Shown piece by piece: positions 1-47,928 of a stretch of 47,928 bases of DNA. Source of the stretch: Lentisphaeria bacterium (GTDB lineage Bacteria > Verrucomicrobiota > Lentisphaeria > Victivallales > Victivallaceae). A model generated the notes under the pieces. That model worked only from the letters and a program-made list of their open reading frames with translations, was not told the origin of the DNA and made no database searches. Location: assembly GCA_017504435.1 (NCBI GenBank), contig JAFVRD010000020.1, forward strand, positions 1-47,928. Direction: 5' to 3'. How positions within the stretch are numbered: the stretch's first letter is position 1; each line of letters begins with the position of its first letter. The translations under genes were made by a program, and so were the position numbers.

Positions 1-159
1 AATAATTCTGTTACCATTTCCGGTGGAGAAAATTGCACCATTGATCTTAAATTCGGCAATGAAGGCGATCAATATGAAGATATGCTTGCTATCGGAGCTT
101 TCGATTCTGCCGCCAGTGCAAAGATCTTTGAGGATAAAAACAGCGGAATGCTGGCCTGA
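1..159 (+). CDS. C-terminal end of an unknown protein (partial)
   Basis: Frame 1 is open from the left edge for 52 codons to a TGA at 157-159. The product is acidic and ends ...KNSGMLA. The start and most of the gene lie outside the window, and no family is recognisable from this fragment. Its stop codon directly abuts the stop of the convergent asnB gene (TGATCA at 157-162). The continuous frame and codon style like that of neighbouring genes support a real gene end, but the fragment is too short to be certain. Confidence 0.5.
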   Translation, partial: NNSVTISGGENCTIDLKFGNEGDQYEDMLAIGAFDSAASAKIFEDKNSGMLA

Positions 160-2064
160 TCAATTAGCATCAGGATTGCGGTCAAGAAACATTGCCAATA
201 TCAGCATATCCCACAGCAGATAACCGAAATCATAACCGTTCTGGTGAAGTGTCCAGTATTTATTCAACGCCTCCGGACGGATGAAACCATCTATCACCAG
301 CCGGGAGTTGAACAGTTTGTCATGCGCCTGATTTTTCCAGCTCTCTCTCAGCCACGCCGATATCGGAACTCCGAAACCGCGTTTGGGACGGTTCAACACC
401 TCCGGCGTGATGAATTCCGGAAACGCCGCACAAAGAATATATTTGCGCTGTTTGGAATTAAGCTTGTACTGCATCGGCAGCCGGGAGGCAAATTCAACGA
501 CCGCTTTATCCAAAAACGGACTGCGCAACTCCAAGGCATTGCTCATAGATGCAATATCCGCCTTGGGAAGAATATCACAGGGCAGGTAAGTACGCAAATC
601 CAATTCTGCAAGTTTTTCAACTTTGTCACGGGCAATCAATTCCCAACTCATCGCCGTAAAACATTCTGATGAATCACACCCCGCAAGCTCCTGCATGGCA
701 GGACCGTACAACTCCTTTTTCAATTGTTCAGGACAGCGGTCAAGCAAATTGAAATACCCGGTTTTTTCCGGATCAGCAAACAATTTCAGCACCCGTCTGA
801 TCCTGCCGCTTTTGCTTCTTTCTCCATGATTCGGGAAAAATGATGCTAAAAAATTGAACATGATTTTACGCAGAGATTGAGGCAGGAAATATATTTTTTC
901 CGCATAACGCATCGCTAAATATCTTTCGTAACCGGCAAATATCTCATCTGCACCGTCTCCACACAACGCCACTGTAACCTGTTCTTTGGCAATCTTGCTG
1001 AGCAGACACAACGGCAACGCTGATATGTCGGCGAACGGTTCTCCGAATTTGGCAAAAAGCGATTCAACAAAGCCGAAATCATCCGGTTTGACTTCCCGGA
1101 CATGATGTCGCAAATTTCCGCCGGTTACACTGTTGATGATCTCTGCCGAACGTCTGGCATTGTCTCTTTCATCATAGGAGGCATTGGAAAACGCCGCCGT
1201 AAATGCATCACACGGAGCAGGGTACATCAATTTTGCCGTCAAACCGGTGACAATACAGGAATCCACTCCGCCGGACAGAAACGTTCCGATCGGCACATCA
1301 GAAACCAACCGTTTTTCCACCGCTTTTTCTACCAGCCGACGCAATTCTGCCGTTGCCGCACTGAACGACAACGTACTGTTTTTTATGGAAAAATCTGCCT
1401 GCCAGTAACACCGGATAGAAATCTGATTATTTTCCAAATGCTGTTCCAATATGTGTCCGGGCGGCAATTTCCGGATCTGTTTAAATGCCGTATCCGGTTG
1501 CGGAACATACTGCAGTGACAGATAATTGTGCAATGCTTCCTTGTCCAACTGTTTCGGACACGCAGGATGTGCCATCAGTGCGGAAAATTCACTGGCAAAA
1601 ACCAACGAATCTCCATTCATAAAATAAAACAGCGGTTTTTGTCCAAGACGATCTCTGGCCAGCAGCAATTTCTTTTTAGCTGTATCAAAAACCGCCAACG
1701 CAAACATCCCGTCCAGATGTTCAACACATTCACTGCCGTACATCTCATACAAATGTATGATCGTTTCCGTATCCGATTCGGTGACAAAACGATGCCCCAA
1801 ATCGGTCAATTTTTCGCGAATTGCCTTGAAATTGTAAATTTCTCCGTTGAGAATGACTGCCAAACGTCCGTTTTCGCTGATCATTGGCTGATGTCCGTTT
1901 TTCAGGTCGATCACAGCCAGACGGTTGTGACCGAATACCGCATCCCTGCATGAAAATATGCCACTGTCATCAGGGCCGCGATGAGCTTGAGCAGCCATCA
2001 TTTTTTTTACAATTGCTTCGACAGCTTCACCGTGGGTGTTTACGATTCCGGAAATAGCGCACAT
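160..2064 (-). CDS. asnB: Asparagine synthetase (glutamine-hydrolysing)
   Basis: Cytoplasmic enzyme converting aspartate, glutamine and ATP to asparagine. The start at 2064 gives MCAISGIVN, placing the catalytic Cys at residue 2, as the N-terminal nucleophile glutamine amidotransferase domain requires; an AGAGAAG ribosome site precedes it. An in-frame start 45 bases upstream would bury this cysteine and is rejected. HRGPDD near residue 28 and NGEIYN near 73 belong to the glutaminase domain. SGGVDS near residue 258 is the ATP-pyrophosphatase loop of the synthetase domain. The length of 634 residues matches bacterial AsnB. Members of this family also amidate surface sugars or peptides, so a role other than free asparagine synthesis is possible. 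Confidence 0.93.
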   Translation of the reverse strand: MCAISGIVNTHGEAVEAIVKKMMAAQAHRGPDDSGIFSCRDAVFGHNRLAVIDLKNGHQPMISENGRLAVILNGEIYNFKAIREKLTDLGHRFVTESDTETIIHLYEMYGSECVEHLDGMFALAVFDTAKKKLLLARDRLGQKPLFYFMNGDSLVFASEFSALMAHPACPKQLDKEALHNYLSLQYVPQPDTAFKQIRKLPPGHILEQHLENNQISIRCYWQADFSIKNSTLSFSAATAELRRLVEKAVEKRLVSDVPIGTFLSGGVDSCIVTGLTAKLMYPAPCDAFTAAFSNASYDERDNARRSAEIINSVTGGNLRHHVREVKPDDFGFVESLFAKFGEPFADISALPLCLLSKIAKEQVTVALCGDGADEIFAGYERYLAMRYAEKIYFLPQSLRKIMFNFLASFFPNHGERSKSGRIRRVLKLFADPEKTGYFNLLDRCPEQLKKELYGPAMQELAGCDSSECFTAMSWELIARDKVEKLAELDLRTYLPCDILPKADIASMSNALELRSPFLDKAVVEFASRLPMQYKLNSKQRKYILCAAFPEFITPEVLNRPKRGFGVPISAWLRESWKNQAHDKLFNSRLVIDGFIRPEALNKYWTLHQNGYDFGYLLWDMLILAMFLDRNPDAN

Positions 2065-2111
2065 ATTACTTCTCTTTGGTATCATAAAAATCAGATAATG
2101 TTCAGACATTT

Positions 2112-2140
2112 AAAATACTACAAAAAAATTGTTTTTTCAA
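2112..2140 (-). promoter_or_regulatory. Probable asnB promoter
   Basis: On the minus strand TTGAAA (2135-2140) is followed after 17 bases by TATTTT (2112-2117). This places transcription start near 2105, about 40 bases before the asnB start. It lies back to back with the tsaE promoter. Confidence 0.45.
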
Positions 2141-2152
2141 GCCGTTTGATAC

Positions 2153-2180
2153 TTGAAATCCCAATTTAAGGCGATATATT
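2153..2180 (+). promoter_or_regulatory. Probable tsaE promoter
   Basis: TTGAAA (2153-2158), 16-base spacer, TATATT (2175-2180). The predicted start near 2187 leaves a leader of about 30 bases before the tsaE ATG at 2216. Confidence 0.5.
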
Positions 2181-2215
2181 CAACCCTGACAGGTAAATCA
2201 TGCAGGAATGAAAAT

Positions 2216-2650
2216 ATGAAAAAAATTATTGAACGGATAACATCTCGTTCTGAGAAAGATACTGAAAAATTTGCTTTTGATCTGGCTCAGCGTCTGCCGC
2301 TGGGCAGTATGTTGACTTTGCAGGGAGATCTGGGGGCGGGGAAAACTGTATTCGCCCGGGGCTTTGCCCGGGGGTTGGGAATTACTGAACCGGTTTCCAG
2401 TCCGACCTATACTATCGTTCAGGAATATTCCCTGCCGGGGCAGGGGAGGTTGTATCATCTGGATCTCTACCGGATATCGTCAGCTGAATCGGCACTGGCA
2501 TTCGGTGTCGATGAATTTTTTGATGACAGCAACGCGTTCAAACTGGTAGAATGGGCTGAACGGGCTGAAAATCTTATCCCCGAAAATGCAATTCGCGTTT
2601 CGATCCGTCACTTGGGTGAAAATGAACGTGAGATCATTGCTGAAAATTGA
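2216..2650 (+). CDS. tsaE: tRNA threonylcarbamoyladenosine biosynthesis ATPase TsaE
   Basis: P-loop ATPase that works with TsaB and TsaD to form t6A at position 37 of ANN-decoding tRNAs. The Walker A motif GDLGAGKT is at residues 37-44, and SPTYTIVQEY and YHLDLYR match the family. At 144 residues it is close to the usual 150. The ATG at 2216 was chosen because AGGA precedes it by a good distance and it begins the family-like N terminus; an upstream in-frame start adds 21 unrelated residues. The next gene overlaps its end by 29 bases, suggesting coupled translation with the membrane protease. Confidence 0.92.
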   Translation: MKKIIERITSRSEKDTEKFAFDLAQRLPLGSMLTLQGDLGAGKTVFARGFARGLGITEPVSSPTYTIVQEYSLPGQGRLYHLDLYRISSAESALAFGVDEFFDDSNAFKLVEWAERAENLIPENAIRVSIRHLGENEREIIAEN

Positions 2651-3293
2651 TTTTACTCCGCCAGATTCATCAGAAATTAAAATGATCTGGTTGCGGATGT
2701 GGTGGATTTTTGCAGCATTGCTGCTGCTGCCGACGTGTTTCAGCATGATCGGGCTGCCTGACATTGCGGTCATCATGTTATCCGGAATATGCGGATTAGC
2801 AGGATGTATCATGCCCAGAAAGTTGACAGGATTTCATAAAATCCAACCGCATGGAATTGTGTCAATATTGCTGACAGCAGTCGCTATTTTAGTATTGTCA
2901 GCATTGGTCACCGGCGCATGGAAAGCTCTTTTGACATGGTGTGAAGTGAAATATCCGGAAAAACAACTTCTGGCGGAAATGATTTCGCTTTTTTCCGGCT
3001 GGGAAAGGGCAGGGCTTTTTGTATCGTTATGCATGATCACTCCGGTATTGGAGGAGTTTTTGTTCAGAAGAATGATTTATCCGGTGTGGTATAAACTGCA
3101 CCCGGAAACCGCTTTTGCTGGAACTGCGGTGTTATTTTCTGTTGTTCATGGATTTCTGCCTGGATTGCCGGGATTGTTTATTCTCGGCTGTGGATTCCAA
3201 TATCTCTATTTGCGCTACCGGAATTTATCAGCACCGGTGTTGGCTCATGCATTGGTAAACACTATTGCGTTTGCGGTTAATTGTGTCAGATGA
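2622..3293 (+). CDS. CPBP-family intramembrane metalloprotease
   Basis: Integral membrane protein of 223 residues with several hydrophobic segments and the CPBP (CAAX protease / bacteriocin-processing, Abi) signature: EExxxRR at residues 144-150, a histidine in a VHGF context near 176, and HALVN near 209. These are the metal ligands of the glutamate-type protease fold. The substrate is unknown; bacterial members have been linked to protein or peptide processing and to immunity against bacteriocins. It starts inside tsaE at an ATG preceded by GGGTGA. An earlier in-frame ATG at 2586 would deepen the overlap without a better ribosome site. Confidence 0.8.
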   Translation: MNVRSLLKIDFTPPDSSEIKMIWLRMWWIFAALLLLPTCFSMIGLPDIAVIMLSGICGLAGCIMPRKLTGFHKIQPHGIVSILLTAVAILVLSALVTGAWKALLTWCEVKYPEKQLLAEMISLFSGWERAGLFVSLCMITPVLEEFLFRRMIYPVWYKLHPETAFAGTAVLFSVVHGFLPGLPGLFILGCGFQYLYLRYRNLSAPVLAHALVNTIAFAVNCVR

Positions 3294-3318
3294 TAAAAAA
3301 ACAGCCAAGGGGAAACAA

Positions 3319-3714
3319 GTGATCGCTTTTAACAAAACATGCAACCAATTGATCATTTACTTTTTGGTCGGATCATTTGCTACCATTATCGAATGGAGCG
3401 CATTTTATATCTTTGATTTTTTGTGGAAATGGCACTATGCGGTTGCATTCCCTGCCGCATTTGTAATGTCAACATTTGCGAATTGGTGCTGCGGCAGATA
3501 TTTACTGTTCAAAAAAGGGCACCCAAAAGGATTATGGTATGAATTATTGTTTATTTATGCTGTAAGTACAGTTGGATTAACTGCCAATATTTTGATTATG
3601 TGGATACTTATTGATCATATGGCAGTACATGATATGATTGCAAAAATCATCGCGACCGGGATTGTTTTTCTTGGCAATTTCGCGGTCAGAAAAATATATA
3701 TTTACAAAATATAA
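3319..3714 (+). CDS. GtrA-like membrane protein
   Basis: Small protein of 131 residues with four hydrophobic segments and the N-terminal pattern of the GtrA family (FLVGSFATIIEWSAFYIF). Family members are thought to move undecaprenyl-phosphate-linked sugars across the inner membrane for glycosylation of polysaccharide. I chose the GTG at 3319 because AAGGGG (3307-3312) sits 6 bases upstream; the longer frame starting at a TTG inside the protease gene lacks such a site. It is the last gene of the tsaE unit. No dedicated sugar-transferase partner is adjacent. Confidence 0.8.
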   Translation: MIAFNKTCNQLIIYFLVGSFATIIEWSAFYIFDFLWKWHYAVAFPAAFVMSTFANWCCGRYLLFKKGHPKGLWYELLFIYAVSTVGLTANILIMWILIDHMAVHDMIAKIIATGIVFLGNFAVRKIYIYKI

Positions 3715-3730
3715 TCAACTGCTGAAAAAT

Positions 3731-3770
3731 AAAAAATCCAGTATCGGAGTTGCAAAAAATTTGCCGATAC
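3731..3770 (-). terminator. Probable terminator of the fabD-SIMPL-phosphatase unit
   Basis: GTATCGG (3741-3747) and CCGATAC (3764-3770) form a 7-bp stem with a 16-base loop. Read on the minus strand it is followed by TGGA and a run of six T. The loop is long, so strength is uncertain. Confidence 0.5.
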
Positions 3771-3788
3771 CGGGCATACACCTAAGCT

Positions 3789-4442
3789 TCAAAAAAGTTT
3801 CAGCAATTCATCTGCTGTGTGAACGATGAAATCAGGATTTGCATTTTCCAGTTTTCCGGGGCGTCCATAGCCCCAAGTCACTCCGCAGGTCGACAATGCG
3901 TGTTGCTTACCGGACAAAATATCAATTTCAGTATCTCCGACCATCAGCACCTGTGAGGGCAGGGGGGTACAGGATTGGCGGAACGCCAAACCGACCAGAT
4001 CCGGTTTACTCAACAAATATTCCGGCGAAACTATATCCGGAGTGAACATGCCTGCACAGCAATCCAGCAAGTCAAATTTTTTCAACAGTTTTGATGTCGG
4101 TTTCAATCGTTTATTGGTTACAACGTAAATGCGTTTCCCCGAATATGCAAGTTCCTTAAAAGCTTCGATCATACCGGGGTAGGGGCATGCCGAATAGTCA
4201 TCGGCTTCATCATAGAAATTTTTATATGCCTGCATGATCAAGTTTCGAAACTCATTTGAAACTTCCGGAAACAGCATCAATGCAGTTTCCGGAAGTGATG
4301 GCCCCACCCGGAATGTGGTATCGAAATGATCGCATTGCAAGTTTAAACTGGCAATAGCATTTTGCCAAGCCCCGCGTATATCCGGCTCGGTATCAGCAAT
4401 CGTGCCGTCAAAGTCAAAAAAAACTGTTCGAAAATCACTCAT
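3789..4442 (-). CDS. HAD-superfamily phosphatase, phosphoglycolate phosphatase-like
   Basis: Soluble phosphatase of 217 residues. Motif I is DFDGTIADT at residues 10-18 with the nucleophilic Asp, motif II is in YVVTNKR, and motif IV is VGDTEID. The layout is that of the Gph/PpaX group, which act on phosphoglycolate or pyrophosphate; the substrate cannot be fixed from sequence. Its ATG overlaps the stop of the upstream SIMPL gene (ATGA), so the two are co-translated. It is the last gene of the leftward unit. Confidence 0.82.
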   Translation of the reverse strand: MSDFRTVFFDFDGTIADTEPDIRGAWQNAIASLNLQCDHFDTTFRVGPSLPETALMLFPEVSNEFRNLIMQAYKNFYDEADDYSACPYPGMIEAFKELAYSGKRIYVVTNKRLKPTSKLLKKFDLLDCCAGMFTPDIVSPEYLLSKPDLVGLAFRQSCTPLPSQVLMVGDTEIDILSGKQHALSTCGVTWGYGRPGKLENANPDFIVHTADELLKLF

Positions 4443-5212
4443 TTTTCTGCCAATTCAAAATCCAATGTTACCACTAAGCGCATGACTTTATTGATTGTCC
4501 GGGTATCATAAGTCCCATAGTCGCTGGTATCATTTGAGGCCGGACGGGTGATTTGTATAACTCCCTGACGGGCACGAGTGAGATTACCTAATTTTGCACC
4601 GCTTTTTTGAGCGACGGTTTGAGCGCGCTGATACGCGGACTGGGTCGCATAATCAACCAATTCAAGTTTGTACTGCTCCGGATTACTGATGAAATACTCC
4701 ACCGAATGTATGGAAACATCAATATCGTCTGCAGTCAAAGCATACAGCTGTACTGCAGCATTTTCCAGAATTTTAACTTGTGACGTACGAATCCGGCATT
4801 CTCTGGTAAAAGCGTAATGACTGAATTCATCCCGGCTGGATTCCTTATTTCCTTCGCGAACCGTTACGGTTTTGAATATTTTTGCATAATTGACCGATAC
4901 ATTTTCGACCCATTCCGGTTTGATTCCCAATTCTGCAAATTTTTTGTTGAGAATTGCATTGATCCGGTTGATCTCGGCGTATCCGGACTTGATATCCGGA
5001 GCATTGCAAGATATGGTACAGGTAAAAGCTCCGACATCAGACGTGATATTTTTCTCAGCAACACCTTTGACCGTAATGATTTTAGAGGTGATATTTTTAT
5101 TTTGTATTTTTACCGCAAAACGGCTGAGCATTGCAGCAGATACGACCACTCCGCCAGCTAAAATCAACACACATCCCAGTACCAAAACTGAAATTTTTTT
5201 AGTATCAATCAT
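4439..5212 (-). CDS. SIMPL-domain (DUF541) membrane-anchored protein
   Basis: 257 residues. The N-terminal hydrophobic segment at residues 8-28 is an uncleaved anchor or signal. The rest carries the SIMPL/DUF541 pattern: an early ITVKGVAEKNITSDVG, a central helical stretch, then YATQSAYQRAQTVAQKSGAKLGN. Proteins of this group are periplasmic or surface associated and of unclear molecular function; E. coli YggE is linked to oxidative-stress tolerance. The ATG at 5212 has GAGGGG at good spacing; an upstream in-frame TTG overlapping the fabD stop is less likely. Confidence 0.8.
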   Translation of the reverse strand: MIDTKKISVLVLGCVLILAGGVVVSAAMLSRFAVKIQNKNITSKIITVKGVAEKNITSDVGAFTCTISCNAPDIKSGYAEINRINAILNKKFAELGIKPEWVENVSVNYAKIFKTVTVREGNKESSRDEFSHYAFTRECRIRTSQVKILENAAVQLYALTADDIDVSIHSVEYFISNPEQYKLELVDYATQSAYQRAQTVAQKSGAKLGNLTRARQGVIQITRPASNDTSDYGTYDTRTINKVMRLVVTLDFELAEK

Positions 5213-5232
5213 ACAAATCCCCTCTCTGGCTG

Positions 5233-6141
5233 TCAAAAGTTATTTATCGCATCAAATGAACCGATATTTACAGTTTTTATCTCCGGAAGAGTCCGGGAAC
5301 AGAGTTTGGTCAGGACATTGCCGGGACCAAATTCTATCATTGTATCGGCTCCCAATGCTGCCATCGCCCGTACACAACCTTCCCAACGCACGGAACCGGC
5401 GACTTGGGAGGCAAGATTTGTCCTCAATTCATCAAGGTTTTGCGCGGGCAGGGCGGTGCAATTGTGGTAGACTGGTATTGCCGGCATACTTATATTTGCA
5501 GCGGCAATAACCGGTTTTAAAGCTTCTCCGGCACTTGCCATCAAGCGGGAATGAAATGCTCCGGCTACATTTAGAACAATGACTTTGCGTATACCGGCAG
5601 ATTTCAACGCTTCAACCGCTGCGGCAAGTTTTTCTTTTTCCCCGGATATAACGATTTGACCGGGACTGTTGTAATTGGCAACATCAATACCGTTTTCAGC
5701 ACAAACTTTCTGAATAATATCAATATCTCCATTTAATACAGATGCCATGCCGCCATTGGTTTCCCGGCATGCCGCATCCATTAATTTGGCCCGTTGGGCA
5801 AGCAGTTGCAAACCGGAAACGAAATCAAATGCACCTCCGGCGTATAAAGCGCCGTATTCGCCAAGACTCAAACCGGCACATGCAACCGCTTGGATATCAG
5901 AATATTTTTCTTTAAAAGCGGCGAGGGAGGCACAACTCATTGTATAGATTGCCGGCTGACAATAAACAGTCTGAGTGAGCTTATCATCCGGACCATTAAA
6001 AATAACATCGCTCAAAGCATATCCCAATGCTTCATCTGAGCGTTTGAAAACTTCTGCTGCCGCAGGTGAATTTTCAGCAAGATCCCTGCCCATTCCGGCA
6101 AATTGTGCGCCTTGTCCGGAGAATACGAAAAATGCTTTCAT
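5233..6141 (-). CDS. fabD: Malonyl-CoA:acyl carrier protein transacylase
   Basis: Transfers malonyl from CoA to acyl carrier protein at the start of type II fatty acid synthesis. GQGAQ is at residues 9-13, the catalytic serine is Ser92 in GLSLGEYG, and the partner His197 is in GAFHS. The length of 302 residues is standard. The start has AAAGGGA upstream. It is not with other fab genes here; instead it heads a unit with a SIMPL protein and a phosphatase. Two copies of the octamer discussed in the findings fall inside it. Confidence 0.95.
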   Translation of the reverse strand: MKAFFVFSGQGAQFAGMGRDLAENSPAAAEVFKRSDEALGYALSDVIFNGPDDKLTQTVYCQPAIYTMSCASLAAFKEKYSDIQAVACAGLSLGEYGALYAGGAFDFVSGLQLLAQRAKLMDAACRETNGGMASVLNGDIDIIQKVCAENGIDVANYNSPGQIVISGEKEKLAAAVEALKSAGIRKVIVLNVAGAFHSRLMASAGEALKPVIAAANISMPAIPVYHNCTALPAQNLDELRTNLASQVAGSVRWEGCVRAMAALGADTMIEFGPGNVLTKLCSRTLPEIKTVNIGSFDAINNF

Positions 6142-6190
6142 AACTTTATCCCTTTCTGATATTGTTTCTCAAATCAAATGTCAATGAGAA

Positions 6191-6218
6191 AATATAAAAC
6201 CGCTTATGAAAAATTCAA
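6191..6218 (-). promoter_or_regulatory. Probable fabD promoter
   Basis: On the minus strand TTGAAT (6213-6218), 16-base spacer, TATATT (6191-6196). The predicted start near 6184 gives a leader of about 43 bases. Confidence 0.5.
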
Positions 6219-6521
6219 TCCGGTTTGCATAAAAACTTTCAAGATTTTTATTTTTGTTGTCAATGTTATTATCAAGTTATTTACAAGTTGTTTGCCATAA
6301 ATTGTAACTTCTTGAAAATTAAGTTGTTGCAAAAATACAACACGCAACCTCCCCGACTTCAAGCTTAACATAACGTACATTATGCGACATTGCAAAAGTC
6401 AGGATTTTCAACTCCTTTTTATTGGCAGAACACTCCGCTGCATATTTTTTTACAAGAGATGTTATGTTTTGCACGGATACAGGTGGAAAAAAGTTAAAAA
6501 ATGTGCTATCTTATGCCTGTG

Positions 6522-6527
6522 TATAAT
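6522..6527 (+). promoter_or_regulatory. Possible mnmG promoter -10 element
   Basis: A consensus TATAAT lies 26 bases before the mnmG ATG. No good -35 hexamer is present at 16-18 bases, so only the -10 is marked. Confidence 0.35.
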
Positions 6528-6552
6528 ATTGATCTCAGGTAGACGTTTTAAC

Positions 6553-8406
6553 ATGAAAGAATACGACGTAATTGTAGTTGGTGCCGGCCATGCCGGATGT
6601 GAAGCGGCTTTGGCTGCGTCGCGCTTTGGAGCATCGGTAGTGTTGATCACATTTAATATGGATCACATCGCGCAAATGAGTTGCAACCCTGCCATTGGCG
6701 GCATTGCCAAAGGTCAGGTCGTCCGGGAAATTGATGCTTTAGGCGGGGCAATGGGGATCGTTTCGGAAGCTGCAGCGATCCAGTTCCGTATGCTCAACCG
6801 TACCAAAGGTCCGGCGGTCTGGTCTCCCCGGGCACAGTGTGACAAAGCAGTGTACCGTTCCGGGATGAAACTTTTCCTGGAAAACACCCCCAATGTAGAC
6901 ATTCTTCAATCGGAAGTTACCGGTTTTATATTGGAAAATAATAAAATTTGCGGTATAACTACTAATTTCAGGGATCAAATCCGCGCTAAAGCCGTGGTTT
7001 TGACCACCGGAACATCTTTGAATGGTACTCTGCATTACGGTCTGATGAATTTTCCCGGCGGCCGTGCCGGTGATATGGCGTCTTGTGATCTTTCCGCAGC
7101 TCTCAGCGGACAGCTCGGCTTGGAAATCGGTCGACTGAAAACCGGTACCCCTCCCCGGGTATTGGACAAAACAATTGATTTTTCCGGCATGCAGCTGCAG
7201 CCGTCCGAACCTGAATTTGAAGAATTCAGCTTTTGGAGTATGTCTTTACGTCCGGCAGTCGTCAATGCCAATCGTCGCGACCTGCCCTGTTATATGATTC
7301 ATTCCACCGATGAAACTGCTGATGTTGTCCGGAAAAATCTGGATAAATCTCCGATGTACAGCGGAGTGATAAAAGGCATCGGGACACGCTATTGTCCATC
7401 TTTTGAGGATAAAATCGTGCGCTTCCCGCAACATCCTTATCACCTGTTGTTTTTGGAACCAGAAGGGGCTGACACCGGTGAATATTATATCAATGGGTTT
7501 TCGAGCAGTCTTCCCCCGGAAGTGCAAAAGCAGATGATCCGTACCCTGCCCGGCATGAAAAATGCGGTGATTTCGCGTTATGCATATGCAATCGAATATG
7601 ATTTTATTCCCCCGCATCAAACTGAACGGTGTTTGCGTAATAAACGTTGGCATAACCTGTTTACTGCCGGGCAGATAAACGGAACCAGCGGTTATGAGGA
7701 AGCCGCCGGTCAGGGATTGATCGCCGGTATGAATGCAGCACGTTGTGCCGCCGGATTGGAACCAGTATTTCCCGGTCGTGAACAAAGTTATATCGGAGTT
7801 ATGCTGGATGATTTATCTACTAAAGAAATCGTTGAACCATACCGTTTGTTTACAAGCCGGGCAGAGTACAGATTGACTTTACGTCAGGAAAATGCAGATT
7901 TGCGTTTAAGTGAATTGGCACATCAATGGGGAATCCTGCCTGATGAAAAATATCTGGAATTCAAAGCATACCGAAATTTACTTTCTGAAAAATTATCATT
8001 CTGCCGCAATAACAAAACCGGCAAACAATTATGGTTTGCCAAGTTGCGGGATTTTGCTCCGGGTTCTCCCCTGCCCCAAACCGGAAGTGCAGCGTCTGAA
8101 TTGACATTGCCGGATACCCGGATCGGACGCCGGGTGTGGCAGGAATTGCTTATAGAAGCAAAATATGATGGTTATTTGCAGCGTGAATGTGTAGAAATCA
8201 ACCGGTTGAAGAAATTGGAAGATACTATGATCCCGGATGGATTTGATTATTCAGCCGTACGCGGATTGTGTAATGAATCACGGCAAAAATTGGAAAAAAT
8301 CCGTCCGGCGACATTGGGACAGGCCGGACGCATCGATGGTGTCACACCTGCAGATGTTGCGTTGCTGCAAGTGGTGTTGAAAAAACAGGAAAACACTTCG
8401 CGATGA
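6553..8406 (+). CDS. mnmG: tRNA uridine 5-carboxymethylaminomethyl modification enzyme MnmG (GidA)
   Basis: FAD-dependent partner of MnmE that installs the cmnm5 group on wobble uridine 34 of several tRNAs. The Rossmann FAD loop VGAGHAGCEAA is near residue 8, and CNPAIGGIAKG, GLKTGTPPR-like (GRLKTGTPPR), GTRYCPS and GQINGTSGYEEAAGQG are signature blocks; the C terminus ends with the usual small helical domain. 617 residues is full length. The ATG at 6553 follows AGGTAG. Its stop overlaps the start of the next gene in ATGA, tying it to an OppC-type permease, which is an unusual partner. Confidence 0.96.
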   Translation: MKEYDVIVVGAGHAGCEAALAASRFGASVVLITFNMDHIAQMSCNPAIGGIAKGQVVREIDALGGAMGIVSEAAAIQFRMLNRTKGPAVWSPRAQCDKAVYRSGMKLFLENTPNVDILQSEVTGFILENNKICGITTNFRDQIRAKAVVLTTGTSLNGTLHYGLMNFPGGRAGDMASCDLSAALSGQLGLEIGRLKTGTPPRVLDKTIDFSGMQLQPSEPEFEEFSFWSMSLRPAVVNANRRDLPCYMIHSTDETADVVRKNLDKSPMYSGVIKGIGTRYCPSFEDKIVRFPQHPYHLLFLEPEGADTGEYYINGFSSSLPPEVQKQMIRTLPGMKNAVISRYAYAIEYDFIPPHQTERCLRNKRWHNLFTAGQINGTSGYEEAAGQGLIAGMNAARCAAGLEPVFPGREQSYIGVMLDDLSTKEIVEPYRLFTSRAEYRLTLRQENADLRLSELAHQWGILPDEKYLEFKAYRNLLSEKLSFCRNNKTGKQLWFAKLRDFAPGSPLPQTGSAASELTLPDTRIGRRVWQELLIEAKYDGYLQRECVEINRLKKLEDTMIPDGFDYSAVRGLCNESRQKLEKIRPATLGQAGRIDGVTPADVALLQVVLKKQENTSR

Positions 8407-9323
8407 AATTCAGTGGTGCATGGAAAAAATTTTTTACAGATCCATGGGCAATTGCTGCTCTGACAATAGTAATATTTTTTATTCTGACTGCGCTCACCTT
8501 TGATATCTATGCTGCCTGGTGTCAAAAAAATCAATTGCTCCCGACATATATGATATCTTCTACTGACAGCAGTTTTCTCCCCCCCTGCCCCGCACATATT
8601 TTAGGAACCGATTATCAGGGACGTGATGTTTTCCTGAGAACACTTGCCGGTTGTTCCAGTGCATTGAAAACAGGTGTTATTTCGGGTTTGATAGCCATAA
8701 TCATTGGAGTGGCAGCCGGGGTGTGCGCCGGATATTTCGGCGGCAGAACTGATGATATAACTGTGTGGTTTTACAGTACGTTTGCCGCTATGCCGACTTT
8801 ATTGTTCATATTGGCATTCGCATTGCTGTTCAGCAAGGATTTTCTTTCTCCGGTTCTGGCATCCGGATTCAGGCAAATCGCCGCGATTGTACATGTCGAG
8901 CCGGGGATGCTGGGGATATATCTTGCTATCGGTTTAAGCGGTTGGGTTACGTTGTGCCGGGTTATCCGTGGAGAGACAATGAAATTGAAACGGGCTGGAT
9001 TTGTGGCGGCAGCAAAAATTGCCGGAGTCAGCGATATAAAAATCATTTTTCGTCATATTTTACCCAATGTATTTCATTTGATCATCATATATTTTACTAC
9101 ACTTTTCGCCAGTGCAGTAATGTTGGAGGTCATTGTCAGTTATCTGGGGATGGGGGTGCAAAACGCACCAAGCTGGGGAATAATGATCGCCGATGGTCAA
9201 AGCCGCCTGTGGAGCGGCGTTTGGTGGGAAATCACCTCGGCTTCCGGTGCGTTGCTTATATTGGTCCTGGCATTGAATATATTGGGGGATGCCATGCGCG
9301 ATGCGTTTGATCCTCGCCGATGA
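8403..9323 (+). CDS. ABC transporter permease, OppC/DppC type
   Basis: Inner-membrane permease of 306 residues. There is an N-terminal membrane segment near residues 19-39, an extracytoplasmic stretch ending in HILGTDYQGRDVFLR (an OppC family hallmark), then about five further segments with the cytoplasmic EAA-type loop in GFVAAAKIAGVSDIKIIFRHILPN. Likely substrate is a peptide, or possibly another solute carried by this family. No ATPase or binding protein lies nearby; the likely partner permease is at 14839-16026, 5.5 kb away. Translation is coupled to mnmG (ATGA). Its TGA abuts the stop of the convergent transporter gene. Confidence 0.87.
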   Translation: MKFSGAWKKFFTDPWAIAALTIVIFFILTALTFDIYAAWCQKNQLLPTYMISSTDSSFLPPCPAHILGTDYQGRDVFLRTLAGCSSALKTGVISGLIAIIIGVAAGVCAGYFGGRTDDITVWFYSTFAAMPTLLFILAFALLFSKDFLSPVLASGFRQIAAIVHVEPGMLGIYLAIGLSGWVTLCRVIRGETMKLKRAGFVAAAKIAGVSDIKIIFRHILPNVFHLIIIYFTTLFASAVMLEVIVSYLGMGVQNAPSWGIMIADGQSRLWSGVWWEITSASGALLILVLALNILGDAMRDAFDPRR

Positions 9324-10595
9324 TCACCGCACTTTGTCAGCAATATTTTTGCCGTAAGACTCTTTCAAAAACAGTGAAAAAATCACCGAAATTGCAATCA
9401 AAAGCAATAAAACGCCAAAAACCAGTAAATATGAATTGCGACCATATACACTGACATTGTTGATAACCTGCGGAGCATAACAATCCATCAGACGTCCCAG
9501 GATACTGCCAAATACTGCTGTCACCGCGTATGCAAATGAATTATTGATACTCAATACCGTACCAAAACGGTGCTCTTCGTTAGTCTCTTTTACCAGAGCA
9601 ACAAATATCGGAGATACATTGCCTGCGAAAGCCAACAGCAGCATTCCGGAAACAGATAAAAACGGATGTTTTATATCAAACAATACCGCTGCAAATATCA
9701 TTAATGCTCCGGCGAGACATCCGAACGATGAAAAATGTAAAAATGGACGTCTGCGATTTCCTGCCATACGACTGAGATTGGCAAGAATAAAACCATTTAC
9801 GGCAGCAATTATCATGGTTACCGTCAAAACTATTCCTGCGGATTCACTGCTTAAATTGCAAAAATCTTGTAAAAACTTTTTACCGATAATAGATTGCAGT
9901 GCAAAATAAGTTCCGAAGTTGATTCCGATCGCGCCCCCGAGAAAAATATTGTGGCGGCGTTTGAAAAACATTCCGTATGAAGATAAACTGAATTTGACTT
10001 CATGACATACCGGCGGCAATTTCATTTTGGATACGGTCAGTAAAAATCCGGCATAAACAACAATAGTTGTGATTCCTGCCACCAGCATCATCCGTTCATA
10101 ACCGAAGTGTTTTACTCCGGCGATAAAAGGCGTCGCTCCGGTTATTGCTCCGGAATAACCGATAATAGTCGCGATCCCGATCCAAAAAGGCAGGGAACTG
10201 CCGGTAACTCTTGCGATTTCTTTGACCATGCTCAAGTAGATCGCTGCAGCACCGAGACCGGTCATAAATCGGCTGAAGCACAACAACGTATATGAGCCGG
10301 TATACGCTGAAAGCAGCGAACCGACGCAGAACACCAAACCGCCGAAAATAATCACTCTCGTTCCGGAATAACGATCTGCCAGTAATCCTGCCACCAGTTG
10401 TCCTGCCGCATAAACACAAAGAAAAATCGCTCCCAACCTGGTTACCGATGACGCATCCAAATTGAATGCCTGTTGTATTTCATCGAAAGTTGCTCCGGGA
10501 ACCAATACTTTTTGCATGTTGGCAAAATAATAAATCAACGTAACAAAAAACAACATTATCCAACTGAGTATTTTTACTTTTTTTTCAATTTCCAT
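9324..10595 (-). CDS. Major facilitator superfamily transporter
   Basis: 423 residues with about 12 hydrophobic segments. The pattern GQLVAGLLADRYSGTRV between segments 2 and 3 is the MFS loop signature, and a second related loop follows segment 8 (ANLSRMAGNRRRP). The N-terminal half also carries RFMTGLGAAAIY. Substrate is unknown; the general layout resembles organophosphate or hexose-phosphate and sugar-acid carriers, but that is only an impression. It is the last gene of the leftward unit that includes the glucuronokinase-like kinase. AGGAAAG precedes the ATG. The stop is back to back with oppC. Confidence 0.85.
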   Translation of the reverse strand: MEIEKKVKILSWIMLFFVTLIYYFANMQKVLVPGATFDEIQQAFNLDASSVTRLGAIFLCVYAAGQLVAGLLADRYSGTRVIIFGGLVFCVGSLLSAYTGSYTLLCFSRFMTGLGAAAIYLSMVKEIARVTGSSLPFWIGIATIIGYSGAITGATPFIAGVKHFGYERMMLVAGITTIVVYAGFLLTVSKMKLPPVCHEVKFSLSSYGMFFKRRHNIFLGGAIGINFGTYFALQSIIGKKFLQDFCNLSSESAGIVLTVTMIIAAVNGFILANLSRMAGNRRRPFLHFSSFGCLAGALMIFAAVLFDIKHPFLSVSGMLLLAFAGNVSPIFVALVKETNEEHRFGTVLSINNSFAYAVTAVFGSILGRLMDCYAPQVINNVSVYGRNSYLLVFGVLLLLIAISVIFSLFLKESYGKNIADKVR

Positions 10596-10615
10596 AATAA
10601 ACCAACTTTCCTGAC

Positions 10616-12151
10616 TTAATGTCTGCGGATCCTTCTGTTATTGCCACGGTTGAATTTGCTGTTGCCGTGTTGTTTTACCGGAGAAGGAGGCAATTTCACA
10701 TTTTCCACTTCCGGAGGCAGCTGCAGCATCTCTTCGGTCGGCAGAATACTGCTGAAACGGGTTTTTAACTGTTCCTCTATCGGAGACAGATAGTATGCAC
10801 CGTATTCGCAGAGGAAACTTACCGACACGCCATGGTTCCCTGCCCTGCCGGTTCTGCCGATACGGTGTACGTAGTCTTCCGGTTGCTCAGGTAAGTCGTA
10901 ATTTATTACCAGAGAAACATTATCCACATGGATCCCGCGCGCCGCAACATCGGTTGCAATCACGATTTTTTCAGTGCCGGAACGGAATTTCTCAAGTATC
11001 CGGATCCGTTTGTCCTGAGAAATATCCCCGGATAGCAGAGGCACGGAAAAACCGTAACGTGCCAAGTCATATTGCAATTTCAGATTTACATCTTTGCGGT
11101 TGCCGAAAATCAATACCCGTTCATATTCCATCGTACGGAGCAAGTAGAGCAGCAGAGCAAGTTTTTCTTCTCTCAACACCGAATAAAAGGTTTGTTCGAT
11201 ATTATCACTGACCAGTTTTTCCGGTTCACTTTCAATAACTACCGGATCAGCAAGCCAACCGGAAGCGAGATGTAAAATTTTCTCATCCAGCGTTGCACTG
11301 AACAACAACGTCTGGCGCACTCCTTTGGCAGGCATTTGCGAAACAATACGTTTTACATCCGGAATAAATCCCATATCCAACATCCGGTCAGCTTCATCAA
11401 TGACCAGTATTTCAACCTCGCGCAGATTGAGAGCCTGAGATCGTGAAAAATCAATAACACGCCCGGGAGTACCGATCAAAACATCCACCGTTCCGGCAAG
11501 AGAGCGACGCTGCTGTTCATGATTCATTCCGCCAAATACCAACGCGATATTCAATCCGGTAAATACGCCTAATTCTCCGGCATCTTTGTGGATTTGGATA
11601 GCTAATTCCCGGGTGGGAGCAAGCACCACCATTCGCGGAGTACCGTTTTTGCGTATTTCCAACGGTGAATTCAACAACCGGGTAAAAGATGCCAACAGAA
11701 ACGCAGCAGTTTTTCCGGTGCCGGTCTGTGCCTTGCCTGCCAGATCACGGTTTTCCAGTAATGCCGGCAATGTCATTTGTTGAATCGGGGTGCAATACTT
11801 GAATCCTGAATGTTGAATGCCGAATTGCACCGATTCGGCTAATGGCAGATCCAGAAAACGTAATTTTCCTTCTTCTGCCGGGACATCTGCAAGTTTTTCA
11901 GGATGTTCCGGTACGTGTGTTGAAACAAATGATTTGGGTGAATGAGCTTCACTTCGTTCAGTAGAGGATTTTTTATTGCGTCTGCCGTTTTTTTTCTCTA
12001 CAGGAGCTGATGTACTCTTGGAGGAGTTTTGATGAACAGTTTTATATTTTTTACTGTTCTTATGCTTTTGATTTTTTTTGCATTTTTGAGCAGCAACCAA
12101 ATCTGTTTGAAACAGAACATGAAAAAGTTTTTTGATAAGTTTATTAAACAC
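10616..12151 (-). CDS. DEAD-box ATP-dependent RNA helicase (RhlE-like)
   Basis: 511 residues. The first ~95 residues are a lysine-rich, low-complexity extension. The helicase core then shows the Q motif (GFKYCTPIQQ), AQTGTGKT, PTRELAIQ, TPGR, VIDEADRMLDMGF, SAT, ATDVAARGIHV and HRIGRTGRAG in order. The tail is basic (ending NRGNNRRIRRH), typical of RNA-binding tails. It probably remodels RNA in ribosome assembly or decay. The start is a GTG with AAGAAG upstream; no ATG lies further upstream in frame. Only 21 bases separate it from galU. Confidence 0.93.
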   Translation of the reverse strand: MFNKLIKKLFHVLFQTDLVAAQKCKKNQKHKNSKKYKTVHQNSSKSTSAPVEKKNGRRNKKSSTERSEAHSPKSFVSTHVPEHPEKLADVPAEEGKLRFLDLPLAESVQFGIQHSGFKYCTPIQQMTLPALLENRDLAGKAQTGTGKTAAFLLASFTRLLNSPLEIRKNGTPRMVVLAPTRELAIQIHKDAGELGVFTGLNIALVFGGMNHEQQRRSLAGTVDVLIGTPGRVIDFSRSQALNLREVEILVIDEADRMLDMGFIPDVKRIVSQMPAKGVRQTLLFSATLDEKILHLASGWLADPVVIESEPEKLVSDNIEQTFYSVLREEKLALLLYLLRTMEYERVLIFGNRKDVNLKLQYDLARYGFSVPLLSGDISQDKRIRILEKFRSGTEKIVIATDVAARGIHVDNVSLVINYDLPEQPEDYVHRIGRTGRAGNHGVSVSFLCEYGAYYLSPIEEQLKTRFSSILPTEEMLQLPPEVENVKLPPSPVKQHGNSKFNRGNNRRIRRH

Positions 12152-12172
12152 GGCAATACTTCTTTATTTATT

Positions 12173-13051
12173 TTAATGATTCAATATATTTCTCAAACGG
12201 GGCATTAATTTGCTGCGCAGTTCCGGACATCGCATGGCAAACTCTACATTTGCGGCAATAAAACCATCCGGCGTTCCCAAATCAAAACGCTTTCCGGAGA
12301 CCTGACACCCGAAAACATTCTCTGTTTTCAATAATAATCTGATTGCATCCGTCAGTTGGATTTCATTGTGCAATCCACAGGTTGTTTTCTGCAGTGCAGA
12401 AAATATTCCGGGAGTAAATAAATATCTGGATGCCACGGCCAGATCACCGGGGGCATCTTCTGGTGATGGCTTCTCCATCAGATCATGCAATTTGAATATA
12501 TTACCGGCAAGCAGTTCGGCATCTGCGATTCCATAGCTGGAGACTTTCTCGGCATCCACCTGCTCAAGTGCAATCACAGAACTACCGTATTTTTCGTAAA
12601 CATCTATCAATTGTCCGGTGACCGGACGTGCTGCGGATGAATCCAGTACCGTATCTCCCAGCAATACCGCCACCGGTTCTCCCGCTGCGAAATTTTCAGC
12701 CAAACGAATCGCACCGCCCAAACCGTTTAATTGCGGTTGATAAATGTATTCTATCCGGGCAGGAGAATTGGATGCACGAACTGCGGATAAAATTTTATCT
12801 TTACCTGATTCAAGCAATCTCATTTCCAGCTCCGGAGCTGATTCAAAGTGGCGTATGACGGCTTCCTTGCCGGAACTGATGATGATCATAATATCTTCAA
12901 TTCCGGATGAGACGGCTTCTTCCACCACATACTGCAATACCGGTTTATCCACCAGTGGGGTCAATTCCTTGGGAACAGCCTTGGTAAACGGCAGCATTCT
13001 GGTACCGAATCCGGCAGCGGGAATAATGGCTTTGGTCACCTTTTTTTTCAT
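12173..13051 (-). CDS. galU: UTP-glucose-1-phosphate uridylyltransferase (GalU-like)
   Basis: Makes UDP-sugar from UTP and a sugar 1-phosphate. The nucleotide-binding stretch PAAGFGTRMLPFTKAVPKE is at residues 11-29, followed by LVDKPVLQYVVEEA; LLGDT and MEKPSPEDAP match GalU. 292 residues is the normal size. Its ATG overlaps the stop of the upstream GHMP kinase (ATGA), which strongly suggests that this enzyme uses the kinase product. It may therefore act on glucuronate 1-phosphate as well as, or instead of, glucose 1-phosphate; sequence alone cannot decide. Confidence 0.9.
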   Translation of the reverse strand: MKKKVTKAIIPAAGFGTRMLPFTKAVPKELTPLVDKPVLQYVVEEAVSSGIEDIMIIISSGKEAVIRHFESAPELEMRLLESGKDKILSAVRASNSPARIEYIYQPQLNGLGGAIRLAENFAAGEPVAVLLGDTVLDSSAARPVTGQLIDVYEKYGSSVIALEQVDAEKVSSYGIADAELLAGNIFKLHDLMEKPSPEDAPGDLAVASRYLFTPGIFSALQKTTCGLHNEIQLTDAIRLLLKTENVFGCQVSGKRFDLGTPDGFIAANVEFAMRCPELRSKLMPRLRNILNH

Positions 13052-14067
13052 GCTTGCACCATTTCCCGGACTATTTGCGGTTTAATTACTTCGATTTGAA
13101 ATTTTTTCAGTTCATTCCGCAGCTCAGCAAACATATTCTCATCATCGTAAGACCCGATGATCGCACCACCAGAACCGGTGAATTTGGCAGATGCTCCCAT
13201 TTTTCTTGCCAACTGCACCATCTGTAAATTTTTTTCACTGATGCTTCCGGCACAAACTTCATAACGCAAATCAAAATTACGATTTATCAAAGATGGTATT
13301 TTTGCATGGTCATGTTTTTGCAGAGCTTCTTTCATTTTTACCGTCAATTCACTCCACTCCTGCATGGCATCCAATACTCGCGGTACACCGCTATTGTAAT
13401 CATCTCTCAGACGGGAGTGCAATATTTCGGACCCTTCTGCCAAATCTGTACGATAGGCGACGAAAAGATTCAAGTCATCCGGAATGTCAACGGCCTCATA
13501 TATCCCGTAATTATATTTTTCCATGTGATTGCGCTCAAAATCCATGTATACCGGGTGATTATAAGTTTGTGCGACCCGATCCTGCAATCCAGCCGGAATA
13601 CTCAATTCATCACGTTCCACCGCTAAAACCATATTGGCAAACTCCGGCAATGGAAACGATACTTCGTAAAATTGACATATTGCCCGCAGTGCAGCTGTAA
13701 TAATTGCCGATGAACCAGCCAATCCCAGCCGGTTGGGAATATCGCTGTCATACCGGATGGTAAAGTTGCGTCTCGGTAAAGAAATACCTTTTTTTATGCA
13801 GCAAAGATAAAACTGTCGGGCAGTCGCTTTCATCAGGCGGATACCGCCGTAATAGCCGCGTTTGCCGACTTCTGAACATAATGTTTCCAAATCTGCAAAA
13901 ACATTTGTATCACGCACGGCCGGAAGTATGGTCAATTCAGGAGTTTCATACAGCTGTACTGATGCGCGGTAATTGTTGAAAACAAACGCGATCGTTTTTC
14001 CGAAATATCCATCGGATGGATTTCCGATCAATGCTGCTCTTGGATATGCAGTTGCATTTATAATCAT
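13048..14067 (-). CDS. GHMP-family sugar kinase, glucuronokinase-like
   Basis: 339 residues. The N terminus RAALIGNPSDGYFGKTIAF closely resembles plant glucuronokinases, which share GNPSDxYFG near the start. The GHMP ATP loop is LGLAGSSAII near residues 118-127, and the C-terminal block KFTGSGGAIIG is the third GHMP motif. The likely reaction is ATP-dependent phosphorylation at C1 of a sugar acid or hexose. AGGAGA sits 7 bases before the ATG at 14067; a longer frame lacks this site. It is translationally coupled to the galU-like gene, which fits a kinase followed by a pyrophosphorylase. A mevalonate- or galactokinase-like activity is the main alternative. Confidence 0.78.
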   Translation of the reverse strand: MIINATAYPRAALIGNPSDGYFGKTIAFVFNNYRASVQLYETPELTILPAVRDTNVFADLETLCSEVGKRGYYGGIRLMKATARQFYLCCIKKGISLPRRNFTIRYDSDIPNRLGLAGSSAIITAALRAICQFYEVSFPLPEFANMVLAVERDELSIPAGLQDRVAQTYNHPVYMDFERNHMEKYNYGIYEAVDIPDDLNLFVAYRTDLAEGSEILHSRLRDDYNSGVPRVLDAMQEWSELTVKMKEALQKHDHAKIPSLINRNFDLRYEVCAGSISEKNLQMVQLARKMGASAKFTGSGGAIIGSYDDENMFAELRNELKKFQIEVIKPQIVREMVQA

Positions 14068-14132
14068 CAAGATTCTCCTGAAAACACATACATCAAAATA
14101 ATATAGCACAAAAACGCGTTTTTTGCAATTAT

Positions 14133-14726
14133 TCAGGTAAATAATCCAACCATTGTCAACGCCATGATAATGCCTGTTGCCAGTATTGAACCGGCCACCC
14201 AGTATGCACCATGATCATCACGGGAAGCGTTTTCTGAATTTGCAGACACACCTCTTGAAACAAACGAATTCCAGCGGCCGCTGGAGGAAAAATATGCCAA
14301 TCGTATTTCTGTCAACTCCCCCGTATACAAATTCTGTTGGGTTTTTCGCAAAACTTCAGAGAATTTTTCAAGTTCAAGCATTTTTTGCTGAAGCAGCATT
14401 TTTTCGCTCTCCAACTCGGCAATATCGTGGAGTACCCTGCCCTCAAGGTCGCGCCACTCCCGGTCAAATGCACTGTTCCCGGAAGAAGCATTTAAGGTCG
14501 GTAAAACTTTTTTTGCTGCGGACTCATTTTGTACTGTGCCGGCAGCAGAGATATCAACCGCGGAAACTTTATTTTCTTCGGAGACTGGTTTTGCTTCCGG
14601 AGCATTGTTTTTAGTTTCAGCTGCGGCGTTGCGGGCGGCTTTTTCCTGATGATAACTGGTGTAACTGTCGCGCAACTGTGCCCGCATATCGACCAGACGA
14701 TCGCTGATAAAATCTTTTCGGGACAT
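14133..14726 (-). CDS. Unknown tail-anchored coiled-coil protein
   Basis: No family recognised. 197 residues: a charged N-terminal third (MSRKDFISDRLVDMRAQLRD), an alanine/glutamate/lysine-rich linker, a predicted coiled coil around residues 90-135 (DLEGRVLHDIAELESEKMLL and onward), a polar region, and a single hydrophobic segment in the last ~22 residues. This suggests an inner-membrane protein with its bulk in the cytoplasm. The ATG at 14726 has AGAGGA at 8 bases; the earlier in-frame ATG at 14747 would place that site inside the gene. It is the first gene of the helicase/glucuronokinase unit. Confidence 0.65.
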   Translation of the reverse strand: MSRKDFISDRLVDMRAQLRDSYTSYHQEKAARNAAAETKNNAPEAKPVSEENKVSAVDISAAGTVQNESAAKKVLPTLNASSGNSAFDREWRDLEGRVLHDIAELESEKMLLQQKMLELEKFSEVLRKTQQNLYTGELTEIRLAYFSSSGRWNSFVSRGVSANSENASRDDHGAYWVAGSILATGIIMALTMVGLFT

Positions 14727-14768
14727 ATAAAAATCCTCTGATGACATAATCGTTTAATTCTTTCATTT

Positions 14769-14797
14769 AATATAGCTCAAAAAAGGTCACAAATCAA
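14769..14797 (-). promoter_or_regulatory. Probable promoter of the coiled-coil/kinase/galU/helicase/MFS unit
   Basis: On the minus strand TTGATT (14792-14797), 17-base spacer, TATATT (14769-14774). Its -35 hexamer is only 2 bp from the -35 of the divergent oppB promoter. Confidence 0.55.
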
Positions 14798-14799
14798 AC

Positions 14800-14828
14800 T
14801 TGAAAAAACGGTGTTTCAATAGTATTTT
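14800..14828 (+). promoter_or_regulatory. Probable oppB promoter
   Basis: TTGAAA (14800-14805), 17-base spacer, TATTTT (14823-14828). The predicted start near 14835 leaves almost no leader before the ATG at 14839. Confidence 0.5.
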
Positions 14829-14838
14829 ATCTTTCATT

Positions 14839-16026
14839 ATGTTAAAATATATTATTCGCCGTATTTTTTATTCAATCTGGGTAATTTTAGGAGTGCTGCT
14901 GCTGACGTTTGCACTCTTCAATCTTGCGTCCGGAGACCCGGCCGGTGCGGTGCTGGGAAAAAACGCTGCTCCGGAAGAAATCGAAGCATTCCGGCGGCAA
15001 TTAGGCAGCGATCTGCCGATGTTTTTCGGATATCATTGTCGAACTGCAGCATTTGGAAATCTACAAAAATCTTCAGATCGATGGTATGCCAAACGGCTTT
15101 TTCCAGCCCGTGATATCGTTGCACAGATCACTTATGCTGACGGCAGTAAAAAGGAAATACCAATTGCAGATGATGCCGTTATTTTCGAATTACCGCTGCA
15201 GCAATCTGTTTGTCCGGTTCAGGAATGTCAATTTTTCCGGCGTCAGAGGTCACCATGGAATTCCCAATTTTTCCGGGCTGTCACTGAATTGGTCACATTC
15301 AAGGGTGAATTTCCGTTTGTGAGTTTTTTCAACTTTGGTGAAACGCTGAATACCCGGGAAGCAGTTACAGATGTTTTGAAACGCGGCATATGGCCTTCAT
15401 TATGTTTGATGCTGCCGATATTCACGGGAGAATTGCTTGCCGGAATATTTCTTGCTCTGATAGCCACTGCATTTGCCGGTAAAGTTGTTGACAGATTGCT
15501 GTTGTTGCTGGCGGTCATCACCATGAGCATGAGTTATTTGGTGACGATCATCTTCGGGCAGTGGTTTTTGGGCTACTATTGGGAACTTTTCCCGGTATGG
15601 GGATATGGCGGAGTCAAATATTTTGTATTACCGGTATGCATCGGTATAATTTGCGGATTCGGCAGTAATCTGCGTTTTTTCCGCACTGTATATGCCGATG
15701 AACTGCAAAAAGAATATTTGCGTACTGCATTGGCAAAGGGGGTTGCTCCAGTTGCGGTTTACAGTCGTCATTTGCTGCGTAATGCAATGATCCAGATCAT
15801 CACCAAAGCTGGAGCAGGTTTACCATTTCTTTTTACCGGCAGTTTACTTTTGGAGTCCTTTTTCGGGATTCCCGGTTTGGGTTTTGCCGGCATGGAAGCT
15901 CTGATGAATTCAGACATTCAGTTATTGAAGGCACTGGTTTTGCTCAGTGCAGTACTTTTTGTAATCATGAATTTATTGACGGATATAGCGTATGCGTGGG
16001 CTGATCCGCGGATAAAATTGGAGTAA
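14839..16026 (+). CDS. ABC transporter permease, OppB/DppB type, with enlarged first periplasmic loop
   Basis: 395 residues. The N terminus MLKYIIRRIFYSIWVILGV and LASGDPAG are typical of OppB. After the first membrane segment there are about 150 residues before the second, clearly longer than in standard OppB, as in YejB-like members. The EAA-type loop is in YLRTALAKGVAPVAVYSRHLLRNAM, and SFFGIPGLG and WADPRI match the family C terminus. It probably pairs with the OppC-type permease at 8403-9323. The ATG at 14839 has no clear ribosome site; an in-frame TTG at 14800 would begin upstream of the predicted transcription start. Confidence 0.85.
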   Translation: MLKYIIRRIFYSIWVILGVLLLTFALFNLASGDPAGAVLGKNAAPEEIEAFRRQLGSDLPMFFGYHCRTAAFGNLQKSSDRWYAKRLFPARDIVAQITYADGSKKEIPIADDAVIFELPLQQSVCPVQECQFFRRQRSPWNSQFFRAVTELVTFKGEFPFVSFFNFGETLNTREAVTDVLKRGIWPSLCLMLPIFTGELLAGIFLALIATAFAGKVVDRLLLLLAVITMSMSYLVTIIFGQWFLGYYWELFPVWGYGGVKYFVLPVCIGIICGFGSNLRFFRTVYADELQKEYLRTALAKGVAPVAVYSRHLLRNAMIQIITKAGAGLPFLFTGSLLLESFFGIPGLGFAGMEALMNSDIQLLKALVLLSAVLFVIMNLLTDIAYAWADPRIKLE

Positions 16027-16033
16027 ATAAAAA

Positions 16034-18265
16034 ATGACAAATAAAATGGAATTACTTTCTCCTGCCGGCAGTCCGGCGTGTGCTTTAGCTGCTTTTGATG
16101 CCGGAGCAGATGCGGTATATGCGGGGTTGAGTAAATTCAATGCCCGGGAGCGGGGAGAGAATTTTTCAGCGGATATGATGAAAAAAGTGGTGGATTATGC
16201 CCATAAACATAATAAATGTGTTTATATCACTTTGAATACATTGCTGAAAGAATCTGAATTGCCGGAATTATTGGAAACGTTGGATACCATTGATGAAATC
16301 GCTCCGGATGGGGTATTGATCCAGGATCTCGGAGTATTGCGTATCGCCAGAGAGTATTTTCCGGATTTGATTCTGCATGGTTCCACTCAAATGGGATTTC
16401 ACAACTCTGCCGGTTTGGCTGTTGCCAAACAGCTTGGACTGAAACGGGTGGTGCTGGAGCGGCAAATCACGATGGATGAATTGGCGGCGATCCGGAAAAA
16501 AACTGATTTGGAACTGGAAGTTTTTGTGCATGGTTCGCTGTGTTGTTCGCTCTCCGGAGCATGCTTGTTTTCATCATATCTGGGCGGGTGGAGCGGCAAC
16601 CGCGGTAAATGTAAACAACCTTGCCGCCGCCGTTATTTCAGCAAAAACGGTAATGGATTTTTCTTTTCACCGCAAGATTTGTCAGCATTGGAGTTATTGC
16701 CGCAATTGGCAAAAATCGGGGTGCAATCACTGAAAATCGAAGGTCGTTTGCGGCAGCCTGATTATGTACTTAATACGGTATCCGCCTACCGGATGATGCT
16801 TGATGCCAAACCGGAAGAGTTTGCAGAAAAACTGCCGGAAGCCCGCAATTTGCTCTCAAAAAGCTGTGGCCGCCGTTGGTCTCATGGCTTCTATACTGCT
16901 CAATCCGCCAAAGATTTGATCAAATCCGATGCGGTCGGAGCTGCCGGGTTGCGGGTCGGCACTGTCGAAGCCGCTCGGGATAACGGATTTGGTTTTACAG
17001 CTGCCAAACGGGTGCATCTGGGGGATCGATTGCGGATCCAGCCTCAAAGCGGAGATGACGGAGTGGCTTTGACCGTGACCAAAATGTTCGTGGAAAACAA
17101 TCCGGCAAAATATGTTCAGATCGGCAAAAGAGTTTTTATATGTTGTGACAAGCCGGTCACACCGGGAGGAATTGTTTTCAAAATCGGTGAAAGTTTTCCG
17201 GATTATTCCAAAAGATTGGAAAATTTACCGGCACGCAAAAAACAACTGCAATTACAATTAACCGTAAATCAAAATAATTTGACCGTCCGTACTCTGAATG
17301 CCCCCTGCCCGGAATTCAATGCGGTATTGGATTTGGCACCGGCAGAAAAACATCCGCTTGACAGCGATAAACTGCTTGCTGTTTTTGCAGAGACCGATTC
17401 TCCTGATATCGCTCTTGATATTCACAGCCGTGCTGAAATAACAGGAAACTGGTTTGTCCCGGCAGCAGAGTTAAAACAATTGCGCCGGAATTTTTACACG
17501 CACTTGCACGCAAACATAACTCCGGCGCAGATCATCGACAGCAGAATATCTCCGCTGGATAAATTCCGGCAGGATTATTTGGCAATGCCCAGTTTGCCGG
17601 TTTCAGAAGAGCGTTTGCGTGAAACCGTGGCGATGAAACCTAATGGAGCAGAACCAGCCAACCGTGGAGCAATTCGGGCAGATAATATTTTTGATATCAA
17701 CAAATTGACGGATGAAGCGGTTTTACCGGAGTTTTGCCCGGAAAATAAGCTGCCGGCATTGAAAAAGGCGGTTGATAATGCTCTGTCCGCCGGAATCAAA
17801 CGCTTCCGGATAACGTCTTTGTATGCCCTGGACTTTTTCAGATCTCACAATGATGCTGATTTGGTTTTATCTGTATCGGCTCCGCTTCCGGTTGCCAACA
17901 GTTTGGCAGCAGCGGAATTACATAGTCTCGGAATACAAAAAGTCATGGCACATATTGAGATGAACAAGCAGGATATATTGGATCTGCGTCAAAAATCTCC
18001 GGTTGCAGTTGAGTGTTTCCGACTGGGGCGTCCTTCCTTGCTGACCGGACGGGCAAAAATTCCGTTTACCGGAGAATTTGCGGATGCCAGGGGCAACAAA
18101 TTTGAATTGCGCTATGACCGTTTAAGCGGTTTGTCCCGGATATTCCCGGTCAAAGTGATGTCCATACCGCATTTGCCCGGTATTTATGATTTTTATGACT
18201 TGCGAAATGCCAATTGGAAAAACAGCGATACAGAAACGTTCAATTTTGAACAGGAGTGGCTGTAA
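16034..18265 (+). CDS. rlhA: U32 peptidase-family protein, RlhA-like
   Basis: 743 residues. The N terminus MELLSPAGSPACALAAFDAGADAVYAGL and the cysteine cluster CCSLSGAC...GKCKQPCRR around residues 170-200 are the U32 signature, probably ligating an iron-sulfur cluster. The size and long C-terminal extension fit the RlhA (YdcP) group, which hydroxylates C2501 of 23S rRNA, better than the shorter TrhP group that hydroxylates tRNA. That assignment is by length and domain layout only. It follows oppB by 7 bases with GGAG over the oppB stop. A strong terminator follows. Confidence 0.8.
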   Translation: MTNKMELLSPAGSPACALAAFDAGADAVYAGLSKFNARERGENFSADMMKKVVDYAHKHNKCVYITLNTLLKESELPELLETLDTIDEIAPDGVLIQDLGVLRIAREYFPDLILHGSTQMGFHNSAGLAVAKQLGLKRVVLERQITMDELAAIRKKTDLELEVFVHGSLCCSLSGACLFSSYLGGWSGNRGKCKQPCRRRYFSKNGNGFFFSPQDLSALELLPQLAKIGVQSLKIEGRLRQPDYVLNTVSAYRMMLDAKPEEFAEKLPEARNLLSKSCGRRWSHGFYTAQSAKDLIKSDAVGAAGLRVGTVEAARDNGFGFTAAKRVHLGDRLRIQPQSGDDGVALTVTKMFVENNPAKYVQIGKRVFICCDKPVTPGGIVFKIGESFPDYSKRLENLPARKKQLQLQLTVNQNNLTVRTLNAPCPEFNAVLDLAPAEKHPLDSDKLLAVFAETDSPDIALDIHSRAEITGNWFVPAAELKQLRRNFYTHLHANITPAQIIDSRISPLDKFRQDYLAMPSLPVSEERLRETVAMKPNGAEPANRGAIRADNIFDINKLTDEAVLPEFCPENKLPALKKAVDNALSAGIKRFRITSLYALDFFRSHNDADLVLSVSAPLPVANSLAAAELHSLGIQKVMAHIEMNKQDILDLRQKSPVAVECFRLGRPSLLTGRAKIPFTGEFADARGNKFELRYDRLSGLSRIFPVKVMSIPHLPGIYDFYDLRNANWKNSDTETFNFEQEWL

Positions 18266-18311
18266 AAAAACACCCGCACTTGAAACAAATCAGGTGCGGG
18301 TGCAATTTTTT
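18264..18311. terminator. Bidirectional Rho-independent terminator between rlhA-like gene and truA
   Basis: The stem CACCCGCAC...GTGCGGGTG (18271-18302) extends to 12 pairs with one G-T pair and an 8-base loop. It has seven A on the left (T on the minus strand) and six T on the right, so it can stop transcription from both sides. Confidence 0.88.
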
Positions 18312-18349
18312 ATTTTACTTTGTTCAGTACTCTTTTAGTACAGAGCTTT

Positions 18350-19171
18350 TCAAAATAAAAACGGTAACCCTGGCAACTTGAAATTTTCCCGTTCCTTTTC
18401 ATCATAAAATACTTTCATCAGAAACAATCCATTCGGTGGTGCAGTTTCCGGAGCCTGAGTCCGGTCTTTTGCTTCCAGTATCCGGGTGACATCCTCCGGA
18501 GTCATCACCCCTGCCCCGACAGCCTCGATCATTCCCATCAAACAGCGGATCATTTTATATAAAAATCCGTTGCCGACAAAAGTAATACAGCAGAAATTAC
18601 CGAATTCTTCCACATCGATACGGTAAATCGTCCGGACCGCATCATCAATTTCCTTGCGTTCCACTACAAAACTGGAATAGTCATGGGTTCCGGTCAATCG
18701 TGTTGCTGCCTGCCGGATCAAATCAACATTCTGTTTGCGCCACGGATGCCAGGCATATCTGCCGACAAACGGTGAATCTTCGCCGAAATTAAGCACATAA
18801 GTGTATGCTTTGCCGCAAGTATCATACCGGGCGTGAAATGTCAACGGTACTTCCCTGATTGTATGAATTTTTATATCCGGAGGCAAACGGCGGTTAAGAG
18901 CCTTGAATAATCTTTCCATTGTGATCGCCGGTTGTTCCGGAGCCAGAAATGTTGCTGCAAAATTCTGAGCATGGACTCCGGCATCGGTTCTGCTGCTGCC
19001 GATCAGATGAATGGGCTGCTTGTCATAAAGTTTGGTCAAATGTTCCTGAATGACCTGTTGCACAGCCAGACAGTGCGGCTGGATTTGCCAACCGCTGTAA
19101 TTGCCGCCGTCATAAGCGATTTCCAGAAGATAACGTTTTACCGGAATATAAGGTGTCGGTTCGATTCCCAT
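18350..19171 (-). CDS. truA: tRNA pseudouridine38-40 synthase
   Basis: Converts uridines 38-40 in the anticodon stem-loop to pseudouridine. The catalytic aspartate lies in SSRTDAGVHA near residue 62; YDGGNYSGWQIQ at the N terminus and FLYKMIRCLMG in the C-terminal half are family blocks. 273 residues is normal. I used the ATG at 19171; an in-frame TTG at 19183 overlapping the stop of the upstream gene is the alternative. Last gene of the pyr-hemW unit. Confidence 0.94.
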   Translation of the reverse strand: MGIEPTPYIPVKRYLLEIAYDGGNYSGWQIQPHCLAVQQVIQEHLTKLYDKQPIHLIGSSRTDAGVHAQNFAATFLAPEQPAITMERLFKALNRRLPPDIKIHTIREVPLTFHARYDTCGKAYTYVLNFGEDSPFVGRYAWHPWRKQNVDLIRQAATRLTGTHDYSSFVVERKEIDDAVRTIYRIDVEEFGNFCCITFVGNGFLYKMIRCLMGMIEAVGAGVMTPEDVTRILEAKDRTQAPETAPPNGLFLMKVFYDEKERENFKLPGLPFLF

Positions 19172-19179
19172 GGTCGGTC

Positions 19180-19557
19180 TCAATTTTTCAACTTAAATGA
19201 AGCGAATTGTTCAACGGTCTCCATAAATGTGACCGTCGGAACATTGCTGAATTCATCAACTTCCTCATGGGTTCCATCCGTCCGGAAGTACATATCTTCT
19301 TCGCCTTCAAACATCTCCAGTTTGCGAAATTCGCCATTTTTTCCATCTGATGAGGTCGTTAAAACATAAACACCCTCATCCGGAAAATTCTGCACCAGAT
19401 CATCTTTATTGATGATATCCATAACCGCCTCGTTTTCAGAGGCGAAATAGACCTGAGCCCGTTCCATGATGCCGTCTTTGATATCAATCCCGGTGATAAT
19501 GACTGCTCCGGCTTCCAATAACTCAACGGCCTTGCCTGACAATAAACTTTTTTTCAT
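19180..19557 (-). CDS. Small acidic protein of unknown function
   Basis: 125 residues, no family recognised. It is acidic, without membrane segments or cysteines, and looks like a small globular alpha/beta protein (AVIITGIDIKDGIMERAQVYF near the start). It sits between hemW (stop 1 base upstream) and truA (start about 8 bases downstream), so it is almost certainly translated as part of that unit. The spacing and codon style like its neighbours argue that it is real. Confidence 0.75.
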   Translation of the reverse strand: MKKSLLSGKAVELLEAGAVIITGIDIKDGIMERAQVYFASENEAVMDIINKDDLVQNFPDEGVYVLTTSSDGKNGEFRKLEMFEGEEDMYFRTDGTHEEVDEFSNVPTVTFMETVEQFASFKLKN

Positions 19558-19558
19558 C

Positions 19559-20641
19559 TTATAATATTTCCTGTGCTATATCATTCCAATACAAAAGTCC
19601 GGTCCCGGATAATTTAATCCGTTCCGGAGAAATATTCAATGCTCCCGGATATATTTTTTGCAATTTTTCTGCCATACCCAGACGATTTTCCCACAAGTCC
19701 GCGCCCGGGATGCGCTCCCACATTTCCTTATGCCATCCGGCCACAGTCCGTAAATTGACTGCAAATATCTCATTGAGTCGTTCCGTCCATGGGATGACAT
19801 CGGTTTCTGGAGCAGCATTTTGCAACCACAACTCAAGTGAAGCCGGCTCAATATGTCTGACCTTCCCGTCAAAATCAGCTGCCGATGGCCCGAATCCGTA
19901 AAGTTTCTGCCCCTGCCAGACATTCAAATTGTGGCGGCATTCACAACCGGGATGGGCATAATTGGATATTTCATAACGTTCAATGTTATATTCCCGGAGA
20001 ATACGTTCTGCCATATCAAACATTACCGCCTCCTGTTCATCATCTTCAGCAAAGGCATCGCCCATTACGGCGTCATGTTCCGGCGTAAGTGAATAGCAGG
20101 ATATATGATCTGCCCCGCAAGATGCTGCCGTACGCAAATCACGTTCCCACATTCCGGTATTTTGTCCGGGCAGGGAATAGATCAAATCAACGTTCCAATG
20201 CGGAAATTCTGCTGTCTGAATCAAATCCAGTGCATTTTTTAACGCCGCTTCACTGCATTGTCTGCCGATATTTGAACGCAGCTGTACATCAAAACTTTGT
20301 ATTCCAATGCTGATTCTGGTAAAATAACGGCGCAATAAATCAACTTTTTCCGGAGTTAGTGTTTCAGGATTGGCTTCTATTGAACGTTCTGCACCTGGAG
20401 AAAACTTCAAACTGTGCTGCAAAATATCTAAAAATTGCTGCATTTCCGGCAAATCAAACGCAGATGGAGTCCCTCCCCCGACATATAATGTGTCAAATAT
20501 CGGCAATGCTGCGGATTTTAATTGTTTATCCAGATGATCAAGGTATTGCCTGTGGATTTCCCGATCATGACATACTTCTGAAAAAAAAGCACAGTACCCG
20601 CATTTTGAGAGACAAAATGGAACATGTATATAGCAATTCAT
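19559..20641 (-). CDS. hemW: HemW-like radical SAM protein (heme chaperone / coproporphyrinogen oxidase-like)
   Basis: 360 residues. The radical SAM cluster motif CLSKCGYC is at residues 10-17, followed by TLYVGGGTPS near 50 and SIGIQSFD. RHNLNVWQGQKLYGFGPSA matches the HemW-specific block rather than the HemN enzymes. HemW binds heme and is thought to deliver it to respiratory proteins; older annotations call it oxygen-independent coproporphyrinogen III oxidase. It lies 9 bases after the M20 hydrolase gene in the same unit. Confidence 0.9.
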   Translation of the reverse strand: MNCYIHVPFCLSKCGYCAFFSEVCHDREIHRQYLDHLDKQLKSAALPIFDTLYVGGGTPSAFDLPEMQQFLDILQHSLKFSPGAERSIEANPETLTPEKVDLLRRYFTRISIGIQSFDVQLRSNIGRQCSEAALKNALDLIQTAEFPHWNVDLIYSLPGQNTGMWERDLRTAASCGADHISCYSLTPEHDAVMGDAFAEDDEQEAVMFDMAERILREYNIERYEISNYAHPGCECRHNLNVWQGQKLYGFGPSAADFDGKVRHIEPASLELWLQNAAPETDVIPWTERLNEIFAVNLRTVAGWHKEMWERIPGADLWENRLGMAEKLQKIYPGALNISPERIKLSGTGLLYWNDIAQEIL

Positions 20642-20650
20642 GCAAAAACG

Positions 20651-21796
20651 TCAGTTTCCTAAATATTCCAATGCCAATTGGACGGTATATTTTATGCCGT
20701 TGCGGATTATTTCATCAGGAGGCAGAAATTTCCTGTTGTGCAAAGGCGGCTGAGTTTCCCCTGCCCCCAGACGGACAAAAACACCATCCGGTGAACTGAG
20801 CAGAAAACAGGAAAAATCTTCTGAACTCATCGCTGATTCGGTAAGATTGAAAATCTGAATACCGCAATCAGCTGCCACTTTTTGAGCTAATTTGACGCCT
20901 GATACTGGATTAACAGTTGCCGGATATTCCCCGTTGGTCTTTACTTCGCATGACACCTTATACAATGTTGCAACTGCACTGCAGACATCTTTGACGATCG
21001 TCAGTAATTCCGCAGCGGTTTCATCATCCAAAGCCCGCAATGTGCCGGCAAAAAAACAATCATTCGGAATAACATTATCAGCATTCCCGCCCGAAAAACG
21101 GCATACACTGACAACCGCAGGACGCTGGGTGTTGATTCTGTTTCCGACAACATTCTGTAATTCGGTCAACGCAACGGCTGCCGCCGACAGCGGATTACGG
21201 GACAAATGCGGCATACTGCCGTGACCGCCTTTGCCGTAAAATGTCACCTCAAAATGCAGACAGCTGCTTGCCATTGCTCCGTTTTTCACTCCGATACATC
21301 CGACCGGCAAGCCCGGTTCACAATGCAGTGCCGCAACAAAATCCGGAGCTGGAGAGGTCAACGCTCCGGCGGCGATAAGATCTTTTGCCATCGCCAACCC
21401 CTCTTCACCGGGTTGAAAAACCAGCCGGATCGAGCCGGAAAAATCCTTGCGCCGGTCAGACAATTCCAGCGCAGCTCCATATAATATCGCCGAATGAACA
21501 TCATGACCGCAGGCATGCATTTTGCCGGGATGTTCAGATGCGAATGCCGCGCCGGTAGCTTCGGTTACTGCCAAAGCATCTATATCTGCCCGCAGCGTTA
21601 TATTTTTTCCCGGCGCATTTCCGTCAATGAATGCCACCGTATCTGTTTGCAAATACGGCGGCAAAACCCTGATCCCGGGAATCGCCGTCAGTACTTCCCG
21701 GATTGCCGCACAAGTTTTTTTCTCCTGTCCGGCAAGTTCAGGGATCCGATGCAGACAGTGACGCAGCTCAACTGCTTTGTCAAATGCTCTACTCAT
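20651..21796 (-). CDS. M20-family amidohydrolase (N-acyl amino acid hydrolase-like)
   Basis: 381 residues, cytoplasmic metallohydrolase. Metal and catalytic positions are visible: MHACGHDVH near residue 91, LRADIDALAV near 67, FQPGEEG near 130 with the catalytic Glu pair, and LHCEPGLPVG further on. Family members remove acyl groups from amino acids (hippurate, N-acetyl amino acids, auxin conjugates); the substrate here is unknown. Its start overlaps the stop of pyrC (ATGA), making it part of the pyrimidine unit, which is not a standard association. Confidence 0.85.
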   Translation of the reverse strand: MSRAFDKAVELRHCLHRIPELAGQEKKTCAAIREVLTAIPGIRVLPPYLQTDTVAFIDGNAPGKNITLRADIDALAVTEATGAAFASEHPGKMHACGHDVHSAILYGAALELSDRRKDFSGSIRLVFQPGEEGLAMAKDLIAAGALTSPAPDFVAALHCEPGLPVGCIGVKNGAMASSCLHFEVTFYGKGGHGSMPHLSRNPLSAAAVALTELQNVVGNRINTQRPAVVSVCRFSGGNADNVIPNDCFFAGTLRALDDETAAELLTIVKDVCSAVATLYKVSCEVKTNGEYPATVNPVSGVKLAQKVAADCGIQIFNLTESAMSSEDFSCFLLSSPDGVFVRLGAGETQPPLHNRKFLPPDEIIRNGIKYTVQLALEYLGN

Positions 21797-23073
21797 ATAA
21801 TTTCGCCGTTCCGGAACACAATACGACCATCGACCACAGTCATAGTGACAGCACCTTTTACCTTGCGGCCGTCAAACGGGGTATTACGGGATTTGGATTT
21901 GAAATTATTTTTATTGATGACATATTCCAAGTCTGTATCCAAAATCGTAAAATCCGCCGGATTGCCGCAGGCAAGTGAATAATTTTTCATGCCCAGAACT
22001 TCAGCAGGACCGGTGGTCAGTTTTGCGATCAACTGGGAAAGAGTTATCACTCCGGATACGACTAATTCCGTATGGCAAACTGCAAATGCGGTTTCCAAAC
22101 CGATGATCCCGAAAGGTGCATGGTCAAATTCGACCAGTTTCGCAGTTGCCGTGTGCGGCGCATGATCTGTAGCGATCACAGTGATCGTACCATCTGCAAC
22201 CCCGCGGATCAATGCCTGCCGGTCACTTTCTGAACGCAGCGGCGGATTCATTTTGTAATTGGTGTCAAATGTTTTAACACATTCATCCGTCAAGGTCAGG
22301 TGATGCGGTGTAGCTTCTCCGGTGACCGGAATTCCGGCAGCCCGGGCGCGACGGATCATTTCAACACTTTCGGCAGTGCTGACGTGCTGCATGTGGATTT
22401 TCCAATTTATTTGTCTGGCAAAAAGAATATTGCGGGCAATGATAAGTTCTTCAGATGCTCCGGCGATACCATTCATTCCCAGCAATACCGACCATTTGCC
22501 TTCATTCATCACGCCTCCGGCTGCCAGCGTGACTTCTTCGCAATGATCCAGAATCGGCAAATCAAAACTTTTGGCGTATTCAACCACATGCCGCATCAAG
22601 GCGTGATCCTGAATGCATTTGCCATCATCACTGACCGCTACAACTCCGGCAGCTTTGAGTGAACCGATACCAGCCATCTCTTCACCTTTACCGCCCTTGC
22701 TCATATTGCCGCAAGGCAGCACTTTGACCACTGCTTCTTTTTCTGCAGTACGGCGAAGGAGTTCTATCGCACCGGCAGTGTCTGCCGCCGGATTAGTGTT
22801 GGGCATGGCAACGATACTGGTAAATCCACCGGCAGCTGCTGCCTTTGAACCGCTGGCAATCGTTTCAGCGGTGGTATTTCCCGGCTGACGCAAATGCACA
22901 TGAATATCAATGAATCCCGGGCAGAGGACTTTGCCGCCCACATCTATAATCTCCGGAGTTTCCAGACTTTCCGGCGCAACGATTTTTCCTTCGGAAACGC
23001 CAATGCTCCCCAATTCATCTATATTACGTGCCGGATCAATAATCCGGGCATTCTTAAACAAATATTCTTTCAT
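21793..23073 (-). CDS. pyrC: Dihydroorotase
   Basis: Third step of pyrimidine synthesis: cyclisation of carbamoyl aspartate to dihydroorotate. Class I type with 426 residues. DIHVHLRQPG near residue 57 supplies two metal-binding histidines; LDHCEE, HMQHVSTAES and ATDHAPHT supply further histidines and the catalytic Asp. All are intact, so this is an active enzyme and not the degenerate form found in some PyrB complexes. It overlaps pyrB and the M20 gene by four bases each. Confidence 0.95.
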   Translation of the reverse strand: MKEYLFKNARIIDPARNIDELGSIGVSEGKIVAPESLETPEIIDVGGKVLCPGFIDIHVHLRQPGNTTAETIASGSKAAAAGGFTSIVAMPNTNPAADTAGAIELLRRTAEKEAVVKVLPCGNMSKGGKGEEMAGIGSLKAAGVVAVSDDGKCIQDHALMRHVVEYAKSFDLPILDHCEEVTLAAGGVMNEGKWSVLLGMNGIAGASEELIIARNILFARQINWKIHMQHVSTAESVEMIRRARAAGIPVTGEATPHHLTLTDECVKTFDTNYKMNPPLRSESDRQALIRGVADGTITVIATDHAPHTATAKLVEFDHAPFGIIGLETAFAVCHTELVVSGVITLSQLIAKLTTGPAEVLGMKNYSLACGNPADFTILDTDLEYVINKNNFKSKSRNTPFDGRKVKGAVTMTVVDGRIVFRNGEII

Positions 23074-23996
23074 TTACGGCACCCCGCTACTAAAAACAAC
23101 ACTGCCATACGCACCGCCAAACCATTGGTGACCTGTTCCAAAATGACTGAATTTTCACCGTCAGCCACTTCACCTGCCAATTCGACATCCCGGTTGATCG
23201 GCCCCGGATGCATGATCAAGGCCTCCGGTTTCATATCCTGCAAAGTCGCAGATTTGATGCCGAACCAGGAGGAGTATTCTCCGATGCTGGGAAAGAATCC
23301 GCTATTCTGACGTTCATGCTGAATTCTGAGCATATTTACCACATCAGCATCTTTGACTGCATCTTTCAGATTGTGACAGACCCGTACCCCGAGCTCTTCA
23401 AATTCCCGGGGAACCAGAGTCGACGGACCGGCAACAGTCACATTCGCCCCCAGTTTCAACAATCCCCAAATGTTGCTGCGTGCAACCCGGCTGTGCAGGA
23501 TATCACCGATAATAGAGACATTCAACCCTTTGAATCCCCCCAGTTTTTCACGGATAGTAAATAAATCAAGCAACGCCTGAGTCGGGTGTTCATGGGCACC
23601 GTCACCGGCATTGACCACACCGCATTTCAAGCGGTCGGCAATAAAGTTCTGTGCTCCGGGAGCAGAATGACGCATTACGACCAGATCAACTTGTAATGCT
23701 TCAATATTTTTTACTGTGTCAAGCAATGTTTCGCCTTTCAACAAACTGCTTGCCTGAGCCTGCATATTGACAATGTCGGCACTGAGCCGCTGTTCGGCAA
23801 GCTCGAAAGACACCCGGGTGCGGGTACTCGGCTCGACAAAGAAATTTACCACGGTCATTCCCCGCAATGCCGGAACTTTTTTCACCCGGCGCTCGGAAAC
23901 TTTTTTGAATTCAGCGGCAGTATCAAGAATAAAAATGATCTCTTCTGCACTCAAATCATAAAGTCCAAGCAAATCTTTTCTTTTCCACTGGATCAT
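23070..23996 (-). CDS. pyrB: Aspartate carbamoyltransferase catalytic subunit
   Basis: Forms carbamoyl aspartate from carbamoyl phosphate and aspartate. STRTRVSFELAEQRL is the carbamoyl-phosphate site, HPTQALLDL and HPGPINRDVEL are further signature blocks, and 308 residues is full length. No pyrI regulatory subunit is present. pyrR lies 16 bases upstream, and pyrC is coupled downstream. Confidence 0.96.
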   Translation of the reverse strand: MIQWKRKDLLGLYDLSAEEIIFILDTAAEFKKVSERRVKKVPALRGMTVVNFFVEPSTRTRVSFELAEQRLSADIVNMQAQASSLLKGETLLDTVKNIEALQVDLVVMRHSAPGAQNFIADRLKCGVVNAGDGAHEHPTQALLDLFTIREKLGGFKGLNVSIIGDILHSRVARSNIWGLLKLGANVTVAGPSTLVPREFEELGVRVCHNLKDAVKDADVVNMLRIQHERQNSGFFPSIGEYSSWFGIKSATLQDMKPEALIMHPGPINRDVELAGEVADGENSVILEQVTNGLAVRMAVLFLVAGCRK

Positions 23997-24012
23997 GATT
24001 TCACTCTTTATA

Positions 24013-24564
24013 TTAATTGTTCTTGTGCCAATTTACATCAAAAATACCGGCCGGAGAAATTTCATCTGCCTCAAATTTTACCACCACTTTCCGTTCCGGC
24101 GGCAGTGATACTTTGAATGCGGTAAAATCAGCCCGGATCGGGAATTCAGGTTCTCCTCGGTCAACCAGCACCGCCAGACGGATCAATCCGGGGCGTCCGT
24201 AATCGGTCAGTGCATCCAGTGCTGCCCGGATCGTTCTGCCGCTGGACAACACATCATCGACCAGAATTATCTCCCGGTCATTAACATCAAAAGGAATGAT
24301 GGTTTCGTGTATCCGCGGCAGCATATTCCTTGTCCCGATATCATCCCGGTACATCGTAATATCCAGTTGTCCGAAATCCGGAGTTTTACCGCAGGCAGAC
24401 AGTTCTTCACAGAGCATTTGTGCCAGCGGCACCCCCATTTGATGAATGCCCACCAGCGCGAAACCATTCCCGGAAACAGAGAAATGGCGTCCGATTTGCT
24501 CTGCAAGCAACCGGACGCCCTGTTTTGTCTGTTCCGCATCATAAAGTTGTGCGTATGAATTCAT
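24013..24564 (-). CDS. pyrR: PyrR bifunctional pyr regulator / uracil phosphoribosyltransferase
   Basis: 183 residues. The PRPP-binding loop is VDDVLSSGRTIRAALDAL near residues 98-115, and GIHQMGVPLA and DITMYRDD are typical of PyrR. In Gram-positive bacteria it binds pyr mRNA to cause attenuation; here the short leader and the 16-base gap to pyrB leave no room for the classic attenuator. It may act on translation or serve mainly as a phosphoribosyltransferase. First gene of the unit, with GGAG upstream of the ATG. Confidence 0.93.
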   Translation of the reverse strand: MNSYAQLYDAEQTKQGVRLLAEQIGRHFSVSGNGFALVGIHQMGVPLAQMLCEELSACGKTPDFGQLDITMYRDDIGTRNMLPRIHETIIPFDVNDREIILVDDVLSSGRTIRAALDALTDYGRPGLIRLAVLVDRGEPEFPIRADFTAFKVSLPPERKVVVKFEADEISPAGIFDVNWHKNN

Positions 24565-24598
24565 TTGTCAATAACTCCAACGTTAATGTCTTTTGCAT

Positions 24599-24627
24599 AA
24601 TATACCGTTAAACAAGCTCCGGTGCAA
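24599..24627 (-). promoter_or_regulatory. Probable pyrR operon promoter
   Basis: On the minus strand TTGCAC (24622-24627), 17-base spacer, TATATT (24599-24604). The predicted start near 24592 gives a leader of only about 28 bases. Confidence 0.55.
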
Positions 24628-24693
24628 GGAGATTTTTTAATTTTTTATCGTTGTTTTTTTCTTTTGTGCAGCATGCCGCAATACCGGAAACAA

Positions 24694-25974
24694 TCACAAT
24701 CTGCCATCAGTAACTTCTTTCGGCAAAAAACCTTTTATATCGTATACGATGCTCCCTGCCCCGGCAAGCAGCTGCCGGACGTTGAGCGAGGAAAATTCCC
24801 GGTGCGGCACCGCTAAAACCACGGCATCAAATTTCATATCCGGCAGATCTTTTTCAGAATTCAAACCATATACTTTCTGAACCTCTCCGGGGTCTGCCCA
24901 AGGATCATAAATCATCACCTTGCAACCGAATTCATGCAATCCGACGGCGACATCCACCGCCTTGCTGTTGCGGATATCCGGACAGTTTTCCTTGAACGTG
25001 ATCCCCAATTGCAAAATCTTTGCTCCTTTGACCGGATGTTCTTTGCGGATAAGCAATTTCACAACTTCTGAAGCGACATATTTGCCCATACCGTCGTTGA
25101 TACGCCTGCCGGCGAGAATAACTTCCGGCAAATACCCCAATGATTGCGCTTTGTGAGTCAGATAATAAGGATCAACACCGATGCAATGTCCACCGACCAA
25201 TCCCGGAGTGAATTTTAAAAAGTTCCATTTAGTTCCGGCTGCGGCAAGCACCTCTTGAGTGTCGATTCCGATAAGATGAAATATTTTGGCAAGCTCATTG
25301 ACAAAAGCGATATTCAAATCGCGTTGACTGTTTTCGATGACTTTTGCGGCTTCGGCAACTTTTATAGAACTGGCACGGTAAGTTCCATTGACCAATATTG
25401 AGTTATACAATGCATCGACAGCTTCTGCGGCTTGCGGTGTTGAGCCGGATGTTATTTTCAATATTTTGGTCAGCGTATGCTCTTTATCACCCGGATTGAT
25501 CCGTTCCGGTGAATATCCGCAGAAAAAGTCTTTATTGTATTGCAATTTGCTGAACTTTTCCAAAACCGGTACGCACTCTTCCTCGGTACAACCGGGAAAA
25601 ACCGTACTTTCGTAAATAACGATCGCTCCGGGTTTCATCACCTTGCCGACGGTTTCACTGGCACGGTACAAAGGCTGAAGATCCGGTCTATTGTATTTAT
25701 CCACCGGAGTCGGCACCGTGACAATGAAAACATCCCGGTCCGTCAACTTTGCAACATCAGATGTAAATTGCAGCCGGCTTGCCGCTGCCAATTCGCCGGA
25801 AGTCGTTTCCAAAGTGGAATCAACTCCGGAACGCAGTTCCTGCAACCGGGATTCTTTCACATCAAACCCTATGGTATCAAATTTTTTGCCGAATTCTATC
25901 GCCAACGGCAATCCCACATATCCCATGCCGATAATGGCAATTTTTAATGAGCAGTTTTGTATTTTTTCAAGCAT
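24694..25974 (-). CDS. tviB: UDP-N-acetyl-hexosamine 6-dehydrogenase (TviB/WbpO type)
   Basis: NAD-dependent two-step oxidation of a UDP-HexNAc (GlcNAc or GalNAc) to the uronic acid, supplying an acidic sugar for polysaccharide. The Rossmann loop GMGYVGLPLA is near residue 17, SPERINPGDKEH in the middle, and the catalytic Cys in VGGHCIGVDPYYLTHKA. 426 residues is standard. The block pattern matches TviB/WbpO better than WecC, but the stereochemistry cannot be fixed. The start at 25974 begins the natural N terminus; a longer frame adds 14 atypical residues. Last gene of the leftward glycosyltransferase unit. Confidence 0.88.
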   Translation of the reverse strand: MLEKIQNCSLKIAIIGMGYVGLPLAIEFGKKFDTIGFDVKESRLQELRSGVDSTLETTSGELAAASRLQFTSDVAKLTDRDVFIVTVPTPVDKYNRPDLQPLYRASETVGKVMKPGAIVIYESTVFPGCTEEECVPVLEKFSKLQYNKDFFCGYSPERINPGDKEHTLTKILKITSGSTPQAAEAVDALYNSILVNGTYRASSIKVAEAAKVIENSQRDLNIAFVNELAKIFHLIGIDTQEVLAAAGTKWNFLKFTPGLVGGHCIGVDPYYLTHKAQSLGYLPEVILAGRRINDGMGKYVASEVVKLLIRKEHPVKGAKILQLGITFKENCPDIRNSKAVDVAVGLHEFGCKVMIYDPWADPGEVQKVYGLNSEKDLPDMKFDAVVLAVPHREFSSLNVRQLLAGAGSIVYDIKGFLPKEVTDGRL

Positions 25975-25994
25975 AACGATTCTTTTTTTACAAT

Positions 25995-26501
25995 TTACAA
26001 CAAAGCAGCATAACATTCAGCGATACGCTTCCAAGTATATCTCCGGTCAGCGATTTCTTTCATTGCAGCAGCTATCGCCGGCAAATCAACTTTATCAGCA
26101 TCGGCAATTATCCGGTGCAATTCATCTGCACTGGAAAAATACAAAGCCTTGTTTTCTGTGGTTTCCCGGTTAAAATTTACATCAAATGCCGCAATCGGCA
26201 ATCCCAGATACATTGCTTCCACCAGAGATGGATTGGTGCCGCCGCATGAATGACCATGCACATATAAACTGCAGTTTGCCCGCAATTTATCCAGTTCTTT
26301 TTTATCATATATCGGAGCGAGCAAGGTAATACCATCGACCTGATTGAAACGATCAAAGAGAGATTGTCCATAGTCACTCTGCTGCCAGTTGCCAACCATT
26401 ATCAAAGGCATCTGCAAATTGCTTTGAAAAGCTTCCAATATAACATGAATATTGTTTTCAGGTTCAATGCGGCAAACCCCGAACGCATATTTTGCACTCA
26501 T
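25995..26501 (-). CDS. Glycosyltransferase, C-terminal half (split gene)
   Basis: 168 residues forming the nucleotide-sugar-binding half of a GT-B enzyme. It begins MSAKYAFGVCRIEPENNIHV, an internal block in intact DUF1972-type glycosyltransferases, and carries the donor-site motif GTNPSLVEAMYLGLP near residues 86-100. The N-terminal half is in the adjacent gene in another frame; the two share one base (TAATG). GGAGG (26509-26513) sits 7 bases before this ATG, a strong ribosome site inside the end of the first half. Either the enzyme works as two chains or a single-base change has broken a gene. Confidence 0.75.
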   Translation of the reverse strand: MSAKYAFGVCRIEPENNIHVILEAFQSNLQMPLIMVGNWQQSDYGQSLFDRFNQVDGITLLAPIYDKKELDKLRANCSLYVHGHSCGGTNPSLVEAMYLGLPIAAFDVNFNRETTENKALYFSSADELHRIIADADKVDLPAIAAAMKEIADRRYTWKRIAECYAALL

Positions 26502-27043
26502 TATTTTGCCTCCAGCTTCTTATTGTCCGCGCCGTATTCTATTAACTCGCAATGTTTGCCGTAAGTTGCTTTAACATAATCGGTAATAACTTGGTTATCC
26601 CCGATGACCACATCAGAATATTTAACGGCACACTTTTCGGAAAAACGCAAAAACCAGCGGGCAAATCCTGACCATTTGGCGCGTTTCCATTCAATGCCGT
26701 CAATATTTACAACAATTTTTTTACGACAGCCGAACAACCGCAAAAACGGCAGCAAAGTACAACCGCTTACACCGAGAATCAGCAAAGAATCCGCGTATGT
26801 TATTGCATTAAAAATACTCAGCATGTCATACAATATGCTCTGAATTCCATTCGCTTTCAGCGGTAAATATTTCAAGCGGATATTCTGAATTTTTTCCGGA
26901 TGCGTTTTGAATGCTGATTTTGAACAATACACCGTTATTTCAAAACGTTCCTGCAATTGTATTGCCAATTGTTCTGTCAGAGTTTCAAAGCCTCCGTAAT
27001 TGGCAGGTATACCCACCGAACCTATTATTGCTGTTTTTTTCAT
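26501..27043 (-). CDS. Glycosyltransferase, N-terminal half (DUF1972 type, split gene)
   Basis: 180 residues. The N terminus KKTAIIGSVGIPANYGGFETL is the signature of the DUF1972 domain of rhamnosyltransferase-like GT4 enzymes, followed by the acceptor-domain block VNIDGIEWKRAKW. It stops after ...NKKLEAK, exactly where intact homologues of about 350 residues continue into the C-terminal domain. The -1 frame continues naturally through ...KIMSAKYAF. The ATG at 27043 begins 4 bases after the stop of the upstream GT4 gene. Alone it would lack the donor site. Confidence 0.75.
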   Translation of the reverse strand: MKKTAIIGSVGIPANYGGFETLTEQLAIQLQERFEITVYCSKSAFKTHPEKIQNIRLKYLPLKANGIQSILYDMLSIFNAITYADSLLILGVSGCTLLPFLRLFGCRKKIVVNIDGIEWKRAKWSGFARWFLRFSEKCAVKYSDVVIGDNQVITDYVKATYGKHCELIEYGADNKKLEAK

Positions 27044-27047
27044 GTTA

Positions 27048-28349
27048 TCAACATTGATATAAATCAATTATTTCGTTCGCATGTTCTTCCATTGTTTTCA
27101 ACGGTGCTGCCGCACATATCGCTGCATTTTGCTGAAACAAAATTTCCGGATCACTGAAGAAATCTTTTAATTTCATGGCTAATCCGTCTTTGCCGTGAAA
27201 TACCATTTTTTCATCGACCAATATTTTGGCACCAACGGTGTCGGAACACAACACCGGTGTTCCGCACGATAGTGCTTCTGCCACGACAAAGCCAAATGTT
27301 TCAAACCATATTGACGGTACGATCAGCAAATCATAGGATGTCAATATTTTTTTAAGTTCTTCCTGGGAATACAATCCCCTGCACCAAACATTTTCCTGTT
27401 TAATATGGTTTTCATTACCCCATATATCCAGCTGCCATTCAGCAAATCCATCCTGATACAGTCCGGATAACACATCCAACAGCATCGGCAAGCCTTTATA
27501 ACTTGCCGCAGATCCGGAAAACATAATGCGTATTTTTTCCGGAACCGTCTGTTTTTTCACTCTCTCATCCCGGATACCGGCATGGGAGAGTGGCACAACC
27601 CGGGTGGTTATACCGGAAACCAGACGATTGTATACTCCGGCAGTAACATCGCTGTTGCAGTGTATAATATCACACATTTTCAGCAAATTGCAATAGTATT
27701 CTTTTACAGCTTTATAATTTTTTACTGAAAAATTTCCCGATGGAACATTTTTTTGCCGTTTCAACAACTTTACTGCCGGACGCAATATTTTTTTTATTTT
27801 CAGCAAACAGGGATTATTTCTCAATGCCAATTCTCCGGCAGACGGGGCATTACAATTGCAACGGGAACATTTTTCATCAGATGCTTCACAGCACAATTGC
27901 CCGTCAAAGTCAATAAAATTAACTTTCGGACACAAACCAAAATAATCGTGAGTTGTGAATACGATTTTTACGTTGCGTTTCTTTAATTCGATCAAGAGTT
28001 CTTTCGGAAACCCCATCCATGTATGTATATGAAACACATCCGGATGGACCTCGTCACAAAACGCAGTAATATTCTCATTGCTTAATTCCGGATGATTCGT
28101 GATCATGTCTGGATCCGCGATACCCTCCAGCAGCGGCACCGGCGCGCCACCAAACAGAGCAAAGCAGCCGATCCGCTTATGATTTTTGATTCTTTTGATT
28201 TCCGGATGTCCGGTATTGAAAAAACATCCCTGCGGACAAAGGGTAAAAACATCATGCCCGGCAGCTGTTTGTGCAAGCGCCAGATCTGCCGCATAACGAT
28301 TTAATCCCCCTGCCCGGTTGAATCCTAAAAAATAGTGTAATATACGCAT
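27048..28349 (-). CDS. GT4-family glycosyltransferase
   Basis: 433 residues, GT-B fold, probably at the cytoplasmic membrane face building the repeat unit. GFNRAGGLNRYA at the N terminus, FSGSAASYKG in mid-protein, and the EX7E motif in ETFGFVVAEALSCGTPVL near residue 368 are typical. A cysteine-rich insertion (CPKVN...CCEASDEKCSRCNCN, residues about 146-172) looks like a metal-binding knuckle, seen in some GT4 enzymes. The sugar is unknown. Start and stop codons overlap the neighbours (TGATG upstream). Confidence 0.88.
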   Translation of the reverse strand: MRILHYFLGFNRAGGLNRYAADLALAQTAAGHDVFTLCPQGCFFNTGHPEIKRIKNHKRIGCFALFGGAPVPLLEGIADPDMITNHPELSNENITAFCDEVHPDVFHIHTWMGFPKELLIELKKRNVKIVFTTHDYFGLCPKVNFIDFDGQLCCEASDEKCSRCNCNAPSAGELALRNNPCLLKIKKILRPAVKLLKRQKNVPSGNFSVKNYKAVKEYYCNLLKMCDIIHCNSDVTAGVYNRLVSGITTRVVPLSHAGIRDERVKKQTVPEKIRIMFSGSAASYKGLPMLLDVLSGLYQDGFAEWQLDIWGNENHIKQENVWCRGLYSQEELKKILTSYDLLIVPSIWFETFGFVVAEALSCGTPVLCSDTVGAKILVDEKMVFHGKDGLAMKLKDFFSDPEILFQQNAAICAAAPLKTMEEHANEIIDLYQC

Positions 28350-29638
28350 CAGTTATTTTTTTTAGTATTAAAAATTTCCACGGCAGCACGATATTGTTTT
28401 TCAAAAAAATCCTGTCTTTCAGACATTAAAAAGTATTCTGCCCGTTTTAATGCTCCGAATGACAGCTTTTTCAACAATTCCCGGTCTGAAGCCAATTTTT
28501 CTATTGCATCAGAGAATCCGTCCACAGCAACCGGCAAGTGTCCGTTTTCCGGTACCGGAATTTTTATTCCGCATTCATCTGTTATTGTATCATGCATCCC
28601 GCAATGGTCAAATGTGATTGTAGGTACACCATTCGCCAAAGCTTCTAAAATAACAGTAGGATTACCTTCTCTACAGCTGGTAATCACATGGATATGAGAA
28701 TTTGAAAAAATATCCATTGCCTCGCATCTGGCAACTTTGCCATGCCAAACAATCATATCCGAAATACCATTGCGGTCGGCAAATTGCTTCATTCCCGGTA
28801 CCAGAACGCCATCTCCTACAACATGCAGTTTGACATTCACATTCCTTTTTTTCAGGGTCACGAGGCTCATTAACAATATTATCAATTGTTTTCCGGCATC
28901 CACTCGTCCGCACCAGATCAAATCAATTTCCGCACTGGCAAAATTCCGCCTTGTCAAACTCGCGGAAGTGATATCGGCAATACCATTTTCCGGCAGCCAT
29001 TGAGCATCAACATCCCATTTATCTTTGATGATCTTCTGACATTCGGTTGTAGCGGCAAGCAAAACATCTGCTCTTTTTACAGCATTGCAAATCCGTTTGG
29101 AATATTTTTGCTGTAACTTGTTAAGTAAATTGTGAATTTTATAAGTTATTCTGCCCCGCCACGACATCGTTGAAAAGAAAAATTGATCAACAAAAGTTAA
29201 TCCGCTTATCGGCCCCCAAATATACGGAATGTCAAATTTCCACAGATGTCCCGGTTGACGATATCCGATCGGACCAAGATAATGAATCAGATCATAACTA
29301 TTCTGATCCAATAATTTTTTTACGGTACGGTAAACTTTTTTATGCCACAATGCATATGCCGGATAATATGCCGGTCTGAAGAAATTTTTGCGGTTGGGAT
29401 AATTTATAATGTTGGCTATCCATCCCGGCGCAACCGGAACAAATGTGACATGATCCGGATAAATCAACTCTTTTTTCAAAACTTCTTCCGGAATAAAATC
29501 TCCCATGTGTTCTTCATTTACACCATATATTACGGTAAGATGATGCTTTTCTGACATGCTTTGCACATAATTCCATGCCACGGAATATTCTGAACCGCGA
29601 AACGGCGACAATTGATAAGCCAATACGAGAATATTCAT
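28349..29638 (-). CDS. GT4-family glycosyltransferase
   Basis: 429 residues. MNILVLAYQLSPFRGSEYSV is the donor-independent N-terminal loop of this family; the C-terminal donor domain has LIWCGRVDAGKQL and EGNPTVILEALANGVPT. Aligning these blocks gives a complete GT-B enzyme. The ATG at 29638 was chosen because AAGGAA lies 9 bases before it; a TTG at 29644 overlapping the previous stop has too short a spacing. Substrate unknown. Its stop codon overlaps the start of the next GT4 gene. Confidence 0.88.
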   Translation of the reverse strand: MNILVLAYQLSPFRGSEYSVAWNYVQSMSEKHHLTVIYGVNEEHMGDFIPEEVLKKELIYPDHVTFVPVAPGWIANIINYPNRKNFFRPAYYPAYALWHKKVYRTVKKLLDQNSYDLIHYLGPIGYRQPGHLWKFDIPYIWGPISGLTFVDQFFFSTMSWRGRITYKIHNLLNKLQQKYSKRICNAVKRADVLLAATTECQKIIKDKWDVDAQWLPENGIADITSASLTRRNFASAEIDLIWCGRVDAGKQLIILLMSLVTLKKRNVNVKLHVVGDGVLVPGMKQFADRNGISDMIVWHGKVARCEAMDIFSNSHIHVITSCREGNPTVILEALANGVPTITFDHCGMHDTITDECGIKIPVPENGHLPVAVDGFSDAIEKLASDRELLKKLSFGALKRAEYFLMSERQDFFEKQYRAAVEIFNTKKNN

Positions 29639-29640
29639 AT

Positions 29641-30885
29641 TCAAAAATTCCTTTCCTGAACTTTTACATCACTGATTTCGATATCACCTGAATTCAACTG
29701 GATCCATATCCGCCTTAATTTTTTATTGTGTTCTGATGGAATATGCCATTTTATCTCCGTCTCTTTTCCTGCCGGCAAGTTCAACGGCATTGTTGCAATC
29801 ATAATCCCCGGATGATAGTATTGACGTAACAACTCTACAAAGCTGTCGGAATTGGCTTTTAACTTGAAATATACGACACATGGATTCTTATCTTCAAAGT
29901 ATTGCGATATCAATGCGACATAAGATCCATGAGCCTGCAAACGCAAAACATTTTTATCACCGCGTTTTTCCACATTCGCCAAAGAATTGCAGCGGGTGAT
30001 CAAACTTATATAAATCTCCCAGTTTTTCGGTAAAGATGGTTTTTCAGAAATAAAACGCGGTGCCCGTCTGCCAAAATATTCTTGTTTTTTTCTCAACGCA
30101 TCTCCACTGAGGAGTTGTGAAAAATCTCCATTTATAAGATACGGCACACGAGAACTGTCAAACTTTTCTTTACGCGGAATATATTTCAATACCAGCAACT
30201 CTTTTTTATTTTTCCGATCCATGAATGACCTGCCGAATATTTCCACACTGCCATCCGGCATCAGAGTTTTCAACTTTTCATCAAGATTGCGATATTTTTT
30301 TGTGATCGGAATACATATATATAAAACATCACATAATCCGTGGTACACATTCAAATTGTTTTGCAATCCTTCATATACCCGATCTAATTCATCCGTATAA
30401 TACTGACATCCGACGGTTTTGACTCCGGAATAATATTCTATCTGCGATGAAGACTCCTTATACACGATCACCAAAGGCTGTTTGTATCTGCCGGCATCTT
30501 GCCCTATTGATTTATAGAGAGACAACTCTCCGGAAATTTGCGGATTATACCGCAAATCTCTGGCAATGCAGACCGCAAACAGGATCAGCAACGTGATACA
30601 CGATAATTTTTTCCAGTGTTTCAATCCATCCCATGCCAAATGAAATATCACCATCATTGCCGGCAAAACCAATATCATGTAATACCGGGTAGAATTTGTA
30701 CCAATGTAAATTCGCCACCCCCAGGCAAAAAGTACCATAAATACCGCGACATACCACCAGGCACTACGCCAATATTTTTTGCTGCAATAACCAAAGTAAA
30801 GCAATGCCGGAACCAGACATACTCCGACAACTTCCCAGAGGAGATTGCTGATATCTAAAGCGGATTTAATGAAGTTCCCAAGCAT
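29641..30885 (-). CDS. Membrane glycosyltransferase, C-terminal half plus extra soluble domain (split gene)
   Basis: 414 residues. The first ~120 residues hold four hydrophobic segments, including TNSTRYYMILVLPAMM, which resembles the late transmembrane part of ArnT/GT39-type enzymes. The remainder is soluble and ends in a domain that looks like a beta-sandwich carbohydrate-binding fold (GDKNVLRLQAHGSYVALISQ). The ATG at 30885 lies inside the 3' end of the upstream gene, with AGGA 10 bases before it. I read this as the second half of the enzyme begun at 31643, separated by a frame change. Confidence 0.65.
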   Translation of the reverse strand: MLGNFIKSALDISNLLWEVVGVCLVPALLYFGYCSKKYWRSAWWYVAVFMVLFAWGWRIYIGTNSTRYYMILVLPAMMVIFHLAWDGLKHWKKLSCITLLILFAVCIARDLRYNPQISGELSLYKSIGQDAGRYKQPLVIVYKESSSQIEYYSGVKTVGCQYYTDELDRVYEGLQNNLNVYHGLCDVLYICIPITKKYRNLDEKLKTLMPDGSVEIFGRSFMDRKNKKELLVLKYIPRKEKFDSSRVPYLINGDFSQLLSGDALRKKQEYFGRRAPRFISEKPSLPKNWEIYISLITRCNSLANVEKRGDKNVLRLQAHGSYVALISQYFEDKNPCVVYFKLKANSDSFVELLRQYYHPGIMIATMPLNLPAGKETEIKWHIPSEHNKKLRRIWIQLNSGDIEISDVKVQERNF

Positions 30886-31643
30886 TGTGCAAAAATCCTG
30901 TTGTAAAAAATATTAAAAATATCCGGCATTCCCGGTAAAATATAAAAAAGCATTCCGCAAACGATCACTCCGGAGCTGATCAATACCGCCGTGACAAACG
31001 CATTTTTCCATTGCCAATTGGGAAACAACATTGCCAGAGGCAGCCCCACCAGCACAAACGGCAGAAATTCCACTGCTTCATACCGGCAATATAATGCCGG
31101 TATGCACAGTGCTCCGATAATAAAAGCATTTAATTTCCAAAGAACTCTTTTAAGCGTCATTATCCACAGGCATACTATCCAGAACAACAAAAACAAATAC
31201 AATCCCTCGCGCAGTCGTACACAGGAATACTCAACCAAAGGCGGCATTACTGCTGCAAACGCCGCGAACCACAATCCGGCATTGCGATCATTGTATATGT
31301 ATCTGCCGATCAGATACGCCGGGATCAGCAACAATATTCCGCTGATCATATTTATATACAGTAAAGCATTTGCCGCACTCAATCCACAATACATCAAACT
31401 TTTCCCCAGGTAACAGTACAGCGGCGGCGGCACGGTTTCATGTGCAGGCAAAGCAGCCTGCCCCAACTCAAACCATTTATGGGTAAAATTGATATATGCA
31501 ATTCCATCCCGGGTTTCAATGGGGCTCTGTATCAAATATACCATGCGCAAAATGACAGCAATTATCACTATAATGAACAATGCAATGGATTGTTTGTATT
31601 TTACCAGAAAATTATATTTTTTCACTGTAATTCCGATACTCAT
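30855..31643 (-). CDS. Membrane glycosyltransferase, N-terminal half (GT39/ArnT-like, split gene)
   Basis: 262 residues, six or more hydrophobic segments. SPIETRDGIAYINFTHKW after the first segment carries the acidic residue of the first periplasmic loop that is catalytic in GT39/ArnT/PMT-type enzymes using polyprenyl-phosphate sugars. The frame ends ...GTSLNPL within a membrane region, well short of the usual ~500 residues; the following gene in another frame continues the membrane part and overlaps it by 31 bases. GGAG precedes the ATG at 31643 by 9 bases. A longer frame adds 37 atypical residues and passes upstream of the predicted transcription start. Confidence 0.7.
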   Translation of the reverse strand: MSIGITVKKYNFLVKYKQSIALFIIVIIAVILRMVYLIQSPIETRDGIAYINFTHKWFELGQAALPAHETVPPPLYCYLGKSLMYCGLSAANALLYINMISGILLLIPAYLIGRYIYNDRNAGLWFAAFAAVMPPLVEYSCVRLREGLYLFLLFWIVCLWIMTLKRVLWKLNAFIIGALCIPALYCRYEAVEFLPFVLVGLPLAMLFPNWQWKNAFVTAVLISSGVIVCGMLFYILPGMPDIFNIFYNRIFAQCLGTSLNPL

Positions 31644-31683
31644 CAAAAGGTTCTCCGAACATTTTTCATTCGTTACATAATAG

Positions 31684-31712
31684 AATATATTAAAACTGTT
31701 GCAATTTGTCAA
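31684..31712 (-). promoter_or_regulatory. Strong promoter for the glycosyltransferase-tviB unit
   Basis: On the minus strand a consensus TTGACA (31707-31712), 17-base spacer, TATATT (31684-31689). Predicted start near 31677, leader about 34 bases to the ATG at 31643. Confidence 0.7.
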
Positions 31713-31797
31713 AATATAAAACCAATTGATTGCTCGCGATGGATTGAGACACAACTCAAACGTATCCCAATGGACACAGTATAACGTAACTTCCTAA

Positions 31798-31929
31798 TCA
31801 AACCGGAACTGGAACAAGACATGGAGTTGCTTTCAATACGCCATCTATCGTTTCTGCTGTCACAATAAATAATCGAAAGGAATTCAGAAGTTTTGTCAAG
31901 AAAGCTGTCTCATTACAAAATTTGCAGTA
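31798..31929 (-). pseudogene. Possible remnant reading frame between tagD and the GT39-like gene
   Basis: A 43-codon minus-strand frame without ATG ends ...GVLKATPCLVPVPV before a TGA at 31798-31800. It has protein-like composition but no recognisable family, and could be a decayed gene end or chance. Apart from this and the promoter at 31684-31712, I see nothing in the 297 bases between 31644 and 31940. Confidence 0.2.
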
Positions 31930-31940
31930 TTAACAGAATT

Positions 31941-32330
31941 TTACTTTTGCAAATCTTTTTTTATTACTGTTGTTGAAATTTCAGGGGTTCTGGGCAAATA
32001 AACAACTTCACAATAATCTTTGAGAAAGTCAAACTTTCCTTCCCAATCATTCCCCATAACAAAAATATCTGCTTTATACAATTGAACATCTGTAATTTTT
32101 TGTTCCCAACTTTTCTCTGGAATTACCAAATCTACACAACGGATCGCTTCGAGCATTTGTTTACGTTTTTCATACCCGAAGTAGCATTTTTTTTGTTTAC
32201 TGTTCCAGTTAAATTCATCTGTGGAAAGAGCTACTATTAAATAATCTCCCAGTGCTTTTGCACGCGCGAGCAGATTGATATGACCATAATGCAATAAATC
32301 AAATGTTCCGTAAGTAATAACTCTTTTCAT
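31941..32330 (-). CDS. tagD: Glycerol-3-phosphate cytidylyltransferase-like
   Basis: 129 residues, the usual size of Tag[16 protein letters not shown] carries the HxGH nucleotidyl-transfer motif and [12 protein letters not shown] the RTxxISTT motif. It makes CDP-glycerol from CTP and glycerol 3-phosphate; related enzymes accept ethanolamine- or other phospho-alcohols. The adjacent upstream licD gene (19 bases away) encodes a transferase type that uses CDP-alcohols, so the pair probably adds glycerol phosphate or a similar group to the polysaccharide. Confidence 0.88.
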
Positions 32331-32349
32331 AAAAAAATACCCTTATAGG

Positions 32350-33195
32350 TTAAATGTTTGCGTATTTGCCAAAATCAAACTTTTCAATAGAATGATGACC
32401 AAAACGTTTATTTTCCGGAGGCAATTTCATGTAATCTCCAAATAATTGCGTTAACCTTTCTTCATATTTTTCAGGAATATAGAACTCTGTATCTTCGAAT
32501 TTTTTTAAAATCACTTTTTCAAGTGAACTCCTGAAACAAATATCTCTTTCTGTATCCATACACAATTTGGAAACGAGTGGACTGGTTGTCTTAAATTGCT
32601 GCAAATATTGAACTGTATTTGTAAACCATTTTCTCATTCTTTTTTGAGATAATAATAAAGACATTATTATTTGAATTATTGCATAAAAACAGTTGGAACT
32701 GATCATATTATGCTCTTTGTAATTTAATAAACCGCTATAAAGCACGGATTTACGATCAAGATATTTGATCAATTTTACATTTTCCGGAAATGGGTCCATC
32801 GGAAAAACATCCACAAAAAAACCTATTTGGCTCAACTTGGTTTTACTCCAAGCATATTCCATATAAACAGTGTTTTTTAATCGCACTTTACCGAATTCAA
32901 AACAAAATCCTATTTCTGAGTGTTTGTCCTGCCAAAAAAATTCATCTCCCAAACACTGCGGGGCTATTTCACAGAATTTATCATAATCTTCTCGCATCAT
33001 ACAGATATCCATGTCATCGTCCCATGGAATAAAACCATCGTGGCGAATTGCACCTAGTAAACTTCCATAATCCAACCAATATTTGATATTGTGTTCAACA
33101 CAGACCGCATGAATCCGCTTCATAATATAAAGCATAATCTTTTGAACTTGACGGAGATCTTGTCTGGACAATTCACTTTTAACTGTATTTCTCAT
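32350..33195 (-). CDS. LicD-family phosphotransferase
   Basis: 281 residues. WLDYGSLLGAIRHDGFIPWDDDMDICM near residues 40-66 is the LicD/fukutin nucleotidyltransferase-like signature with the DxD metal site. Members move phosphocholine, ribitol phosphate or glycerol phosphate from CDP donors onto glycans. Paired with tagD, the likely donor is CDP-glycerol. The local DNA is poorer in GC than the housekeeping genes, suggesting transfer of this segment. Confidence 0.88.
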   Translation of the reverse strand: MRNTVKSELSRQDLRQVQKIMLYIMKRIHAVCVEHNIKYWLDYGSLLGAIRHDGFIPWDDDMDICMMREDYDKFCEIAPQCLGDEFFWQDKHSEIGFCFEFGKVRLKNTVYMEYAWSKTKLSQIGFFVDVFPMDPFPENVKLIKYLDRKSVLYSGLLNYKEHNMISSNCFYAIIQIIMSLLLSQKRMRKWFTNTVQYLQQFKTTSPLVSKLCMDTERDICFRSSLEKVILKKFEDTEFYIPEKYEERLTQLFGDYMKLPPENKRFGHHSIEKFDFGKYANI

Positions 33196-33298
33196 ACATG
33201 GAATACCTTTATTCTGTTGAATAATAATTGTTCATCGGAAGAATTTTTCGCGGCTCCAACTGATATTCACGACCATCACCGTAAAAAAGCACCTTTTT

Positions 33299-33327
33299 AA
33301 GGTAGCATAAAATTGTCATTTTGTCAA
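33299..33327 (-). promoter_or_regulatory. Possible licD-tagD promoter
   Basis: On the minus strand a consensus TTGACA (33322-33327), 17-base spacer, then a weak TACCTT (33299-33304). It lies just past the terminator of the wzy unit. Confidence 0.35.
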
Positions 33328-33359
33328 GTCAGGAACAGTTTTTTACCCGACTTATCAAT

Positions 33360-33388
33360 AAAAAAAGCATCGATGTTTTTTTCAATGC
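33360..33388 (-). terminator. Terminator of the wzx-wzy unit
   Basis: On the minus strand GCATTGA and TCGATGC pair over 7 bp (one wobble) around an 8-base loop, followed directly by seven T (33360-33366). It begins 7 bases after the wzy stop. Confidence 0.65.
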
Positions 33389-33395
33389 CGTATTT

Positions 33396-34595
33396 TCATG
33401 TTATTTTATGATTTGTAATATTGTTCGCGGATACCTTCTCGGAATAGAAAAAATATGATATAACGGTAAAAATCATAAGAAACGCCCAAATATAGTATAT
33501 GTTCGAAACAGTGCCGCCAAAAGCAACAATAAAAATCAGTGTCGGTATGGACAAAAACTCAGTTATTGCACAACTGAATACCAATCCCCATCCCAGAAAA
33601 TACGTTATTACCCCCCGGTCGGTCCAAACAGTGTGCATTTCATTCAGGTGTCCATCTGCCAGTGCCACGTCCGTACCATATCCCAGCCAGGTTCGAGAAT
33701 CACCAAAATCCAACGCGAACGCATTTAAAAACGGTGCGACCCGGGCAGCGGCACTGTGATCAGCTTCGATAACATTTTGAGCGTCTCCGGTAAGAGCAGC
33801 CTCTGATGTAACCAACATTCGCTGTACCGGTTCATAGTCGGTATTAAACAGCCAAATCATAAAAATAGCAAAAAAAGGAATTGTATAAAAAATCTGTTTT
33901 TTGCTCATAAAATATAACGACAAGAGCCCTAAAACAAAAATAGCTGTACCGCTGAACATTGAAATCATTGTATAAATGAATCCCAACAACAAAAAACGAT
34001 ATTTGCTGAATAAATATGCAAGAGTTACCGGTTCACCGTTTATGAATTCAGTGGTTTTCAAAAATCCGAAAAACAATATCCCCATGATTCGCGCACTATG
34101 TGACGGCTCCAACGAAAGTCCCGGTACCTTCATGGCACTGTCGGGTGGCACGTAATGAAAATTGATCAGCGGCAACTCTCCGCCGCCGGCAACTGACCAT
34201 ACTTGCTGAATGACAATCGCGATAATATATGCCCACAATGCAACTTTTAATAATCTTTGAAAATATTCTTTTGTAAAAGCCCCGGCATAAACCAGATTAT
34301 AAAACATCATATACATGCAAAAAAACATCGCACTGTATCCCAAAGTCTCCAATCGTGGGGAATCAAAACGAAGATACATCGAAGCAAACAGCCACAATAA
34401 ATACACCAATCCCCAAACAAAAGCCTTGGAAAAACGTGGCACAAGGAAAATGATTATCAAAGGTGAAACACACATAGCCGTCACTTTGACCGGCGATACC
34501 AAATCACCTTCAAGCCACACATACTGCTGCCCCATCAGCAGCAAATAAAAACTTGCGATAAAACGCAAAATATGATTATTTTTTTTTATTTCCAT
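33396..34595 (-). CDS. Wzy-like O-antigen/capsule polymerase
   Basis: 399 residues with about ten hydrophobic segments and a large central periplasmic loop (about residues 255-330). The block GLSLEPSHSARI before the middle segments resembles the LEPS/EPSH motif of Wzy polymerases. It would polymerise undecaprenyl-linked repeat units at the periplasmic face. An O-antigen ligase is the alternative, since both share this topology; the presence of Wzx in the same unit favours polymerase. The ATG overlaps the end of the upstream GT2 gene by 10 bases. Confidence 0.78.
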   Translation of the reverse strand: MEIKKNNHILRFIASFYLLLMGQQYVWLEGDLVSPVKVTAMCVSPLIIIFLVPRFSKAFVWGLVYLLWLFASMYLRFDSPRLETLGYSAMFFCMYMMFYNLVYAGAFTKEYFQRLLKVALWAYIIAIVIQQVWSVAGGGELPLINFHYVPPDSAMKVPGLSLEPSHSARIMGILFFGFLKTTEFINGEPVTLAYLFSKYRFLLLGFIYTMISMFSGTAIFVLGLLSLYFMSKKQIFYTIPFFAIFMIWLFNTDYEPVQRMLVTSEAALTGDAQNVIEADHSAAARVAPFLNAFALDFGDSRTWLGYGTDVALADGHLNEMHTVWTDRGVITYFLGWGLVFSCAITEFLSIPTLIFIVAFGGTVSNIYYIWAFLMIFTVISYFFYSEKVSANNITNHKIT

Positions 34596-35437
34596 AATTG
34601 TTTCCGAAATTTAGCACTAATTAACGCAAAAAAATAAACATGCAAAAGAAAATAACCCAAGATATAAAAGAAAAAATTGTCTTTTGCATACTTTTTTTGA
34701 AAATATATTCTGGATCGACGCCACTCTTTCATTCTTCTGACAGCATTGCTTTTGGTGTTTTTTATATGGTTGTGAATGGCTTGAACTTCAGCAATATAAA
34801 ACATCTTTTTTGCAAGTTGTTTTACTTGTGCTGCCAAAATCGCTTCTTCGCAATATAAAAACGGGTATTCATCAAAAAATCCGATTTCCTGCAAGAAATC
34901 CATCCTGATCATAAAGCAACATCCGGAAACCTTTTCACATACTTGAGATTGCATAAAACTGACATTGCTGAAATTTGAAGACCGCTTTGTCAGTGCACGA
35001 AGAAAATCAAAACCGGTTTTCCAACCTCGGTCTGGTTTCATGGGATTTTGATGATAGCCGTCATGGTGCAGTATGTCTGATGCAACGACAACGATATCAT
35101 TATCATCGTCAAATTTTTTCCGCAAAGTTATTAAATAATCCGGATTAGGGAATTCCATGTCAGGATTGACGATCAATGCAAACTCCGTTCCTGATTCAGC
35201 AGCATAGCGTAACCCGATATTATTGCCGGCAGAATAACCTTTGTTATGCGTGTTTTTAATCAAAATAACGCTATTTTCAGCACAAATATCCTGCAACACT
35301 GCAACATCATCCGGACGTGAAGCATTATCCACGACGATGATATTAAAATCTATGCCGCGTTGTCGTTGCAAGTCCGCGATACACTTACGGCAATCAGTCG
35401 ATGAATTATAGTTTAATATGATTATAGAATTTTTCAT
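34586..35437 (-). CDS. GT2-family glycosyltransferase (rhamnosyltransferase-like)
   Basis: 283 residues, GT-A fold. ILNYNSSTDCRKCI at the N terminus, VVDNASRPDD, NPDMEFPNPD (metal site) and later GCCFMIRMDFLQEIGFFDE follow the WbbL-like pattern. A hydrophobic stretch near the C terminus may attach it to the membrane. It likely adds one sugar of the repeat unit; the sugar is unknown. Overlaps the upstream GT2 gene by four bases (ATGA). Confidence 0.88.
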   Translation of the reverse strand: MKNSIIILNYNSSTDCRKCIADLQRQRGIDFNIIVVDNASRPDDVAVLQDICAENSVILIKNTHNKGYSAGNNIGLRYAAESGTEFALIVNPDMEFPNPDYLITLRKKFDDDNDIVVVASDILHHDGYHQNPMKPDRGWKTGFDFLRALTKRSSNFSNVSFMQSQVCEKVSGCCFMIRMDFLQEIGFFDEYPFLYCEEAILAAQVKQLAKKMFYIAEVQAIHNHIKNTKSNAVRRMKEWRRSRIYFQKKYAKDNFFFYILGYFLLHVYFFALISAKFRKQLWK

Positions 35438-36387
35438 ATTTTAATTTTTCGTAAATTGTGTACTACAATATATATAACGCGAGACAGCCAATAACAATGT
35501 CTGGCGAGAGTCAATAATAATTTTTGTTCTTTTTTCAACCTTGTATTCATAATATTCATCTGCACATCTGGATACAACTTTTTAAATTCCGCACCTGAAA
35601 TACCTGCAGCTAAACTGGTGATCAAAACGAAAGCCTTATAATTATTCAACGTATCAGTGTATAAAAGCGGATTATTTTCATTAACATCAGCAATATATTT
35701 GTAGCACATCGCTTGCTTTAACATTTTCATGCTGTGGGAAGCAGAAGTCGCATGTTTGCGATAATGATAAAAAACATGATTAACATACGAAATACTTTTA
35801 CAAAACGGTAACATCAACGAGTTTATCAATAAATCTTCTTGCATAATGATATCGCTGGGGCAATTCACTTGTGAATTCTCCATGATTTCTTTTCTGCACA
35901 AAACATTACATAAACTTGCTAATCTCCCATCAAAAATAGTGTTAAGGTACTCTCGTGGAGTAGATACTTCAAAAAACGCCCCTGGTATTTGTTCGATTTC
36001 ACTTTTATAAGATTCATATCCGCAATAGACAATGTCAACATCATTTTCTTTTGCTTTTTGATACATCGTCTCGTACATATCATGTTCGACCCAATCATCT
36101 GGATCGCAGTGAATAATATATTCTCCAGTTGCTGCATGGATTGCATCACATCGAGTTTTTGCGACTCCTTTGTTAATATTATGCCTGATAAGTTTCACTT
36201 GATTTTTTCGTAAAGGATATTCTTCCAATACTTGCAACATTATATCAATACTGCGATCTGATGAACAATCATCAACAAAAATATATTCCAAATCCTCCAG
36301 TGTTTGCTCAAACAAACTACGTACGCATTGTTCTATGAATTTTTCAACGTTATATACTGCTATACATACAGATACTTTTGCTGTCAT
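35434..36387 (-). CDS. GT2-family glycosyltransferase
   Basis: 317 residues. VCIAVYNVEKFIEQCVRSLF, EYIFVDDCSSDRS, NKGVAKTR and CDPDDWVEHDMYE give a complete GT-A donor site with the DxD motif. The pattern is the common GT2 of capsule and O-antigen clusters. The DNA is noticeably AT-rich compared with the flanking core genes. Coupled to the next GT2 gene; 1 base after the pyruvyl transferase stop. Confidence 0.9.
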   Translation of the reverse strand: MTAKVSVCIAVYNVEKFIEQCVRSLFEQTLEDLEYIFVDDCSSDRSIDIMLQVLEEYPLRKNQVKLIRHNINKGVAKTRCDAIHAATGEYIIHCDPDDWVEHDMYETMYQKAKENDVDIVYCGYESYKSEIEQIPGAFFEVSTPREYLNTIFDGRLASLCNVLCRKEIMENSQVNCPSDIIMQEDLLINSLMLPFCKSISYVNHVFYHYRKHATSASHSMKMLKQAMCYKYIADVNENNPLLYTDTLNNYKAFVLITSLAAGISGAEFKKLYPDVQMNIMNTRLKKEQKLLLTLARHCYWLSRVIYIVVHNLRKIKI

Positions 36388-36388
36388 T

Positions 36389-37552
36389 TTATGACTCCTC
36401 CAATTGCAGTTTCAACCATTCAGAAGACATTTGTTTCCATTTCTCCATTTTTTCTTTGGAAAAACTCCCCGGAATATCAAAAACATCACCGGAAAAATCT
36501 GTGACAACAATATTTTTTCCATCAGTTTGTTCACAAAAATCTTTGATTCTGGACTTCATATTTTCCCGTTCCGGAGGTATGAATATCTTAATATTTTTTT
36601 CAAAAATCACCGAAAACATCATGGCATGAAATGAGTCTGACAACACCATGGAAGCATTACAAATATCAGTGACAAATTTCTTAGCAGATGCATATTTTAA
36701 AATTTTAACACGTGGAGAAAATAATAAAAATAGACACCATTTTATATTTTTTATAAAACAATTCCAGTTCTTATTGCCCCCGGGAATTTTTAATCGTACA
36801 CTGTGTTCGGTATACAAGTGAATTTTTTTTCGGGTATGCTTTACCAATGGAATAAGTTTCAAAAATGTATCTACGTTCTCCGACAATAAATAAACCACGA
36901 TATGATCGGATTTTTTTTCCTTGATTTGCAGAATATTTTTCCACTCTTTTGCAGTCAATAAAAGAGTGGGATCCACAACCCATTCTATTGATTTCGGAAA
37001 AAAAACACTCAGCACATCAGCTCCGGCTTTTTCCCGAACTGAAATAGCCTTAAATTTAGGAAGTGCATTTTTATATAATTGCTGTAAATCCAAGGGAATA
37101 TTTTTTACAGCAACACTGCTTGCATACGAAATTTTCGGAATTTCTTCAGGGGTATCATTCAATAAATATTCCCCTTGCTTACAATATAACGGATTCCAAA
37201 TTTGGTCGCTGCCACACAATAACAGATCATAGCGCGCAAGTTCTTTTTGTTTCAAATTGTTATGAGCAAAAGCAAAAGGTGAAGCGTTTAATAACCTTGA
37301 AATAATCTGATGGGTATTTAAATAACGTAAACATGTTTGCAAAGGAAACCCGAATAAAATCTGATATAAAACAAATTTCAACCATTCCTTGCGTCCTTTA
37401 CGATAGTACAAAAACTTATCAGTTAACCTAATAAACTCCGGCTGATGACCAAGTTTTTTCAAGTATTCCTGAGTTGCCAACGCCTGCAGGAAACCTCCGT
37501 AATTGGCATTGTCCCACCATGTGAATACTCCTATTTTTTTACCCATATCCAT
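36389..37552 (-). CDS. Polysaccharide pyruvyl transferase family protein
   Basis: 387 residues. GVFTWWDNANYGGFLQALAT at the N terminus, LLCGSDQIWNP near residue 110 and LSDSFHAMMFSVI near the C terminus are the family blocks (the last with the active-site His). It is expected to transfer pyruvate from phosphoenolpyruvate to form a ketal on a sugar, giving negative charge. Its ATG overlaps the stop of the FrhB-like gene in TAATG. This pairing recurs in polysaccharide clusters of other bacteria. Confidence 0.88.
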   Translation of the reverse strand: MDMGKKIGVFTWWDNANYGGFLQALATQEYLKKLGHQPEFIRLTDKFLYYRKGRKEWLKFVLYQILFGFPLQTCLRYLNTHQIISRLLNASPFAFAHNNLKQKELARYDLLLCGSDQIWNPLYCKQGEYLLNDTPEEIPKISYASSVAVKNIPLDLQQLYKNALPKFKAISVREKAGADVLSVFFPKSIEWVVDPTLLLTAKEWKNILQIKEKKSDHIVVYLLSENVDTFLKLIPLVKHTRKKIHLYTEHSVRLKIPGGNKNWNCFIKNIKWCLFLLFSPRVKILKYASAKKFVTDICNASMVLSDSFHAMMFSVIFEKNIKIFIPPERENMKSRIKDFCEQTDGKNIVVTDFSGDVFDIPGSFSKEKMEKWKQMSSEWLKLQLEES

Positions 37553-38748
37553 TAACCTCTCCGCAAACGTCTGGCCAAATTCAACAAACCGCAGACAGAT
37601 AAAAATTTCACAACTGTATCATGAAAACATTGTTTTAATGACGGTCGAGTCATAAACCATAACACAGTACTGATATTTTGATTCTGCCTAACCATACGCC
37701 AAAAACTGCCACGATTGGGCGGTTCTGCAACTGATTCTTCTATCATACAATTACCGACCAAACCATGCTCATAACAAACTTGATGTAAACTGACGGTTTC
37801 AAGTGTTTGCAAAAAATTCAACGCTTCTATATTATTGGCAATCACCAGAGAAATTCCTTTGTCATCATCCAGTTCAGGATAATACTTGCTGATTCCCCAA
37901 AAATCACCGATCGTCAAATCTGCTCCAGAACGGCGTTTTTTGGCAGCACAATCATAACATGACGGACGCAATGACAGATCCTGCAAAAAAGCTTTCATAT
38001 ATAGATTATCATAAAAACGTTGGGAGAAACTTTGGAAATCTTTTTTATTTGAGTTACCTTTTACGCATAAATGGTAACTCCTTTGTCCTTCGGTCTTGTC
38101 CCGAAAATTGACGGAAATCAACTCCGTAAATTTACAGTCTGATCTTAATTTTTCAATATATTTTTTCCATATCAACGGAGATGGAGCTCCATGACAAATC
38201 AATTCTGCGGTCAACAGGTTTTTATATTCGCGGTTCAAAAAATGCTTAAGTCCGGCGACCTGACAAGGAGTCCCGGTAAACAAAACTTTTCTGCCGTCAG
38301 CGAGATAACTGCGGCAACGTTGATATATATCTTCCATTCCGGCTTGTAAATATTTACTGCCGACAAAACTTGAAGCATCTTCCATATTTTCAGCAATGTC
38401 AAACATCGCGGACATAAAGTCCTTAGACCAACGAACTCCGGCGACAACACCTCCTGCGGCAAAGATTCTTTCAGCCAAAGCCGAAAAAACGCCGCCGGAA
38501 GAACTTTTTTTCTGAATTTCAGAATTAAGATGTTTGGCCGCAAATGACCGTAATGGATTTGTTTCTTTATACGGATTTGTAAATGGACATACTGAAAGAC
38601 ACTGTCTGCATTTTATACATCTGGAATGATCTGTTTGCGGGTAAAGAAAACCTTCTGCATCGCTGGTCAACGAAATACACTTTTCCGGACATACCGAGGC
38701 ACAGGCAGAGCATCCGCTACACATTTTCTTGTCTCTTATCTCAAGCAT
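37552..38748 (-). CDS. FrhB-like iron-sulfur flavoprotein (coenzyme F420 hydrogenase beta-subunit family)
   Basis: 398 residues. Two four-cysteine ferredoxin motifs at the N terminus (CSGCSACASVC near residue 10 and CIKCRQCLSVC near 44) are followed by the FrhB domain with KSSSGGVFSAL and TGTPCQVAGLK. In methanogens such proteins oxidise F420; in polysaccharide loci the role is unproven, perhaps a redox modification of a sugar. There is no sign of F420 synthesis here, so a flavin-based reaction is more likely. Confidence 0.85.
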   Translation of the reverse strand: MLEIRDKKMCSGCSACASVCPEKCISLTSDAEGFLYPQTDHSRCIKCRQCLSVCPFTNPYKETNPLRSFAAKHLNSEIQKKSSSGGVFSALAERIFAAGGVVAGVRWSKDFMSAMFDIAENMEDASSFVGSKYLQAGMEDIYQRCRSYLADGRKVLFTGTPCQVAGLKHFLNREYKNLLTAELICHGAPSPLIWKKYIEKLRSDCKFTELISVNFRDKTEGQRSYHLCVKGNSNKKDFQSFSQRFYDNLYMKAFLQDLSLRPSCYDCAAKKRRSGADLTIGDFWGISKYYPELDDDKGISLVIANNIEALNFLQTLETVSLHQVCYEHGLVGNCMIEESVAEPPNRGSFWRMVRQNQNISTVLWFMTRPSLKQCFHDTVVKFLSVCGLLNLARRLRRG

Positions 38749-40273
38749 GCTCCGGTCTCCGACGCAACATCCAACTTTTTTTCAGCATGGAACGACAGAT
38801 TTCTTTCTCGGATGTATTCATGCAAAACAACCAATAAACCATTGTCATTACGAAACAAAACAAAATCACCTCTATGCCATACCCAGTTATATCTGGTGAA
38901 TAAATGTATTTATTAAAAATCAGAAACACAGCAGTTACAACCGTTACAGCGGATACCAATGGGGTCAGTTGTCTCCAAAAAAGAGGAATATCCAATTTTA
39001 TAAATTTCCAATAATAAATATTTATAATAACTCCATTTCCCAGCAGCAACGACAGCCCCGTTCCTATGGCGCATCCGATTACCCCCATGCGAACTGCAAA
39101 AAAGTACGAAATGAACAAACCCGCTAATGATAATAAAATATACAGTACTGAACGAAACACAAGGCGTTTTTTTGCTTTTAACACTTCGATGGCAGTATTT
39201 TGTATCAAAGGAACAAGCAAAGACAACATAAGGATAACGCATACCCAGTACGCATGTTGATATTCGTCACCAGCCCAGAGCAGAATAAATTGCTGTCCAA
39301 AAATCAAAAATCCGGCGGCAACTGTCCCTATGATAAAAAATTGTAAACGACCTACTTTGACAAATAGTTTTGAAATATTATGCATATCGCTGTCTGTAAC
39401 ACTCATTCTTGTTATTTTTGGAAGCAATACACTTGAAAACGTAACAGACAGAGATATATAAAACATCACAAGACGTATGGCAGCCGCGTAAATGGCGGTT
39501 TGTTGCAAACCGCCGGTATAACTCAAAATAAATTGACCAGATGACCAATATATGTTATCCATTACTGCATTAAGAAAAATATAGAATGAATATCCGCTGA
39601 TATCTTTTAACAACGAAAAATCCATATTGCCAAAATACACCTTTATTTTCAAACGGAAAAAACAATATAGTGCATTAAATATGAGTGTCACTGCATTAAA
39701 AATAGTCATCGTAACGGCTAAAGCGACGGCTTTATACCCCCAAATCAACAATGGAATCATTACTGCTATTTGCAATAATATTCTGATTACCCCCAGTGAT
39801 TTAATGAAAAAAAATCTTTCGTATGCCGTTATTATTGCACTGAATACAGAAAATGGAAATGTCACGCATAAATTGGCGGTTAGAATATATAAAATCACTT
39901 TCATTCTGCTGACTTGTTCTGAAGTCATTTTACTGCAATCCAATACAGCATCAGCATTACAAATAATCATAAAACCGCATATTCCGACAACTATTGCAAC
40001 AATGGTGTACAGAATAAAAAACATTCCAAACATTTCATATTGTTCACAGATCTTATTCTCTGCCCGAAATTTTGCCGTAAATCGCGTAACCGCACTCCCA
40101 AGCCCAAAATCAAACAACAATAAATACGCAATGACTGAAGATGCTAATGAAAATAAGCCGTACTCTTCCTGACCAAGTTTGCGAATCAAAAAAGGAGTGT
40201 AAAGTATTCCTGACAATGTCGAAATAACTAAAAGCACATATGATAAAATGATGCCGATTTTCAACTGATTCAT
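38741..40273 (-). CDS. Wzx-like oligosaccharide flippase
   Basis: 510 residues with 12-14 hydrophobic segments throughout. The N-terminal TLSGILYTPFLIRKLGQEEYGLFSLASS is the polysaccharide-biosynthesis (MATE-like) family signature. It would flip undecaprenyl-linked repeat units across the inner membrane, feeding the Wzy-like polymerase at 33396. It overlaps the FrhB-like gene by 8 bases and the upstream gene by four (ATGA). Confidence 0.88.
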   Translation of the reverse strand: MNQLKIGIILSYVLLVISTLSGILYTPFLIRKLGQEEYGLFSLASSVIAYLLLFDFGLGSAVTRFTAKFRAENKICEQYEMFGMFFILYTIVAIVVGICGFMIICNADAVLDCSKMTSEQVSRMKVILYILTANLCVTFPFSVFSAIITAYERFFFIKSLGVIRILLQIAVMIPLLIWGYKAVALAVTMTIFNAVTLIFNALYCFFRLKIKVYFGNMDFSLLKDISGYSFYIFLNAVMDNIYWSSGQFILSYTGGLQQTAIYAAAIRLVMFYISLSVTFSSVLLPKITRMSVTDSDMHNISKLFVKVGRLQFFIIGTVAAGFLIFGQQFILLWAGDEYQHAYWVCVILMLSLLVPLIQNTAIEVLKAKKRLVFRSVLYILLSLAGLFISYFFAVRMGVIGCAIGTGLSLLLGNGVIINIYYWKFIKLDIPLFWRQLTPLVSAVTVVTAVFLIFNKYIYSPDITGYGIEVILFCFVMTMVYWLFCMNTSEKEICRSMLKKSWMLRRRPEHA

Positions 40274-41400
40274 ATATGCCTTAACACTTCGTTTTGAACA
40301 GATATACCCAGTTGTTTGCGGGCGTTATCCGAATTTTTTATACGTTCATCAGCGGTTTTCTTCGCAAATATGAATTTGAAACCTTTGCTGATCTTTTTGC
40401 GGTAATCAAGCCACATGAACTTCAGCATTTTACCTGCCGGTGCATCCGGAATATTGTATTTCTGGCGCAGCCATGACGGACGAAAACCTTCCAGACGTTT
40501 TCGCCACCACCGCAGTGAAAACGGATACCCATGAGTCATCAGTAATGCTTCAAATGGTATTGCGGCTTCCAACGCATGAACACGCAAATCTGCAAACCCA
40601 TCCGGCTTCGCAGAACCTCCAAATATTTCCGGAAATGCCAACAGCAGATTTTCAGGATTATTTATGCCGATTTTATGACAAAAATCGAAACATTTTTCCT
40701 GATTAAAACCGGGATATTTCAACAGCATTCCGGCATCTGTCAGGAATTTCGCGCCATGCTCCCAATCATGATTTATCGCAACATGTGACAACAATACTGC
40801 CCAATGCAATTCCGCCGGCAACAAATATTCACAGCTGCCATGTTGCGGAATCAAATCATTTTTCCACAATGATTCGGTGAGTTCTCCATCCCGTACCCCC
40901 GGCAGCAAATGGTGTATTTCCAGCATCACATTGCCTCTGTACAAAGGCGGCAAATGGTGGTATTTTTCGATATTTCCGGATGACTTCCAACCTTTTTCTT
41001 GCAACAAAGTCCATGCCGAGCAACAATCGTCCTGATTCTTCAAAAGCAAATCAATATCACAATGCAGACGCAATGCTCCATTGGCATAGATATTTTGCCG
41101 GATAAGCCCCATGCCCTTTAATGGAGCATACGCAACTTTTTCTGAATCAAGAATATTTTTTATTTCAGTGTATGCTGCCGAAAATTTCATATCCATTGCG
41201 GCTGATGCCATGTAACTTTTGCGAAAAATTCCGACACAATCTTCCGGCAATAAATCGTGCCAATGAAAATAAACCATCGGACCCAACTCCTGATGCAATG
41301 CAAAATCAAGCAATTCCGCATTGGGAACATAATCCGCACGGTCTTGCAGCAATGCGCCGAGAAATTCAGCTCTGAGCGTCACAGCATCCCGATAGTTCAT
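40270..41400 (-). CDS. Nucleotidyltransferase-fold protein (NTP_transf_5 family)
   Basis: 376 residues. APLKGMGLIRQNIYANGALRLHCDIDLLL near residues 95-123 is the reduced nucleotidyltransferase signature of the family often found in polysaccharide and lantibiotic-like clusters. Function is unknown. It is the first gene of the wzx-wzy unit and is preceded by a 130-base leader containing a perfect inverted repeat. The ATG at 41400 has GTGGA just upstream; a GTG nine bases earlier is possible. Confidence 0.8.
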   Translation of the reverse strand: MNYRDAVTLRAEFLGALLQDRADYVPNAELLDFALHQELGPMVYFHWHDLLPEDCVGIFRKSYMASAAMDMKFSAAYTEIKNILDSEKVAYAPLKGMGLIRQNIYANGALRLHCDIDLLLKNQDDCCSAWTLLQEKGWKSSGNIEKYHHLPPLYRGNVMLEIHHLLPGVRDGELTESLWKNDLIPQHGSCEYLLPAELHWAVLLSHVAINHDWEHGAKFLTDAGMLLKYPGFNQEKCFDFCHKIGINNPENLLLAFPEIFGGSAKPDGFADLRVHALEAAIPFEALLMTHGYPFSLRWWRKRLEGFRPSWLRQKYNIPDAPAGKMLKFMWLDYRKKISKGFKFIFAKKTADERIKNSDNARKQLGISVQNEVLRHI

Positions 41401-41423
41401 AAAATCCACTTTTTTATACTGTT

Positions 41424-41455
41424 AGTGACAGTTAACAACACTTGTAACTGTCACT
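41424..41455. repeat. Perfect 11-bp inverted repeat in the leader of the wzx-wzy unit
   Basis: AGTGACAGTTA (41424-41434) and TAACTGTCACT (41445-41455) are exact reverse complements with a 10-base spacer. The repeat starts 24 bases before the first start codon and is not followed by a T run in either direction, so it is not a terminator. It could be an operator for a dimeric regulator or a leader RNA hairpin. Confidence 0.85.
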
Positions 41456-41539
41456 GCATCACATTTTATATAACAAAACGAATATAATTGACCTGAAAAC
41501 CAGACAATTTTTTCATTTACAACACATTATTCTTGTGTT

Positions 41540-41568
41540 AATATAGTACAATCAAAGAAAAAATGCAA
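41540..41568 (-). promoter_or_regulatory. Probable promoter of the wzx-wzy unit
   Basis: On the minus strand TTGCAT (41563-41568), 17-base spacer, TATATT (41540-41545). The predicted start near 41533 leaves a leader of about 130 bases that includes the inverted repeat. Confidence 0.55.
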
Positions 41569-41569
41569 G

Positions 41570-41598
41570 TTTTTTTCAAATATTCATCTTGAAAAAAA
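41570..41598 (-). terminator. A/T-rich inverted repeat after the amidohydrolase gene, possible weak terminator
   Basis: TTTTTTTCAA (41570-41579) and TTGAAAAAAA (41589-41598) form a perfect 10-bp stem directly after the amidohydrolase stop and directly before the -35 of the next promoter. It lacks a GC-rich stem, so termination is uncertain. Confidence 0.35.
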
Positions 41599-42405
41599 TC
41601 ATAAGCCGAGCCATCCGGCAACTGTCCCCCCCATTATTCCGGCAATCGCATCTGCATCCAAACCGTTTTGCTGTAAAATATTCAGGTAATGTTTCACAGC
41701 TTCTGTTTGCAGCTCAGGATGCGAAACATAACAGTCGGATCCAAACACCAGTTTTTTGAAATGTCTTTTATTGCTGCGATCCATGATATCAATCATGTAA
41801 GAACCGACCTCTTCCGGAGTCATGCCTTTCCATGCTCCGCTTCCGGCAAGGTCACTGTATACATTCCCAAAAGACTTTGTCAGCTGTGCCGCCTGAACCC
41901 GGAAAAAACTGGTTCCCAAGTGTGCTGCCACGATTTTTAATTTAGGGAAAGATCTCGCGATTCTATCCAATCGCAGCGGATCCATATTCAACAATGCCGG
42001 ACGTTGACATTGAATATCTTTTTCCGACGCAAAAAAGCATCCGGTGTGAAATAATACCGGCATGTCAAGTTTTTCCAATTCTTCATATACCGGCATATAG
42101 AGATCATGATCATATTCGTAATACGGATAAATGCACTTTGCCGAAACACATCCCAAATCTTTGAATTTCCGGATTTGCGAGATATCCGGTGCGGTATCCC
42201 ACAAATCAATTTTTAATGCCGGCAGTAACCAGTCATGATATTCCCGGCAGTATTTTATCACCTCTTCATTGCAAACAAATTGGTATCCACCCATACTGCC
42301 GCCGCTTAAGACGGTGCGGGTTTGATTTTTTTCGCAATTTTTGACAAATACCGAAATCAAATCACGGTCTGATTTATCAAAATGGGCATGGAAATCATAA
42401 AACAT
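41599..42405 (-). CDS. TIM-barrel metal-dependent hydrolase (amidohydrolase-2 family)
   Basis: 268 residues. FYDFHAHFD at the N terminus gives the HxH metal ligands, VLFHTGCFF and VAAHLGTSF provide further histidines, and LVFGSDCYVSHPE gives the catalytic Asp. This is the amidohydrolase-2 pattern found in decarboxylases, lactonases and other enzymes; the substrate is unknown. It lies 12 bases after the 784-residue sugar-hydrolase-like gene and is probably co-transcribed, so a carbohydrate-derived substrate is possible. Confidence 0.82.
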   Translation of the reverse strand: MFYDFHAHFDKSDRDLISVFVKNCEKNQTRTVLSGGSMGGYQFVCNEEVIKYCREYHDWLLPALKIDLWDTAPDISQIRKFKDLGCVSAKCIYPYYEYDHDLYMPVYEELEKLDMPVLFHTGCFFASEKDIQCQRPALLNMDPLRLDRIARSFPKLKIVAAHLGTSFFRVQAAQLTKSFGNVYSDLAGSGAWKGMTPEEVGSYMIDIMDRSNKRHFKKLVFGSDCYVSHPELQTEAVKHYLNILQQNGLDADAIAGIMGGTVAGWLGL

Positions 42406-42417
42406 AATAGCGAATCC

Positions 42418-44772
42418 TTATTTTATGGTTATTTCAAAAGTGATTTGAGAACGATCCGTTTCCAGTTGATTCCGGAATTCCAATTCCCGGTATCCATCGT
42501 CACAGTACAGCCGGACGGTGACAAAGTTGTAAAACGGCAATCCCTGATAAAAACTTTTCACTGCCAGTTTGTGAGTTCCTTTGCCCAGCAATTTGACCAG
42601 ATCGATTTCCTTACTGGCATCTCCAGGCATAAGCCGCGGAGTATCATTGCGGTCAGAAACGCCCGGCAAAAATTCATCCGGAGTGATTATTCCCAGCATG
42701 TTAAAACCGTTTTTATCCATGCGTCCAAGTCTGATCGTTGCGTCATAAATATCATAGACCATGGAATCTTCCAATGCGGTACAAATACGGTCATCCAGAT
42801 AGATTTGCAGCACAGCTTTTTCCGTTGCCGGGACAGTACGCATTTCACGCTGCGATTTGATGCCTGCTTCAAACGCTTTGCCGGATTGTCCGCATTGTTC
42901 ATAAGGTTCGGCAAATCCATCCGGAATATCGCAATCTGTAAAATAATATGCTTCTGCCGGATATTCCGTAAACTCTGCAGTAATAACATCAGTTTCAACC
43001 GCAGTACCGGGAGATGTTTCATTCGGAGTCAAATGAAACACTTTTTTACTCTTTATGCTAAAGGAGATTTTTTCCCAGTTTACAGAAACATTCCCTTTTC
43101 CGCCGAAATCAGACAATACCAGCAAAGCACGCTTGCGATCGGCTGAAATCATCAGATAATGCCCGATCTTTTCACTTCCGCCAAATATGCCGCATGAATT
43201 GTAATCTGAATACACAGACACATTCCTCTCATGAGCAAATGTCTTCCATATTTTCCACAACGGACGGAACACCGTATCATTTATTCCCGGTTCCGGAGGA
43301 TGCAACAGTGAGGAAGATGCAAATTGCATTCCCAACGGTGAATGTGGAAATTGTCCGGCAGATGCGATAAAAGGAATAACTGCCGATGTCGCATATTCCG
43401 GAAAAGCCGCACTCCATAAAGATCCGGGAGCTGCCGCACTCATGATGAAATAATTATACTCTTTTCTTCCGGAAAGCAATTGACCACGCTCCCCTTCTCC
43501 TGAAATATATGCGTCTGAAAAACTTATTCCGAGCGAACTGAAAAAAGCTCCGGTATGACCGATCAGAATCCCGTTATCGCCCAGATTTTCACGGATTCTT
43601 TTCAAGGTCAGATAGTGATCATAAAATTCCACAGTTCCTCCAGGATAAAACTCTTCCGGAGGATGTATTCTGCCGCTTGGTCCGGCATAATCCATATATA
43701 AATTATCTTTGTTTTTATCCAGAATACGCGAAAACCATGATGCACCGTTTTCGACAATTTCTTTTTCATTACCGCGCATATAAAGCAGTAACGCGATGTT
43801 GTTTTTTCCGGTAAACTCTATGATTTCAGCCAAACGTTTCCGGTCATAAGGAACAGAACCATCGGCAGCATCCCGCCGCCAATTGGAATGAATTATCAAC
43901 ATCGTACAGCCGCTTTTGCGAATAGTTTCCAACTCATCAGCGGTCGGATAATGACGATAGTTGTCTATAAATTGGTAACAATGCTGCGGAGGCACCCGGC
44001 GCACCACTGCCGGAGGAGCAAAATTCCACCCCCAGCGGTTGCGCCATTGCAGTGGCCGATGATCTTTGACAAGCATTGTTTTTTGGAAACACCAGCGGAC
44101 AACAGGATTTTTCCCATGCCAGGTCAAATCACTGAATGTATCTTCCATCTTTCCGGAAAGTGCCGCACCGGATTCCAAAAAAAGCTCTGCATACAAATCC
44201 GGTCCCTGTTCACGAAATAAATTAAACCCGAATGTCTGAGGCAGATTTCGGGGGAAATCCAATCTTGTGCCGCTTTCTATAAAACGTTTTGGTGTAGTAC
44301 TTTGGATATCAGCTGCCGAGGTGGACAACATCCGGGGGAACACGGCGAAACGGCAATCGTCAAAACTTTCAAATTCCAAAGGCATTTCCAGGCAAAAATT
44401 TCCGCATTTGGGAGGATGAGCTGTTTCTCCATGAAACACCGCAGTACAAAAACTCACTCCATCCGGAAAAAATTCATAACGCAATGCCAAATTAAAATCC
44501 GGCACCGGATTTCCACAGCTGTCCTGCCAATGCAAATTGGCAAATTCCACTACGTCAGCTCCATTTTGAGTATAATGTTCCGGCGCGCATCCGGCCGCAC
44601 TGGGAGTTATCCTGCCGATATTTTCCACATCCATAAACAACCGGAATCCTTCAGGAGCAATTATCCGTTCCTGATCAAACTCTTTTACGGTAATATATGC
44701 CGGAATACCATTGCTTTCCGGAGTAAATACGATCCGGTTACCGGATTGCATGATTTCAATTGCTTTCTCCAT
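42418..44772 (-). CDS. Large unknown protein resembling a glycoside hydrolase
   Basis: 784 residues, no secretion signal. I could not assign a family. The N-terminal ~250 residues look beta-rich. The middle (about 280-560) has the style of a glycoside-hydrolase barrel: CTMLIIHSNWR, IALLLYMRGNE, LYMDYAGP and GILIGHTGAFFSS at regular intervals. The C-terminal ~200 residues again look like beta domains. Candidate acidic catalytic residues are the Asp in LYMDYAG and the Glu in YISGEGE. ATG at 44772 follows AGGTGG. It pairs with the amidohydrolase and probably acts on an intracellular sugar. Confidence 0.6.
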   Translation of the reverse strand: MEKAIEIMQSGNRIVFTPESNGIPAYITVKEFDQERIIAPEGFRLFMDVENIGRITPSAAGCAPEHYTQNGADVVEFANLHWQDSCGNPVPDFNLALRYEFFPDGVSFCTAVFHGETAHPPKCGNFCLEMPLEFESFDDCRFAVFPRMLSTSAADIQSTTPKRFIESGTRLDFPRNLPQTFGFNLFREQGPDLYAELFLESGAALSGKMEDTFSDLTWHGKNPVVRWCFQKTMLVKDHRPLQWRNRWGWNFAPPAVVRRVPPQHCYQFIDNYRHYPTADELETIRKSGCTMLIIHSNWRRDAADGSVPYDRKRLAEIIEFTGKNNIALLLYMRGNEKEIVENGASWFSRILDKNKDNLYMDYAGPSGRIHPPEEFYPGGTVEFYDHYLTLKRIRENLGDNGILIGHTGAFFSSLGISFSDAYISGEGERGQLLSGRKEYNYFIMSAAAPGSLWSAAFPEYATSAVIPFIASAGQFPHSPLGMQFASSSLLHPPEPGINDTVFRPLWKIWKTFAHERNVSVYSDYNSCGIFGGSEKIGHYLMISADRKRALLVLSDFGGKGNVSVNWEKISFSIKSKKVFHLTPNETSPGTAVETDVITAEFTEYPAEAYYFTDCDIPDGFAEPYEQCGQSGKAFEAGIKSQREMRTVPATEKAVLQIYLDDRICTALEDSMVYDIYDATIRLGRMDKNGFNMLGIITPDEFLPGVSDRNDTPRLMPGDASKEIDLVKLLGKGTHKLAVKSFYQGLPFYNFVTVRLYCDDGYRELEFRNQLETDRSQITFEITIK

Positions 44773-44819
44773 GTACCACCTCACTGTTTAAACATCTATG
44801 CGTTGAACACTGCTCTTAT

Positions 44820-44848
44820 AAAATATATGTATCGCCGGCAAAAAGCAA
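44820..44848 (-). promoter_or_regulatory. Possible promoter of the glycoside hydrolase-like / amidohydrolase unit
   Basis: On the minus strand TTGCTT (44843-44848), 17-base spacer, TATTTT (44820-44825), about 50 bases before the start codon. Confidence 0.45.
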
Positions 44849-44991
44849 GCGTTTTACAAATAAAACATCAAATTTTATATTATAAAAATACCTTGCTGAT
44901 TCGGAAAGATGAGGCTGTGTTCTTAAAGTTGATTGATTTTTTATTTTGGTCAGTTTTATTTGATGCAAGGGCTGAATAAAAATTTTTGCGC

Positions 44992-45019
44992 TTGAAAAAT
45001 TTATTTATTGATGTATAGT
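44992..45019 (+). promoter_or_regulatory. Probable nfeD-qmcA promoter
   Basis: TTGAAA (44992-44997), 16-base spacer, TATAGT (45014-45019). Predicted start near 45026; AAGGAG lies 7 bases before the ATG. Confidence 0.6.
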
Positions 45020-45060
45020 TTAGGCGTTACACGATAAAAAATCAAAAAAAGGAGTAAAAT

Positions 45061-45492
45061 ATGATGAGCATCGGTGCACTGTGGATATGTTTCGGAGCAG
45101 TAATGCTGCTTTTAGAATTTGCAATACCGGGAGTCTTTATCTGCTTCTTTGGTATCGGAGCGATATCAACCGGAATAATTTGCTTGTTTTTTCCCGGTAT
45201 CACCTTAATATGGCAATTGGTGATTTTCGCCATTGCCGGAACTTTGTATACTTTGGCAGGCAAAAAAATATTTCATGGGGGCGTGATTTCCGGAAAACTC
45301 AACACTCCCGATGCCAATGACATTGTCGGCAGTACAGCCACGGCCTGTGAATCAATCGCTCCTGATAAAGACGGCAAAGTTGAATTGCACGGAGCATTTT
45401 GGGCAGCTGCTTCCAACGAGGAAATTGCACCCGGGACACGGGTTGTGATCATTGAACGCAAAGGTCTTATATTAATCGTAAAAAAACAGTAA
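45061..45492 (+). CDS. NfeD-like membrane protein (YbbK type)
   Basis: 143 residues. About three hydrophobic segments in the first ~70 residues (GALWICFGAVMLLLEFAIPG, then IGAISTGIICLFFPG and LIWQLVIFAIAGTLYTLAG) are followed by an OB-fold-like domain (DIVGSTATACES... ELHGAFWAAASNE... VVIIERKGL). Short NfeD proteins act with SPFH proteins in membrane microdomains and quality control. The qmcA-like gene lies 27 bases downstream, the standard partner arrangement. Confidence 0.9.
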   Translation: MMSIGALWICFGAVMLLLEFAIPGVFICFFGIGAISTGIICLFFPGITLIWQLVIFAIAGTLYTLAGKKIFHGGVISGKLNTPDANDIVGSTATACESIAPDKDGKVELHGAFWAAASNEEIAPGTRVVIIERKGLILIVKKQ

Positions 45493-45519
45493 TAACCACA
45501 ACAAAGGGAGTCGAAAAAA

Positions 45520-46443
45520 ATGTTTATTCCAGTAGTAATTTGTATTGTTGTTTCAGTAATCATTATCAGCAGGGCACTGCGGATAGTTCCTCAAAAACAG
45601 GCGTGGCTTGTCGAAAGACTCGGACGTTATCAGCATACTTTGACCGCCGGATTGCACCTGTTGGTTCCTTTTATAGACCGGGTCGCATATAAACAAAATC
45701 TGAAAGAGCTGGCGATCGATGTTCCCCCGCAACAATGTGTTACCCGTGACAATATTATCGTTGAAGTTGACGGATTGCTCTATTTGCAAGTTGTCGATCC
45801 CGTAAAAGCCTCTTATGGTATCGCTGATTATCTTTTTGCCTGTTCCCAATTGGCTCAAACCACTTTACGTTCAGAAATCGGCAAACTTGAACTTGACCGT
45901 ACTTTTGAAGAACGTACCGCTATTAATTCTGCGATTTGTGCAGAAGTGGACAAGGCGTCTGACCCTTGGGGCGTCAAAGTGACCCGCTATGAAATAAAAA
46001 CTATAAAACCCCCGGCATCTGTTTTGGATGCGATGGAGAAACAAATGCGTGCTGAACGTGAAAAACGCGCTCTGATCGCTGAATCCGAAGGGGAACGTCA
46101 ATCCCGTATCAACCGGGCAGATGGTGAAAGACAGGAAGCGATCGCTCATTCAGAGGGTGAAATGCACCGCCGGATCAACGAAGCTAATGGACGTGCTGAA
46201 GAAATTCGCCTGGTAGCTCAAGCTACTGCCGAAGGCATTCGCACTATTGCCGATGCCATCGGCAACAATGCCAACGGCAAAGATGCGGTCAATTTGCGTC
46301 TGGCGGAACAGTACATCAACGAATTCGGCAAATTGGCAAAAACCGGCAATACCATGATTTTGCCGGCTGATCTTGCCAACATATCCGGATTCATCAAATC
46401 AGCACAATCTGTATTAAAAGAACAGACCGGAAAACAGTCATAA
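45520..46443 (+). CDS. qmcA: SPFH/band 7 membrane protein (QmcA/paraslipin)
   Basis: 307 residues. N-terminal membrane anchor (residues 3-19), then the band 7 domain with VPQKQAWLVERLGRY, GLHLLVPFIDRVAY and TLRSEIGKLELDRTFEER, then an alanine/glutamate-rich coiled coil. This matches QmcA, which oligomerises into rings and associates with FtsH in some bacteria. AGGGAG precedes the start. A terminator follows 25 bases after the stop. Confidence 0.93.
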   Translation: MFIPVVICIVVSVIIISRALRIVPQKQAWLVERLGRYQHTLTAGLHLLVPFIDRVAYKQNLKELAIDVPPQQCVTRDNIIVEVDGLLYLQVVDPVKASYGIADYLFACSQLAQTTLRSEIGKLELDRTFEERTAINSAICAEVDKASDPWGVKVTRYEIKTIKPPASVLDAMEKQMRAEREKRALIAESEGERQSRINRADGERQEAIAHSEGEMHRRINEANGRAEEIRLVAQATAEGIRTIADAIGNNANGKDAVNLRLAEQYINEFGKLAKTGNTMILPADLANISGFIKSAQSVLKEQTGKQS

Positions 46444-46468
46444 ACGATTAAAACATTCCATAAAATAA

Positions 46469-46507
46469 GGACTGCGCGAAACAATCGTTTTGCAGCAGTC
46501 CATTTTT
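46469..46507 (+). terminator. Terminator after qmcA
   Basis: GGACTGC (46469-46475) and GCAGTCC (46495-46501) pair perfectly, with a further inner stem GCGAAAC/GTTTTGC and a 4-base loop; a run of T follows. It may also stop the convergent hsp20 transcript. Confidence 0.8.
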
Positions 46508-46530
46508 ATGCGGTACGCTCAAAAATATTT

Positions 46531-46869
46531 TTAATCAATGGTTATCCGGTGAGTTTTGGCACTGTCTGATTTGGGCAGAAAAACCGTCAGAATACCATCT
46601 TTGACCTTGGCTTTGATCCCGTTGGTATTTACTGCATCAGAGAGATAAAACGCCCGCTTGTAAACGATCGGCATCCCCCGGCGATGCAATGAACTTTTGG
46701 CATTGAGGGTCATCAGCCGGTCTTTAATCTCCACCTCGACTTGTTCAGCAGCAGCTCCCGGAATTTCAAATGAGATTTCCATTCCGTCATGTTCTTCAAC
46801 AACGTCAGCAACGGGACGGACATGAATGCATTCACATTTTGCATCACTTTTTTTGATTTCGTCAGTCAT
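46531..46869 (-). CDS. Hsp20/alpha-crystallin small heat shock protein
   Basis: 112 residues, slightly short for the family because both flanks are brief. The alpha-crystallin domain runs from EISFEIPGAAAEQVEVEIKD to AKVKDGILTVFLPK, with the hallmark GILTVFLPK near residue 96. The C terminus lacks a clear IxI tail motif apart from HRITI. ATG at 46869 has AAGGAG 8 bases upstream. An ATP-independent holdase. Second gene of a two-gene unit with another Hsp20. Confidence 0.88.
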   Translation of the reverse strand: MTDEIKKSDAKCECIHVRPVADVVEEHDGMEISFEIPGAAAEQVEVEIKDRLMTLNAKSSLHRRGMPIVYKRAFYLSDAVNTNGIKAKVKDGILTVFLPKSDSAKTHRITID

Positions 46870-46883
46870 GATCGTCGCTCCTT

Positions 46884-47360
46884 TTATTTTTCGCATTTGA
46901 TTTTGATCGTTTTGGGATGAACAGGTTCCTGCAAATCCCTCGGGATGGTAACTGTTACGACACCGTCACAATAACAAGCTGCTGCATCAACACCTTTTAC
47001 GGGAACCGGTAGTTTGATACATTCTTCATATTCAGCGCAGGAACGTTCTCTGAACACATAATGTTTGGATGCACATTTTTCTTTTTTTTCTTGAGAATGG
47101 TGCAATTTGAAATTCAGGAAATCGCCGGTGATTTCCAATTCAAAATCACTACTGGAACACCCCGGGCAGGAAATTTTCACGGTAACATCCTTTTCTCCGA
47201 CTTCGGTTTCCCAGCGGGAATCAAACACTGAACTGCGGAGCAAGCCCGATCCCGGTTCGATCATTCTGCCGAACATCGTTCTGACCAATTCATCTACTCC
47301 CGGAAAAACTTTTTCCAAAGTTGCCGGAACCTCATGTTCACGTTTAGCCAACAAGTTCAT
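46884..47360 (-). CDS. Cysteine-rich Hsp20-like small heat shock protein
   Basis: 158 residues. An Hsp20 layout is visible: FGRMIEPGSGLL and ETEVGEKDVTVKISCPGCSSSDF lead into a domain ending DGVVTVTIPRD. It has eight cysteines, including CPGC and CYC, far more than usual. The ATG at 47360 has AGGAGG at good spacing; an in-frame ATG at 47435 would add 25 residues and two more cysteines but has its ribosome site too close. It precedes the other Hsp20 gene by 14 bases. Confidence 0.85.
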   Translation of the reverse strand: MNLLAKREHEVPATLEKVFPGVDELVRTMFGRMIEPGSGLLRSSVFDSRWETEVGEKDVTVKISCPGCSSSDFELEITGDFLNFKLHHSQEKKEKCASKHYVFRERSCAEYEECIKLPVPVKGVDAAACYCDGVVTVTIPRDLQEPVHPKTIKIKCEK

Positions 47361-47452
47361 AGAAACCTCCTCTTTTATGGCGTGTTCCTCCAGTTCCGGC
47401 GTACCGCAAACATCGGAACTGTGACCGGAACACATTCTCCTCTCTGCTATCC

Positions 47453-47480
47453 ACCATAATCTTTATTGGCAAAAAATCAA
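47453..47480 (-). promoter_or_regulatory. Possible promoter of the hsp20 pair
   Basis: On the minus strand TTGATT (47475-47480), 16-base spacer, TATGGT (47453-47458), about 85 bases before the first start. No CIRCE element was seen. Confidence 0.4.
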
Positions 47481-47499
47481 GTGCAAAGAAAAAATACTC

Positions 47500-47528
47500 T
47501 TGAATAAAAGCTTTTGCTGTGATATCTT
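47500..47528 (+). promoter_or_regulatory. Probable tRNA-Pro promoter
   Basis: TTGAAT (47500-47505), 17-base spacer, TATCTT (47523-47528). The predicted start near 47535 is about 10 bases before the tRNA. Confidence 0.5.
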
Positions 47529-47545
47529 ATATAACGACGACATGT

Positions 47546-47621
47546 CGGGGTGTAGCGCAGTGGCTAGCGCGCTTGCTTTGGGAGCAAGATGTCGGGGGTT
47601 CGACTCCCCCCACCCCGACCA
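47546..47621 (+). tRNA. tRNA-Pro (anticodon TGG)
   Basis: Complete cloverleaf: acceptor stem CGGGGTG/CACCCCG, D stem GCGC/GCGC, anticodon stem CTTGC/GCAAG with loop TTTGGGA giving anticodon TGG, and T arm GGGGG-TTCGACT-CCCCC. The discriminator A is at 47618, and the CCA end is encoded (47619-47621). Reads CCN proline codons. Confidence 0.97.
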
Positions 47622-47626
47622 TTTTT

Positions 47627-47651
47627 TGCCCGTCCCGGGCATTAAATTTTT
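47627..47651 (+). terminator. Possible terminator after tRNA-Pro
   Basis: TGCCCG/CGGGCA stem (47627-47632, 47636-47641) with a 3-base loop, then TTAAA and five T. Confidence 0.5.
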
Positions 47652-47928
47652 GCCTTTCTACTTCAGCCTCAACAGTAAACATGTTTATTACAAACAAGTT
47701 GCAAGTGGCTTGGTTATTGTTTTTCATTGTGATTGAAAAAATATTGTTTTGAGGGGGATTGGCTTGGTTTTGTGTGGTTATTCAACAAAATTGGCAAATA
47801 ATGGCAAATGGGATTTTTGAGCGTAAAACCGGAGTTTTTCGGTATAATGTAACGAGTTGAGTTATCGTTCTCTTTCAAAAAAAGTTCTCTCTTGGTTTTT
47901 CGGGACGGATGGCGTATGTTCCCGAAAA
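47652..47928. other. Right-edge region without a recognisable gene
   Basis: No supported gene is seen from the tRNA terminator to the window edge. A consensus TATAAT at 47843-47848 may be the -10 of a promoter for a gene beyond the edge, but no good -35 stands at 16-18 bases. Short GGCAAAT repeats near 47790-47808 are unexplained. Confidence 0.4.

Follow-up and report, generated by a model that had tools for sequence, protein, structure and literature searches.

A glycosyltransferase encoded in two parts

Within the window analyzed here, a 47,928-nt stretch of DNA from a Lentisphaeria bacterium, a glycosyltransferase of the DUF1972/GT4 kind is divided between two adjoining genes. We conclude from sequence comparison and structural modeling that the pair very probably constitutes one two-subunit GT4 enzyme, rhamnosyltransferase-like and made by stop-restart translation. 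Comparison across genomes indicates that the split is kept by evolution in a group of Lentisphaeria and is no sequencing mistake. The sequence shows a GT-B enzyme divided within the weakly conserved linker that joins its two Rossmann domains; in the mechanism that we propose, a ribosome finishing the N half would restart on the C half by termination-reinitiation. Such coupling would supply matched amounts of the N and C chains, which may then associate as a heterodimer with the active site in between. By analogy with characterized enzymes, the N chain would bind a lipid-linked acceptor and the C chain a nucleotide-sugar donor, possibly dTDP-rhamnose, and the pathway served would be surface polysaccharide synthesis.

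Both genes lie on the minus strand, and their assignments rest on Pfam, NCBIfam and AlphaFold2. The N half (26501-27043, 180 aa) carries the DUF1972 or acceptor-side GT-B N-terminal domain and runs from an ATG at 27043 to a TAA at 26503-26501. The ORF list also offers an upstream TTG start at 27067; in most relatives the N half starts at the methionine equivalent to 27043. The C half (25995-26501, 168 aa) carries the Glycos_transf_1 or donor-side GT-B C-terminal domain and begins with an ATG at 26501-26499, a single A being common to both genes in the sequence TAATG (26499-26503). Across the junction the minus strand reads ...AGCTGGAGGCAAAATAATGAGTGCAAAATATGCG..., with a Shine-Dalgarno-like GGAGG (26513-26509) within the last N-half codons, 7 bases before the C-half ATG. 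Its predicted duplex of -9.3 kcal/mol is equalled or bettered at 0.7% of other gene-pair positions. A run of A residues occupies 26507-26504, and AAA-ATA-ATG can be read as K-I-M in the -1 frame. RNA structure at the window junction shows nothing beyond chance (z 0.12). The initial annotation had described a DUF1972 glycosyltransferase in two coupled frames with a one-base TAATG overlap, an internal GGAGG and halves that join through K-I-M in the -1 frame; sequence and Pfam bear out this description in each particular.

Two complementary GT-B halves

The N half belongs to Pfam DUF1972 (PF09314), scoring 101.4 bits against a cut-off of 25 and covering profile positions 1-186 of 186, and the C half belongs to Glycos_transf_1 (43.7 bits, cut-off 26.4). 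DUF1972, Glyco_transf_4, Glycos_transf_1 and Glyco_trans_1_4 are the only Pfam families that match the halves at E <= 0.001. On the NCBIfam Cps2T model (NF046071, 384 positions) the N half aligns to 1-190 and the C half to 213-382; given this coverage, the halves jointly amount to one GT4 enzyme lacking only the middle of its linker. The N half scores 110.5 bits on this model and the C half 99.4 bits, both far below its 500-bit equivalog cut-off, and we therefore leave the exact reaction at the rhamnosyltransferase-like level; an intact homolog from the Lentisphaeria genome G018 reaches 209.2 bits. The dTDP-sugar isomerase family PF00908 was matched in all 12 Lentisphaeria genomes searched (11 with a split enzyme, plus G018). 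This family also serves sugars other than dTDP-rhamnose, and its presence allows dTDP-rhamnose as the donor without proving it.

The AlphaFold2 models are of high confidence, with a mean pLDDT of 90.2 and pTM of 0.86 for the N half, whose last seven residues score below 50, and a mean pLDDT of 92.3 and pTM of 0.88 for the C half. In structure comparison the N model superimposes on residues 4-177 of PimB' (3oka_A; Z 12.1, rmsd 3.1, 165 aligned) and the C model on residues 194-376 of the same chain (Z 18.9, rmsd 2.1, 164 aligned). Both also match BshA and MshA, and against GT-B C domains the C model reaches Z 20.7 (rmsd 2.2, 165 aligned). As modeled, then, the halves are confident separate domains, and the stretches that they cover on a given GT-B chain are complementary. 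The matches include structures solved as single domains, namely the C domains 2f9f and 2bfw and the N domain 6ldq, so such halves can fold alone. When solved structures were sought by sequence, the N profile found none at E <= 0.001 and the C profile found three weak matches at E <= 0.01.

What would each chain contribute? The DUF1972 GT4 rhamnosyltransferases GacB, RgpA (SccB) and WchF (Cps2T) match the window pair in both domain content and domain order; they are single polypeptides, whereas the window has two ORFs. According to PMC6802508, replacing GacB residues 1-178 with WchF 1-186 moves acceptor use to Glc-PP-Und, and the WchF-GacB chimera, joined near the split boundary of the window enzyme, is functional. 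From this result we expect selection of the lipid-linked acceptor to fall to the N chain and donor binding to the C chain.

Distribution of the split

The initial annotation had called for a search for the same split in relatives; besides the window's genome, 10 further class genomes and one Spirochaetia contig carry it, a recurrence that makes the split more than chance. PF09314 was matched in 15 of the 197 Lentisphaeria genomes that make up our class sample; 13 of these hold close homologs and two (G037 and G404) hold divergent subfamilies. Eleven of the 13 close homologs are split in the same interdomain linker, and the other two, in G018 and G050, are intact and do without the split, which is thus dispensable. 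The 11 splits span seven genera and three families and include G126, a genome assembled as one contig of 5.7 Mb. In the window's genus, PF09314 was matched in 6 of 34 genomes, five of them split. G037, divergent and single-chain with its gene start beyond the contig, was set aside, as was G404, whose enzyme belongs to a different subfamily with one single-chain copy and another that changes frame. The latter copy, a DUF1972-like divergent enzyme on contig 253 of G404 (L075), changes frame deep in the C domain, unlike the linker split.

Outside the class the split is rare in the genomes compared. A relative of the N half was found in 42 named contigs; in 40 of these the frame is at least 352 aa long, and two are split, one from Lentisphaeria and one from Spirochaetia. 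The Lentisphaeria contig (L009, from water buffalo rumen), the closest of those named, represents the same place as genome G364 of the class sample and comes from the window's order. The other, Spirochaetia bacterium MS499-28 (L034 5998-7063), has TAA, one base and ATG at its junction and brings the number of split loci to 12. In the phylum sample outside the class, 18 genomes match, mostly with divergent enzymes; 17 have frames of at least 371 aa and the other (G345) is cut by a contig end. Among 395 Bacteroidota genomes there were 33 matches at E <= 1e-15; the frame measures 362-426 aa in 32, and the remaining one (G801) is truncated where its contig ends. G345 and G801 were set aside because of these truncations. 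Seventeen of 398 Pseudomonadota genomes match, and all 18 places are single-chain (354-476 aa). One genome each from the Bacteroidota and Pseudomonadota samples (G457 and G455) is also among the 42 named contigs. Plasmid DNA gave no match, plasmid proteins gave 47 records that are all below 60% identity, and none of 12 viral contig stretches that matched a pattern encodes a relative.

The two halves travel together. The C half (E <= 1e-20) was detected in 14 of the 197 class genomes, 11 of them split, and the N half (E <= 1e-3) is present in all 14; in one further class genome, G404 with its divergent subfamily, the N half alone is matched at these thresholds. At every one of the 12 split loci the N half has the C half as its immediate downstream neighbor. 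These observations weigh against the possibility, improbable in our estimate, that two chains are made and act apart, one of them for example as a regulator, or in complexes with other glycosyltransferases. In favor of separate action, each half models as a complete domain, and a relative of the GT4-type glycosyltransferase gene that immediately precedes the N half in the window (27048-28349, minus strand; Pfam) occupies the same position in 9 of the 13 loci compared, a conserved potential partner next door. Against it, besides co-occurrence and adjacency, stands the fact that GT-B catalysis requires both domains. The need for both in catalysis is described for Alg13/Alg14 in PMC8993221. The two-subunit enzyme is the reading that we prefer.

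Junctions and probable translational coupling

How would the second chain be translated? The junctions of the 12 split loci differ in sequence and resemble one another in geometry. TAATG is found in the window's genome (G000), G006 and G451, TGATG in G026, where an ATGA reading is possible too, ATGA in G364, G388 and G286, and GTGA in G152. In G010 the TAA is followed at once by ATG, and in the Spirochaetia locus by 1 nt and then the start. Wider junctions occur in G009 (TGA plus 4 nt) and G126 (TAA plus 18 nt, reduced to 12 if TTG is the start). Measured from C starts that we chose among candidates, the stop-to-start distance is -4 or -1 in 8 of the 12 loci, the window having -1, and lies within -4 to +4 in 11. 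As stated in PMC10666635, termination-reinitiation operates within -8 to +6 nt, -4 and -1 occur more often than any other distance between paired prokaryotic genes, and short overlaps are over-represented where the two products belong to a single complex. The window and 10 of the other split loci thus fall inside the reinitiation range. The window shares the -1 overlap with known termination-reinitiation pairs and would be coupled likewise, while G126 differs from them in its 18-nt gap (12 with TTG).

Shine-Dalgarno strength ranks in the top 5% of gene-pair positions in 6 of the 12 split loci, and G286 stands at 7%. A strong site is absent from G026, G451, G009, G126 and the Spirochaetia locus, so coupling is perhaps weaker or different there.

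An alternative route, also raised by the initial annotation, is programmed -1 frameshifting on the A run to give one full-length protein. We regard this as very improbable. The window halves are indeed joined in the -1 frame, and 8 of the 12 split loci have a C frame of -1; in G010 and G126, however, it is 0, with an in-frame stop, and at the Spirochaetia locus and in G009 it is +1, which excludes -1 frameshifting as a general explanation. A canonical X-XXY-YYZ heptamer, the only type of slippery site sought, is missing from the overlap in 11 of the 12 loci, and the sole one detected, in G026, stands 271 nt upstream of the stop. A usable start codon, moreover, lies close to the junction at every split locus. 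Assignment to the programmed -1 frameshift genes, which calls for a conserved -1 relation together with a slippery heptamer, was accordingly rejected on the frames and the heptamer scan of the 12 loci. Stop-restart translation into two chains remains the preferred account. In intact Bacteroidota-type relatives the linker is mostly 31 residues long with a poorly conserved middle, and it is there that the split falls.

Selection and conservation

Both halves are under purifying selection wherever it could be measured. For the N half, 5 of 9 pairs were computable and gave NG86 dN/dS values of 0.06-0.12; for the C half, 3 of 9 gave 0.13-0.26. These values are rough, since dS exceeds 1 in the computable pairs and is saturated in the rest; YN00 returned a value in 1 of 18 comparisons. 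Each alignment has 26 rows, of which intact enzymes supply 23 and split enzymes, the window's among them, 3; in these rows 39 columns of the N half and 30 of the C half are invariant. At the five other Glycos_transf_1 places in the window's genome the frames are full-length (395-506 aa), so splitting is no general defect of this assembly.

The initial annotation, which favored a functional split, is supported by the same linker being split in 11 of the 13 close class homologs with differing stop/start joins, an arrangement that rules out an indel error. Its other proposal, a broken or mis-assembled gene, whether through assembly error or as a decaying pseudogene, is the least probable of all: the draft state of the window's genome (2.26 Mb in 61 contigs) and an extra in-frame stop in G388 would suit it, but a common split site whose junction sequence varies across 11 genomes (including a single-contig one), the purifying selection on both halves, the invariant columns common to intact and split enzymes and the full-length glycosyltransferase frames elsewhere in the genome all speak against it. 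The extra stop of G388 is a TAA at 1972-1974 of L052, in the N half and 23 codons before its normal end; it may reflect a sequencing error, a polymorphism or decay.

Evolutionary history

Phylogenetic analysis covered 53 homologs; L026, in which the motif was not found, and L049 were omitted, both being intact. The 11 Lentisphaeria splits and the intact G018 enzyme form one clade (support 100/98). Within it G018 is sister to the split G026 (100/96), then to G006 (100/99) and then to G451 (98/96), and a topology in which the 11 splits group to the exclusion of G018 is rejected (p-AU 0.005). When the halves are placed in separate trees, the clade is kept, with support of 98/97 for the N half and a lower 83/79 for the C half, and G018 falls inside it in both, as sister to G026 in the C tree and beside G006 and G026 in the N tree. 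With flanks aligned, the join in G018 is 10 nt longer than in its split sisters G006, G026 and G451. Taking G018 as the ancestral form would require several separate splits; because it nests deep inside the split clade, the most economical history has a single split followed by one re-fusion, which the intact G018 gene probably represents. The split, in all likelihood, arose at or before the base of the Lentisphaeria clade and was then inherited while its junction was repeatedly re-modeled. Grouping the Spirochaetia split in one clade with G018 and the splits of Lentisphaeria is compatible with the data (p-AU 0.364); the Spirochaetia split may have arisen separately or may stem from an old transfer.

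The halves of G286 (L055) differ in their affinities, the N half grouping with G126 (98/97) and the C half with the window (95/98). The C grouping is weakly rejected on the N data (p-AU 0.0375), but the N grouping survives the test on the C data (p-AU 0.273). These trees hint at a partner swap by recombination. A broader role, in which the split frees acceptor- and donor-binding halves for exchange and lineages gain new linkages by swapping one subunit, is a speculative idea that we think rather unlikely.

Relation to other split glycosyltransferases

Natural split GT-B enzymes are known, namely Alg13/Alg14 and the EpsE/EpsF group; in PMC8993221 they are classed with GT1/GT28, and one old split with several later re-fusions is proposed. 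Gene anatomy and models place the window pair beside them as separate genes for GT-B N and C domains, divided likewise into a predicted acceptor chain and a predicted donor chain. They are GT1/GT28 enzymes, in contrast to the DUF1972/GT4 window pair, whose halves have no Pfam match to GT1/GT28-type families at E <= 0.001 and lie outside that membership. We therefore take the window-type split, found in another family, to be independent of theirs. In the literature searched, which left most subscription papers outside, we came across no account of a DUF1972 or GT4 enzyme that is split.

What does such an enzyme offer? It would represent a conserved, separate split in GT4 together with a probable natural re-fusion, the same enzyme occurring as one chain and as two in sister species. 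Comparing the sister forms makes the effects of the split testable, among them stoichiometry, membrane placement and partner exchange. The case is also a caution for annotation pipelines that would label such split genes frameshifted.

Genomic neighborhood

The gene pair sits in a polysaccharide cluster, with two further GT4-type enzymes upstream. The next gene downstream (24694-25974, minus strand; Pfam, NCBIfam) encodes a nucleotide-sugar dehydrogenase, TviB-like and just below the model cut-off, and a nucleotide-sugar dehydrogenase lies directly downstream in G010 too.

A second pair of overlapping ORFs, membrane-protein-like, belongs to the same cluster and lies at 29641-31754 on the minus strand, where ORFs 31754-30855 and 30885-29641 overlap by 31 nt with the second in the -1 frame. 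The ORF at 30885-29641 has a weak match to the LA_3751-family glycosyltransferases (18 bits), and its upstream partner at 31754-30855 is without a match. As no single-chain homolog of the pair was found among the other loci compared, these may simply be two genes. Their -1 relation is present in all six loci in which the pair was found (G006, G009, G010, G018, G026 and G451; 13 others compared).
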